DNA of 64,000 bases, from positions 2,547,036 through 2,611,035 of the forward strand of contig NC_087083.1 in assembly GCF_026151205.1 (NCBI RefSeq), written 5' to 3'. Position numbers and translations under genes: made by a program. The stretch comes from Bolinopsis microptera (lineage: Eukaryota > Ctenophora > Tentaculata > Lobata > Bolinopsidae). Under the pieces are notes generated by a model. That model saw only the letters and a program-made list of their open reading frames with translations, was not told the origin of the DNA and searched no databases. Shown one piece after another: positions 1 to 64,000 of the stretch (its first letter is position 1; every line of letters begins with the position of its first letter).

Positions 1-479
1 ATGTTACACATGTTACACATGTTACACATGTTACACACACATTTTACACATGTTACGAACAGGTAAACACATTCCACAGCACACGAATACCCAATCTTTA
101 CTTGCTGATCACACGTTCAGTCACATCGCACTATCAACCCCACATAAGGTGAATTAACTGGCCGCAGCAAATGTATTAAATCGATGGGAAATATAGCTAT
201 AATATAGCTATAATGTAGCTATAATAGTAAAGTATTATAGCTACAATATAGCTATAATATAAAACATGCTGATCGGATCACTGGGACTTACATTCGGGTA
301 AAGTCGGAGGCACTGTTCTTTTTCTTCTTCCGTCGTCTCCTGTGAAACATTTCAACTGTTACAACCCTAAACCTGTCTAAAAGTATTAATAAATCCCGAA
401 AAACGCCAAATCTGTGAAGATTTAAGGCCTCGTTGCACTTGGATGTGTTAAACGAGGGTTGTACGGGTGCATAGGGAGT
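1..479. repeat. AT-rich leader with two short tandem repeats
   Basis: Positions 1-35 are a 9-bp tandem of ATGTTACAC. Positions 191-262 hold imperfect copies of ATAGCTATAAT, which is rich in AGCT palindromes. No coding exon is recognisable in the rest. Confidence 0.75.
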
Positions 480-1965
480 CGTGCACAACTGACCGGTACG
501 TGCACAACTGACCGGTACGTGCACAACTGACCGGTACCTGCACAACTGACCGGTACCTGCACAACTGACCGGTACCTGCACAACTGACCGGTACCTGCAC
601 AAATGACCGGTAAGTGCACAAATGACCGGTACGTGCACAACTGACCGGTACGTGCACAACTGACCGGTACGTGCACAACTGACCGGTACGTGCACAACTG
701 ACCGGTACGTGCACAACTGACCGGTACGTGCACAACTGACCGGTACGTGCACAACTGACCGGTACGTGCACAACTGACCGGTACGTGCACAACTGACCGG
801 TACGTGCACAACTGACCGGTACGTGCACAACTGACCGGTACGTGCACAACTGACCGGTACCTGCACAACTGACCGGTACCTGCACAACTGACCGGTACGT
901 GCACAACTGACCGGTACGTGCACAACTGACCGGTACGTGCACAACTGACCGGTACCTGCACAAATGACCGGTAAGTGCACAACTGACCGGTAAGTGCACA
1001 AATGACCGGTACGACGTACGTGCACAACTGACCGGTAAGTGCACAAATGACCGGTACCTGCACAACTGACCGGTACGTGCACAACTGACCGGTACCTGCA
1101 CAAATGACCGGTACCTGCACAAATGACCGGTAAGTGCACAAATGACCGGTACGACGTACGTGCACAACTGACCGGTAAGTGCACAAATGACCGGTACCTG
1201 CACAAATGACCGGTACCTGCACAAATGACCGGTAAGTGCACAAATGACCGGTACGACGTACGTGCACAAATGACCGGTACGTGCACAACTGACCGGTACG
1301 TGCACAACTGACCGGTACCTGCACAACTGACCGGTACCTGCACAAATGACCGGTAAGTGCACAAATGACCGGTACGACGTACGTGCACAACTGACCGGTA
1401 AGTGCACAAATGACCGGTACCTGCACAACTGACCGGTACGTGCACAACTGACCGGTACCTGCACAAATGACCGGTACCTGCACAAATGACCGGTAAGTGC
1501 ACAAATGACCGGTACGACGTACGTGCACAACTGACCGGTAAGTGCACAAATGACCGGTACCTGCACAACTGACCGGTACCTGCACAACTGACCGGTACCT
1601 GCACAACTGACCGGTACCTGCACAAATGACCGGTACGTGCACAACTGACCGGTACGTGCACAACTGACCGGTACCTGCACAACTGACCGGTACCTGCACA
1701 ACTGACCGGTAAGTGCACAACTGACCGGTAAGTGCACAACTGACCGGTACGTGCACAAATGACCGGTACGTGCACAAATGACCGGTACGTGCACAACTGA
1801 CCGGTACCTGCACAAATGACCGGTACCTCCACAACTGACCGGTACCTGCACAACTGACCGGTACGTGCACAACTGACCGGTACCTGCACAAATGACCGGT
1901 ACCTGCACAACTGCCCGGTACCTGCACAAATGACCGGTACCTGCACAACTGACCGGTACCTGCAC
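480..1965. repeat. 19-bp satellite, about 76 copies
   Basis: The unit is TGCACAACTGACCGGTACG, with variants AAATG for AACTG and TACC or TAAG for TACG. Because 19 is not a multiple of three and the minus strand of the unit has no stop, all three minus frames are open for about 500 codons and read the same 19-residue cycle. These frames are therefore not evidence of genes. Five units carry a 7-bp insertion (GGTACGACGTACG near 1009, 1149, 1251, 1371 and 1511), marking internal segmental duplication. The unit is dense in palindromes (GTGCAC, ACCGGT, GGTACC). Confidence 0.95.
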
Positions 1966-2023
1966 TACCGCCCTGAAATCATCCACAGTACCTGTCTGGT
2001 GGATGTAGACAGTCAGGGCGGTA
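1966..2023. repeat. nested inverted repeat at the edge of the 19-bp satellite
   Basis: TACCGCCCTGA (1966-1976) is the exact reverse complement of TCAGGGCGGTA (2013-2023). Inside it ATCCAC (1981-1986) pairs with GTGGAT (1999-2004). The left arm starts where the last satellite unit breaks off. It could be a small mobile-element end or a secondary-structure site; I saw no target duplication. Confidence 0.65.
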
Positions 2024-2064
2024 ATAAGCCTAATTGCACTTCCCGACAACTATTTTAAAAGAGT

Positions 2065-2079
2065 CCCCCCCCCCCCCCC
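2065..2079. repeat. poly-C run (15 nt)
   Basis: Uninterrupted C run. Similar C or G runs lie near 9990, 10689, 35640, 39292 and 53010. Confidence 0.9.
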
Positions 2080-2190
2080 ACTTTTAACAGATCTTCTGTG
2101 GCAATACAGACGAGCAGTGGAACCATGGCTAATTGAGAGGCCACTTGTACCAGACCACAGGTCTCTTGTTTGAAGCCAACAACTGGGCAG

Positions 2191-2239
2191 TAGCCCGACA
2201 TGTGTTCGGGAACACATGTCGGGCTACTTGGATACTGCC
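2191..2239. repeat. perfect 16-bp hairpin and dispersed repeat end
   Basis: TAGCCCGACATGTGTT (2191-2206) and its exact reverse complement (2211-2226) are separated by CGGG. The right arm and what follows (AACACATGTCGGGCTA, then CTTGGATACTG) recur near 41739-41766, at the end of a 14-bp array. This is a dispersed family, not a chance palindrome. Confidence 0.75.
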
Positions 2240-3480
2240 AACAACTGCGGGGTCTCCGGCCCCATTGTCAGGGTCTTCGACCTGACTCTTGTTAGGCTTG
2301 GGATTACATGGAGCGTATCGAGGGTAAGGTACGGACACTTAGCTAACTCCATTCTTAGACAGGTCACGTAAACGGGAATACAAGAGATATGGGGTCGGGT
2401 CTGTGTTTAGTTGGTAGCGGGAAAAAAAGAAGCATCTCATTCTGGTAACCCATCGGCCATCCTATTGTGTAATTGTGTCGCAAAATAAAAATTTTGTTGG
2501 AGAATTTGAATGAAAACTAACTTGTTTTTTCTAGTCATGACTTTCTCCTCGAAAAAGAAGAAGTAATTCTGATTGGGCTTGAGGAGTGGCTCCCAACATC
2601 GTCTGTACTGCATTGTGAAGTTTATCTCCTGGACATAATTATTATCATGGTCAGTGATTTGCGAAACATATTTTCGTCATAAAGTTATGAAATCGACAGA
2701 AAAGTACCAAATAAATCAATTTCTGAAATGTTGATAAACTGAAAAGATCAGAAAGCTTGACGAAAAAGAGTGCATGATATCCTAAAACAAAACAAGATTT
2801 GTATACCTGATGGAGCATTGTTTCCCGTTTTTCCTTTGGGGCTTTGTATATACAGGTAACGAACAGTTTGACGGCTTGGTGGGTATTGTTTTGTTTCGTT
2901 GCTACCACCCTGCCCACTGAAAGTGTAAGAACTGGTTCAAATTCCGCTGTATTATCCACACTCTTGAACCTGCCACATCTTAAACTTTCATTACATTGTT
3001 ATCATAGACTCCAGTTCATGGATGAATCAAGAAAACAGTCTCCACCGATAATTAATCGATTGACGTCCAAATCGGCAGTAATGTTAGCACTAATTTTGCC
3101 AGACAAAATTGGTAATTATACGTGACTAACGTGTGGGCATGGAAAATCACATACTCGGTTTATAGCGATGGTTTGCATGATAAGCAATATGCATAAGTTA
3201 AATTGTTTAAAGTACCGAGGTAAATAATTTGGCTGTAGTAATTTTCTTTCGGAAAGCGTTAAAATCAAATTACAGTTGATTCTTTGAGTGTGTTAGTGGT
3301 AAATTTGACGGAAGATGGTATCGGTGAGCGATTGTAGTTGTTACAAAATTTTTGTTACAGCCTTCATTACGGTTTTCATATTCATTGGCGGAATGTCGCG
3401 TTGCCAAGCCTTCTCAAATAAAATCAGAATAAAATAAGATCACTGCCTACTATTTAAAATATTTGAGAATTGATCACACG
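2240..3480. other. unique sequence, no recognised gene
   Basis: Open frames up to about 100 codons exist on both strands near 2650-3125 and overlap one another. None shows a domain, a convincing start or paired splice sites. I see no repeat in this stretch. Confidence 0.5.
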
Positions 3481-3500
3481 TATATATATATATATATATC
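3481..3500. repeat. (TA)10 microsatellite
   Basis: Uninterrupted TA dinucleotides in AT-rich unique sequence. The adjoining stretch 3501-3947 holds nothing I can identify. Confidence 0.9.
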
Positions 3501-3947
3501 CGAAAACGAGATCAATGATTTTAAAAATGTTCTCCAAATATTTGATTATTACTGCACCTATAATCAAATAATGAAATCTTGAATAACATAACTCAGAATA
3601 TAATAGAATAACTTACAGCTAAAAATAGCGTTGTCAAATGAATTTTGCCTCTAAGATGATCGGCTGTTAACAAGACTAGTTGTATATAAGAGTGATCGAT
3701 TTTCAGTAATTTCAGTGAACAAAATTCATTTTAAACCGCTTTAAACAACAACTTTAAGGATCAAATAGTTCCATAATTTGTTAAGGCTTTGTTATTAGAG
3801 AATTTATGTGATTCCGAGCTTCCGATTGGACGGTTACAATAATACACAAACATTAACAAAGGATTACTACTTTGACTTACACTCAACATTCGCCAGGCGA
3901 CTAATAAATGAATTCAATAAAGTATAAAAGTAACACAACAAACAATA

Positions 3948-4075
3948 TGATACAAGGGCAGGTCACTCCCGGTGTTGGAATGGCCTGAGGTGCTTATCTC
4001 CTTTACTGAGGTGCTTATCTCCTTTACAGTAACCCTAAGCCACTCCGTGCCGAGGCACTATAATACTAGCTGCAG
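3948..4075 (-). mobile_element. SINE fragment, minus strand, 5' truncated
   Basis: Read on the minus strand this matches the body and tail of the SINE at 28708-28944. Shared landmarks are CTAGTATTATAGTGCC, the block CCAACACCGGGAGTGACCT and a GTATC-type tail. It lacks the tRNA-like head, and the 15-bp array at 4092 lies where the 5' part should continue. A stretch of about 20 bp (GGTGCTTATCTCCTTTAC) is duplicated inside this copy at about 3989 and 4010. Confidence 0.7.
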
Positions 4076-4091
4076 GGGGGTTAGTCCTACG

Positions 4092-4208
4092 AGTAATACA
4101 ACTAAAAGTAATGCAACTAAAAGTAATACAACTAAAGTAATGCAACTAAAAGTAATACAACTAAAATTAATACAACTAAAAGTAATACAACTAAAAGTAA
4201 TACAACTG
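4092..4208. repeat. 15-bp tandem array, about 8 copies
   Basis: The unit is ACTAAAAGTAATACA with alternation ATACA/ATGCA. One unit has lost an A. It abuts the SINE fragment. Confidence 0.9.
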
Positions 4209-4379
4209 ACCTAAAATGAAGGGGGCGTCGGCGTACTGTTCGATATGGTTTCGCAGACCGGACCGATAACTTGGCTCAAGGCACATTAAGGAGGCTTGTG
4301 GAACTAAGCTTACTAGTACAATTACACAGAAAACTCGACTATTCATTCTTATTACACCATCTTTAGTAGAGTTTAGAAC

Positions 4380-4525
4380 CTGGAAAATAATTATAATTAC
4401 TACAATTTAATTGATTAATTATAATTATAATTACTAATTATACTACAATTTAGAGTTTACATTATTATGGTAATAATTATAAGATAATTATAATTACTAC
4501 AATTTAGAGTTTACATTATTATGGT
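4380..4525. repeat. AT-rich direct duplication
   Basis: A segment containing TACTACAATTTAGAGTTTAC then ATTATTATGGT occurs twice (around 4440 and 4497), embedded in TAATTATAATTA palindromic sequence. Confidence 0.7.
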
Positions 4526-4976
4526 GTTTACAAATAGTACTTACTAATTTTTTTCTGCAAGAATGAAACGTTTACGAATGGATATAAAAGAGTAAAGCCT
4601 ATCAAAAAATTACGATAACCAGATAAATAAAAGAGGAAATAATTAATTTCAACATTTAATCCTACCCAGCCTCGCGCAGAAATGCATGAATATCTTGCTC
4701 CTCGCTTACACTTGTGTGAGCTTGGAGAAGCATCATGAGCGGGTGTTGCCAGGTAACTGGCTATCCCGCGAATGGAAGCTTAGATTAAACAAATATATGA
4801 TCAGACTTACCTCCACTAAGACAAATAACTAGTAAACCGTATACAAGTTTAATAGTATTCGTTCCTCAAATGTGTGTTGCTGGAATACGTGGAATGGGGA
4901 TTGGTGGAAGGATTACTTGCTGATATAGAATAAACTGTCATAATAACATGCCTAGTGAGGTTGGGGTGAGACAATT

Positions 4977-5064
4977 TAAAAGTAACAAATCACAAATATC
5001 TATTTTATTATTAGCATAAATAAAAGTAACAAATCACAAATATCTGTCTTATTATTAACATAAT
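4977..5064. repeat. 44-bp tandem duplication
   Basis: Copies at 4977-5020 and 5021-5064 start TAAAAGTAACAAATCACAAA and differ at a few positions. Confidence 0.85.
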
Positions 5065-7965
5065 AACATAATTATTAGCATAAGTACTAAGGAGGCTTTA
5101 GTGAACACATACTGTCTAAAAGACAGGACAACAAAAGTAAAATTCATAGAACTATTTATGTGGCAGTCACACAACTAACTTATATCTTTATATAAGTTAT
5201 ATAACTAAGTTATAACTAAGTTATTACACCAATCTAGCTAAGCAAAGGGTAATAATATAGCACTGACAGGTGGCTGAGATGTACACTGACAAAACTGTAT
5301 CGAAAGTCTGGCCCCTTAAGATTTCGGGACAAAAGATCTAGGGAATCTAGAGAATCTTAGAAGAGCGCAGGTATGAGACTGGGACAACACCCCTCCATTT
5401 AAGTTTTATTACAACAATCGGAAAATTATCCTAAAGTAGAGCCGAATCTAATACTGAAACGGGCCCGATCCTAGATAACTCACACCCTCCGGATCACACC
5501 TAATATTTCCGAGTCAACTTCACAGCGATATTAACATCAATTGTAACTGCAAAAAATTAATCATGTCGGGGAAAATAAGATTTAAATATTTCTAGTAGGA
5601 CATTATTAATATAAAGTGTGATACAACCCAAGGGAAGGGCCAAGTATGTGTGAAGGAGGCTACCTCAGGACGTGATCTCCGTACGCGATGCCTTCACTAA
5701 TAATCAGGTGCAGAATCCTGACTTTGATGGCAGTTTCTGTTCTTGTAGTGTCTAATATCATGGCATGTTGCCGTTTACTTTTCTAATTCTGGGGAATTGA
5801 GCACGATTTTTTTCTTTGATCAACCATCGGAGAGTCTAGTTTTAAATGAAAATGAGGTTGGAAAATAAAAACTAGGACATGGACGCAATCTGAAACGTGT
5901 CATATCTAAGATAAAATAATCTTTTCGTCCACCTTTTTTATGAAAGGAAAGTAGACAAACCACGTGTCAGTAGAAAAACCACAAGACTTTTCTGGACCAC
6001 AGTTGTTAACAAAACAATTCACTGCAATCTACCTCAAGAAGGATCATTCAGTATAAAGAGAAAATTCAGTTAAAGAGAATTAGGTATAAACGTTTTAAAG
6101 GTTCATTGTAAAAGTATGTAATTATGAGAGAAGGAAGAGCAAATAGACAATAGATATTGGGCAGATTGCCAACATTAAAGGTTGTGGTAACGGCCAGGAA
6201 TCGAATGCAGTAAAGAGCAAAAACTGACTCCAACACCAAAATGAGAACAATCAAGATTCGGGTGTAATGTTGATTAATCCAGACTAATGACTGGGCTTCA
6301 GGATGAATTGACTTCAATCCAGCAAATTGATAAAATTATAAACCCCTTAGCTTCAGGGGGACTACAAGCGGTAAGACGGCAGTTGACGTAGAATCAATTG
6401 ATCGAACAAACCCCATTCAACTGGGTAATATGGATTAAATGAGATTAATGTAACCGAGCTTGGTACAAAATGCAACAATTAGTCGCCACTCACAGACAGG
6501 CTAAACTACAGCTATCTTCGACACAGTCCAGATAAAATCGTGTTTACAGGGTAAACTACTGATGAAAATCAATACAATCCGTGCGGATAAAATCATATTT
6601 ACAAAGTTAACTATCGATGAAAAGAATTTGGTCAATACATAAAAGCTGGGTGATGATACAACTATACACATGAGAGGCTGGGTTTACCTTTTGTTTTGTG
6701 CAGATCATGAAACAATGGAGATTAAACGTCAAGAAGGCAGACACACTAATTAGAATGTCGGGACTAAACCCAGAATAGATTTCATAAAACAAGGCGGATC
6801 CGTTTAAGACAATTAATCCATAAGGTTAGGGTAAAAAATATAAAAATATCCAAGTCTACCTTCGGGAGACGAGAGTCGGAGAAAAGGAGAGTAACAATCT
6901 TACAATATGAGGCAAAGATTAGATTAAACAGAGGACTTGACAAAACCCGAGAGAAGGGGCCGTTCCTGTAGAGTGTAGGGCTTCAGTGCTGGAATCATCC
7001 TGAAACACCTCAGAAGACATATATCGCACAGCTCTAAGAATATATTAATGTGTGCTATTTAGAGTGCCAAAACACTAAAAAATGTCGCTGAAAATTTACT
7101 AAAAAGTGGGTTCTCGCGGTCATGACGACCACTCATTAAGTTTGGTCCTGAAATGAGACTATCATGTTGCTGAAGTGCCGTCGAGAGAGGGAAATTAGCT
7201 GGAAGTGGGGCATTAGTGTCGGGGCACTGGAGCATGTACCCTTGTAGATGTGAAGCTTAGAATCGAATTACTGGGGGTATGTCTGAGGAGGTGAGGATTA
7301 TCAGAGGAGTGACCTCAAGCTCTGACGGGGTATGTGGTTTGAAATATGTGGATGAGTAATCGTGACGCTTTGTATGCTGATGTTACATTTGTTGATTGCA
7401 ATTGTAAGTGAGGAAGCCCCACAAAGTTAGACTTCATACTTAACCAGGATAAAAGGGCCGGCTGAGTATGGAGTTTCGTTTGAACTAGTGCACTCCAAAA
7501 GTCTGGTTAGAAATCTAACTGGAAAGTATTTGCCGATCGTAAATGAATGGTGTCGGAAAGTTGCAAGATTTGAGCGGCTTAAATGAGAGCAGCAGCGTCT
7601 CTCCAGCGTGAGGAGCACACAGATCAAAAGAGCATTTGATTGGGAATTTATTCAAAAATGCAAATAATTCAGTATTTTTGACGCATCATGCTTCTAAGCA
7701 GACACACGCCTTAAAAGGTAACCGTCCAATGGGAGTCCCGGGAGGTGTGCACCTGACGAGCTGCTGACCAATAAGGGAACAGCGGCCGAGGGGAGGATAT
7801 TATAAGGAAGACTTGTGGCGACCATGCCATGTACTTTAATCGGTCCTGATCACTTAAATATTTGACCTTTATAAGTTTAGAACGATTGTGTCGTAACATG
7901 GATTTAGAAGGGGAAGACTGTGCTCAAGACACGTTCCAATGCCATACAAGGTGATGATACCTGGT
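5065..7965. other. unique AT-rich sequence, no recognised gene
   Basis: Short open frames of 60-85 codons at 6066-6317, 6607-6792, 7427-7627 and 7711-7899 (all minus) have no domain, compositional or splice support. No transposon ends were seen. Undetected exons of a spliced gene are possible. Confidence 0.45.
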
Positions 7966-8491
7966 CCATCAGGGGCCTGCCCCGTCTTCAGGGGCCTGTC
8001 CCGTCATCAGGGGCCTGCCCCGTCTTCGGGGGGCTATGTGTTTGAATTAGGGTGTATCGTGCCGCTTTGTAGGGGTCATTGTTCGATTCATTGTCGAGGG
8101 CCCCCGTAGCTTATACTAACGGTAAGGGCCGTAGTATGGGTTCGTTTGAACTAGTGTCTCAGGGTCTGTCCTATTTAGGGCCTTTCCGTCTATCAGGGCT
8201 GTCAAAGTTTCAGTGGCGGCTGTCCCGTCTTCAGGGGGCCAGTCCAAGCTTTGATTGGGACTTTACAATCTATCAGGGCCTGCTCCCTCTTTCAAGGGCC
8301 TAGATCCGTCCAAGGGGCTGTCCCTTTGGGGTGTCCCGCATCAGGGCTGCTACCATAGGGACCGCCGTTAGGGGCGTATTATAGGGCTGCCGTACTTGGG
8401 CCTGCCCGTCTTCAAGGGCCTGCCCCGTCATATTAGAGGTGTCGTCATGGATCTTAGGGGCCTGTGCCAGCCGTCTTCAGGGCTGATCCGG
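7966..8491. repeat. degenerate edge of the 19-bp GC-rich satellite
   Basis: Three near-perfect units sit at 7966-8032. Beyond them are scattered imperfect pieces such as TCAGGGCCTGCTCCC and CGTCTTCAAGGGCCTGCC. This is a decayed margin flanking a homogenised core, as expected for a satellite evolving by unequal exchange. Confidence 0.75.
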
Positions 8492-9428
8492 GTCTTCAGG
8501 GGCCTGCCCCGTCTTCAGGGGCCTGTCCCGTCTTCAGGGGCCTGTCCCGTCTTCAGGGGCCTGTCCCGTCTTCAGGGGCCTGTCCCGTCTTCAGGGGCCT
8601 GTCCCGTCTTCAGGGGCCTGTCCCGTCTTCAGGGGCCTGCCCCGTCTTCAGGGGCCTGTCCCGTCTTCAGGGGCCTGCCCCGTCTTCAGGGGCCTGTCCC
8701 GTCTTCAGGGGCCTGCCCCGTCTTCAGGGGCCTGTCCCGTCTTCAGGGGCCTGTCCCGTCTTCAGGGGCCTGTCCCGTCTTCAGGGGCCTGTCCCGTCTT
8801 CAGGGGCCTGCCCCGTCTTCAGGGGCCTGTCCCGTCTTCAGGGGCCTGCCCCGTCTTCAGGGGCCTGCCCCGTCTTCAGGGGCCTGTCCCGTCTTCAGGG
8901 GCCTGCCCCGTCTTCAGGGGCCTGCCCCGTCTTCAGGGGCCTGTCCCGTCTTCAGGGGCCTGTCCCGTCTTCAGGGGCCTGTCCCGTCTTCAGGGGCCTG
9001 TCCCGTCTTCAGGGGCCTGTCCCGTCTTCAGGGGCCTGTCCCGTCTTCAGGGGCCTGTCCCGTCTTCAGGGGCCTGTCCCGTCTTCAGGGGCCTGCCCCG
9101 TCTTCAGGGGCCTGTCCCGTCTTCAGGGGCCTGCCCCGTCTTCAGGGGCCTGTCCCGTCTTCAGGGGCCTGTCCCGTCTTCAGGGGGCTGTCCCGTCTTC
9201 AGGGGCCTGTCCCGTCTTCAGGGGCCTGCCCCGTCTTCAGGGGCCTGTCCCGTCTTCAGGGGCCTGTCCCGTCTTCAGGGGCCTGTCCCGTCTTCAGGGG
9301 CCTGTCCCGTCTTCAGGGGCCTGTCCCGTCTTCAGGGGCCTGTCCCGTCTTCAGGGGCCTGCCCCGTCTTCAGGGGCCTGCCCCGTCTTCAGGGGCCTGT
9401 CCCGTCTTCAGGGGCCTGCCCCGTCTTT
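8492..9428. repeat. 19-bp GC-rich satellite core, about 49 copies
   Basis: The unit is CTTCAGGGGCCTGTCCCGT, with one common T/C variant (CTGTCCC or CTGCCCC). The plus strand of the unit has no stop, so at least two plus frames stay open for more than 320 codons and give the same cyclic 19-residue peptide. This is a frame artefact. The array ends in an imperfect unit followed by CACGGACATGTGACC. Confidence 0.95.
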
Positions 9429-9560
9429 CACGGACATGTGACCACTACCGATTCTTCCAGCTGATTTTGGCATAAAATAACCATACACCAGCACTAAATA
9501 CAACCTTGTAGTCCTAAACAAGTTGAATGCTATAACACTAGACACCCCCGCGAGCCGGAA

Positions 9561-9767
9561 CAGTTGAAACCTACACTAGTTATCCTGCCAACTATCCGGC
9601 ACAGTGTTCTAAGCTAATCAGTAACTAGTGGTAACAAGTGGTAACTAGTGGTAACTCGTGGTAACCAGTGGTAACCAGTGGTAACCAGTGGTAACCAGTG
9701 GTAACAGTTGAAACCTACACTAGTTATCCTGCCAACTATCGGGCACATTGTTCTAAGCTAATCAGTA
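9561..9767. repeat. 10-bp array bracketed by a 63-bp direct duplication
   Basis: A 63-bp segment beginning CAGTTGAAACCTACACTAG occurs at 9561-9623 and again at 9705-9767 with three differences. Between them are about eight copies of a 10-bp unit, TAGTGGTAAC or CAGTGGTAAC. Confidence 0.9.
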
Positions 9768-9989
9768 CCCCTCCCGTACAATCACCAAAGATCTTATAAC
9801 AGTCCTCTGCGTGTATCTTAACGGGATAATTCGTGTGTCAAGCCCCGGCTGATAATCTGATAATATACTGATAAATGTGGATTGTGAGTGTGTAATGAAG
9901 TAATGATGGGAGCTAAAGCAAGAAAGTAGGATATTATATGTGTTTTGTTCTTGTAACCTAGAGGGTTGAAGGTTTTAACATCTCAGAGA

Positions 9990-10001
9990 GGGGGGGGGGG
10001 G
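9990..10001. repeat. poly-G run
   Basis: Twelve consecutive G residues preceded by GAGA sequence. Confidence 0.9.
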
Positions 10002-10114
10002 TCTGGTTGGTAGCTTGGTTCCACGCTATTGAAGTTGGAGAAATGACAGTGTTTTCCTGTGTCAGTATAAACTTACCAAGATGAAAGGTCGGGGATGCCG
10101 AAAGGGGGCGGAAG

Positions 10115-10369
10115 AGGGCGGGCTATCCCGGATATTAAATACCTTCTTAGAATGCAACTAGTGGTAACTAGTGGTAACAAGTGGTAACTAGTGGTAACAA
10201 GTGGTAACTAGTGGTAACAAGTGGTAACTAGTGGTAACCAGTGGTAACTAGTGGTAACTTGTGGTAACTAGTAGTAACTAATGGTAACTAGTGGTAACTA
10301 GTAGTAACTAGTGGTAACTAAAAAGGGCGGGCCAGCCCGGATATTAAATACTTTCTTAGAATGTAACTA
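10115..10369. repeat. second 10-bp array bracketed by a 46-bp direct duplication
   Basis: About 16 copies of TAGTGGTAAC or AAGTGGTAAC lie between two copies (about 10115-10160 and 10323-10369) of a segment containing CCCGGATATTAAATAC and TTCTTAGAATG. The 10-bp unit is shared with the array at 9621-9706, but the bracketing segment is different. The following stretch 10370-10688 holds no gene I can see. Confidence 0.9.
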
Positions 10370-10688
10370 AAATAAAAGTATTTAATTTATCTCAGGCTCC
10401 TAACATATAATCTGCTTACAAAGGAATAGGTAGGGCGTGCCACCTTTTACTAGGGTTTGTAATAGTATAAAGGAATCAACTTAATACATTCATTATCATC
10501 AGTATATTTAGTACGGAATGCAAATCACGCACACCCATCGGATAAGCGGGATTCATTATCATGACGGGTTATATTTCATATCGGGATTCAGGGGATTGAC
10601 AAACCCGTACAAGCCAATTAAAGGTGATTAATTAGAAAAGACTAACACAGAGTTAAACGAGACTGTGAGGAACGCAGAGGAGGGGACC

Positions 10689-10705
10689 GGGGGGGGGGGG
10701 GGGGG
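10689..10705. repeat. poly-G run (17 nt)
   Basis: G run immediately before the 22-bp satellite. Confidence 0.9.
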
Positions 10706-10719
10706 TGGTTACAAAACAC

Positions 10720-12483
10720 GAAACATAGCCTAGTACTACTAGAAACATAACCTAGTACTACTAGAAACATAGCCTAGTACTACTAGAAACAGAGCCTAGT
10801 GCTACTAGAAACAGAGCATAGTACTACTAGAAACATAGCCTAGTAATACTAGAAACAGAGCCTAGTAATACTAGAAACATAGCCTAGTACTACTAGAAAC
10901 ATAGCCTAGTAATACTAGAAACAGAGCCTAGTAATATTAGAAACAGAGCCTAGTGGTACTAGAAACAGAGCCTAGTAATACTAGAAACAGAGCCTAGTAA
11001 TACTAGAAACAGAGCCTAGTAATACTAGAAACAGAGCCTAGTACTACTAGAAACATAGCCTAGTAATACTAGAAACAGAGCCTAGTGCTACTAGAAACAT
11101 AGCATAGTACTACTAGAAACAGAGCCTAGTAATACTAGAAACAGAGCCTAGTAATACTAGAAACAGAGCCTAGTACTACTAGAAACATAGCCTAGTAATA
11201 CTAGAAACATAGCCTAGTACTACTAGAAACAGAGCCTAGTGCTACTAGAAACAGAGCCTAGTAATACTAGAAACAGAGCCTAGTACTACTAGAAACATAG
11301 CATAGTACTACTAGAAACATAGCCTATTACTACTAGAAATAGAGCCTAGTACTACTAGAAACATAGCCTAGTACTACTAGAAACAGAGCCTAGTAATACT
11401 TGAAACAGAGCCTGGTGCTACTAGAAACATAGCCTAGTAATACTAGAAACATAGCCTAGTACTACTAGAAACAGAGCATAGTACTACTAGAAACAGAGCC
11501 TAGTGCTACTAGAAACAGAGCCTAGTAATACTAGAAACAGAGCCTAGTACTACTAGAAACAGAGCCTAGTACTACTAGAAACATAGCCTAGTACTACTAG
11601 AAACAGAGCCTAGTACTACTAGAAACAGAGCCTAGTAATACTAGAAACATAGCCAAGTAATACTAGAAACAGAGCCTAGTGCTACTAGAAACATAGCCTT
11701 GTACTACTAGAAACAGAGCCTAGTAATACTAGAAACAGAGCCTAGTAATACTAGGAACAGAGCCTAGTACTACTAGAAACATAGCCTAGTCCTACTAGAA
11801 ACAGAGCGTAGTGCTACTAGAAACAGAGCCTGGTACTACTAGAAACATAGCCTAGTACTACTAGAAACATAGCCTAGTGCTACTAGAAATATAGCTTAGT
11901 GCTACTAGAAACAGAGCTAAGTAATACTAGAAACAGAGCCTAGTACTACTAGAAACAGAGCCTAGTGCTACTAGAAACAGAGCCTAGTAATACTAGAAAC
12001 AGAGCCTAGTACTACTAGAAACATAGCCAAGTAATACTAGAAACAGAGCCTAGTGCTACTAGAAACATAGCCTAGTACTACTAGAAACAGAGCCTAGTAA
12101 TACTAGAAACAGAGCCTAGTAATACTAGAAACAGAGCCTAGTACTACTAGAAACATAGCCTAGTCCTACTAGAAACAGAGCCTAGTGCTACTAGAAACAG
12201 AGCCTGGTACTACTAGAAACATAGCCTAGTACTACTAGAAACATAGCCTAGTGCTACTAGAAACATAGCCTAGTAATACTAGAAACAGAGCCTAGTACTA
12301 CTAGAAACATAGCCTAGTACTACTAGAAACAGAGCCTAGTGCTACTAGAAACAGAGCCTAGTACTACTAGAAACAGAGCCTAGTAATACTAGAAACATAG
12401 CCTAGTACTACTAGAAACAGAGCCTAGTAATACTAGAAACAGAGCCTGGTAATACTAGAAACAGAGCCTGGTGGTACTAGAAA
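10720..12483. repeat. 22-bp satellite, about 80 copies
   Basis: The unit is GAAACATAGCC plus TAGTACTACTA. Variation is concentrated at AT/AG in the first half (CATAGCC or CAGAGCC) and in the triplet between TAGT and TACTA (AC, AA, GC). The rest is nearly invariant. Every unit carries in-frame stops, so no long frame is open. Confidence 0.95.
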
Positions 12484-13378
12484 ACACTATTAAGCTATTA
12501 TAACGTACTGTAACTAGGAAGATGGACTAAAAGCACTAAAGATCTGCAGGGGAAGCTGCAGGGAAGAGGTTTTGAGAGCCGGGACCAGGCACTCCGCTCC
12601 TCAAAACAGGACAGAGGTAATATACCTAGTGTTAATTACAGGAGTAGCAGTAAGTTACATGATGCTTGACGTGCTGTCACGTGATCAGGAGTCAGGGGAT
12701 ATACGTCTACCAGACTCTGTCACCAGCTGGTCTTTTGTCAAATAGTGTCTGGTTTAGGATCGGTTCAGTTCACTAGCGAGGCAGGTAAACTTATCCTACT
12801 AATCGTTTTACGGGACAATTTGGCAATTTGTCCGAGATAACGAGGGTTTTACAGGCGACTAGATCTTGTTAGTGTTGAATCAACAAGCTGACACGATGTC
12901 CCAGACAGATGGGAAGGCAAAACAAAGACAGGGGGATGTTTAAATCATGATGAAACGTTAACCAATCTCCCGTGGAATTTAAGGTTGAAAAGACAAATTG
13001 TTAGGATGCCGTGGCAATGACGCAACAAACCTTGTAGAGGGTGATGTAAACATGACAACTTCAAAACTTTCCCTCTACACAACAAATAACTTTGCGGCGT
13101 GAAAAATTAGGGGGCGCAATGGTCTGGATCCTTGGGGATGAAATCGATCGAAACAAGCTCATCTAATGGTGAAGCTAAGCAGCATAATTTGGTGAGTAGT
13201 AACCAGCATGATTAAAATAACACAATATTTAGCACGCCCTAGGTAATACATGATCCAACAAATTGACGAAACCTCTACCGCAGGAAAAGGAGCATTCCAC
13301 AAGGTCTAAGATAGACGAAGCGGAGTCTAAAGATATGGATTATGTTGGGTTACTGTTCCTGGAAAGTTCTGAGGCTTA
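12484..13378. other. unique sequence with one CACGTG, no recognised gene
   Basis: CACGTG at 12678-12683 lies in GTCACGTGATCA. No open frame, repeat or element end was identified in the rest. Confidence 0.45.
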
Positions 13379-13386
13379 ATGCTTAT

Positions 13387-13535
13387 CAGGGACAAAAGGA
13401 AATCGCGGCATGTACGGAATCGCGATTTTTCCCATTATTTGCGACAAATTTTATGTATAGTTTAATATACCGCGAAATGTAATTCGCGGTATCGCGATTT
13501 TTGGCCAAAATCGCCGCGAAATCCTTTTGTCCCTG
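13387..13535. mobile_element. hAT-type MITE, 149 bp, 8-bp target duplication
   Basis: The ends are terminal inverted repeats of 23 bp: CAGGGACAAAAGGAAATC followed by GCGGC on the left, and the complement with two mismatches on the right. ATGCTTAT flanks it exactly on both sides (13379-13386 and 13536-13543). An 8-bp target duplication and termini starting CAGGG are typical of hAT transposons. There is no coding capacity, so it is non-autonomous. Internal CGCGATTTTT copies are inverted. Confidence 0.9.
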
Positions 13536-13543
13536 ATGCTTAT

Positions 13544-14517
13544 GAACAGGGTACCTTTTGCAGTGTCAATATATTTGATGTAGAGGTCACGCTGCAGTGA
13601 TGGTGTGATATATTTAGTTTGAGGAGTCCTCATGTCCAACAATGGCGTTTCTCTTGTCGTATAATATATATAAGTCAAACCTGCCCAAGCTAGAGAGCCA
13701 TGGCAGGGTCAGCTCAGGTAAAGCCCGGACCAAACCACACTGAACCGACTAGGTGTTTTTTATCAACAAACTTTCAAATTGTTACACAAATACATCATTT
13801 TATTTCAAAGAAAATTCGCCAATGACCATACATGCCTTGACAAGTGACCGAGTGTAAACAAAATTAGGGACACCGGTACACCAGTTGACCAGTAAACTGG
13901 TCATAGAAATTACATCGGGCCCTAAATGCAACTATAAAAAATAACAATATGTAAACAATAGAAAATATAATAAAGGTATATAGATAATAGAAAGGAGGGA
14001 CAAACCGGGGCCCCCTCCATAGTCTGATATCAGTATCACACACTGGAAATTACAACAATTGAAATGAAAATGGAGACCTATGATTACAATCGGAATCAAA
14101 CACCCTTCTCATTCAGCGAAAGCCGCTGTCAACTTTTTATCTCACATTGTAAACAGTAATTGTATTGTTATAATAATTAATGCAGCATGTGAAAAGGTAA
14201 CCGATCAAATCACTGCTCGGGATTATACAACAACGACTCCCGCGGAAAATTGAGGAACGAAATATGCTGAAAAGTTGAAAGGCACACACAAAACGTGGCG
14301 ATGATAAAAACGGGCAGTGTAACGCCGTCAGCTGGATCACCAGGCTTACCAAGTACCTTGGAGTCAGAAAATACGATCGAAGCCAACAATTGATCATTGT
14401 TACCAGGGGAGGTGGGGAGATGCTCGCCCTTGTAACTGTGCTGACTCGGGGAGATCTTTAGTCCACGATCTCCGGGGTACCTTCCGGTATGTGAACTTGT
14501 CTGACAGCAGGTAATCC
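13544..14517. other. unique sequence with a small palindrome, no recognised gene
   Basis: TGACCAGT (13886-13893) and ACTGGTCA (13896-13903) form a perfect hairpin. The minus frame at 14137-14397 (86 codons) has no supporting feature. Confidence 0.45.
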
Positions 14518-14570
14518 CACGTGATCACTGGTTACTGGTCATGTGATCACTGGTTACTGGTCATGTGATA
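14518..14570. repeat. 24-bp duplication with CACGTG-like start
   Basis: CACGTGATCACTGGTTACTG then GTCATGTGATCACTGGTTACTG: two tandem copies, the first with CACGTG, the second with CATGTG. Confidence 0.8.
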
Positions 14571-15058
14571 GGCAACATTTTTTGTCGTCACGGAAGACAG
14601 AGACAGGGTTGGCTGTAAAACTTGGGGAAAGCAGGTAATGTCTGGTTATAGAGGTAGATTTACAGACTTTCAACTCTGATTAAGTTTTTAGGATGTCATG
14701 TTTGAACCGAATTGACGGCAAGATAGATATAACCTAGATAAAAATATTGATCTGTAAAGTCTATTCCCCCAGTCCAACAAGCCTCTCAAGGAATTGTTCA
14801 ATGAGTCTCGACTCTGGCCCTTAGTCTATTAATCGCTTGACTGAAAACTAGGGCGGAATCTCACTATTGTGAATATGAAATAAAGTATTCGGCGGACACT
14901 ACAATCAATAATATAGATTGGAAACCGCTAAGTCGTTTAGGCAAATTGTTGAAACGTATCGGGAAAATTTCACGGACAATCCATCAAAGCGAGACCACAG
15001 ACGAGCCTGAAATGAGCCGTATGGCCCGGGTTTCATGATGCGAGATGCCATAATTTGT

Positions 15059-15105
15059 TCACTTGTGGTTTAAAAAACCACAAGGGTACAGTTAAAAAAC
15101 CACAA
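15059..15105. repeat. perfect palindrome and partial copy
   Basis: CTTGTGGTTT pairs with AAACCACAAG across a few A residues at 15061-15083. A second AAAAAACCACAAG follows at about 15094. It lies inside a 74-codon frame that is otherwise unsupported. Confidence 0.6.
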
Positions 15106-15272
15106 GCGTACACTACCGTCCGATTTGAACGCGGCTACTTCAAATTATCAATCATCCCACGAGGGAAACAGGAAGCGAAGTATCAAAAACCACATCAAAC
15201 TGGAGTCTTAAGAGCGGAACAGGACAGTACTACAAAGTCCTGCCCCTTTCCCAGGAATTCAAGGACCGGTCC

Positions 15273-15322
15273 CACGTGATCACGTGATGACGAGATCACG
15301 TGACACATGACGAGATCACGTG
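15273..15322. promoter_or_regulatory. cluster of four CACGTG palindromes
   Basis: CACGTG occurs at 15273, 15281, 15297 and 15317, partly as a repeat of GACGAGATCACGTG. Canonical E-box sequence binds bHLH-ZIP factors of the Myc/Max, USF and MITF type. Whether this cluster is used is unknown. Confidence 0.5.
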
Positions 15323-16611
15323 GCCGCTTCTTAAATCTCGTGGTGATTAGCAGGTTGTTGGGAGCTATTAACACTAGCAGTGTAAAACCTCTTTAACAAC
15401 CCTCAGCCAGGAAGGTAGGATGCCATTGGTGGTTTACTGATCACCTGAACCATATCCGGGCTTCTCATTGGAGGGTCACTTTGGTATCATTTTTGGTATC
15501 ATTTGACGGGAGCTTTTTTAATATGACAGTAGACCGAGGGACCCGTTTGTGGGCCAACTGGAGGAACGTTCAATCATTAAATACTTACCATCATTCAGAT
15601 ATAAGACGTGAACTTAAACGGGAGTACCGCCCTTCTTCCAACGAACAATGGGCGAGAAAGTGTCAAATCTGCAAAAAATCCAGCCCCAATTATATCCCAA
15701 TTCCAATTCCAATGACAAGAATTCGTTTTCAAATCAGCAAAGGTAGAAGTAAATTACATTAATTCTCAGAATTGTCACTGTTGGGGACAAAAATAAATAG
15801 AAGACAAAAATAAATGGGTATTTGGTGTCGTGAAAACGATTTCAAAGTTTAGCGAGTGAACGCAAAAGTAAGGCATCAGAAATGGCAAAATTAAAGCTAA
15901 ACTGTTCACTGCGGGACGCATATATAAGGCAAAGATCAGTCGCCGAAACCTATAGAACTAAACTTGAAATGTACCTTTAAACGAAATCTTGGTTAATCGG
16001 TCCAAGAAGCAAGGATCAGAAACCTATAGAATTAAACTTGAAATGTCCGTAGCAATGAAATATCGGTTAATCGGGTAAATTGTATGCCGCAATGTCCACA
16101 TCGGATTAGTCACTATTCGGAGGAACTATATATTTTAATAAATGCGACCGCAAAGTAAAATCTTAAGATAATGTATGTAGAGTGTGCTATGGATGGTAAA
16201 AATAATTAAATTATTTTGAAATTCAAGAATGGGAAATACCTTCATAATTGAATTCTTATAGGATATAACATATATATTTAGTTAATTTAGTTAATATATA
16301 TTTAGTTATATATGATATGTAGTTTGAGTACCAATGAACAGTTACCCTGTCTGATAATTTAGCAGCTGAAACGAATGATACTGTCTAAAGTAGTGCTCAA
16401 GACTGGACATGATTCCGGAAGATGCTAGAAAGGATGTGACTAGTGATTTTCCGATATTCAAACTAAATGATCGTCATCGGGGGATCTACAGATGCTAAGG
16501 AAACAAATATGTGATATGATATCCGGATAACGTATTATATCAAGAACATGTGTTGTTTGACTCGTAAAACAAAACATAATTCCCGGCGTGTTGCTTGTCT
16601 GGTTATCAATA
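15323..16611. other. unique AT-rich sequence, no recognised gene
   Basis: The plus frame at 15481-15762 (93 codons) lacks any domain or splice support. TTTAGTTAATATATA duplications occur near 16275-16310. Confidence 0.4.
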
Positions 16612-16697
16612 TCAGTGAAATAGTGAAATAGTGAAATGGTGAAATGATTTTACGAGCAAAGTGCCACCTGTCACGTGTCACCTGTCACGTGTCACCC
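16612..16697. repeat. short tandem repeats, two kinds
   Basis: Four copies of GTGAAATAGT/GTGAAATGGT (about 16612-16645), then two copies of a 14-bp unit CACCTGTCACGTGT (16665-16695) that contains CACGTG. Confidence 0.8.
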
Positions 16698-16996
16698 TGG
16701 TGATCATACACCTACACACACTCTGCGAACATTACGTAGTGTTCCTGAAATATGCCATTAACCGTCGCGAGAAGAATCTCAAGTATGTGACGATAAGGGT
16801 TATACTGTTATATACCTGCGGGCTCGTTACTGATCACTTTTGACACGCCCACCTCCCTCTCTCTACTGTTAATCTGCATGCAAGCTATAAGATATAAGGA
16901 ATATTATGGAGATAAAGAGGGCGTGGCACGCCACATCCACTGTGATTAACAAAATTGCATGAAACTTTCTGGGAATCTTAGTTTAACCCACATCTG

Positions 16997-17227
16997 TAAC
17001 CCCTGATGTTTTAGAGATATTCGCATAAAAATTAGGTGAGTTAATTAAGTAACCCCCTAGCAGGAACCCGTCTAACCCTAAAGTGGTGTCAAGACTCGAG
17101 AGACTAAAATAATTATTACCTATTTAATTGATGTTTTAGAGATATTCGCATAAAAATTAGGTGAGTTAATTAAGTAACCCCTGATGTTTTAGAGATATTC
17201 GCATAAAAATTAGGTGAGTTAATTAAG
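16997..17227. repeat. three direct copies of a ~54-bp segment
   Basis: The segment contains GATGTTTTAGAGATATTCGC and ATTAGGTGAGTTAATTAAG. Copies lie at 16997-17055, 17129-17182 and 17181-17227. The last two are tandem; the first is separated by about 74 bp of different sequence. Confidence 0.9.
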
Positions 17228-17822
17228 GATAACGCAGTTACTTGTGCCCACCGTGTGTAATACAGTATAAATACAGTGTATATACTTACATAATATATTC
17301 ATAATATGAGATATGCAGTGACACGGTGCACTTATTTAACACAGCCGTCACGACCAGCAGGCAATATGGGGGCTGGGTCTCGTATTTAACATAAACCTGG
17401 CATCCAGGAGCAAGATTTAACTTCAAACTTTCATACGATAACGTGGGGACCCAACCCTGGTCCGGTTCAAGCTGCATTCTTGAGTTGGACTGGAATGAAG
17501 TGCAGACAGTTCCGTCTTGGCTCCTCTACTCGGAGATTAAACAACCTGTACGAGGCAGGGAGCTATTTAACAAAAGTATTTCCGTAGGAGCACATGCCAG
17601 GAGAAGAGGAAGTTCTTGTTTCTTCAGAATAAACTGAGCGACAGTAGGAATTTCCTTCTTACTTGAATTATTGTGTATTCGTGGTTGCTTTAAAGTAGTG
17701 GTTCGTGTAGCTGCAAGGATTTGACGGAACAAACATTAACAATAATTAGGCGGAATTGATGAAAACTTAAGTGCTTTTTACAATATATATGAGGAGGCAA
17801 ATAAATTAACCATTAAGCCGTG
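17228..17822. other. unique sequence, no recognised gene
   Basis: Open frames of 60-70 codons overlap on both strands at 17286-17732. None has a domain or a splice context that convinces me. Confidence 0.4.
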
Positions 17823-18214
17823 CGAGACAGTGGTTTACACGTGGTATTACACGTGATATTACACGTGATATTACACGTGATATTACACGTGATATTACAC
17901 ATGATATTACACGTGATATTACACGTGATATTACACGTGATATTACACATGATATTACACATGATATTACACATAATATTACACATGATATTACACATGA
18001 TATTACACGTGATATTACACGTGATATTACACGTGATATTACACATGATATTACACGTAACATTACACATGATATTACACGTGATATTACACGTGATATT
18101 ACACGTGATATTACACATGATATTACACGTGATATTACACATAATATTACACATGATATTACACATGATATTACACGTGATATTACACGTGATATTAAAC
18201 CGAGACAGTGGTTT
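17823..18214. repeat. 12-bp CACGTG satellite, about 30 copies, bracketed by direct repeats
   Basis: The unit is ACACGTGATATT, with ACATGATATT and ACATAATATT variants. It is flanked by identical 14-bp direct repeats CGAGACAGTGGTTT (17823-17836 and 18201-18214). As 12 is a multiple of three, several frames on both strands stay open with four-residue cycles; these are not genes. Confidence 0.95.
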
Positions 18215-19610
18215 CACAACCGGTGTAACAAAACTAGTCGTTTCTTAAAATTACATCGCAAATAACCTAATATAATATACAGTATTCATGAGTGAGTATG
18301 AGCCGCAGATTAAAGTCGAGTTAAAATCAACAAAAAAAGTGTCGTGTCAGGATGTTTTTGAAAATTTATCTTGTAATAAATCTCCTCCTGTTTAAAAAAG
18401 CATGTGTTGGAATCATATAAATACTCCGTGGCGAGACGTCTTTTTAACCTTAACTAAGTTTATGCGTCTGTAACTTTTCTAAGAAAATAGTGCTATATGT
18501 AAGAAAATATGTAAACAGGTTACGACAAGTACGAAATTTATAACTCTGATCTGTATTAACTTATTAACTGTTATCACTCGCTTAGAAGGCAGAATCTTAC
18601 ATTTTCAGCCCTTAAAATCTTATGAAAATTAAGAGATGGTTAAATTCAATAATTGTATTATCGGCAGTTTACATTTTTTACCCGCTTAAAATCATAGGCC
18701 TTCTCATTTTTTAGACTAAAACCCTTGTTCTAAGGGACAATATCCAGAAATATTTACCATTGAATGAATATTTTATATCACTTATTGCTTCCAACAGGTC
18801 CTTTAAGGTCTAAACCATAATTTACACCGTTGCAATGAATGGAGAAGCTCTATAAGAACACAGATTGGCTTAGACCTGCAAATTATTAACGTTACCGATT
18901 TTATCATTTCACAATTCTCGAGAATAAACCTTTGGAAAACGCCCTGCTGAGTTCTCCAAACGGCAAAAGATTCTTAAATGGAATATTTAGAAAAAAAAAG
19001 GTTTAAACGAAGGCGTATCCTTGCTTTTAGGTGCAAATCGCTTTAAATATAGTCTTAAAATTGAACTGTTAATACGGTATTGACCTTCAATTATTACTCC
19101 AAACGTATACCTATCAAACATAAACGAGGAGCTGCAGAAATCTGAAAAATTTGTAACCTTTTTAATCGATTGTAGGACAGAAAATCCTAGAAAATTGAAA
19201 CATTAGAGCAATTAAAGAATCATCAGGGAAATTAAAGAATTAATAAATCACTTAATATTACTTAATGCTGGGTTAACAAAAGATAAAAAGCCCCGCTTAC
19301 ATTACAAATTGAAATCATTTTGTGCATAACTTAATATCAACAGTGTGCCTGGTGCATCGTACGCTGTATCGCAATGGTTATTTATAATATAACTTTAAGG
19401 GATTATGAAACTTCTGGACGAGTTTATAGTTGGTAGACATATCGGTGATGATCTGGCAGCTAAGTTGTTACAGCTGGGTGCTCGGCAAAATATTTTCTTC
19501 TCCCCTCTTTAATTGTTTTCCAGATCTTTCAGTTTGAGTTCAGAGTTTATCCTCCTCCTCCTGCTGTCCTCCTTGAGCTCCAGCTCACTCAGTGTAAGTG
19601 ACAGTCTGTC
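18215..19610. other. AT-rich unique sequence between two 12-bp satellites
   Basis: No open frame of note, no inverted termini and no tandem structure. Homopolymer A/T tracts are frequent. Confidence 0.5.
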
Positions 19611-20129
19611 TTACTTGTGGTGATATAACACGTGATATAACACGTGATATAACACGTGATATAACACGTGATATTATATGTGATATTACACGTGATATAA
19701 CACGTGATATTACACGTGATATTACACGTGATATTACACGTGATATTACACGTGATATTACACGTGATATTACACGTGATATTACACGTGATATTACACG
19801 TGATATTACCAGTGATATTACACGTGATATTACACGTGATATTACACGTGATATTACACGTGATATAACACGTGATATTACACGTGATATTACACGTGAT
19901 ATTACACGTGATATTACACGTGATATTACACGTGATATTACACGTGATATTACACGTGATATTACCAGTGATATTACACGTGATATTACACGTGATATTA
20001 CACGTGATATTACACGTGATATTACACGTGATATTACCAGTGATATTACACGTGATATTACACGTGATATTACACGTGATATTACACGTGATATTAAACG
20101 TGATATTACACGTGATATTACTTGTGGTG
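19611..20129. repeat. 12-bp CACGTG satellite, second array, about 41 copies
   Basis: It has the same unit as the array at 17837-18200 (ACACGTGATATT), with ATAACACGTGAT variants at the left edge and several ATTACCAGTGAT units that have lost the palindrome. Identical TTACTTGTGGTG motifs bracket the array at 19611-19622 and 20118-20129. Confidence 0.95.
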
Positions 20130-20439
20130 CAGGCTGGCATGGGAGGAGGTTTGTAACGAATATTTTAAAAATGGTTCACAGAACTCGTTCCCAAAATAGA
20201 AAAATGAGACTATTCAATGTCTGAGTGCGATCACTCGATCTAACGAACCAAAATAAGCAAATACAGGGTGGTCTGTTCAAAAACAATTCATTTCAGTATT
20301 ATAGTAAACGACAACGTAAACTAAAACAACATCTATTTACACGTAGTATAATCCAGGGATTAAACAACGGAGAAAACCACAGCGGAACCCCAGCTGTAGC
20401 TGTCTGTACCACACTGCAATCATCACTGACTAATCAGCG

Positions 20440-20480
20440 AACAGTATTAACATCACGTGACTTAAATGGACCAATCAGCA
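20440..20480. promoter_or_regulatory. CACGTG + CCAAT module
   Basis: CACGTG (20454) and GACCAATCAGC (CCAAT at 20471-20475) lie 17 bp apart. The same pairing recurs at 21697-21726 and in the clusters near 27.6, 43.1 and 60.3 kb. No coding exon is recognised next to it. Confidence 0.4.
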
Positions 20481-20611
20481 TGGAGGATTTGGCGGTATCC
20501 TGTTAGATAGGTTACTGGTTAGCCAAAATAAACAAGCACGTTTAGCTTGAAACGCTTTTTGAGCAGACAACGGTAGGGAAACTGATTGTAGTAGGTTTAT
20601 ACTTTATATGC

Positions 20612-20795
20612 CTAACACATGGTCACGTGTAAAATAACACATGGTCACGTGTAAAATAACACATGGTCACGTGTAAAATAATACATGGTCACGTGTAAAA
20701 TAATACTTTGTCACGTGTAAAATAATACATGGTCACGTGTAAAATAATACATGGTCACGTGTAAAATAACACAGGGTCATTGGTCACGTGTTAAA
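20612..20795. repeat. 22-bp CACGTG array, about 8 copies
   Basis: The unit is GGTCACGTGTAAAATAACAC plus AT, with ATAATACAT variants. It is unrelated in its remaining sequence to the 12-bp satellites but shares CACGTG. Confidence 0.9.
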
Positions 20796-23700
20796 TCAGC
20801 TCATAATATATGAGAGATACTTTTTAATATTGATAAAATAAGAAAATCGTACAAATAAATGGGAATTAAGAGGGATATATCATACCGTATAATATACACC
20901 TGACTTGTCTAGGTTGATATGGCGATTGAAATCATCCAAGGGGATGAAATATTTTAATATTCGATTCTTAGTAAACTATTCAACTATTTGATGCTAAGTA
21001 TTATATAATATAAACTACTATTTCTTTATTAGTAAGCCACGTAACACCAAGTCATTCCACCTAGCCCACATAGCCCGTATTACAGCGATTGCCGCAGAAC
21101 GTATACAAGATCAAGACGTCAACGGTTAATAAAATAGACGGCATAAATATCGATCATTTATCAAAAACTGTCTCTTAAAGATAGAAGGGGCCCTCTAGTG
21201 CCTCGTGTTATCGGGCTAAAATTGAAAGGAATCAAATGGTCACCGCGAGTATCTACACAGACTTGGTTTGTCCCCTGGTCTACCTGTCCAGAACAGACTG
21301 GGATGAGGTAAACCTAACTGGAGTTGTCTCTACAGAAACAATCAAAATTCAATCAAAGCACTTCAGAGGATTTATCAAACTAGACAGACTGTACAGCGTG
21401 TGTTACGTATAGGGTCCGCTCTGGTTAAAATTAGAAATTCTTTATTGGAAAATAGTCTGGCACCCCTGTACTGGGGTCCCCGTTATAAGATCTACACTAG
21501 TATTGCCGGGCTTTTCCTGTCACCAATTCTGGAGACTGAGTAGAGAACTAATGATGGGGAACTACTACTATGTCGGAGCTAAGTCCGATCTACGCCAGAA
21601 AACCCCCTCCATATATCCCTGTCCCGCAGCAGGGTTCGCATAAGGGTTCACAGTACGCAATGATGGGGAAGTACTGACAATAAAACTCATCCCTGGCCAA
21701 TCAGCGAGCTGGATATGTATCACGTGACTTGTAGAGTTTAGTGAAAACAGGAATTAGCTTGGAGTAAGGGGCTGTGTTTTATGGGGAAACGCTTGCGGAG
21801 GATGGACAGGGCCGTTTCCTGGGGAACACTACACGACAGATGCTGCCTTTATTCTATCTCATGATCCGTAATGTAACGGTAGTAACGCGGCGGTTAACCT
21901 TACGGTCGTATTCTATTACATTCCCCAAATGTCCGTTGAAATAATGGGAAATATAAGGGACTAAGAAGTACCTGTTAATGGGAGAAAAATGCGAAACTGC
22001 TCGCACGGATTATCGGAGCTTGAAAGACTTTGTACCTTAATGAAATTTGGAGTTAAGCTCAGCATGAGGCCGAGCAATTTCAGGAGGAAAGTTGGCAGGT
22101 TTACAATAACTGGCGGAGAATTACAGTTGATGTGAAGGGTCCGGGGAGGGAGGGTGCCAACTGGGGGTGACCAGGTGGTAGCCAGGTGGCAGGTAAAGTA
22201 TAGGGCTGACCCTGCTGAGAGACCACTAGCAGAGGGGGGGGCCACTCCTTATTATAATACAGTAATTCAAATAAATTATACTAATCCCATAAAATAAATC
22301 AAATTTGGGAACCACGGACGTGAGCGATGGAGCTGAATTGGTGGGAGATTAAGATGGATGAATTAAAAGGAGTGCCGTGATTTAATACTGAATACTTTAT
22401 TGATAGAATATTTAAATATACGGTTCATAATACCGAAATAGAGATACCGTCAGAGGTGCTCATACAACACAAGATAATCCAAAAGGGCGGAAATAACATA
22501 AAACTTACAAATAACGTAAGTAAAACTTACAGCACAGAAAGTCCCTCAAACAAGGAACTCCCAGTACCACGATCAATCACAAAGTTACAGTTACTGTAAT
22601 TATTGGAAACACGTTATTTGAGGGTATTTAGGCAGCCATATACCAACAATCTTGACAGATCCCACTGCATTAATGATTGACGCTTGTGATTAGAAAAAAG
22701 GTGAACTTTGTATGAAGGGGTTAGGGCGGATAGGACGGCATATTGCGGAGGTACGTTCGTACGTGTTAATAGATGATAGGTTATTGTAGAGTAGTCGGAG
22801 CAATGAATAGCAGGAATCTTACGAAATACAGGATATTGGAGGATTGTAAGCCATTTATTATACCTCAGATATGCAGTAACATGCAGTAATCCCCCTGTAA
22901 CAAGATAGAAAATACTATGTGTCAAAACTAGCAGGACAATTGAGCAATGTCGGTAATCAAATTCTACAAAATTGATATCTGATGAAAAATGTTTAGTCTT
23001 ATCTATAATTTCAATAAGTCCAAATTGCGATTAGTCTTCCAGAAAATAAACCAAGTGCACTTAGTGTATCACTGTACTAATACAATATGTAGAAACTGGA
23101 AGTACAATAAAGAATGAGAACAAATATGAGCAGCGGTACGAGGTTTAGTAAAGATAAAGTAAAGGTGTAGCAAGTAGAAAGCATTTGAGCTCCACTATTT
23201 AATGATGGACGCTGTGTCACCCAACCATGGTAATATGGTGGATGTTATCATCGCAAGACAAACGAGCAATAGAGGCATTCTCTCTCTCTCTCTCTCTCCT
23301 TACTTGATTCTCACACAGTTTCCAACGGTAAAACAAGGCCTGATCCACAGTTTCCGACCATGCGGGTTTGTACAGAACAAGAGTTCAGAATGAACAATGA
23401 CCCTTACAGACCAAGAAGAAATAAAGTGGCGTATGATTAACAGTAACACGATTACTATTGGTAGTAGATTATGAGAATTTAGTGACTGTTCAATATAGCT
23501 GGCAAGTGGCAACCAACACTGACTGGTCAGAATGAAGGAGAGCCTACTCACTCTACACGATAAGAGAGTGGAGAGACAGGAGATCATGTGTAAAGCCCGT
23601 CATGCGGGATAGTTAAAGGACAATGACAGGTGCAGATTGTAAGGTCACGTGACTAGACTACTGATCACGTGACCAACTAACTGCTTCCTGCAGCTTGATC

Positions 23701-24190
23701 TGGTAGAGCATCCTTCACATTTACTCGCCTAATTTGAGAGCGAGGTACCTACTACTAATACTGTTATACTAATACTCAGACACGTTTATATTTACCGATA
23801 TTTACCGATGGTATTACTGAAATTGACGAGCTAAATTGAGCTTTGCTTCCTGTAAATGACGTATTGTAAAGGTGGGAGCCGGGACAAACCTCCTTTCTTG
23901 CATGACCCATACTAGTTTACTGAATAATATAACTGTGATAACCTTGTGTTGTAAATAAAGTTGGTTTATTCATCTACGTGCTCTAAGTTCTTACTGACGG
24001 TGGTAGGAGAGTTACAACTTAAAGTAAGAGTACAAACTAAATAATGATGCTAAGAACTTACATACAATTTACATAATATTTAGTTCTACCTCTCTCTACT
24101 CTATAAAAGTATAAAGAAGGGAGCCGAAGAAAGTATGATTCCAAACATACCAATTACCAGTTCTCTCTCTCCAACTAAGACATCGATAGA
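20796..24190. other. unique sequence, no recognised gene
   Basis: Contains CCAAT (21697) with CACGTG (21721), two CACGTG at 23646 and 23666, and a short CT run at 23279-23299. Minus frames at 21961-22245, 22614-22925 and 23300-23587 (94-103 codons) have no recognisable domain, and I do not call them. Confidence 0.4.
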
Positions 24191-24199
24191 GAAGATCCA

Positions 24200-24992
24200 G
24201 GGCTGCCCCAGCATAAATGTGGCTGCCCCAGACAGAAGTATCAAGGCGGCTGCCCCAGACAGCCAGGGGAGAAGTATCAAGGCGGCTGCCCCAGACAGCG
24301 AGAGAGAAGTATCAAGGCGGCTGCCCCAGACAGCGAGAGAGAAGTATCAAGGCGGCTGCCCCAGACAGTGAGAGAGAAGTATCAAGGCGGCTGCCCCAGA
24401 CAGCGAGGGAGAAGTATCAAGGCGGCTGCCCCAGACAGTGAGAGAGAAGTATCAAGGCGGCTGCCCCAGACAGCGAGGGGAGAAGTATCAAGGCGGTTGT
24501 CCCAGACAGCGAGGGAGAAGTATCAAGGCGGCTGCCCCAGACAGTGAGAGAGAAGTATCAAGGCGGTTGTCCCAGACAGCGAGGGAGAAGTATCAAGGCG
24601 GTTGTCCCAGACAGCGAGGGAGAAGTATCAAGGCGGCTGCCCCAGACAGTGAGAGAGAAGTATCAAGGCGGCTGCCCCAGATAGCGAGAGAGAAGTATCA
24701 AGGCGGCTGCCCCAGACAGCGAGAGAGAAGTATCAAGGCGGCTGCCCCAGACAGTGAGAGAGAAGTATCAAGGCGGCTGCCCCAGACAGCGAGGGAGAAG
24801 TATCAAGGCGGCTGCCCCAGACAGCGAGAGAGAAGTATCAAGGCGGCTGCCCCAGACAGTGAGAGAGAAGTATCAAGGCGGCTGCCCCAGACAGCGAGGG
24901 AGAAGTATCAAGGCGGCTGCCCCAGACAGCGAGGGAGAAGTATCAAGGCGGCTGCCCCAGACAGCGAGGGAGAAGTATCAAGGCGGCTGGCC
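24200..24992. repeat. 35-bp tandem array, about 23 copies
   Basis: The unit is GAAGTATCAAGGCGGCTGCC then CCAGACAGCGAGAGA, with CGAGGGA and TGAGAGA variants. The first units are truncated. Since 35 is not a multiple of three, open plus frames give a 35-residue cycle and are not genes. Confidence 0.95.
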
Positions 24993-25075
24993 CAGCACGC
25001 GGTGTTATTCAACTTCTCTCCTAGGGCTGCTGAAAAGTGGCAGTGTTTAAATGCACGGGGACAGCAGCTGTGGAG

Positions 25076-25224
<149 letters not shown>

Positions 25225-25716
25225 GGACTACGTCTGGGTAGAGCTAGACTTCAGCTAAACCGACACTTTTTAACACACAGAGGGAGAGGAAAGCCTAACA
25301 AGACAGCATAACTATCAGGGGCCAGATATATCGTGTTGTTCACAGCTTTTATGTTGCATGTGATTTAGCTGATATGTCCTCGAATGGGCGGGAATATCAA
25401 TAAGATCAAATACCTCCGTCATTGACAGCTGGTAATAGAACAACAAGGATATGTATCTGGGGGTTGGGCAACGAGACAATAATCAGTGATTATCCAAAAA
25501 CTGAGCTGATCATCAAATCTAATCCTATTACAAGATAAGAATGTGAATATAGCAGTACAACTAGCTCTGACGTTAAAGTACTTGGTACTTAGTACCAGCG
25601 GACTCCTTTCTTCCCTGGGTCTAACTGCTCAACAGAGAACGAGATTTATATAAGAACTATTGAATTACGTAAAATCAGACATTTGATGGATAAGACAGGG
25701 TAAGCTGTGTGCTGTA

Positions 25717-25719
<3 letters not shown>

Positions 25720-25797
<78 letters not shown>
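25720..25797. repeat. (TC)n microsatellite flanked by GTAGGTGTC copies
   Basis: Pure TC dinucleotides. GTAGGTGTC stands on both sides (about 25715 and 25798), so this microsatellite too is bracketed by a short direct repeat. Confidence 0.9.
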
Positions 25798-25800
<3 letters not shown>

Positions 25801-26418
25801 GGTGTCGTATTAATACTTTAATAGGTCATAGGATCGCAGGAATCTAATAGATTTTACTGCGAATCTCTCAAGGGGGCGTGATAGTATTATAAAATGAGTT
25901 AAAATGAATGAAAAGGATACTTTTCTAGTATCGATACTAGTCTATGATGATGATTCGCTACAATGTACCGATCCGCCCTATGAATTTCCAAAATTCCTCA
26001 AAGTATAATCTCATAGCTTAGTCGGTACAACACAGGCAAGGCAGAAAGTTATAAACTTACACGAATTAGACAACTATATACGGCAAAACAATTGCAAAGC
26101 AATCATCAGCTCACTTTGCGATAATGAAGCTTATACTCTGCCGAATAACTGCTAATATATAAATATTCATAACTCGGAATATAAAGTTTTGCCAAGAAAA
26201 CAGTGCAGTTTAACACAGGATAAGTGACGGTAAACGCGGAACACTCCGTATCTGTGGCCTCCCCCCTCCTCTAACCCACGGCTTCGTGGTCGACAGCACA
26301 CTTGGAGGAAACCTCTCCAGGTATTTACAACATTCCACCACCCTCGGTACCTTTGTAAATAAAGGGATCTCTGGGAGCAATGTGCGCTGATTCGTGCTAT
26401 GCGCACTCCAATTCACGG

Positions 26419-26613
<195 letters not shown>

Positions 26614-26707
26614 TCTCTGGGAGAGGGGAAGCACTTTGGTGTTTAACAAGTGTAACAGGGAATGTGCACCTCATACTATCTCCATACTCCGTGGGGCGTA
26701 TCAGATC

Positions 26708-27188
26708 CGGGGGTCAGTTTACTAAAGACCAGAGAGAGAGGGAGAGAGAGAGAGAATACAAACAGGGGGTGAGTTTACTAAGGAGCAGAGTACAAACAGC
26801 TTTATGTTTAACCTCCTGTCAGTCAGCACTTCCAGGGAAGCTAGAGGAGGAGGAAGAGGAGGAAGAGGAGGAGGAGGAGGAGGAGGAGGAGGAGGAGGAG
26901 GAGGAAGAGGAGGAAGAGGAGGAAGAGGAGGAAGAGGAGGAAGAGGAGGAAGAGGAGGAAGAGGAGGAAGAGGAGGAGGAAGAGGAGGAAGAGGAGGAAG
27001 AGGAGGCCAGGGTAAACTGTGAGATAGTGAGATGAGGGACGACTTTTCGCGCGAGACTGATAGAGACGGAACAACTGGATATGCGATATCAGAAACACAG
27101 CTCTGTCGTTACAAGCTAGCTCTATAAACACTGATAAGAATTTGGAGTATGTGTAAGCAGTGTGGGGAGTGTTAGTAAACTGACCCCC
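26708..27188. other. segment bounded by inverted 17-bp ends
   Basis: GGGGGTCAGTTTACTAA (26708-26724) is repeated in inverse orientation as TTAGTAAACTGACCCCC (about 27172-27188). GGTGAGTTTACTAAGGAGCAGAG near 26769 is a partial direct copy of the left end. Between them lies the GGA-rich array. It could be a MITE with an expanded interior, but I found no clear target duplication. Confidence 0.55.
26840..27006. repeat. GGA/GAAGAG-rich purine array
   Basis: Tandem GGAGGAAGA and GGA units give poly-Glu, poly-Gly-Arg and (minus) poly-Leu frames. The pure purine tract can form H-DNA. It is not coding on this evidence. Confidence 0.95.
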
Positions 27189-27548
27189 CTGAGTCTGAAC
27201 TCCTTGACCAGAGTCTAGACTTGTTAATGATAGGTAGAACTAGGGGTCCGGCCTCAGGAGGTCGCGTATCATGCGCCAACCGGCCTGCTAACACGCTTCA
27301 TCTAGGCAGCAAATCACATTCCTGGCATATTCCCTGAGTCCTTCACCACCTTTTACTTAATTTGGTGGTGGGAAGATTAAATTTGAAGTTGGAAATCGTA
27401 AGAAGTTAATTGTAAATAAAGTTGACCTTGTTATGTGCCGTTGTGGGTCAATGGGGTTGCTGTGGTGTTCATGACCCAAAAAACGGGATATAGTCTAAAT
27501 GCAGATCTGAATCGTTTTATGCTTTTATAGCAGCGTATTACAACACGC

Positions 27549-27760
27549 CACGTGCCACTAACTAACCAATCAAAACGCAGCATTAGCACCACGTGACACA
27601 CAAAACTCGAGATGGTATCCACGTGTAATCTCCACCCCAGCTTTATCAGCACGTGTTTAATAAAAGTTACCACGGCAACTACCGCACCTACTGCTAATTG
27701 ATACCGACATTAAATAAACTGTGACGTCACACCCCGCCTGTGACGTCACACCCCGGGGAC
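27549..27760. promoter_or_regulatory. promoter-like cluster: four CACGTG, CCAAT, RFX X-box, two CRE
   Basis: CACGTG occurs at 27549, 27590, 27620 and 27650. CCAAT lies at 27566-27570. GTTACCACGGCAAC (27666-27679) matches the RFX X-box consensus (GTNRCC, short spacer, RGYAAC). TGACGTCA (CREB/ATF site) occurs at 27722 and 27741 as a 19-bp tandem. Such a density of promoter-proximal motifs in 210 bp is unlike the surrounding sequence. No first exon was recognised; a minus frame of 80 codons (27431-27673) overlaps it but is unsupported. Confidence 0.6.
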
Positions 27761-28217
27761 ACCACCCGACTCTTCCTCCGAGATCTGTGCTCTCAGTTTA
27801 CAATTTCACTACAATATATACTGTCGGCTGCAATTATGTAATTTAGTAATTACTATGGACGAAGTTGGGAGCTAAATCTCTAAATGTTGGATAAGTGGAT
27901 TGTCGGTATTGGCGGGAACTACTGGTTATATTACTGCTATATTGGAACCACCTTGTAACGAATACCAGCGCTCCTTAGCCTGTACCACAGCTTAATAACG
28001 ACACTCTACATACCCTCATTTTTAGCATATTTTAAGGAATGGTGGTGCCCTGACACCTCTAGCATTACAGTTGATGAAATCTAGGGGCAGGTAAATTGGG
28101 ACAAAGTGAACTTACAGCGCCCCCGACAGTACACCTCATTAATAGCATATGTAGCAAACTAACAAATTCTATTAATATTTGTAACCAGGTTAGGATTGTG
28201 AACACGAGTTTCAAAAT

Positions 28218-28314
28218 GATCACACAGTGTGACTATACTATAGATCACACAGTGTGACTATACTATAGATCACACAGTGTGACTATACTATAGATCACAC
28301 AGTGTGACTATAGT
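28218..28314. repeat. 25-bp palindromic array, 4 copies
   Basis: The unit is GATCACACAGTGTGACTATA then CTATA. Each unit holds the near-perfect palindrome TCACACAGTGTGA. The last copy is truncated. The stretch 27761-28217 before it shows no gene. Confidence 0.9.
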
Positions 28315-28359
28315 TAGCCCGTTGTTGCAAGACTCAAGACACACTGCTGCAAGACTGCT

Positions 28360-28545
28360 ACTGGAGATGGTCGGAGAGACTATAAAGAGACTATAACGAT
28401 ATTATAAAGAGACTATTAAGAGACTATTAATAGACTATTAATAGACTGTAAAGAGACTTTTAAGAGACAATAGCGAGACTATAAAAATACTATAAAGAGA
28501 CTACAAAGAGACTACAAAGAGACTACAAAGAGACTACAAAGGGGA
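28360..28545. repeat. degenerate 11-bp array
   Basis: Imperfect copies of AGAGACTATAA at the left become exact AGAGACTACAA copies at 28495-28540. Confidence 0.8.
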
Positions 28546-28707
28546 CTTACTAATGAGGTGTGGCAGCAGTACCAGCTGTACTACTACTACTACTACTAGT
28601 TGTTATAGTGCGCTGCTGACATCATATGTCTGCTCCTCTTCAAATTCCTATCATCTGAGAAAGGAATGTCAGAAAGAGCCATGAGCACTGGGTCGGGGAA
28701 TGTAAGA

Positions 28708-28944
28708 GGGGGGTTAGCTCAGAGGTGAATGTCATTGTCCTCTGTACCCTCACAGCTGGGTTCTAAAGTAAGTGTTGTAATAGTAGGTGGTTACTGGTTA
28801 ATGTACAGCTAGTACAACTAGTACAGCTAGTATTATAGTGCCTTGACACTGAGTGACTTATGGTTAATGAAAAGCACCTCTGTTCGTCCCAACACCGGGA
28901 GTGACCTAGCCTTGCATCTTGTATCTTGTATCTTTATACTGGTT
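28708..28944 (+). mobile_element. tRNA-derived SINE
   Basis: The head resembles a tRNA: TTAGCTCAGAGG (from 28714) fits a Pol III A box, and GGGTTCTAAAG (about 28758) is a decayed B box about 40 bp downstream. The body contains GTATTATAGTGCC and CCAACACCGGGAGTGACCT, shared with the inverted fragment at 3948-4075. The 3' end is a short TTGTATC tandem, a typical SINE tail. An internal AGCTAGTACA duplication precedes the body. The family is not named. Confidence 0.6.
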
Positions 28945-28965
28945 AATGGTAGCGTGATACAGCAA

Positions 28966-29008
28966 GTGGTCACTAGTGGTCACTAGTGGTCACTAGTGGT
29001 CACTAGTG
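28966..29008. repeat. 10-bp array, 4 copies
   Basis: The unit is TGGTCACTAG; CACTAGTG palindromes form at the junctions. A degenerate ACT-rich stretch follows at 29160-29285. Confidence 0.85.
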
Positions 29009-29285
29009 CTGATTGCTGCAGTAGCTAACTTATTGTTAAGTAATGATTCTAAGCTCACACTGAGTTGGGAGATTGTAATTTCCTCATTTCATTAATTAAA
29101 TATAGCGCGAATGATAAAAAGTGTAAAGCTAAAGACTAGTACTGAAGAGGTCTAAGAATCGAACTGCTACACCACTGTCCACTACTACACTACTGATACA
29201 CCGCTGCTACACCACTGCTGCACTACTATCAAACTACTATCAAACTACAATCAAACTACTATTACACTAATATTACTACACTAGG

Positions 29286-29701
29286 TAGTTACCGAGTCCT
29301 TCGCTTCAATATTAAATCCCGCCCCTATTGCCGCGGTAGAATTTAAAATGACTCTTCTTGCTTGCAAATTACCAAGAAATACCTTGTCTTAACTCTTAAA
29401 TTGAACATCATGGATTTTTAAAAAGATGTTTGGTCGATATACTAAATATCAAATAGTGGTCGTGTGAAAATTCACCTTAACACACATAACACAAGTTAGC
29501 AAATCAAACGTCCCATACCTTCAGCAGCAGTAGTTTCTCCAACCTACCTCCACAAACTAAAGCGGGCAGAAACTTTATTACAAGGTAGGGACTATAACTG
29601 CATGGACTTTATTTAAAGGCTCCTTCATTCCTTACATTATATTTTCCCGCCAAGTATGTAGATATCACCGACAACAGGACGGGCCCGACCAGGGTTCCAA
29701 A
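29286..29701. other. sequence upstream of the possible exon at 29702
   Basis: TTTTCCCGCC near 29642 resembles an E2F site. No other structure is seen. It would be the promoter region if the following ATG is real. Confidence 0.35.
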
Positions 29702-29773
29702 ATGAAGGCTCCAGACACCACAAAGACTTGCCTGGACCTGATCAGCAGTACTGAGGCGAGTAAAGCAAGGCTG
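29702..29773 (+). CDS. possible first coding exon of an unidentified gene (24 codons)
   Basis: ATG at 29702 in the context CAAAATGA opens a frame starting MKAPDTTKTCLDL and ending SSTEASKARL. A weak donor, CTG|GTTACC, follows at 29774; without splicing the frame stops 4 codons later. I do not recognise the protein. Balanced amino-acid use and the E2F-like site upstream favour a gene, but the exon is short. The 3' 46 nt of this exon (from 29728) are the first unit of the 47-bp array, so if the exon is real the satellite was seeded from its end. A possible acceptor CCTTCTCCTTAG at 31517-31528 lies just after the array. Confidence 0.35.
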
Positions 29774-31513
29774 GTTACCTGGACCTGATCAGCAGTACTG
29801 AGGCGAGTAAAGCAAGGCTGGTTACCTGGACCTGATCAGCAGTACTGAGGCGAGTAAAGCAAGGCTGGTTACCTGGACCTGATCAGCAGTACTGAGGCGA
29901 GTAAAGCAAGGCTGGTTGCCTGGACCTGATCAGCAGTACTGAGGCGAGTAAAGCAAGGCTGGTTACCTGGACCTGATCAGCAGTACTGAGGCGAGTAAAG
30001 CAAGGCTGGTTGCCTGGACCTGATCAGCAGTACTGAGGCGAGTAAAGCAAGGCTGGTTGCCTGGACCTGATCAGCAGTACTGAGGCGAGTAAAGCAAGGC
30101 TGGTTACCTGGACCTGATCAGCAGTACTGAGGCGAGTAAAGCAAGGCTGGTTGCCTGGACCTGATCAGCAGTACTGAGGCAAGTAAAGCAAGGCTGGTTA
30201 CCTGGACCTGATCAGCAGTACTGAGGCGAGTAAAGCAAGGCTGGTTGCCTGGACCTGATCAGCAGTACTGAGGCGAGTAAAGCAAGGCTGGTTGCCTGGA
30301 CCTGATCAGCAGTACTGAGGCGAGTAAAGCAAGGCTGGTTGCCTGGACCTGATCAGCAGTACTGAGGCGAGTAAAGCAAGGCTGGTTGCCTGGACCTGAT
30401 CAGCAGTACTGAGGCGAGTAAAGCAAGGCTGGTTGCCTGGACCTGATCAGCAGTACTGAGGCGAGTAAAGCAAGGCTGGTTGCCTGGACCTGATCAGCAG
30501 TACTGAGGCGAGTAAAGCAAGGCTGGTTGCCTGGACCTGATCAGCAGTACTGAGGCGAGTAAAGCAAGGCTGGTTGCCTGGACCTGATCAGCAGTACTGA
30601 GGCGAGTAAAGCAAGGCTGGTTGCCTGGACCTGATCAGCAGTATTGAGGCGAGTAAAGCAAGGCTGGTTACCTGGACCTGGTCAGCAGTACTGAGGCGAG
30701 TAAAGCAAGGCTGGTTGCCTGGACCTGATCAGCAGTACTGAGGCAAGTAAAGCAAGGCTGGTTACCTGGACCTGATCAGCAGTACTGAGGCGAGTAAAGC
30801 AAGGCTGGTTACCTGGACCTGATCAGCAGTACTGAGGCGAGTAAAGCAAGGCTGGTTACCTGGACCTGATCAGCAGTACTGAGGCGAGTAAAGCAAGGCT
30901 GGTTACCTGGACCTGATCAGCAGTACTGAGGCGAGTAAAGCAAGGCTGGTTACCTGGACCTGATCAGCAGTACTGAGGCGAGTAAAGCAAGGCCGGTTAC
31001 CTGGACCTGATCAGCAGTACTGAGGCGAGTAAAGCAAGGCTGGTTACCTGGACCTGATCAGCAGTACTGAGGCGAGTAAAGCAAGGCTGGTTGCCTGGAC
31101 CCGATCAGCAGTACTGAGGCGAGTAAAGCAAGGCTGGTTACCTGGACCTGATCAGCAGTACTGAGGCGAGTAAAGCAAGGCTGGTTACCTGGACCTGATC
31201 AGCAGTACTGAGGCGAGTAAAGCAAGGCCGGTTACCTGGACCTGATCAGCAGTACTGAGGCGAGTAAAGCAAGGCTGGTTACCTGGACCTGATCAGCAGT
31301 ACTGAGGCGAGTAAAGCAAGGCTGGTTACCTGGACCCGATCAGCAGTACTGAGGCGAGTAAAGCAAGGCTGGTTACCTGGACCTGATCAGCAGTACTGAG
31401 GCGAGTAAAGCAAGGCTGGTTACCTGAACCTGATCAGCAGTACTGAGGCGAGTAAAGCAAGGCTGGTTACCTGGACCTGATCAGCAGTACTGAGGCGAGT
31501 AAAGCAAGGCTGG
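29728..31513. repeat. 47-bp satellite, 38 copies
   Basis: The unit is TTACCTGGACCTGATCAGCA, GTACTGAGGCGAGTAAAGCA, AGGCTGG. The only frequent variant is TTACC/TTGCC; rare changes (CGATCAG, GGCAAG, GGCCGG) are single events. It is very homogeneous and therefore recently amplified. Its first copy is the 3' end of the candidate exon at 29702. Confidence 0.97.
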
Positions 31514-31538
31514 TTTCCTTCTCCTTAGGAGAAGGAAA
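31514..31538. repeat. perfect 11-bp hairpin at the array end
   Basis: TTTCCTTCTCC (31514-31524), loop TTA, GGAGAAGGAAA (31528-31538). It begins exactly where the 47-bp units end. Confidence 0.8.
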
Positions 31539-31911
31539 AAAGAGTTCCACCAGGACTTCATTGATTAATTGGCATGTTTCCATACGGATGAAAAAGTTTC
31601 ACATAGTGTTAAAATATAACTTCACAACAGCATTTTTACGTTATTAATACTACAGAATATGCATTAATAAGTGATAGCACTCCAAACTTCACACTAAAGT
31701 TAACAATATAGCCGATACCTAATTAACCTTTGCTGCCCAACCCTGGGCCACGTGTCTAACAAAACCCTAAAACCACACTTTCAGATAATAGGTTACAGTA
31801 ACTCTATAACTGGGCAACACGGAACTAACTTCAAAGGAAAACAACTGCTAAGGCTTACATATCAGGGGATTGTTAATGTAAATGAGCAGGGGATGTCCCC
31901 TGCAAATAAAC
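31539..31911. other. unique spacer between 47-bp and 51-bp satellites
   Basis: Contains CACGTG at 31749 and the hairpin GCAGGGGA/TCCCCTGC at 31887-31904, just before the 51-bp array. No gene recognised. Confidence 0.5.
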
Positions 31912-34154
31912 GGGTTTGTAATTCACCAGTAGAAGTTATGTTAACATAACCCCAGAAACATGGGGTTTGTAATTCACCAGTAGAAGTCATGTTAACATAA
32001 CCCCAGAAACATGGGGTTTGTAATTCACCAGTAGAAGTCATGTTAACATAACCCCATAAACATGGGGTTTGTAATTCACCAGTAGAAGTCATGTTAACAT
32101 AACCCCAGAAACATGGGGTTTGTAATTCACCAGTAGAAGTCATGTTAACATAACCCCAGAAACATGGGGTTTGTAATTCACCAGTAGAAGTCATGTTAAC
32201 ATAACCCCAGAAACATGGGGTTTGTAATTCACCAGTAGAAGTCATGTTAACATAACCCCAGAAACATGGGGTTTGTAATTCACCAGTAGAAGTCATGTTA
32301 ACATAACCCCAGAAACATGGGGTTTGTAATTCACCAGTAGAAGTCATGTTAACATAACCCCAGAAACATGGGGTTTGTAATTCACCAGTAGAAGTCATGT
32401 TAACATAACCCCAGAAACATGGGGTTTGTAATTCACCAGTAGAAGTCATGTTAACATAACCCCAGAAACATGGGGTTTGTAATTCACCAGTAGAAGTCAT
32501 GTTAACATAACCCCAGAAACATGGGGTTTGTAATTCACCAGTTGAAGTCATGTTAACATAACCCCAGAAACATGGGGTTTGTAATTCACCAGTAGAAGTC
32601 ATGTTAACATAACCCCAGAAACATGGGGTTTGTAATTCACCAGTAGAAGTCATGTTAACATAACCCCAGAAACATGGGGTTTGTAATTCACCAGTAGAAG
32701 TCATGTTAACATAACCCCAGAAACATGGGGTTTGTAATTCACCAGTAGAAGTCATGTTAACATAACCCCAGAAACATGGGGTTTGTAATTCACCAGTAGA
32801 AGTCATGTTAACATAACCCCAGAAACATGGGGTTTGTAATTCACCAGTAGAAGTCATGTTAACATAACCCCAGAAACATGGGGTTTGTCATTCACCAGTA
32901 GAAATCATGTTAACATAACCCCAGAAACATGGGGTTTGTAATTCACCAGTAGAAGTCATGTTAACATAACCCCAGAAACATGGGGTTTGTAATTCACCAG
33001 TAGAAGTCATGTTAACATAACCCCAGAAACATGGGGTTTGTAATTCACCAGTAGAAGTCATGTTAACATAACCCCAGAAACATGGGGTTTGTAATTCACC
33101 AGTAGAAGTCATGTTAACATAACCCCAGAAACATGGGGTTTGTAATTCACCAGTAGAAGTCATGTTAACACAACCCCAAAAACATGGGGTTTGTAATTCA
33201 CCAGTAGAAGTCATGTTAACACAACCCCAGAAACATGGGGTTTGTAATTCACCAGTAGAAGTCATGTTAACATAACCCCAGAAACATGGGGTTTGTAATT
33301 CACCAGTAGAAGTCATGTTAACATAACCCCAGAAACATGGGGTTTGTAATTCACCAGTGGAAGTCATGTTAACATAACCCCAGAAACATGGGGTTTGTAA
33401 TTCACCAGTGGAAGTCATGTTAACATAACCCCAGAAACATGGGGTTTGTAATTCACCAGTGGAAGTCATGTTAACATAACCCCAGAAACATGGGGTTTGT
33501 AATTCACCAGTAGAAGTCATGTTAACATAACCCCAGAAACATGGGGTTTGTAATTCACCAGTAGAAGTCATGTTAACATAACCCCAGAAACATGGGGTTT
33601 GTAATTCACCAGTAGAAGTCATGTTAACATAACCCCAGAAACATGGGGTTTGTAATTCACCAGTAGAAGTCATGTTAACATAACCCCAGAAACATGGGGT
33701 TTGTAATTCACCAGTAGAAGTCATGTTAACATAACCCCAGAAACATGGGGTTTGTAATTCACCAGTAGAAGTCATGTTAACATAACCCCAGAAACATGGG
33801 GTTTGTAATTCACCAGTAGAAGTCATGTTAACATAACCCCAGAAACATGGGGTTTGTAATTCACCAGTAGAAGTCATGTTAACATAACCCCAGAAACATG
33901 GGGTTTGTAATTCACCAGTAGAAGTCATGTTAACACAACCCCAGAAACATGGGGTTTGTAATTCACCAGTAGAAGTCATGTTAACATAACCCCAGAAACA
34001 TGGGGTTTGTAATTCACCAGTAGAAGTCATGTTAACATAACCCCAGAAACATGGGGTTTGTAATTCACCAGTAGAAGTCATGTTAACATAACCCCAGAAA
34101 CATGGGGTTTGTAATTCACCAGTAGAAGTCATGTTAACATAACCCCAGAAACAT
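31912..34154. repeat. 51-bp satellite, 44 copies, open in one minus frame
   Basis: The unit (plus) is GGGTTTGTAATTCACCAG, TAGAAGTCATGTTAACATAA, CCCCAGAAACAT. Because 51 is 17 codons, one minus frame runs through the whole array encoding MTSTGELQTPCFWGYVN in tandem. It is broken once, at 32888-32890, where TTA became TGA. There are no indels. Some substitutions are silent (TCT to TCC or TCA), others change residues (Y to C, F to L). No signal peptide, known domain or promoter is visible, so I annotate it as a satellite. Confidence 0.95.
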
Positions 34155-34239
34155 CCTTCTCCCTCCTTCTACCGTACTATTTAACTAGTTACACAAATAT
34201 TCGCATTGTCAACAGATCCCACGTCAAACACTAACTCTA

Positions 34240-34306
34240 TACCTGGAGAGAAAACATTCGGCACCTGGAGAGAAAACATTCGGCACCTGGAGAGAAAACA
34301 TTCGGC
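34240..34306. repeat. 22-bp tandem, 3 copies
   Basis: The unit is CACCTGGAGAGAAAACATTC plus GG. It lies inside a 133-codon frame lacking an ATG at its start. Confidence 0.85.
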
Positions 34307-36625
34307 ACCTGCCCATTCAATGATAAATAAAGCAGCACTACCGATCAGAAACGCAGCGGGAAGGCAACAACAACGGAACAGGAACAAGTTAGCCGTCTGT
34401 ATTCCGGCAGAGAATACGAACCTGTCCCGGAAGTTTCCGGCAGATTATACCAAGCCGTCCAGCGAGCTTCAATCCGGATTATTTAGAAGTCATTTAGTAA
34501 AAGTAAAATGCAGGGATTGTGACCATTACTTCAGGACACAACAGCTCGATCTATCATGCAACTCAGCGATAAATAGTACGGACGTTTACAAATTTACACC
34601 AGAATAAATAAATAGGCAAAATATATGGGGATCATCCTAAGATGTTAACTATCGCATGAGAAAAAGTACTGTAAACGACATTTTTTGATTTTCAGTGCCC
34701 TCCGCCGAGAGACAAGTTTTAAAAATTGCTGAGTTTTAACAACAGCGAGCTTTAAAATTTTACATACTTACTTGATACTCACTGAGAATACCATGAGAGT
34801 GTTCTCAGTGAGATCAGACCTATTAACAATATTACTACCATCATCATCCGCTAGGTCTTTGTGGCTGACACCGCAAAGAGAGATTACAAACTGCGAGCTG
34901 TGTCTCCTAAAAACTTAAAAAGAGCAGTAAACCCACGTACATGTTGTGAGGAGGACTAACGGCTAGTTTCAGCGATAATCCAATAACCTGTATTGAAGTA
35001 TTGACTTGATTAAGAATCCTTTAATGGGCACATGTAAGGGTTTGGGAATCCGTACTTCCCTCTGTTAAATAATATGTTATGTCATCACAAGAATTAGGTT
35101 GGAGATCGACCGAGCGTTCAAATATTATAACCAAGATCAAAGTCGAGGCTACACTCTACAGTGGGTAATATACTTTAATACTCGATAATGTTGAGGTGCT
35201 AAAAAGGATGATCCTAAAATCTAATATGACGGGTCCCTCATGACAAGATAAGAGAGTCAAGGAGATTGTTATAGTTCGTACCTTGCTCCCAACAGATAAA
35301 ACATAGAGAAGACAAGAAGACGAGGAAGCTAAGTGATGTACCGAGAAAGCAAGACGCGGCAAAAAAGAGGGCTGAGGCTGCTGGCGGCTGGTAGAGAAAA
35401 CCAACCCCGGCCCCTTGTAACAAGAGAAAACAAACCCCGTGTTTTAATAGCCAACATACCGCCAAACAAGCCGACCAAATGGAGAGAACTCGTTCAATCA
35501 GTCAAAACTGTAAACATTTATTTTGGTGAGCCAATAACATGCTTTATCTAGCTTCTTAATGGACCGGATCTCGATTGAAAACGATTTGTCGAGGGAATGA
35601 TGTAAAACGACGGGTGGTCCACGAATAAAAGGGGGGCAGGGGGGGGGGGCAACTGATTATAACTATTATTATTATGTGATATCCTTTTTCACAAGTATTT
35701 AACACACGTTACAAATCGTACTTAGTTGCCAACGACCATGATAATTGAACATTTTCCGACATTCAAGGGACAAGACTAATTTACGATAATTTTTTCACAG
35801 TCAAAACAAGCCGTTTTTTTTGCACTTAAAAAATTAGTCACTGCATCTCCCCCTGAACCCAGATCAAGGATCATGAGGATCAATAGGACCAGGGCAACAA
35901 TCACTATTGTCGCAGAGAAAACGAGACTGAGTCCAGACCACACTACGTTATAGTGCTTGCGGAGGAACGCTAAACTACGTTATAAACTCAAGCTTGGTGG
36001 GGTGTAGAGAACCACTGACAAATTGCAGTGTTATAAAGCTATTACAAACTCGTTGGAGGAGCATGAGTAGTACAGATATTCTTGTTATCCCAGGAATGGT
36101 GTTCCGTGTTTCCCCAAACTTCATGTAATAAATGCCACGATTAGTCGACCTAATGAAGACGATATGAAACACCGGACAGGTGCTGCCACAAGACGCACCC
36201 AGAGCTGAGAATGCTTGCGGAGGAGCACCATGGAATTCGCTAGTTTGTTTACTGTATATTCGTCATAGTTTAATGCAACACTAAGTTCGGGGCTAACCCA
36301 AGATATGCTCCTTCTTCAGGGGATGTGTTCCAAATGAGTTGGAGAATAAAAGAAAAGAATCCCAGTAAACGCGCTGGACAGTGACAAATTGTGTAAAAAT
36401 CAGACTGTACACATAGGAGTGCAAACAATACGCCCGATACGACTCTAGGACACAAAGGGTTGCCCCGCTCTCCTCTCTCTCTCCTCCACTATTTCAACTA
36501 TTTGACCTGTTCACATATGTAACCCGGCTACTTGTAATCAACCACCACGTCACTGTGACACACTCTCAGAGGGCATTGTAATCCCCTTTCCAGAGGGTAT
36601 CCCTCTCCAAAAGAGGGTGGAAATC
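34307..36625. other. unique sequence, no firmly recognised gene
   Basis: The plus frame continuing to 34607 includes CRDCDHYF but no complete domain. Overlapping frames on both strands at 35156-35551 are unsupported. A G-rich run lies at about 35628-35649. Confidence 0.4.
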
Positions 36626-36799
36626 AGTTTTAAAAGACACAATTGTACGGTTAGACGATCACACTACAGCTGTTGTATCCTCCCCCAATCAGGGAGCTAG
36701 GTCGAGACCACGTGACAAGTACTATATCACGTGACAAGTACTATACCACGTGACAAGTACTATATCACGTGATAGTTTTAAAAGACACAACGGTTAGTA
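36626..36799. repeat. 19-bp CACGTG array inside a direct duplication
   Basis: AGTTTTAAAAGACACAA followed shortly by CGGTTAG occurs at 36626-36654 and 36774-36797. Between them, 36709-36773 holds 3.5 copies of CACGTGACAAGTACTATAT. TCCCCCAATCAGGGAGCTAG (36681-36700) reappears as CCTCCACCAATAAGGGAGCTAG near 37187. Confidence 0.85.
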
Positions 36800-37110
36800 A
36801 ATGAGGACGCCGTGCTACTAGGTTTCAACAGACATTGCAAGGTCTATAATAAGGGGGGCGGGTTATCCAACAAGGTATCCCATAATTAGCCCCCTGCTAG
36901 GGGTGGGGAGTGCGGCACCTCATGCGCGGCACCTCTTAACAAGCTTGCGTCATGTCATACGTAACGAGGACAATTAATGAAGAAATGCGAGCCAAGTGAA
37001 CATGTGATGGTGGGGACTAATGGCGTGAATAAGGAATGAATATAGGAATAACGAGGAGACGGGCAAGGAACACACGCAGTTTGTACCAACCTACTGTTTA
37101 CTGTAATCCC

Positions 37111-37186
37111 AGGTACCCACGTGCTCTGCAGGTGCCCACGTGCTCTGCAAGTGCCCACGTGCTCTACAGGTGCCCACGTGGTCTAC
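37111..37186. repeat. 19-bp CACGTG array, 4 copies
   Basis: The unit is AGGTGCCCACGTGCTCTGC. It contains CACGTG but otherwise does not resemble the neighbouring 19-bp unit at 36709. Confidence 0.85.
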
Positions 37187-37495
37187 CCTCCACCAATAAG
37201 GGAGCTAGGATGATAAAACGTGACATACACTGGCCCAAGCAGGAGTGAGCACCATATCACGTGATGTTGAGTTGGTCCGTGCTCCAAATGACACTGCAGT
37301 TATTGTAAATTCCTCACAGCACGTCATTAGTGGTAAAATTAAATTACTATTCGGAGTCCAGTCAACTCTGTGCTAATAATAGTTTGGAAAGAAAGAGAAA
37401 AACCAGCAAGTATGTGATACATTTCACCTTCCTAGTGTCCACTAGTTTGAAGTGCAGTGGTATTCAAATTAGACACACTACGCTGAATAGCACAT

Positions 37496-37692
37496 AATCA
37501 TAACTGCACGTGTGGTAACTATGGTAACTAGGTGGTAACTAGGTGGTAACTAGGTGGTAACTAGGTGGTAACTAGGTGGTAACTGTGTCATAACTGCACG
37601 TGTGGTAACTATGGTAACTAGGTGGTAACTAGGTGGTAACTATGGTAACTAGGTGGTAACTAGGTGGTAACTGTGTCACGACTGCACGTGTG
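37496..37692. repeat. 11-bp array with CACGTG-containing higher-order unit
   Basis: Copies of TAACTAGGTGG are interrupted by ACTGCACGTGTGGTAAC at about 37502, 37595 and (partial) 37680, giving a two-level structure. The core GTGGTAAC is shared with the 10-bp arrays at 9.6 and 10.2 kb. Confidence 0.85.
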
Positions 37693-40600
37693 AAGTCATA
37701 CGTACATTGTACGGCAAGGTTATTGGCGAAAGAAAAGGTTTCACTGTAGCTACTAGTGACCTAACATTTTCTAATGTATTTTGAAGACAAACACAGAATT
37801 TGAGATCTTTGAAGTACTCATCATTATATACCTTAACGTTAATTTAGGATCGAGCTGATATAAAACCAAACACCAAAAGGTAAGGACCAATTATTGCACC
37901 CTTTATATTCTAATGGTACACGTGCCTATTTTGACGTTCTCCCCATTTGGATAGACTTCTCTAGCAGTCTGATAACAATGTTCTGATAAGTGATAAGGTT
38001 GATCAAGTTTGATTTCACATCCCCCCAACCATGATGATGTGTGCACTACAAAACTTATCGCTCTTCTGAAATTGTGCGACACCACAGTTAAACCAGAGTA
38101 ACCAAATGAATAACGGGTTCTGGGTTTGAATATTTACGTGAAGGAACTAGGTAGGATGTAGGATGTAGGAGGGTAGGATGCCTGAATTAAACTCTGTTTG
38201 TGGGAAAATAATTTAAATTCCATTGAACGGGTACCGGGAAATGTATCACATGTGTGGTCCCTGTTAAAACTTCCTCGCTATCATAATTAATGCTAAAATT
38301 ATCATGACAACATGCATGTTTGCAGCTTAGCAAAAATTACTTTAATATTTATTTAATGCTGAAAAAGGAATTTTCTAAGAATTTTTCTGTGAAACTTGAC
38401 TAAAATGTGTTCGCAATTCTGCAGAACATGTGCAAGCCGAAATAAAAAGGAAAAATTTGACGAAACCGAAGAAAAATTCTCACATTCCATGATGACAAGG
38501 AGGTTATTATTAGTAAAATATATTGAAATAAAACAGCTTCAAACTATACCTTAAGGCAGGAAAACGGGGCAGCTCACGTGGAAAAACGGTCGACCCTAAT
38601 TGCTGCATGTCAGAAGATGTTAACATCGCATGAGAATAGTGAGTTCGATCTAAAAGGACTGAATAAGATTCAAAGCAGTTCCATCCTGAAGGACGATGTT
38701 TGTCGGTAGCCATTAAAAGATTAAAGAATAATAATTAAAAGATTATTTTTTACAGTGGGGCCCCGGGGATGACGAGAGGTGGTCATTCCAAGAAACATGG
38801 TCGAGTTTATTTATGAAGGAACGACAAGAAAAACTTGAATCGTGCTCATGGAATTGGATACACCAAATCTTCCCACTCAGCAAAAAGATCACCAGAAATT
38901 ATCCAAAAATATTCAGTTAGAAATTATTTGTTGTTCAACTAAGATGTAAAGTTTAATGAAAACAGTTGAATGCTAGTGGATCAGAATTCAATTAAAATTT
39001 ACTATTATTATAACGTGATTCCCATGTATAACCTTACCTTTAAAAATTGTAGTGGGTCCCAAAAATGCTTTTGGAAGGTATGCGGTTGCTTTTGGGCAAA
39101 ATTTTTCATCCTTTTTCGGAAGGGAATATAATAATATAATAATAATAACGCTTTATTTGTATACCGCTTAGGCCGTATAATATCTTTAATAACTTATCCT
39201 CGTCAGTTGGAATGAAATGATATCATGTAATTTCGTTCATATGATGCTCTTTCAGCTTCAATATTATACGTCAGATCCCACCCTCCCCCCTCCCCCCCCC
39301 CCCCCCCCCCCCCCCCCCCGGCCCCCCTTCATGACGCGGTTCCCCAGTATAACGCATTTATTTCACGACGATTCATGCATTCCAAAATTGCGTTTTAGAT
39401 GGGGAATGCAATACATATATTATTATAATTGTGGTGTATATCTAAAAATATGTTTCTAGAGAGATACGAAACATTTTTTGCAAATTTCGAACAACATCAA
39501 AAAAGCTGAGGTCAAGAATAGCAGCAAGTTCGACATGGTGGCTAACCTTAAACCAAGTACTAAAATAGCGCAATTTTTATAAAAGAATGAAATCACTCAT
39601 CAGGGCATCTTTACAGTGTTGAAGCCTATAAAGTTTAGCGCAAAAATAATATCAAATAGCGAAAAGAATGTTTGCAGAACACACCTTTGACTTTACAACA
39701 AATATGCTGACATGGGAACAGGAACCATTTGTCTTATTGGCTACGGCTACAGCTCTTCGGCTCGCAGAATAAACTAGATACAAATTACAATCTCAACAAA
39801 TAATCTAAATAGTTTTGAGCATTTTGATAAAAGGCGTGTAGAGCCGTCGCATGCAGTCAAAGACGAAAAATCATGAATTAATTCGTTCATGATTATTCAT
39901 TATAATATCTTTTTACAAAGCCACTGCAAAAATTATTCTTGACTCTCACAAAAATTCCTGCCGCATATCGCTGACGTAGCTTATACCGGAAAGAAATCAA
40001 CAATTTTAACATAAAGCTTCAATTTTATAGTAGGTAAAAGCAAAGTTACACATTGTATTTCAGTACCAAATGATTCCGATGATGTAACAAGTTATTTATA
40101 CACATAAAGGCTTGCAAGCTCCTTATGTAATATAAATATATAATATATATATTTATAAAGGAGCAAATTTATAAAAAGTGCAGTTCAGGAGGAGTATTAT
40201 AGAGCAACTTTTAGGGTTTTTAAAGCGAGTTTATTGGCAGCTCGCCAGCTAACGCAAATGTGTCATGTTAGAGATGTTGGGTTCTTTTCTTTCATACCTG
40301 ACTCTGTGATCTAGTTAGCCAAAACACTTTGCAACGTTTAATCCAAAGCAAAAGAGTAAAAGGGGAAAACTGTAAAGTATAACTGCTAAAACAAACTTTT
40401 CGTATCACTTATATGTTTTAAACAAATCCCCTCCAGATGTAAAGTATAAGTAAATTCAATTTTTGAAGGATATATATGTCGCTCATTTATAAATATATAT
40501 ATGTCGGTATATTGCGCTCCACTCGGCTTAAGTGGTGCTTATAACACTCTGACCAATCTTCTACTTTTGCTTTTCCGCTATATTTCTCATACTTCAAGAT

Positions 40601-41505
40601 TTTTACCTCTATCTACAGCGCGTTTCGTAAAATCGTTCCAAATTTTGAAATAGACTTCCCTACCTACCGATAACACTATTTGAAAAGTGTGATTTAAATA
40701 CCGGGACATTATATGAAATAAATACCTTTGTCACGTATGAAACATCAAGGTGAATAGCAACAATAAAACAATCGACCCCACTTGGACTATAGTTCATATC
40801 GTACCCAAATAACATTAACTTTAAACACAGACGACAAATCGTATTTGAACGAATCACTTCAAGAAAGGGCTAAAGGTATTTGTCAGGATTTGATTGCTCT
40901 ATATGCTTCACTAAAGGCTTTAGGCTATCATTAACCACAAAAGAAGTTAACATTGCATAAAAATAGCGAGGTTAATATAAAATTCCTTAAAGGTGCTCGA
41001 TTAAAATGAGTTTAAGTTGTTAACACTTAAAAGAATAGTTTTGAATGTATATTATTTTATGTCTAGATGAAAATGCAATGCCTGTAAAAGATTGGGTTTC
41101 ACAGAAAGTTAAAATCAGTACCTGGGCACGCAGGCAGTAATTTCGACCTCCAAAATTCAAAAATAGCTTTCAGTTATTACGTTAATTCAAAATTCTAAAA
41201 ATTAGAATGCCGGCCTAGCTCCAGTTCACGAAAATATAGTTGCCTAGTTTTTACATAATATTATGATGCAAGTAAACCCTTTTTCTGACACAACCAATCA
41301 ATTTCAGTTAACTTCAGGTTGTCACCACACCAGCCAGCTTCAGGTCAATCTGTACCCACAGTCTATAGAAACACAAGTGACCTCAAAACTGGAGGGAGAT
41401 GATTAGACAAAAACGGGAGTTCATCGGTGCAGGCCACTCGAATGATTGAGGACTGAGGAGACCTTATCAAGTACAAGTACAGGTAAGTAAGTAAGTAGAA
41501 ACACA
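37693..41505. other. unique AT-rich sequence, no recognised gene
   Basis: CACGTG occurs at 37919 and 38575. ATAATAATAACGCTTTATTT at about 39138-39157 resembles ends seen on some retroposons, but I could not define an element. A poly-C tract lies at 39278-39319. AT-rich ATATATATGTCG duplications lie near 40470-40505. No exon recognised. Confidence 0.4.
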
Positions 41506-41768
41506 TGTTCGCGAACACTTGTTCGTGTACAACTGTTCGTGTACACTTGTTCGTGTACAACTGTTCGTGTACAACTGTTCGTGTACACTTGCTCGTGTAC
41601 AACTGTTCGTGTACACTTGTTCGTGTACAACTGTTCGTGTACACTTGTTCGTGTACACTTGTTCGTGTACAACTGTTCGTGTACACTTGTTCGTGTACAA
41701 CTGTTCGCGAACACTTGTTCGTGTACAACTGTTCGTGAACACGTGTCGGGCTATCTGGATACTGTCCC
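41506..41768. repeat. 14-bp array, about 17 copies, ending in a dispersed motif
   Basis: The unit is TTCGTGTACAACTG or TTCGTGTACACTTG, built around GTGTACAC-like palindromes. TTCGCGAACAC stands near both ends. The right end, GAACACGTGTCGGGCTA then TCTGGATACTG, matches the hairpin repeat at 2211-2239. All six frames are largely open and not coding. Confidence 0.9.
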
Positions 41769-43055
41769 CTATCTCTCTTTGAACACGAACGAATAGCAAA
41801 CGAATAGCAAAACGCAAATACATAATCACGATATTATGACAATGATGTAGAATAACTCAATGTGCCATTCTAAAGGAATCAGTAGTCAGTACAGTCTAAA
41901 CATAGCTAAAACATTACAAGATTACAGTCTAAACAGTAAACGTGCTATAAGTAAACGTTAGTAAAAATTAGCCCAAGTCTAATCTTTCCCTAAAACAAAT
42001 AACCAAATATCAAAACTTCATTGTAATTTCTGCCAATATTTCTTGTCATAAGCTAAATTACGGAGATAATACAGACCAGAAATATTATTCATAGAAAGAT
42101 TTCTAAACAGTAAACGTGCTATAACAGCATAACTGAGTACTGACACGGTACTGCAGTAGCAGTGAAATAGTAATGATCACCACTTACGGGAGACAAAAGT
42201 CAGAACTGATCACTCAATTTAAGGTACAGGTCAGTAAACTGAGTCTATGACCGGGTAAAGACTAGCTATCAGACAATTTAAGAGTGAATAACGGGGAAAT
42301 ATTGATCTGTGCAGAATCACAACTATGTAAATAATAAATAATTAATAGTAATACTCTAATAATACCTGGCCGAGCATGATTAGGTTCAGATGAGAGTGTT
42401 GATATATTATAAGCTATTAACAAACATTTCGCTGGTCACACTGAGAGTCGGCAATCCCCTGAATTAAACCAACTGTTGCAAAACTAAAAGTTGGCTTAAA
42501 GATTAAACATGTTAGACTAAACGATCAAGTTATCAAATATATACAGTGGATACAAGTGCTAAAACCAAGCTGTGGTGGATAAACATTACAAAATATCCAA
42601 GTTTTCAGCCGAATAGAACTGCCACCAACTCACCAACTCTCCATCTTGTTAAACAGATACTGACGATTGTTGACAGAAACGAATTTCGAAATACTGAAGA
42701 TTGAGGATAGACAGTACTCGAAGCGTGTGTTAAACTGTCTAAATCAACCTTATCGACAGTAGATTTATGCAACGTGCTAACAGATAAAGAGCATACAACT
42801 ACAAGGCGTACCAGCAGGTTCCAACCAGTGTAGATAACGTATGGGATAGGTTGATAACGTGGGATAAATGTATCTAGTATCCTTTGTTACTTACCTTTTA
42901 ATATGACAATTACGTATAGGTACTGAAAGTCCTGAAGTGTAACTGATAAGTTGCAATTAATATCAACTTTCGATCGAGCTCAACAAAGCACACAAAACCA
43001 AGGCAATCTATGTAAGTTTGAGTGTAGGTACAGATTATAAATAGGATCGGAGTAG
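41769..43055. other. unique sequence, no recognised gene
   Basis: ACAGTCTAAACAGTAAACGTGCTATAA-like pieces recur loosely at 41880-42125. Otherwise I see nothing. Confidence 0.4.
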
Positions 43056-43200
43056 CGCGCAGTAAAATAGGCTGATCAGATTGGTCCATGACAGAATCAC
43101 GTGATCAAATAATAAACCCTTATTGGTCGTTCGTATTATCACGTGGCCATCTTTGCGCGCTGTAATTGGCTTGTCAGAGGGAACATCTGAGAGAGCGCGC
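43056..43200. promoter_or_regulatory. promoter-like cluster: three inverted CCAAT, two CACGTG, GCGCGC
   Basis: ATTGG occurs at 43080, 43122 and 43165. CACGTG lies at 43098 and 43140. GCGCGC lies near 43055, 43155 and 43195. It is CpG-rich relative to its surroundings. The orientation of the CCAAT boxes suggests minus-strand transcription, but no first exon was identified. Confidence 0.5.
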
Positions 43201-46200
43201 TCGAAATACTGCTATTCTTATCCTGGGCAGGTCAAAAGCCATGTGAGCGTAAACAATTAATCCTCATTTCAGTAGGACACTTAATTGTATGGGGCAGCAA
43301 TTACATAATTACATAATAAGAACACATAATTACACACTTGCACTGATAGTTAACGGTGGTATTAGCGGGGTCGTCACATGGTTAGATTATTATTGTGGCT
43401 GTAGTTGCATTAAGCAGATCCACCACCAAGCTATCATTCCCAGTAGAACATCATTTGTAGGTGTTCAAAGCCCTAAACAGTCCTATCACTCGGTAAACAG
43501 ACCCGCCCCAGCCTTTGTTCCCCTCAATAGCCTTTAAGGTTTGTAACCGTGATATAAAGGTTTTGCCGACATAATTTTAATGTTTTCCAAGATAGCATCT
43601 AAAAGAATTTGCAGCATCTGGCACTGGCGTTATCTTTGAAGGAAGCCTCTTTTGGCTAATAATTCGTTTTAAAATGTTAGTCTTAATGCGCCCTCATGGC
43701 CAATTTTAGCGCTAAATATTATGTCCCAGCATGGTAGTTGGTATAAATAATGAACCTCTGACTTAGCTGTGCAATGCAGTCTAAATCTGGCTAACAATCT
43801 ACCAATAGATAACAAGTACCAAGTCTCTTTCCTAAGTGATCCCATTTCTTCTTCTAAAAAACTAAAACTATAGTTTAAATGATCTCAATCCTCCTCGCAT
43901 CCAAAATCAGAGAGACGCTTCTTTTCTATTTCATAAATTTTTGAAGCTCATTCTTCGATATTTATGTGCTGCATTAAACTTTCCACTACATCTTTAAGGG
44001 CAATACGAAATTTCAAGCAAAACAGTCAAAGTGAAAAATATGAATATCATCCGATAGGATCTTAAAGGATCCCAACTGCACCTGCATGATTCAAGTACGA
44101 TACAAATTTCATTTGCACGATACATGAACATCCTACTAGTACTTGACATATTGGTCAAAGAAATTCATTGCCATTTACTAGAAATGCAGCCAGATATGTT
44201 TAAACTTCGATCTTGCAATGTTTCGTAATGACAAATCATACACAACCAAATGAAATCATGAGAAGAAGCATAACAACGGAGCTAAAAAAGGAAATGATTT
44301 CCAAAAATAAAAAGATTTTCCTGATAAATAACAAGTTGGTGACATGTGCATTTCTACCCAAATACATCAGTAACAGTAACTCATCTGCAATTGATATCAA
44401 AATACACATATATTTATATAAATACACATATAAATAAGTTTAAAGTTGAATTAATTAGGTGGTTAGTTAAAAGAAATCATAATAATGATAATTTTAAGGC
44501 ATCTCTAGTGGGGATTGTCAAGATTTGTTCGCCGCTGTGACGCTGTTTTACTGCTCTTTAGCAGATTTTATCCCCTCAACCGGTTCCCATAACATAGGGT
44601 TCTATTTATTTAATTAGTCAACTGTTGATATAAGAAAGAAGAAGCACGGAACTAAAGCGAAACTTGTTATCTTTAAAACGCCGCACCGCGACAGCAGACA
44701 GCTCATTGATTCCATGATGTCAATGAGAAATACGTGTCGTATTTCTCGATTATTTGAATTGCTCACCCAAAGAAAAGAAACCCATTAGGAGAGGAATGGA
44801 TTTCTACCCTTTTGACTAGTGTGTGCTAATGTTTGTGGTTTATGTCATTATTGCCTGTGGTTTGCAATTTGCATTGCTTTTCATTGTAATCAGTTAAGTG
44901 CAGGCCCAGTTACCTCTGCTCCCTTCATCCAAACTAATTTTTTGAAGTTTTTTGTCGCGGTCATCCGATGGCGGTCCGGTGATGACTTCATTGATAAATA
45001 TAATTTCACCCGTGGCTGACCACATTTATATGAGATATTATTAGCTTATAATTAGATTATAATTGTATTTTTGAAAGGCACCTTACCTGCGAAAACTTGA
45101 GTAAAAGAGAAAAGAATTCGTATAGAAGAAAATTATAAAAGTACAAAGTTGGCGAGCTGCTGAAGACCAAGAAACGAGAATCTAAAATCATATCATGTTT
45201 AAAAACGAACTTAAGCTGTAGCCTGTCATATAAAGCGGCCTGTCATTCCGCCATATCTTCAATCTTATGAACACAAAAGCTTGAAGTTGAGGTCAAGTGA
45301 AAGTTTAGAACTTTTGACAAACTCAGCAAATCACTAGATAGATTACACGTTCAATGCTTTGACGGCTGCGGTTTTCCAGTATTATGTCCTTGTAATTTTC
45401 CTATGCCGTTTTAATCGGACTCTTCACCACAAATATAATATTCTTAACTAATTTTTTGCTTTCATCATTACATTATCAGTCAAAATTGTGGGGTAATTTG
45501 GGATCTTCATTTAAACAATCACATTTTTGTCGTGATTTAGGGCGTAAGCTATAATTATTATAGTCACATAAGCAGGCTAATACACATTGCTAGGATTAAA
45601 ACGTGACTTTAACTACTTTTGCAAAATAAACAAAACAAATTCTTTTAAAACATGCTCCCCCCACCCTCTTATTTCAACCCCATATACAAAATTCGGCATA
45701 AATGTCTTGCCGACTAAGTAGTAGCACACGTTTAGTAGAGGATCAGTCACGTTGAGAAGGTAAACTTCTCCGTCACCTTCATCTGTCGCTGCTTTCAACG
45801 GTAATATCAATCTCAGCTTTGTTGGCAACATTTATTATACCTATACGATAAAACTTTATTGTTTTATTTACTAATGCATCACATACTTAAATGAAGTTTA
45901 GAAATACCCACACCGAGAAAAAGTCACTCGAACGAACCCATGAAATTGCTCCTTTATGGATACTATAATTGTTACAAATAGACACAATTTTTCTATTTTT
46001 CGTGTCTGATAGTACCTAAATCTCAAAGGTGTCGGAGGAGAATCCAAAACGTCTGGAATGTGGTAGGAATTTGTTCCAATAGTGGGCAGAATTATATGGT
46101 AAATATAATTTATGATTTTGACCCTTTGCCGACTAATATTTATCCGATTAGCGACCACAGGATTAAACTGGATTAAACATTTCGAAGTCTTGTTGCAGCA

Positions 46201-46992
46201 ATTGTAATATGTCAGATTGAAAATCAGTGAGTTATTAGGAAATAGGAGAGTTTTATGAGAAAGAATAATAAATTGACGGAAATTCCCGAATCCCGAGGCA
46301 AAGTTGAAATGTTTATTTTCTTATCATTCTTTTCTAACCTTAAGGTTTAAAACCACACAGACATGATCTGGTTAATATAATCAAGAGGCTTGCATATGAA
46401 CATAATGTCATAATAATTTTTAAATGATTTCATCGCGTTTTTTTTTTGTTTTTTGCAAGTGCAGAGTCGACTATAAACTACTCAGTAGGATATTAGGGAT
46501 TCGGGAATCATATTTGGAAAAATCAAAAAGGCACCTTTCAATCAAGCATGATTTTAAAGTTTTTACAAGTGGATGTGATTACCATTTCACATTAATTGGC
46601 TGCACTCCGATCACCAGAACAAAACAGTTTACCTCATTTTACTTCATATGTGGAAGATTCTCCATCGGCATCACCATACCAGCAACGACATTGACGTGCA
46701 GTTTGTCTCCAGGCAACGTTTTGGAAACATAGGTAGGTGACCTACTATACAGGGAGTACATTATACATTCTGAACAAATATCGTATCATATGACCCTCAT
46801 GAGGCTTTCTCCTTAGACAACACTGACATGTTACACTATATTTACAGGTCTCATTCATTTGTTGTACACAGATGTACAATTGTAAAATTTACCGTCTATA
46901 ATTTGCTTGAACACTTTTTGCTAGAGTGCCTACTTTCTTAGACTCCGAGAGTCACTCTCTATTCTCTATTCGTGCACTCTGAGTAGAGTAGT
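43201..46992. other. unique sequence upstream of the membrane-protein gene
   Basis: Overlapping frames of 60-100 codons occur (43289-43537, 44213-44437, 45613-45831, 46424-46732), but none has a domain. The hairpin GACTCCGAGAGTC and GAGTAGAGTAG lie just before the ATG at 46993. Confidence 0.4.
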
Positions 46993-47106
46993 ATGGCGGG
47001 AGGTTTGGTAAAGAAGCTAGGAATCGCTGCAGCTGGATGGGCGGCCCTATTCAGTCTTATTTCAACTTGTATATTGTTTCATCCGGACGCTTGGGCTACC
47101 GAAATG
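46993..47106 (+). CDS. multi-pass membrane protein, exon 1
   Basis: The ATG at 46993 opens 38 codons (MAGGLVKKLGIAAAGWAAL, then a hydrophobic stretch, then HPDAWATEM) and ends at the donor ATG|GTAAAA in phase 0. Residues about 9-30 form a likely first membrane helix preceded by two lysines. Read together, exons 1-3 make 112 codons without a stop, with hydrophobic segments about residues 10-30, 39-56, 63-76 and 90-111, suggesting three to four membrane passes. I do not recognise the family. The frame and three compatible splice phases make a real gene likely. The 3' part of the gene is not located. Confidence 0.65.
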
Positions 47107-47355
47107 GTAAAATATCCCATGGCTCATATCTCACAAGCCACATGATCAAATCCCACAAGTCAGATGATATTTTATTCTTAAACGACATTATATTCCAGGC
47201 TGTGGCAGTGGAGCGCAAAATGTCTATTCTTCAAAATTATATTTTTCGAATGATTAAAACAGTTATATTTCTTTTAAAAATATTTGTATACAGAACATAC
47301 AATGTATTTAATTGGATATAATATAAAATACTAAAAATAACAATATCCTCCGCAG

Positions 47356-47425
47356 ACGTTACTCGCGTGCTTGTTTACAGGTCTGAGCGGAGCTATCCGA
47401 CTAGTTGATCACCTGAACGATATCA
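47356..47425 (+). CDS. multi-pass membrane protein, exon 2
   Basis: Acceptor CCTCCGCAG at 47347-47355 follows a 249-bp intron. The exon is 70 nt: 23 codons (TLLACLFTGLSGAIRL, then VDHLNDI) plus one base, ending GATATCA. The donor is TCA|GTAAGT, near-perfect for U1. The donor together with the last exon bases is the first unit of the 15-bp array that follows. Reading past the donor adds SKYDI and then meets TAG at 47446. So only the donors at 47426 and 47441 leave an open frame, and they differ by five residues. Confidence 0.6.
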
Positions 47426-50400
47426 GTAAGTACGATATCAGTAAGTAGGATATCATTAAGTACGATATCAGTAAGTACGATATCAGTAAGAACGATATCA
47501 GTATTCAGTAAATATGATATCAGTAAGTACGATATCAGTAAGTACGATGTCAGTAAGTACGGTATCAGTAAGTACGGTATCAGTAAGTACGGTATCAGTA
47601 AGTACGGTATCAGTAAATACGGTATCAGTAAGTACGGTATCAGTAAGTAAGATATCAGTAAGTACGGTATCAGTAAGCACGGTATCAGTAAGTACGGTAT
47701 CAGTAAGTACGGTATCAGTAAGTACGATGTCAGTAAGTACGGTATCAGTAAGTAGGATATCAGTAAGTACGGTATCAGTAAGTAAGATATCAGTAAGTAC
47801 GGTATCAGTAAGTACGGTATCAGTAAGTACGGTATCAGTAAGTACGGTATCAGTAAGTACGGTATCAGTAAGTACGGTATCAGTAAGTACGGTATCAGTA
47901 AGTAAGATATCAGTAAGTACGGTATCAGTAAGCACGGTATCAGTAAGTACGGTATCAGTAAGTACGGTATCAGTAAGTACGATGTCAGTAAGTACGGTAT
48001 CAGTAAGTAGGATATCAGTAAGTACGGTATCAGTAAGTAAGATATCAGTAAGTACGGTATCAGTAAGTACGGTATCAGTAAGTAAGATATCAGTAAGTAC
48101 GGTATCAGTAAGTAGGATATCAGTAAGTACGGTATCAGTAAGTAGGATATCAGTAAGTACGGTATCAGTAAGTACGGTATCAGTAAGTACGATATCAGTA
48201 AGTACGATGTCAGTAAGTACAGTATCAGTAAGTAGGATATCACTAAGTACGGTATCAGTAAGTAGGATATCAGTAAGTACGATATCAGTAAGTACGGTAT
48301 CAGTAAGTACGGTGTCAGTAAGTACGGTATCAGTAAGTAAGATATCAGTAAGTACGGTATCAGTAAGTAGGATATCAGTAAGTACTGTATCAGTAAGTAC
48401 GGTATCAGTAAGTAAGATATCAGTAATTCAGTAAGTACGGTATCAGTAAGTAGGATATCAGTAAGTACGGTATCAGTAAGTACAATATCAGTAAGTACGA
48501 TATCAGTAAGTACGATGTCAGTAAGTACGGTATCAGTAAGTAAGATATCATTAAGTACGATATCAGTAAGTACGATGTCAGTAAGTACGGTATCAGTAAG
48601 TACGATGTCAGTAAGTACGGTATCAGTAAGTACGGTATCAGTAAGTACGGTATCAGTAAGTAAGATATCAGTAAGTACGGTATCAGTAAGTACGGTATCA
48701 ATAAGTACGGTATCAGTAAGTAAGATATCAGTAAGTACGGTATCATTAAGTACGATATCAGTAAGTACGGTATCAGTAAGTACGATATCAGTAAGTACGG
48801 TATCAGTAAGTACGGTATCAGTAAGTACGATATCAGTAAGTACGGTATCAGTAAGTAGGATATCAGTAAGTACGGTATCAGTAAGTACGGTATCAGTAAG
48901 TAAGATATCATTAAGTACGATATCAGTTAGTACGATGTCAGTAAGTACGGTATCAGTAAGTACGATGTCAGTAAGTACGGTATCAATAAGTACGGTATCA
49001 GTAAGTACGGTATCAGTAAGTAAGATATCAGTAAGTACGGTATCAGTAAATACGGTATCAGTAAGTAAGATATCAGTAAGTACGGTATCATTAAGTACGA
49101 TATCAGTAAGTAAGATATCAGTAAGTACGGTATCAGTAAGTACGGTATCAGTAAGTACGGTATCAGTAAGTAAGATATCAGTAAGTACGATATCAGTAAG
49201 TAAGATATCAGTAAGTAAGATATCAGTAAGTACGGTATCAGTAAGTACGGTATCAGTAAGTAAGATATCAGTAAGTAGGATATCAGTAAGTACGATATCA
49301 GTAAGTACGATGTCAGTAAGTACGATATCAGTAAATACGATGTCAGTAAGTACGATATCAGTAAGTACGGTATCAGTAAGTAGGATATCAGTAAGTACGG
49401 TATCAGTAAGTACGATATCAGTAAGTACGGTATCAGTAAGTACGGTATCAGTAAGTACGATATCAGTAAGTACGGTATCAGTAAGTAGGATATCAGTAAG
49501 TACAGTATCAGTAAGTACGGTATCAGTAAGTACGATATCAGTAAGTACGATGTCAGTAAGTACGGTATCAGTAAGTAAGATATCATTAAGTAAGATATCA
49601 GTAAGTAGGATATCAGTAAGTACGGTATCAGTAAGTACGGTATCAGTAAGTACGATGTCAGAAAGTAGGATATCAGTAAGTACGGTATCAGTAAGTAAGA
49701 TATCAGTAAGTATGGTATCAGAAAGTACGATATCAGTAAGTACGGTATCAGTAAGTACGATATCAGTAAGTACGGTATCAGTAAGTACGGTATCAGTAAG
49801 TACGATATCAGTAAGTACGGTATCAGTAAGTACGATGTCAGTAAGTACGGTATCAGTAAGTACGATGTCAGTAAGTACGGTATCAGTAAGTACGGTATCA
49901 GTAAGTACGATATCAGTAAGTACGGTATCAGTAAGTAAGATATCAGTAAGTATGGTATCAGTAAGTACGATGTCAGTAAGTACGGTATCAGTAAGTAAGA
50001 TATTATCAAGTACGGTATCAGTAAGTACGGTATCAGTAAGTACGCGTACGGTATCAGTAAGTACGGTATCAGTAAGTAAGATATCAGTAAGTACGGTATC
50101 AGTAAGTACGATGTCAGTAAGTACGGTATCAGTAAGTAAGATATTATCAAGTACGGTATCAGTAAGTACGGTATCAGTAAGTACGGTGTCAGTAAGTACG
50201 GTATCAGTAAGTAAGATATCAGTAAGTATGGTATCAGAAAGTACGATATCAGTAAGTACGGTATCAGTAAGTACGATATCAGTAAGTACGATGTCAGTAA
50301 GTACGGTATCAGTAAGTAAGATATCATTAAGTACGATATCAGTAAGTACGGTATCAGTAAGTACGGTATCAGTAAGTACGGTATCAGTAAGTACGGTATC

Positions 50401-51368
50401 AGTAAGTAAGATATCAGTAAGTACGGTATCAGTAAGTAGGATATCAGTAAGTACGGTATCAGTAAGTACGATGTCAGTAAGTAGGATATCAGTAAGTACG
50501 GTATCAGTAAGTAAGATATCAGTAAGTACGGTATCAGTAAGTACGGTATCAGTAAGTAAGATATCAGTAAGTACGGTATCATTAAGTACGATATCAGTGA
50601 GTTAGATATCAGTAAGTACGGTATCAGTAAGTACGGTATCAGTAAGTACGGTATCAGTAAGTAAGATATCAGTAAGTACGATATCAGTAAGTAAGATATC
50701 AGTAAGTAAGATATCAGTAAGTACGGTATCAGTAAGTACGGTATCAGTTAGTAAGATATCAGTAAGTACGATATCAGTAAATACGGTATCAGTAAGTACG
50801 ATATCAGTAAGTACGATGTCAGTAAGTACGATATCAGTAAGTACGATGTCAGTAAGTACGATATCAGTAAGTACGGTATCAGTAAGTACGATGTCAGTAA
50901 GTACGATGTCAGTAAGTACGATATCAGTAAGTAAGATATCAGTAAGTAAGATATCAGTAAGTACGGTATCAGTAAGTACGGTATCAGTAAGTAAGATATC
51001 AGTAAGTACGATATCAGTAAGTACGGTATCAGTAAGTACGGTATCAGTAAGTACGGTATCAGTAAGTACGATATCAGTAAGTACGATGTCAGTAAGTACG
51101 GTATCAGTAAGTACGGTATCAGTAAGTACGGTATCAGTAAGTACGGTATCAGTAAGTACGGTATCAGTAAGTACGATATCAGTAAGTACGGTATCAGTAA
51201 GTACGGTATCAGTAAGCAATATATCAGTAAGTACGGTATCAGTAAGTACGATGTCAGTAAGTAGGATACCATTGAGTACGGTATCAGTAAGTACGATGTC
51301 AGTAAGTACGATGTCAGTAAGTACGATATCAGTAAGTACGATGTCAGTAAGTACGATATCAGTAAGTA
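47421..51368. repeat. 15-bp splice-donor satellite, about 263 units
   Basis: The unit is GTAAGTACGGTATCA. Main alleles differ at unit positions 8-12 (ACGGTATC, ACGATATC, AAGATATC, AGGATATC, ACGATGTC). GTAAGT and the preceding TCA are changed in only a small minority of units. Each junction TCA|GTAAGT is a good consensus 5' splice site. The array starts exactly at the donor of exon 2. Segmental duplications are visible, for example a block at about 47678-47790 repeated 255 bp later. Long frames on both strands (VSVST and LLIPY cycles) are artefacts. Confidence 0.95.
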
Positions 51369-51738
51369 TTCGAATTTCCAACATTTTATTGGAAACTATG
51401 TATATTACGTAACTTAAAAGTTTATATTTATTCTAATAAGGCGGACTTGGCAATTGGCCAAAAAGCTTTTGACTGCGAACAAATATTGGATGTGATTAAT
51501 ATTCGAACACGAATAACAATGTTTTCCCTTGCAGATAAAATCACGCTTGATATTCTTAGAAACAGTGAGTGAAACAATTACTTTTGGATTTAAGATATAA
51601 TACATTTCTTTAATTACATATTTTGTTGACTAAAACATACTTGACTACATAATATAACATTTCAATTTGTAAGAAATTTTAAATGAGTAACTAAATTTCG
51701 TTATTGAACTAGGTAAAAAGTGGGTGTTCAGACTAGTC
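51369..51738. other. unique intronic spacer between two satellites
   Basis: AT-rich, within intron 2 of the membrane-protein gene. The minus frame at 51414-51605 is unsupported. Confidence 0.5.
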
Positions 51739-52954
51739 TGTATTACAGCAATATCTGGAGGTAAGTCCCAACAATATCACGTGACCTCACCCCTGTATTA
51801 CAGCAATATCTGGAGGTAAGTCCCAATAATATCACGTGACCTCACCCCTGTATTACAGCAATATCTGGAGGTAAGTCCCAACAATATCACGTGACCTCAC
51901 CCCTGTATTACAGCAATATCTGGAGGTAAGTCCCAACAATATCACGTGACCTCACCCCTGTATTACAGCAATATCTGGAGGTAAGTCCCAATAATATCAC
52001 GTGACCTCACCCCTGTATTACAGCAATATCTGGAGGTAAGTCCCAATAATATCACGTGACCTCACCCCTGTATTACAGCAATATCTGGAGGTAAGTCCCA
52101 ATAATATCACGTGACCTCACCCCTGTATTACAGCAATATCTGGAGGTAAGTCCCAATAATATCACGTGACCTCACCCCTGTATTACAGCAATATCTGGAG
52201 GTAAGTCCCAATAATATCACGTGACCTCACCCCTGTATTACAGCAATATCTGGAGGTAAGTCCCAATAATATCACGTGACCTCACCCCTGTATTACAGCA
52301 ATATCTGGAGGTAAGTCCCAATAATATCACGTGACCTCACCCCTGTATTACAGCAATATCTGGAGGTAAGTCCCAATAATATCACGTGACCTCACCCCTG
52401 TATTACAGCAATATCTGGAGGTAAGTCCCAATAATAATATCACGTGACCTCACCCCTGTATTACAGCAATATCTGGAGGTAAGTCCCAATAATATCACGT
52501 GACCTCACCCCTGTATTACAGCAATATCTGGAGGTAAGTCCCAATAATATCACGTGACCTCACCCCTGTATTACAGCAATATCTGGAGGTAAGTCCCAAT
52601 AACAATATCACGTGACCTCACCCCTGTATTACAGCAATATCTGGAGGTAAGTCCCAATAATATCACGTGACCTCACCCCTGTATTACAGCAATATCTGGA
52701 GGTAAGTCCCAATAATATCACGTGACCTCACCCCTGTATTACAGCAATATCTGGAGGTAAGTCCCAATAATAATATCACGTGACCTCACCCCTGTATTAC
52801 AGCAATATCTGGAGGTAAGTCCCAATAATATCACGTGACCTCACCCCTGTATTACAGCAATATCTGGAGGTAAGTCCCAATAATATCACGTGACCTCACC
52901 CCTGTATTACAGCAATATCTGGAGGTAAGTCCCAATAATATCACGTGACCTCAC
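51739..52954. repeat. 55-bp satellite carrying a complete micro-exon, 22 copies
   Basis: The unit is TGTATTACAGCAATATCTGG, AGGTAAGTCCCAATAATATC, ACGTGACCTCACCCC. Read in order it has a pyrimidine-rich tract (CCTCACCCCTGTATTACAG), 12 nt CAATATCTGGAG, and a consensus donor GTAAGT. Junction introns would be 43 nt. Three units have a 3-bp insertion (AATAATAAT or AATAACAAT). CACGTG is in every unit. It lies inside intron 2, and the 12-nt segment is frame-neutral between exons 2 and 3. Confidence 0.95.
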
Positions 52955-53047
52955 CAGTGGCGTAACGTTCCCTGTTGCCCCCCCCCCCCTGAAAAAGCGC
53001 CCCCATGTTAGCCCCCCCCCCCCCCCCCTGCGGGGTCGGCGCCACTG
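52955..53047. mobile_element. tiny hAT-like element with poly-C interior (93 bp)
   Basis: Ends CAGTGGCG and CGCCACTG are exact 8-bp inverted repeats. The flanks GACCTCAC (52947-52954) and AACCTCAC (53048-53055) match at 7 of 8 bases. This fits a hAT insertion into the last 55-bp unit, because the left flank is satellite sequence. The interior is mostly two C runs. Confidence 0.7.
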
Positions 53048-53277
53048 AACCTCACCCACAACTTGTAGCCTTTTATTAGCAAGTTAGAAACCGTAACTAA
53101 AACATCCGGAGAATAGGTTAATCTCCGGTTGGTATTATTCAATAACTGCAACATTTTTATGCAAGTACAGAAACCACGATTGTGGTTTAATTTGATAGTG
53201 TCACAATTCAATAATTCATTATTGTGCCCTGTTTTATTTCGATGACGAATTTATTTCCAGAACAATAATTTTCTCAG

Positions 53278-53429
53278 GAGTTGTTGCTCTTATCGGTTTT
53301 ATCGGGTACACGGCAGAAATTTCCGACGACCCAACACTGATGAGTCACAGACGGATGGCTGCATCTTATACATGCCTGGCCATGTCACTGCCCGGCCATA
53401 TCCAGAATATAGCCGTAGGTTTTATTCAG
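53278..53429 (+). CDS. multi-pass membrane protein, exon 3
   Basis: Acceptor ATTTTCTCAG ends at 53277. In the phase left by exon 2 the frame is open: R or G at the junction, then VVALIGFIGYTAEISDDP, then TLMSHRRMAASY and CLAMSLPGHIQNIAVGFIQ. The likely donor is CAG|GTCAGA at 53430, phase 0. The other good acceptor, at 53260 (TTATTTCCAG), would give an immediate stop in this phase. Composition (hydrophobic blocks separated by a charged loop SDDP-SHRR) is protein-like and distinct from its surroundings. Later exons were not identified. Confidence 0.65.
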
Positions 53430-53893
53430 GTCAGAGCAATATGATTTACATCTTAAAGACATCCCGGCGACGATAGTCAGTTAATTTTTGAGTATTTTAT
53501 TTAAGTTGTAAAGTGTGTTTTAGTGAGTTGTATGAAATTAAAGACTTGGCAAAGTGCAACAAGGGTTTACACAGTGTTAGGGTTTTTAATTTATTCATTT
53601 CTGTTGTATGATCTTGTTTGATGATATGATGGTTGGGCTGCTCCGAATATAACGAATAGTTATGGAGTCGCGTGTTGATTTAGCTTAGACTGATTTTAAT
53701 TAATTTTAACAAGATGATATCTATTTTAAGTGAAGTGTAATGCGAATGAGCAAAGAAAAACAAACGATTTTTAAAAGATCTCCAATCTACACGTCATTAT
53801 ACTTATAGCAGCAATAAATCTGCAAACTTTCATTTGTAAAAATTACTTAAACTACTGTTCCAATTAAAAATTGTCCTTTATTTTATTGGGTGG
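53430..53893. other. unique sequence, probably intronic
   Basis: AT-rich, with no frame and no repeat recognised. Confidence 0.45.
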
Positions 53894-54048
53894 GCGACAA
53901 TTGACCCCCCAACAATTGACCCCCGACAATTGACCCCCCGAAAATTGACCCCCCGACAATTGACCCCCCGACAATTGACCCCCGACAATTGACCCCCCGA
54001 CAATTGACCCCCCGACAATTGACCCCCCGACAATGTAATTTAATACAA

Positions 54049-54780
54049 TTAACCCTGACCCTGACCCTGACCCTGACCCTGACCCTGACCCTGACCCTGA
54101 CCCTGACCCTGACCCTGACCCTGACCCTGACCCTGACCCTGACCCTGACCCTGACCCTGACCCTGACCCTGACCCTGACCCTGACCCTGACCCTGACCCT
54201 GACCCTGACCCTGACCCTGACCCTGACCCTGACCCTGACCCTGACCCTGACCCTGACCCTGACCCTGACCCTGACCCTGACCCTGACCCTGACCCTGACC
54301 CTGACCCTGACCCTGACCCTGACCCTGACCCTGACCCTGACCCTGACCCTGACCCTGACCCTGACCCTGACCCTGACCCTGACCCTGACCCTGACCCTGA
54401 CCCTGACCCTGACCCTGACCCTGACCCTGACCCTGACCCTGACCCTGACCCTGACCCTGACCCTGACCCTGACCCTGACCCTGACCCTGACCCTGACCCT
54501 GACCCTGACCCTGACCCTGACCCTGACCCTGACCCTGACCCTGACCCTGACCCTGACCCTGACCCTGACCCTGACCCTGACCCTGACCCTGACCCTGACC
54601 CTGACCCTGACCCTGACCCTGACCCTGACCCTGACCCTGACCCTGACCCTGACCCTGACCCTGACCCTGACCCTGACCCTGACCCTGACCCTGACCCTGA
54701 CCCTGACCCTGACCCTGACCCTGACCCTGACCCTGACCCTGACCCTGACCCTGACCCTGACCCTGACCCTGACCCTGACC
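54049..54780. repeat. (CCCTGA)n telomere-like hexamer array, about 122 copies
   Basis: Pure CCCTGA units (TCAGGG on the other strand), a one-base variant of the animal telomere repeat TTAGGG. Similar hexamer tracts lie at 55289-55714, 56303-56500, 57044-57258, 57287-57598 and 57627-57962. A single CCCTAA unit occurs near 57892. Confidence 0.97.
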
Positions 54781-55108
54781 CAGGATCCAGGACCCAGGAT
54801 CCAGGACCCAGGACCCAGGACCCAGGACCCAGGACCCAGGACCCAGGACCCAGGACCCAGGACCCAGGACCCAGGACCCAGGACCCAGGACCCAGGACCC
54901 AGGACCCAGGACCCAGGACCCAGGACCCAGGACCCAGGACCCAGGACCCAGGACCCAGTAACCAGGACCCAGGACCCAGGACCCAGGACCCAGGACCCAG
55001 GACCCAGGACCCAGGACCCAGGACCCAGGACCCAGGACCCAGGACCCAGGACCCAGGACCCAGGACCCAGGACCCAGGACCCAGGACCCAGGACCCAGGA
55101 CCCAGGAC
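54781..55108. repeat. (CCCAGGA)n heptamer array
   Basis: It begins with GGATCC variants (CAGGATCCAGGACCCAGG) and contains AGTAACCAGG interruptions. Equivalent tracts lie at 55715-56120, 56500-56860 and 57962-58498, with short ones at 57259-57286 and 57599-57626. The minus strand has G3 runs spaced by four bases. Confidence 0.97.
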
Positions 55109-58100
55109 CCTGACCCTCAGACCCTAACCCGATCAATTGACCCCAGTGTAATTACATGGGGGTCAATTGTCGGGGGGTCAATTGTCGGGGGTCAATTGTC
55201 GTAGTAAGTCTTAGATTTCGCGACAATTGACCCCAGTGTGATTACATAGGGTGTCAATTGTCGGGGGGTTAATTGTCGGAGGATCAATTTTGACCCTGAC
55301 CCTGACCCTGACCCTGACCCTGACCCTGACCCTGACCCTGACCCTGACCCTGACCCTGACCCTGACCCTGACCCTGACCCTGACCCTGACCCTGACCCTG
55401 ACCCTGACCCTGACCCTGACCCTGACCCTGACCCTGACCCTGACCCTGACCCTGACCCTGACCCTGACCCTGACCCTGACCCTGACCCTGACCCTGACCC
55501 TGACCCTGACCCTGACCCTGACCCTGACCCTGACCCTGACCCTGACCCTGACCCTGACCCTGACCCTGACCCTGACCCTGACCCTGACCCTGACCCTGAC
55601 CCTGACCCTGACCCTGACCCTGACCCTGACCCTGACCCTGACCCTGACCCTGACCCTGACCCTGACCCTGACCCTGACCCTGACCCTGACCCTGACCCTG
55701 ACCCTGACCCTGACCCAGGATCCAGGACCCAGGATCCAGGACCCAGGACCCAGGACCCAGGACCCAGGACCCAGGACCCAGGACCCAGGACCCAGGACCC
55801 AGGACCCAGGACCCAGGACCCAGGACCCAGGACCCAGGACCCAGGACCCAGGACCCAGGACCCAGGACCCAGGACCCAGGACCCAGGACCCAGGACCCAG
55901 TAACCAGGACCCAGGACCCAGGACCCAGGACCCAGGACCCAGGACCCAGGACCCAGGACCCAGGACCCAGTAACCAGGACCCAGGACCCAGGACCCAGGA
56001 CCCAGGACCCAGGACCCAGGACCCAGGACCCAGGACCCAGGACCCAGGACCCAGGACCCAGGACCCAGGACCCAGGACCCAGGACCCAGGACCCAGGACC
56101 CAGGACCCAGGACCCAGGACCCTGACCCTCAGACCCTAACCCGATCAATTGACCCCAGTGTAATTACATGGGGGTCAATTGTCGGGGGGTCAATTGTCGG
56201 GGGTCAATTGTCGTAGTAAGTCTTAGATTTCGCGACAATTGACCCCAGTGTGATTACATAGGGTGTCAATTGTCGGGGGGTTAATTGTCGGAGGTTCAAT
56301 TTTGACCCTGACCCTGACCCTGACCCTGACCCTGACCCTGACCCTGACCCTGACCCTGACCCTGACCCTGACCCTGACCCTGACCCTGACCCTGACCCTG
56401 ACCCTGACCCTGACCCTGACCCTGACCCTGACCCTGACCCTGACCCTGACCCTGACCCTGACCCTGACCCTGACCCTGACCCTGACCCTGACCCTGACCC
56501 AGGATCCAGGACCCAGGATCCCTGACCCTGACCCAGGATCCAGGACCCAGGATCCAGGACCCAGGACCCAGGACCCAGGACCCAGGACCCAGGACCCAGG
56601 ACCCAGGACCCAGGACCCAGGACCCAGGACCCAGGACCCAGGACCCAGGACCCAGGACCCAGGACCCAGGACCCAGGACCCAGGACCCAGGACCCAGGAC
56701 CCAGGACCCAGGACCCAGGACCCAGGACCCAGTAACCAGGACCCAGGACCCAGGACCCAGGACCCAGGACCCAGGACCCAGGACCCAGGACCCAGGACCC
56801 AGGACCCAGGACCCAGGACCCAGGACCCAGGACCCAGGACCCAGGACCCAGGACCCAGGACCCTGACCCTCAGACCCTAACCCGATCAATTGACCCCAGT
56901 GTAATTACATGGGGGTCAATTGTCGGGGGGTCAATTGTCGGGGGTCAATTGTCGTAGTAAGTCTTAGATTTCGCGACAATTGACCCCAGTGTGATTACAT
57001 AGGGTGTCAATTGTCGGGGGGTTAATTGTCGGAGGTTCAATTTTGACCCTGACCCTGACCCTGACCCTGACCCTGACCCTGACCCTGACCCTGACCCTGA
57101 CCCTGACCCTGACCCTGACCCTGACCCTGACCCTGACCCTGACCCTGACCCTGACCCTGACCCTGACCCTGACCCTGACCCTGACCCTGACCCTGACCCT
57201 GACCCTGACCCTGACCCTGACCCTGACCCTGACCCTGACCCTGACCCTGACCCTGACCCAGGATCCAGGACCCAGGATCCAGGACCCTGACCCTGACCCT
57301 GACCCTGACCCTGACCCTGACCCTGACCCTGACCCTGACCCTGACCCTGACCCTGACCCTGACCCTGACCCTGACCCTGACCCTGACCCTGACCCTGACC
57401 CTGACCCTGACCCTGACCCTGACCCTGACCCTGACCCTGACCCTGACCCTGACCCTGACCCTGACCCTGACCCTGACCCTGACCCTGACCCTGACCCTGA
57501 CCCTGACCCTGACCCTGACCCTGACCCTGACCCTGACCCTGACCCTGACCCTGACCCTGACCCTGACCCTGACCCTGACCCTGACCCTGACCCTGACCCA
57601 GGATCCAGGACCCAGGATCCAGGACCCTGACCCTGACCCTGACCCTGACCCTGACCCTGACCCTGACCCTGACCCTGACCCTGACCCTGACCCTGACCCT
57701 GACCCTGACCCTGACCCTGACCCTGACCCTGACCCTGACCCTGACCCTGACCCTGACCCTGACCCTGACCCTGACCCTGACCCTGACCCTGACCCTGACC
57801 CTGACCCTGACCCTGACCCTGACCCTGACCCTGACCCTGACCCTGACCCTGACCCTGACCCTGACCCTGACCCTGACCCTGACCCTGACCCTAACCCTGA
57901 CCCTGACCCTGACCCTGACCCTGACCCTGACCCTGACCCTGACCCTGACCCTGACCCTGACCCAGGATCCAGGACCCAGGATCCAGGACCCAGGACCCAG
58001 GACCCAGGACCCAGGACCCAGGACCCAGGACCCAGGACCCAGGACCCAGGACCCAGGACCCAGGACCCAGGACCCAGGACCCAGGACCCAGGACCCAGGA

Positions 58101-58617
58101 CCCAGGACCCAGGACCCAGGACCCAGGACCCAGGACCCAGGACCCAGGACCCAGGACCCAGGACCCAGGACCCAGGACCCAGGACCCAGGACCCAGGACC
58201 CAGGACCCAGGACCCAGGACCCAGGACCCAGGACCCAGGACCCAGGACCCAGGACCCAGGACCCAGGACCCAGGACCCAGGACCCAGGACCCAGGACCCA
58301 GGACCCAGGACCCAGGACCCAGGACCCAGGACCCAGGACCCAGGACCCAGGACCCAGGACCCAGGACCCAGGACCCAGGACCCAGGACCCAGGACCCAGG
58401 ACCCAGGACCCAGGACCCAGGACCCAGGACCCAGGACCCAGGACCCAGGACCCAGGACCCAGGACCCAGGACCCAGGACCCAGGACCCAGGATCCAGGAC
58501 CCTGACCCTGACCCTCAGACCCTAACCCGATCAATTGACCCCAGTGTAATTACATGGGGGTCAATTGTCGGGGGGTCAATTGTCGGGGGTCAATTGTCGT
58601 ACTAAGTCTTAGATTTC

Positions 58618-58797
58618 GCGACAATTGACCCCATTGTGATTACATAAGTACATAGGGTGTCAATTGTCGGGGGGTTAATTGTCGGAGGTTCAATTTTCGG
58701 CGGGTCAATTGTCGTACTAAACCCTAGATTTCGCGACAATTGACCCCAGTGTAATTACATAGGGGGTCAATAATTGTCGGGGGTCAATTGTCGCGGT
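58618..58797. repeat. satellite-free copy of the macro-unit linker
   Basis: It has the same linker as the expanded units, but TTCAATTTT runs directly into CGGCGGGTCAATTGTCG with no hexamers or heptamers. It probably shows the structure before expansion. Confidence 0.75.
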
Positions 58798-60226
58798 ACC
58801 ATTTCGGGTAAGTCTATTATAACTGTCTCGGTGCTGTATTCCCCTGGCATTGTGTGTCTTCCAGGCCGAAATCTGCCGAAATATATGGCAGATTTAGCCG
58901 AGTTTTTCATCTGTGGCATATGACTTAATTCTATCAACAATAATATTGCACCAGACAATGACTTCTTATTAAAGTAGCATATATAACAGCACAAATTGGC
59001 TTTTCTGCCTAATTACCGCCATTACCAGTGAGTTTGTTCATGCTGCCCAAATTTTAGATTAAATCTTTGGATCACCCTATAACCATGCTAGCCGACAAAC
59101 CGGTGTGTCAAGATCCTCGGTTGACAGTAATCACCAGACTTTTATAATTATAAAGGAGCACAAGAAAGCCTTGATCCCCACGTGCCATGACAAGGCTTTA
59201 GTATAATTCTGTTTTTCTAGCTCACTTCATTTCACACCTGCCATACCTGCCACCAATAAACGCAAGGATTACAGATCATGCTCGCTTATAATTATTGCTG
59301 ATTGTAGTTTAAATTTCCAGTGGAAATTTTACTGTTCCTTCATTCATGAGTTTTATTAGGTAATTGCTACAAAAGTCCAGTTTAAAAGTTTATATATGAA
59401 TTAAGTGGATTTCCGTTAATTCATCTTCAGTTTCACGAGTACTATTAAATATCTATAAGTCAAATTCTGCCTGCTTTGACTCATCGAACTACATGCAATC
59501 AAATCCCTCTGCAGAAACGTGTTTGGAATTCCAATAATTTGTCTCTCGAATAGAGTTGGATACAGCATTTTTATTATACTTATATAAATATAATTTCTTC
59601 ATAAAACACATGAACGTCCAGGAATCATACGCCTCATATATAATATGTGCAGTAATCGTGCACCTTAGCAACAGAACTGTGAACAATCTACGCTTGTATC
59701 ACAGTATTATATAAGGTGAAGTTTGCACGTGGTAGGATGAACTTTGCACGTGTTGTTAAAAGTGGAGGATCCTTACTTTGCAATGTGGTTGCAAATTCCG
59801 ATTGCAACATATAATTCGTTAAAAGGTTTTTGTTTTATATATGTTTACTATGATATTCCGGGATCCAATATTTTAATTTTTCTTGGGATCGCAAGAATTC
59901 ATTATTGATAATTATACGCGTGTACTTGTTTCGTTGTACACAGTTATATGTAGCTCATAAATTGTGATATCTCAAAAGGCCCGAACTAAAAAGGTTTTAG
60001 TGTTTGAGAACAGGAAATGCAGTAATATAACTGAACTATACAGTATGTAGGTGAAATTTAAAGGGTATTAAAACGTCAAACCCCCACAATCCACCATTGT
60101 TTGAACACCAACTGTCAATCCTACTCTCCTACATCCGGCTGGCCGGTCTAAGAACACGTTGGCGCGTGTCCTGCACACACTCCCTCAAGAAAAAGAGCGT
60201 GCTATTAAGTTTTGACAGGTATATTG
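58798..60226. other. unique AT-rich sequence, no recognised gene
   Basis: CACGTG occurs at 59179, 59726 and 59747 (the last two in a GTTTGCACGTG/CTTTGCACGTG duplication). AATAAA at 59249 follows a short open stretch after TTTTTCTAG, which is too weak to call a terminal exon. Confidence 0.4.
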
Positions 60227-60320
60227 CACGTGTGTCCATCTCCACGTGCAACTAGGATATTAGAGGACTAACACGCTGGTGTTAGGTTAAGAGAATCCCA
60301 AATCAACCAATAACTTGGAG
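60227..60320 (+). promoter_or_regulatory. CACGTG/CCAAT module upstream of the zinc-finger gene
   Basis: CACGTG occurs at 60227 and 60243, and CAACCAATAAC (CCAAT 60307-60311) lies about 430 bp upstream of the first recognised ATG. It fits the CACGTG+CCAAT pattern at 20.4, 21.7, 27.6 and 43.1 kb. Between here and 60740, an 18-bp unit GACAATTAATGTGTTCTT is repeated 2-3 times (about 60593-60635). Confidence 0.45.
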
Positions 60321-60739
60321 TTGAATCTGTTCTTGCTTGCTTAAAATTTGCCTGCGTTATCACTTTATCACTTTATCACATATAATAATACAATATAAAG
60401 ATATAACATCATGGTGGACTTGTTCGTATCATGGTCGCTGCTGTGTGTCTTTAAATTTAAAGCCGAGATTAGCAGATTCGATTATACTTTATTAGTCTGT
60501 TACTCTTTTGGTGGAACGGACCGTTAAAAACAAGAGCCATTTCCATTCTGCCTGCACAAATCTTCTAATTATAGTGCTTGTAATTTGTTCTCGACAATTA
60601 ATGTGTTCTTGACAATTAATGTGTTCTTGACGTACAATTGTCTCTGATCAGTTATAATTTGTATATATCACTGAATCACTCTCATCCTCAAAAGTTGAGA
60701 GCTAAGCCTGAAACTATTACCAGACGTGCATACTGCAAA

Positions 60740-60883
60740 ATGTTGGAAGACGAAGCCTCATCAGCATTTACCAGAGTGGTCAAGAAACCAAAAGTGTCAA
60801 AAGGCAAGACAAGTGCAGTCAAACCGTACGTCTGCAATCAGCCCGGATGCTTCAAGAGCTTCAGTCAACTCGGATACTTGCAG
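60740..60883 (+). CDS. C2H2 zinc-finger protein, exon with first half of finger 1
   Basis: From the ATG at 60740, 48 codons read MLEDEASSAF, a basic stretch (KKPKVSKGK) and PYVCNQPGCFKSFSQLGYLQ, ending at CAG|GTTAGG in phase 0. The frame is open further upstream, so an earlier exon or start is possible. Joined to the next exon, finger 1 is C-X4-C-X12-H-X3-H, the classical DNA-binding C2H2 pattern with the usual F and L core positions. Likely a nuclear DNA-binding protein. The paralogue group cannot be fixed from three partial fingers. Confidence 0.8.
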
Positions 60884-61191
60884 GTTAGGTTCACAAAATA
60901 ATATTCTCCATTCTTTATCATTTTCGTGTTTGTGGCTTCGTAAAAAATCTAGATTACCTTCAACTGGTAACTTTAGTATGGTTTGTGTTTAGAACAGACC
61001 CTTTTGGCACAACCTTTGGATCGTCAAATCGTCAATTGAAGAATCAGGATTCAAGGATGGGCTGCAGGCTTACTGCGTCTCGGCTTCCGTAGCTTCGATG
61101 AAATCATGTAAAAAAATAGACTATTCCTTTATATGAGTTGATAAAAAATCCAGTAGGAATTTGGGAGTTTGGGAAACAAAGATGTCATGGC

Positions 61192-61500
61192 ATTCGACTC
61201 AAGTCATGCAGATTACATGTATTTATCGTGAAACAACTTAAAATACAGGGTGTACTGCATAAAGTGTGACTTTCTTCCACTTTAATACTTTAATAGTTCG
61301 ACACCTATATAAGTGACACAATGTGATGAAGAGTTTTTAGCAATTACTGCTCCTTCATAATATTTTGTATCATTTCTCAAAAAAGTCACACTTTCTGTGG
61401 TACACCCTGCAGTAGACTGTAGTAGAGCTGTATAAATTACTTGTATAAACCATTCGACTCAAGTCATGCAGATTATATGTATTTATCGTGAAACAACTAG
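61192..61500. mobile_element. MITE inside a 50-bp direct duplication, intron of the zinc-finger gene
   Basis: A 50-bp segment (CATTCGACTCAAGTCATGCA, then GATTACATGTATTTATCG) occurs at 61192-61241 and 61452-61500. Between the copies, 61246-61409 is a 164-bp element with inverted ends of about 28 bp: CAGGGTGTACTGCATAAAG on the left, inverse ending GTACACCCTG on the right, with a few mismatches. The target duplication is unclear (TA stands only on the left). Tc1/mariner-like or other; non-coding. Confidence 0.7.
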
Positions 61501-61522
61501 TTACCTGTATAAACCCTGTCAG

Positions 61523-61604
61523 GCCCACCTGTACACTCACTCAGAAGGCCCACTCTACCAGTGCAGATGGAACAACCAGTGTGGCAGGCGCTTCTCAGAC
61601 CTCG
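61523..61604 (+). CDS. C2H2 zinc-finger protein, exon completing finger 1 and starting finger 2
   Basis: Acceptor CCCTGTCAG, then 82 nt: AHLYTHSEGPLYQCRW then NNQCGRRFSDL plus one base (phase 1), donor CTCG|GTTAGT. H and H of AHLYTH complete finger 1. YQC-X5-C begins finger 2. Phase agrees on both sides. The intron to the next exon is at least 248 bp. Confidence 0.85.
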
Positions 61605-61837
61605 GTTAGTTAGCTTGTCTTGTGGTTTACTTTGTCTATTCTTCTCCAAAGGGATTTATCATAGTATACAATCTGGAGGAGTTTAGGATCAGGTGAGAAG
61701 GATACCTGAGCCCTGAGGCACAACTGATTTGTTTCTCATCTTCAGCTTAAAATATATGGACGTGTGAAAAGGTTAAACACCTCTTGCTGTATAAATGGAG
61801 TGACTGATAAAGTGATAATACAATGTGATACAGTTTC

Positions 61838-64000
61838 ATAATCCTTGTTCAGGTAACTTGAAGAAGCACATGTTGACTCACACTGGAGAGAGACCCTACA
61901 GTTGCGACTGTTTCATAATCCTTGTTCAGGTAACTTGAAGAAGCACATGTTGACTCACACTGGAGAGAGACCCTACAGTTGCGACTGTTTCATAATCCTT
62001 GTTCAGGTAACCTGAAGAAGCACATGTTGACTCACACTGGAGAGAGACCCTACAGTTGCGACTAATAATCCTTGTTCAGGTAACTTGAAGAAGCACATGT
62101 TGACTCACACTGGAGAGAGACCCTACAGTTGCGACTGAATAATCCTTGTTCAGGTAACCTGAAGAAGCACATGTTGACTCACACTGGAGAGAGACCCTAC
62201 AGTTGCGACTGAATAATCCTTGTTCAGGTAACTTGAAGAAGCACATGTTGACTCACACTGGAGAGAGACCCTACAGTTGCGACTGTTTCATAATCCTTGT
62301 TCAGGTAACTTGAAGAAGCACATGTTGACTCACACTGGAGAGAGACCCTACAGTTGCGACTGTTTCATAATCCTTGTTCAGGTAACTTGAAGAAGCACAT
62401 GTTGACTCACACTGGAGAGAGACCCTACAGTTGCGACTGTTTCATAATCCTTGTTCAGGTAACTTGAAGAAGCACATGTTGACTCACACTGGAGAGAGAC
62501 CCTACAGTTGCGACTGTTTCATAATCCTTGTTCAGGTAACTTGAAGAAGCACATGTTGACTCACACTGGAGAGAGACCCTACAGTTGCGACTGTTTCATA
62601 ATCCTTGTTCAGGTAACTTGAAGAAGCACATGTTGACTCACACTGGAGAGAGACCCTACAGTTGCGACTGTTTCATAATCCTTGTTCAGGTAACCTGAAG
62701 AAGCACATGTTGACTCACACTGGAGAGAGACCCTACAGTTGCGACTGTTTCATAATCCTTGTTCAGGTAACTTGAAGAAGCACATGTTGACTCACACTGG
62801 AGAGAGACCCTACAGTTGCGACTGTTTCATAATCCTTGTTCAGGTAACTTGAAGAAGCACATGTTGACTCACACTGGAGAGAGACCCTACAGTTGCGACT
62901 GTTTCATAATCCTTGTTCAGGTAACTTGAAGAAGCACATGTTGACTCACACTGGAGAGAGACCCTACAGTTGCGACTGTTTCATAATCCTTGTTCAGGTA
63001 ACCTTGAAGAAGCACATGTTGACTCACACTGGAGAGAGACCCTACAGTTGCGACTGTTTCATAATCCTTGTTCAGGTAACCTGAAGAAGCACATGTTGAC
63101 TCACACTGGAGAGAGACCCTACAGTTGCGACTGTAGTTTCATAATCCTTGTTCAGGTAACTTGAAGAAGCACATGTTGACTCACACTGGAGAGAGACCCT
63201 ACAGTTGCGACTGTTTCATAATCCTTGTTCAGGTAACCTGAAGAAGCACATGTTGACTCACACTGGAGAGAGACCCTACAGTTGCGACTGTTTCATAATC
63301 CTTGTTCAGGTAACCTGAAGAAGCACATGTTGACTCACACTGGAGAGAGACCCTACAGTTGCGACTGTTTCATAATCCTTGTTCAGGTAACTTGAAGAAG
63401 CACATGTTGACTCACACTGGAGAGAGACCCTACAGTTGCGACTGTTTCATAATCCTTGTTCAGGTAACTTGAAGAAGCACATGTTGACTCACACTGGAGA
63501 GAGACCCTACAGTTGCGACTGTTTCATAATCCTTGTTCAGGTAACCCGAAGAAGCACATGTTGACTCACACTGGAGAGAGACCCTACAGTTGCGACTGTT
63601 TCATAATCCTTGTTCAGGTAACCTGAAGAAGCACATGTTGACTCACACTGGAGAGAGACCCTACAGTTGCGACTGTTTCATAATCCTTGTTCAGGTAACC
63701 TGAAGAAGCACATGTTGACTCACACTGGAGAGAGACCCTACAGTTGCGACTGTTTCATAATCCTTGTTCAGGTAACTTGAAGAAGCACATGTTGACTCAC
63801 ACTGGAGAGAGACCCTACAGTTGCGACTGTTTCATAATCCTTGTTCAGGTAACCTGAAGAAGCACATGTTGACTCACACTGGAGAGAGACCCTACAGTTG
63901 CGACTGTTTCATAATCCTTGTTCAGGTAACCTGAAGAAGCACATGTTGACTCACACTGGAGAGAGACCCTACAGTTGCGAGTGTTTCATAATCCTTGTTC
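61838..64000. repeat. 77-bp satellite made of a 3' splice site plus half exon, about 28 units, runs off the window
   Basis: The unit is GTAACTTGAAGAAGCACATG, TTGACTCACACTGGAGAGAG, ACCCTACAGTTGCGACTG, TTTCATAATCCTTGTTCAG. Units near 62070-62215 lack a few bases (GACTAATAATCC or GACTGAATAATCC), one near 63000 has an extra T, and one near 63134 an extra TAG. The junction TTCAG|GTAAC fits both a 3' and a 5' splice consensus. The final visible unit has GAGTG in place of GACTG. Confidence 0.95.
61853..61908 (+). CDS. C2H2 zinc-finger protein, half-exon completing finger 2 (first of about 28 copies)
   Basis: After acceptor CCTTGTTCAG, joining in phase 1 gives [18 protein letters not shown] then D. 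This completes finger 2 (C-X5-C-X12-H-X3-H) and supplies the canonical TGERPY linker and first Cys of finger 3. The sequence after GAC is no longer finger-like: CFIILVQVT, then TGA at 61936. So this copy is only the 5' part of an exon whose intact version must lie beyond the window or be lost. TTG/CTG differences between copies are both Leu; one copy has CCG. Confidence 0.7.

Follow-up and report, generated by a model that had tools for sequence, protein, structure and literature searches.

In the window, the 64,000-nucleotide stretch of Bolinopsis microptera DNA analyzed here, a 15-bp minisatellite of about 263 copies lies in the second intron of a predicted gene, and its unit joins the end of the preceding exon to a 5' splice site. 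This array (array 1) is probably an extreme mirage-type minisatellite, which arose by a short tandem duplication across the exon 2/intron 2 junction, then expanded, and has its outermost copy in use. The reading draws on the anatomy of the array, the composition of the unit from exon end and donor, the frame test of the donors, and the presence of sibling arrays. No evidence was found for a function of the array.

The 15-bp array and its predicted host gene

Tandem Repeats Finder reported array 1 at positions 47417 to 51368 of the + strand, with a period of 15 bp, 263.1 copies, 89% matches, and the consensus ACGGTATCAGTAAGT. Wraparound alignment divided the array into 264 full units and counted 233 exact GTAAGT. 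Elsewhere, the + strand of the window had 47 GTAAGT hexamers (22 of the 47 in array 2, described below), and the minus strand of the entire window had 17. The first unit consists of the final 9 nt of exon 2, ACGATATCA, which end at 47425, followed by GTAAGT at 47426. The common alleles were found at unit positions 2, 4, and 6, which are positions 8, 10, and 12 when counted from the G of GTAAGT. The accumulation of GTAAGT in array 1 is far beyond chance, and its placement at the exon 2 donor is correct. The original prediction had described a 5' splice site amplified about 263 times, an array starting at exon 2's own donor, and common alleles at unit positions 8 to 12, all of which agree with these data; the unit is exactly an exon end plus a donor.

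When the 233 donors were tested for reading frame, only those at 47426 and 47441 kept the frame to exon 4 open, the same two that had been predicted to do so. The other 231 bring in a stop at 47446 to 47448. Because of the open frame, the first two donors are favored, and the first of them (47426 to 47431, + strand) is likely the working 5' splice site of exon 2. A regulated or stochastic choice among donors, with several units used and protein or mRNA variants as the outcome, would be in keeping with a unit length divisible by three and with donor 47441, which leaves the frame open and adds 5 residues. However, the stop brought in by all remaining donors makes such a choice unlikely, and RT-PCR of lancelet mirages suggests regular splicing (PMC3087553).

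The predicted host gene lies on the + strand (slashes in the motifs below mark splice junctions). Predicted exon 1 (46993 to 47106) is an open frame from ATG to the donor ATG/GTAAAA. Exon 2 (47356 to 47425, 70 nt) is in frame between the acceptor CCGCAG/ and the donor ATCA/GTAAGT, and exon 3 (51713 to 51760, 48 nt), with the acceptor CTAG/ and the donor GGAG/GTAAGT, is in frame between exons 2 and 4. Exon 4 (53278 to 53444), called from the acceptor TTCTCAG/ and the frame, is the predicted last exon with the stop; a further donor, ATTCAG/GTCAGA, is possible at 53430 within it. The exon model of the original prediction needs correction: the ATG at 46993 belongs to exon 1, from which exon 2 is separate. 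That model had also joined 53278 directly to exon 2 and had missed the likeliest next exon, 51713 to 51760, along with its donor array.

Joined in frame, exons 1 to 4 give a predicted protein of 132 residues, which by eye resembles a membrane protein. A Pfam search with this protein, exon 3 included, gave no family at the cut-off (best, TMEM164, E 0.051), a PDB search gave nothing below E 0.56, and a genome search at E values up to 1 returned the gene's own exons only and no homologue. The gene model comes entirely from frame and splice consensus, and the exon limits and donor use given here are predictions for a gene without a homologue. Because the length of exon 3 is divisible by three, its inclusion and its omission both keep the frame open, and the frame cannot decide between them. 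In addition, a 30-nt alternative exon at 51535 to 51564, between TTGCAG and GTGAGT, also fits the frame between exons 2 and 3. We preferred 51713 to 51760 as exon 3 because array 2 repeats the tail and donor of that exon; both exons may be real. The short exons treated here were absent from the list given by a codon-usage scan over 264 kb surrounding the window (the 264-kb region). A 22-bp unit in two copies (82% matches) was observed at 47124 to 47168, starting 18 nt into the first predicted intron; it may represent a boundary array in a very short form.

Sibling arrays and the comparison with mirages

Tandem Repeats Finder reported a second array at the predicted donor of exon 3. The 55-bp unit of array 2 (51738 to 52955, + strand, 22 copies) comprises GTAAGT with the final 23 nt of exon 3 before it and 26 nt of intron sequence after it, and CAATATCTGGAG followed by GTAAGT occurs in 22 copies. 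A third array lies at an acceptor. In a zinc-finger gene on the + strand, the exon at 61523 to 61604, before which the preceding exon ends at 60883, is followed by array 3 (77 bp, 53 copies, + strand), which occupies 61833 to 64000 in the window and continues to 65864. Each unit of array 3 takes the intron end with the acceptor TTGTTCAG and adds 57 nt from the start of a zinc-finger exon. The remainder of the finger (WPGCGKSFSQ) follows the last copy alone, and the inner copies run into a stop. Against Pfam, the joined zinc-finger exons matched zf-C2H2 at 9.3e-15. A fourth array lies on the minus strand at another donor, 3.7 kb beyond the left edge of the window. It has 4 copies of a 61-bp unit in which 52 nt from the end of a predicted exon are followed by GTAAGTATT; a Pfam search with this exon gave no match. 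The likely working copy thus opens the donor arrays and closes the acceptor array, which is what junction duplications that preserve the outer boundary would produce. The window also contains a 4.4-kb GC-rich array of ACCCTG and GACCCAG units with strong strand asymmetry (54052 to 58502), which is flanked by and mixed with CAATTGTCGG and CGACAATTG repeats.

These arrays bear on the question of whether array 1 is a chance intronic satellite that contains GTAAGT, next to a wrongly called exon 2 whose junction match is coincidental. The exons of the host gene are predicted, the gene has neither a homologue nor a Pfam family over the cut-off, and tandem repeats make up 24.6% of the 264-kb region. 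Nevertheless, we consider this explanation quite improbable, as array 2, in this same predicted gene, and array 3, at the zinc-finger exon, share the register to predicted splice sites, the zinc-finger exons are backed by Pfam, and the predicted exons join in frame.

In the mirage-type origin that we favor, a short tandem duplication would have spanned the exon 2/intron 2 junction. Because a complete exon with an undamaged donor behind it would remain, a donor duplication would be nearly neutral and tolerated, and the additional copies would fall inside the intron. At an acceptor the arrangement would be mirrored, and the last copy would be the working one. The arrays could then grow through slippage or unequal exchange of the ordinary kind. 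The outermost copy, next to the exon, would be the working splice site, and the remaining copies would be decoys that leave with the intron. Near-neutrality, the mechanism of expansion, and the use of the first donor are what we infer in this scheme.

A 31-bp repeat lies across an exon-intron boundary in human CBS. Its unit carries the donor of its own exon, as in array 1; CBS has few copies and the host is human. In lancelet globin genes, tandem repeats lie across intron-exon boundaries, and the name mirages comes from work on Adh3 (PMC3087553). In the same text, duplication may affect the 5' as well as the 3' boundary, many units contain AG/GT, unit sizes are 10 to 72 bp in Adh3 and 150 to 160 bp in globins, and mirages are proposed as a source of introns. 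The globin mirages are found in Gb6 and Gb9, with 3 and 6 copies in two Gb6 haplotypes, and splicing is reportedly undisturbed by lancelet mirages (PMC3087553 and PMC3902484). A mirage is also described for TnC, and similar repeats for PGBD5 (PMC3902484).

Like lancelet mirages, the arrays of the window have units that span splice junctions at donors and acceptors, many with splice signals, and a complete exon adjoins the outermost copy. Arrays 1 and 2 cross exon-intron boundaries at predicted donors and array 3 at an acceptor; the units have minisatellite sizes of 15, 55, and 77 bp in arrays 1, 2, and 3, respectively; and splice signals occur in many units, with 233 GTAAGT in array 1 and 22 in array 2. 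In contrast to lancelets, the host is a ctenophore, the copies number 263 as against, for example, the 3 and 6 of the Gb6 haplotypes, and the arrays are known here from the sequence of one assembly. Array 1 looks like an extreme case of an already known kind of repeat in another animal group. A search for boundary minisatellites in ctenophores found no report in the available text of mostly subscription-free papers, preprints aside, which is a weak indication. Intron gain by tandem genomic duplication has also been described (PMC4974935; the model is given in PMC3087553 as well). The common element is the tandem duplication of sequence with splice signals, and the units of array 2 contain TATTACAG and GGAG/GTAAGT spaced by 12 nt. 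However, there is no sign that any unit here became a new exon or intron.

The GTAAGT motif and U1

The conservation of GTAAGT was examined by chopping array 1 into 262 units and counting changes as unit types and as unit-positions. GTAAGT was intact in 232 of the 262 units, and GT itself was lost in 17. Changes at the six GTAAGT positions comprised 22 unit types (35 unit-positions), and changes at the other nine positions comprised 43 unit types (228 unit-positions, mostly the three common alleles at 2, 4, and 6). Per position, 3.7 unit types were changed in GTAAGT and 4.8 over all other nine, indicating that GTAAGT is not specially preserved. If the positions with common alleles are dropped, the six remaining positions outside GTAAGT had changes in 7 unit types (9 unit-positions), and GTAAGT seems more variable than the rest, but this exclusion is biased. 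An array that serves U1 would be expected to conserve the donor motif above the rest of the unit, and the motif of array 1 was not so conserved. The original prediction that GTAAGT is altered in few units therefore holds as a count and fails as a sign of constraint; the comparison of substitutions inside and outside the motif, which it had proposed, found them no rarer inside.

The array was further proposed to compete for or recruit U1 or to suppress intronic polyadenylation. A functional platform of this kind, in which donor-like sites recruit U1 snRNP and either shield the long intron against premature polyadenylation or titrate U1, would be in keeping with the 233 intact GTAAGT. U1 genes begin with ATACTTACCTG on the + strand in three of the loci fetched, and ACTTACCTG is present in all six U1 loci on one strand or the other. 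The unit of array 1 can form 7 bp with this U1 5' end at -7.0 kcal/mol, which equals the real donor. However, neither AATAAA nor ATTAAA was found within array 1, and similar arrays lie at acceptors or have GTAAGT antisense to the gene. The acceptor array, the arrays with antisense GTAAGT, and the array of L069 (see below), which has no GTAAGT and lies 8 nt from a called acceptor, argue that the donor hexamer is not the common feature. Because GTAAGT is not specially conserved, a U1-sponge function is without support here, and we regard a U1 platform as very improbable. The proposed U1 function was rejected as unsupported with respect to conservation, polyadenylation signals, and sibling arrays.

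Minisatellites and splice junctions in the genome

The genome searched comprises 264.65 Mb in 232 contigs, and the window is on a 15.2-Mb contig. Among the matches listed, kinase and glutamate-receptor genes were on contigs C1 to C13, with one exception on C68. The best PDB chains for two glutamate-receptor genes of this genome were those named ML032222a iGluR, from Mnemiopsis, and for the second gene 4zdm, from Pleurobrachia, came next; these matches point to a ctenophore. A lancelet host had been considered at first; a search for the GFP family gave no match, a result of little weight because its control gave none either. The ctenophore Hormiphora has 13 chromosomes, and tandem repeats account for 13% of its genome (PMC8527503). 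Genome-wide, three GTAAGT spaced by 4 to 34 bases gave 14,421 matches and the reversed pattern gave 2,790; the same kind of pattern gave 4,766 and 4,454 (reverse) for GATAGT and 10,657 and 7,184 (reverse) for GTGAGT. These matches are not independent, because they accumulate within long arrays. At least seven GTAAGT clusters (among the matches listed, all on the + strand) and at least six GATAGT clusters (both strands) were counted in the first 2.6 Mb of C1. Among 90 anagrams in the 264-kb region, GTAAGT was ninth by number of clusters and first by hexamers in clusters. The ranks and the cluster counts indicate that the donor excess, counted as arrays, is modest. Most large arrays of the 264-kb region were tied to no exon in this analysis.

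All seven GTAAGT clusters listed for the first 2.6 Mb of C1 were examined, giving seven picked arrays and an additional 65-bp array at L040. Of these eight arrays at seven other loci, seven, among them six of the picked ones, either overlap a called splice site or end at most 10 nt away from it. At L036, a kinase-like gene (Pkinase E 0.0021, below the cut-off), the intron (positions 1195 to 1486 of this locus on C1) is entirely a 41-bp array from +3 of the donor to the acceptor; acceptor-like and donor-like signals were observed in each of its units. The arrays start 2 nt before the donor at L037, at +3 of the donor on the other strand at L038 (C8 domain, 8.9e-9), and at +52 of the donor at L039. 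In the lipase maturation factor gene of L040 (LMF1_C, 8.3e-29), the picked 14-bp array is 5 nt from an acceptor and the 65-bp array overlaps a donor. The array of L041 is at +8 of the donor on the other strand, and the 36-bp array of L042 takes in 24 nt from the end of an exon. At L037, L039, L041, and L042, the exons were called from open frames and splice consensus and had no Pfam match over the cut-off. GTAAGT is antisense to the gene at L038, L041, and the 14-bp array of L040, so the method of picking does not explain the position of these three arrays.

As a control, arrays were picked without GTAAGT, by GATAGT; six of the eight listed clusters were fetched and yielded five arrays, as L072 had no Tandem Repeats Finder row. 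Of the five, one lay at most 10 nt away from a called splice site (L069, 8 nt from an acceptor). The array of L070 was 27 nt from a weakly called acceptor, that of L068 about 49 nt into the intron after a called donor, and those of L067 and L071 near no called exon. The CACGACACTATC-type repeat of L071 also occurs at C1:578126-578187, with the same 62-base stretch at two places on C1 in opposite strands, which suggests a dispersed element carrying tandem repeats.

Kinase exon ends were picked regardless of repeats. Among 26 examined, 11 were excluded, as they had no callable donor or a frame that ran on (L046, L052, L053, L055, L056, L057, L062, L063, L064, L065, and L066) and one was a near-copy (L047/L048), leaving 14 distinct callable donors. 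The excluded L046, which would have supported the junction reading, has a TATTA repeat 9 nt beyond the domain match. The count leaves out repeats under the score limit at L051 (a G run between two junction copies), L054, and L059 (second exon). Two of the 14 donors had an array with a score of at least 100 starting within 20 nt, a limit set afterwards (L043 at +16 and L049 at +7), and 12 had no such array. In the uncovered positions of the 264-kb region, the background of array starts was 0.8% at score 100 and 1.6% at score 50, and the binomial chance of at least two in 14 was 0.008 to 0.03 at assumed rates of 1 to 2%.

These results hint that the minisatellites of this genome tend towards splice junctions, a tendency more interesting than the U1 idea. 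Whether donors and acceptors are preferred birthplaces of minisatellites genome-wide, with a considerable fraction of introns flanked or occupied by repeats of their own termini, is a tentative suggestion that we would rather doubt than assert. If true, it would, together with lancelets, point to a recurrent process in animal genomes, caused possibly by selection that spares only boundary-preserving duplications or by breakage at junctions linked to splicing or transcription, and it would provide standing raw material for new exons and introns. Boundary arrays are a proposed raw material for intron gain, and hundreds of identical donors in a row offer a natural experiment on the choice of the spliceosome among equals. 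Array 1 would extend the mirage phenomenon from a few lancelet genes to a non-bilaterian animal, in a far longer array and with a hint that such arrays are not rare there.
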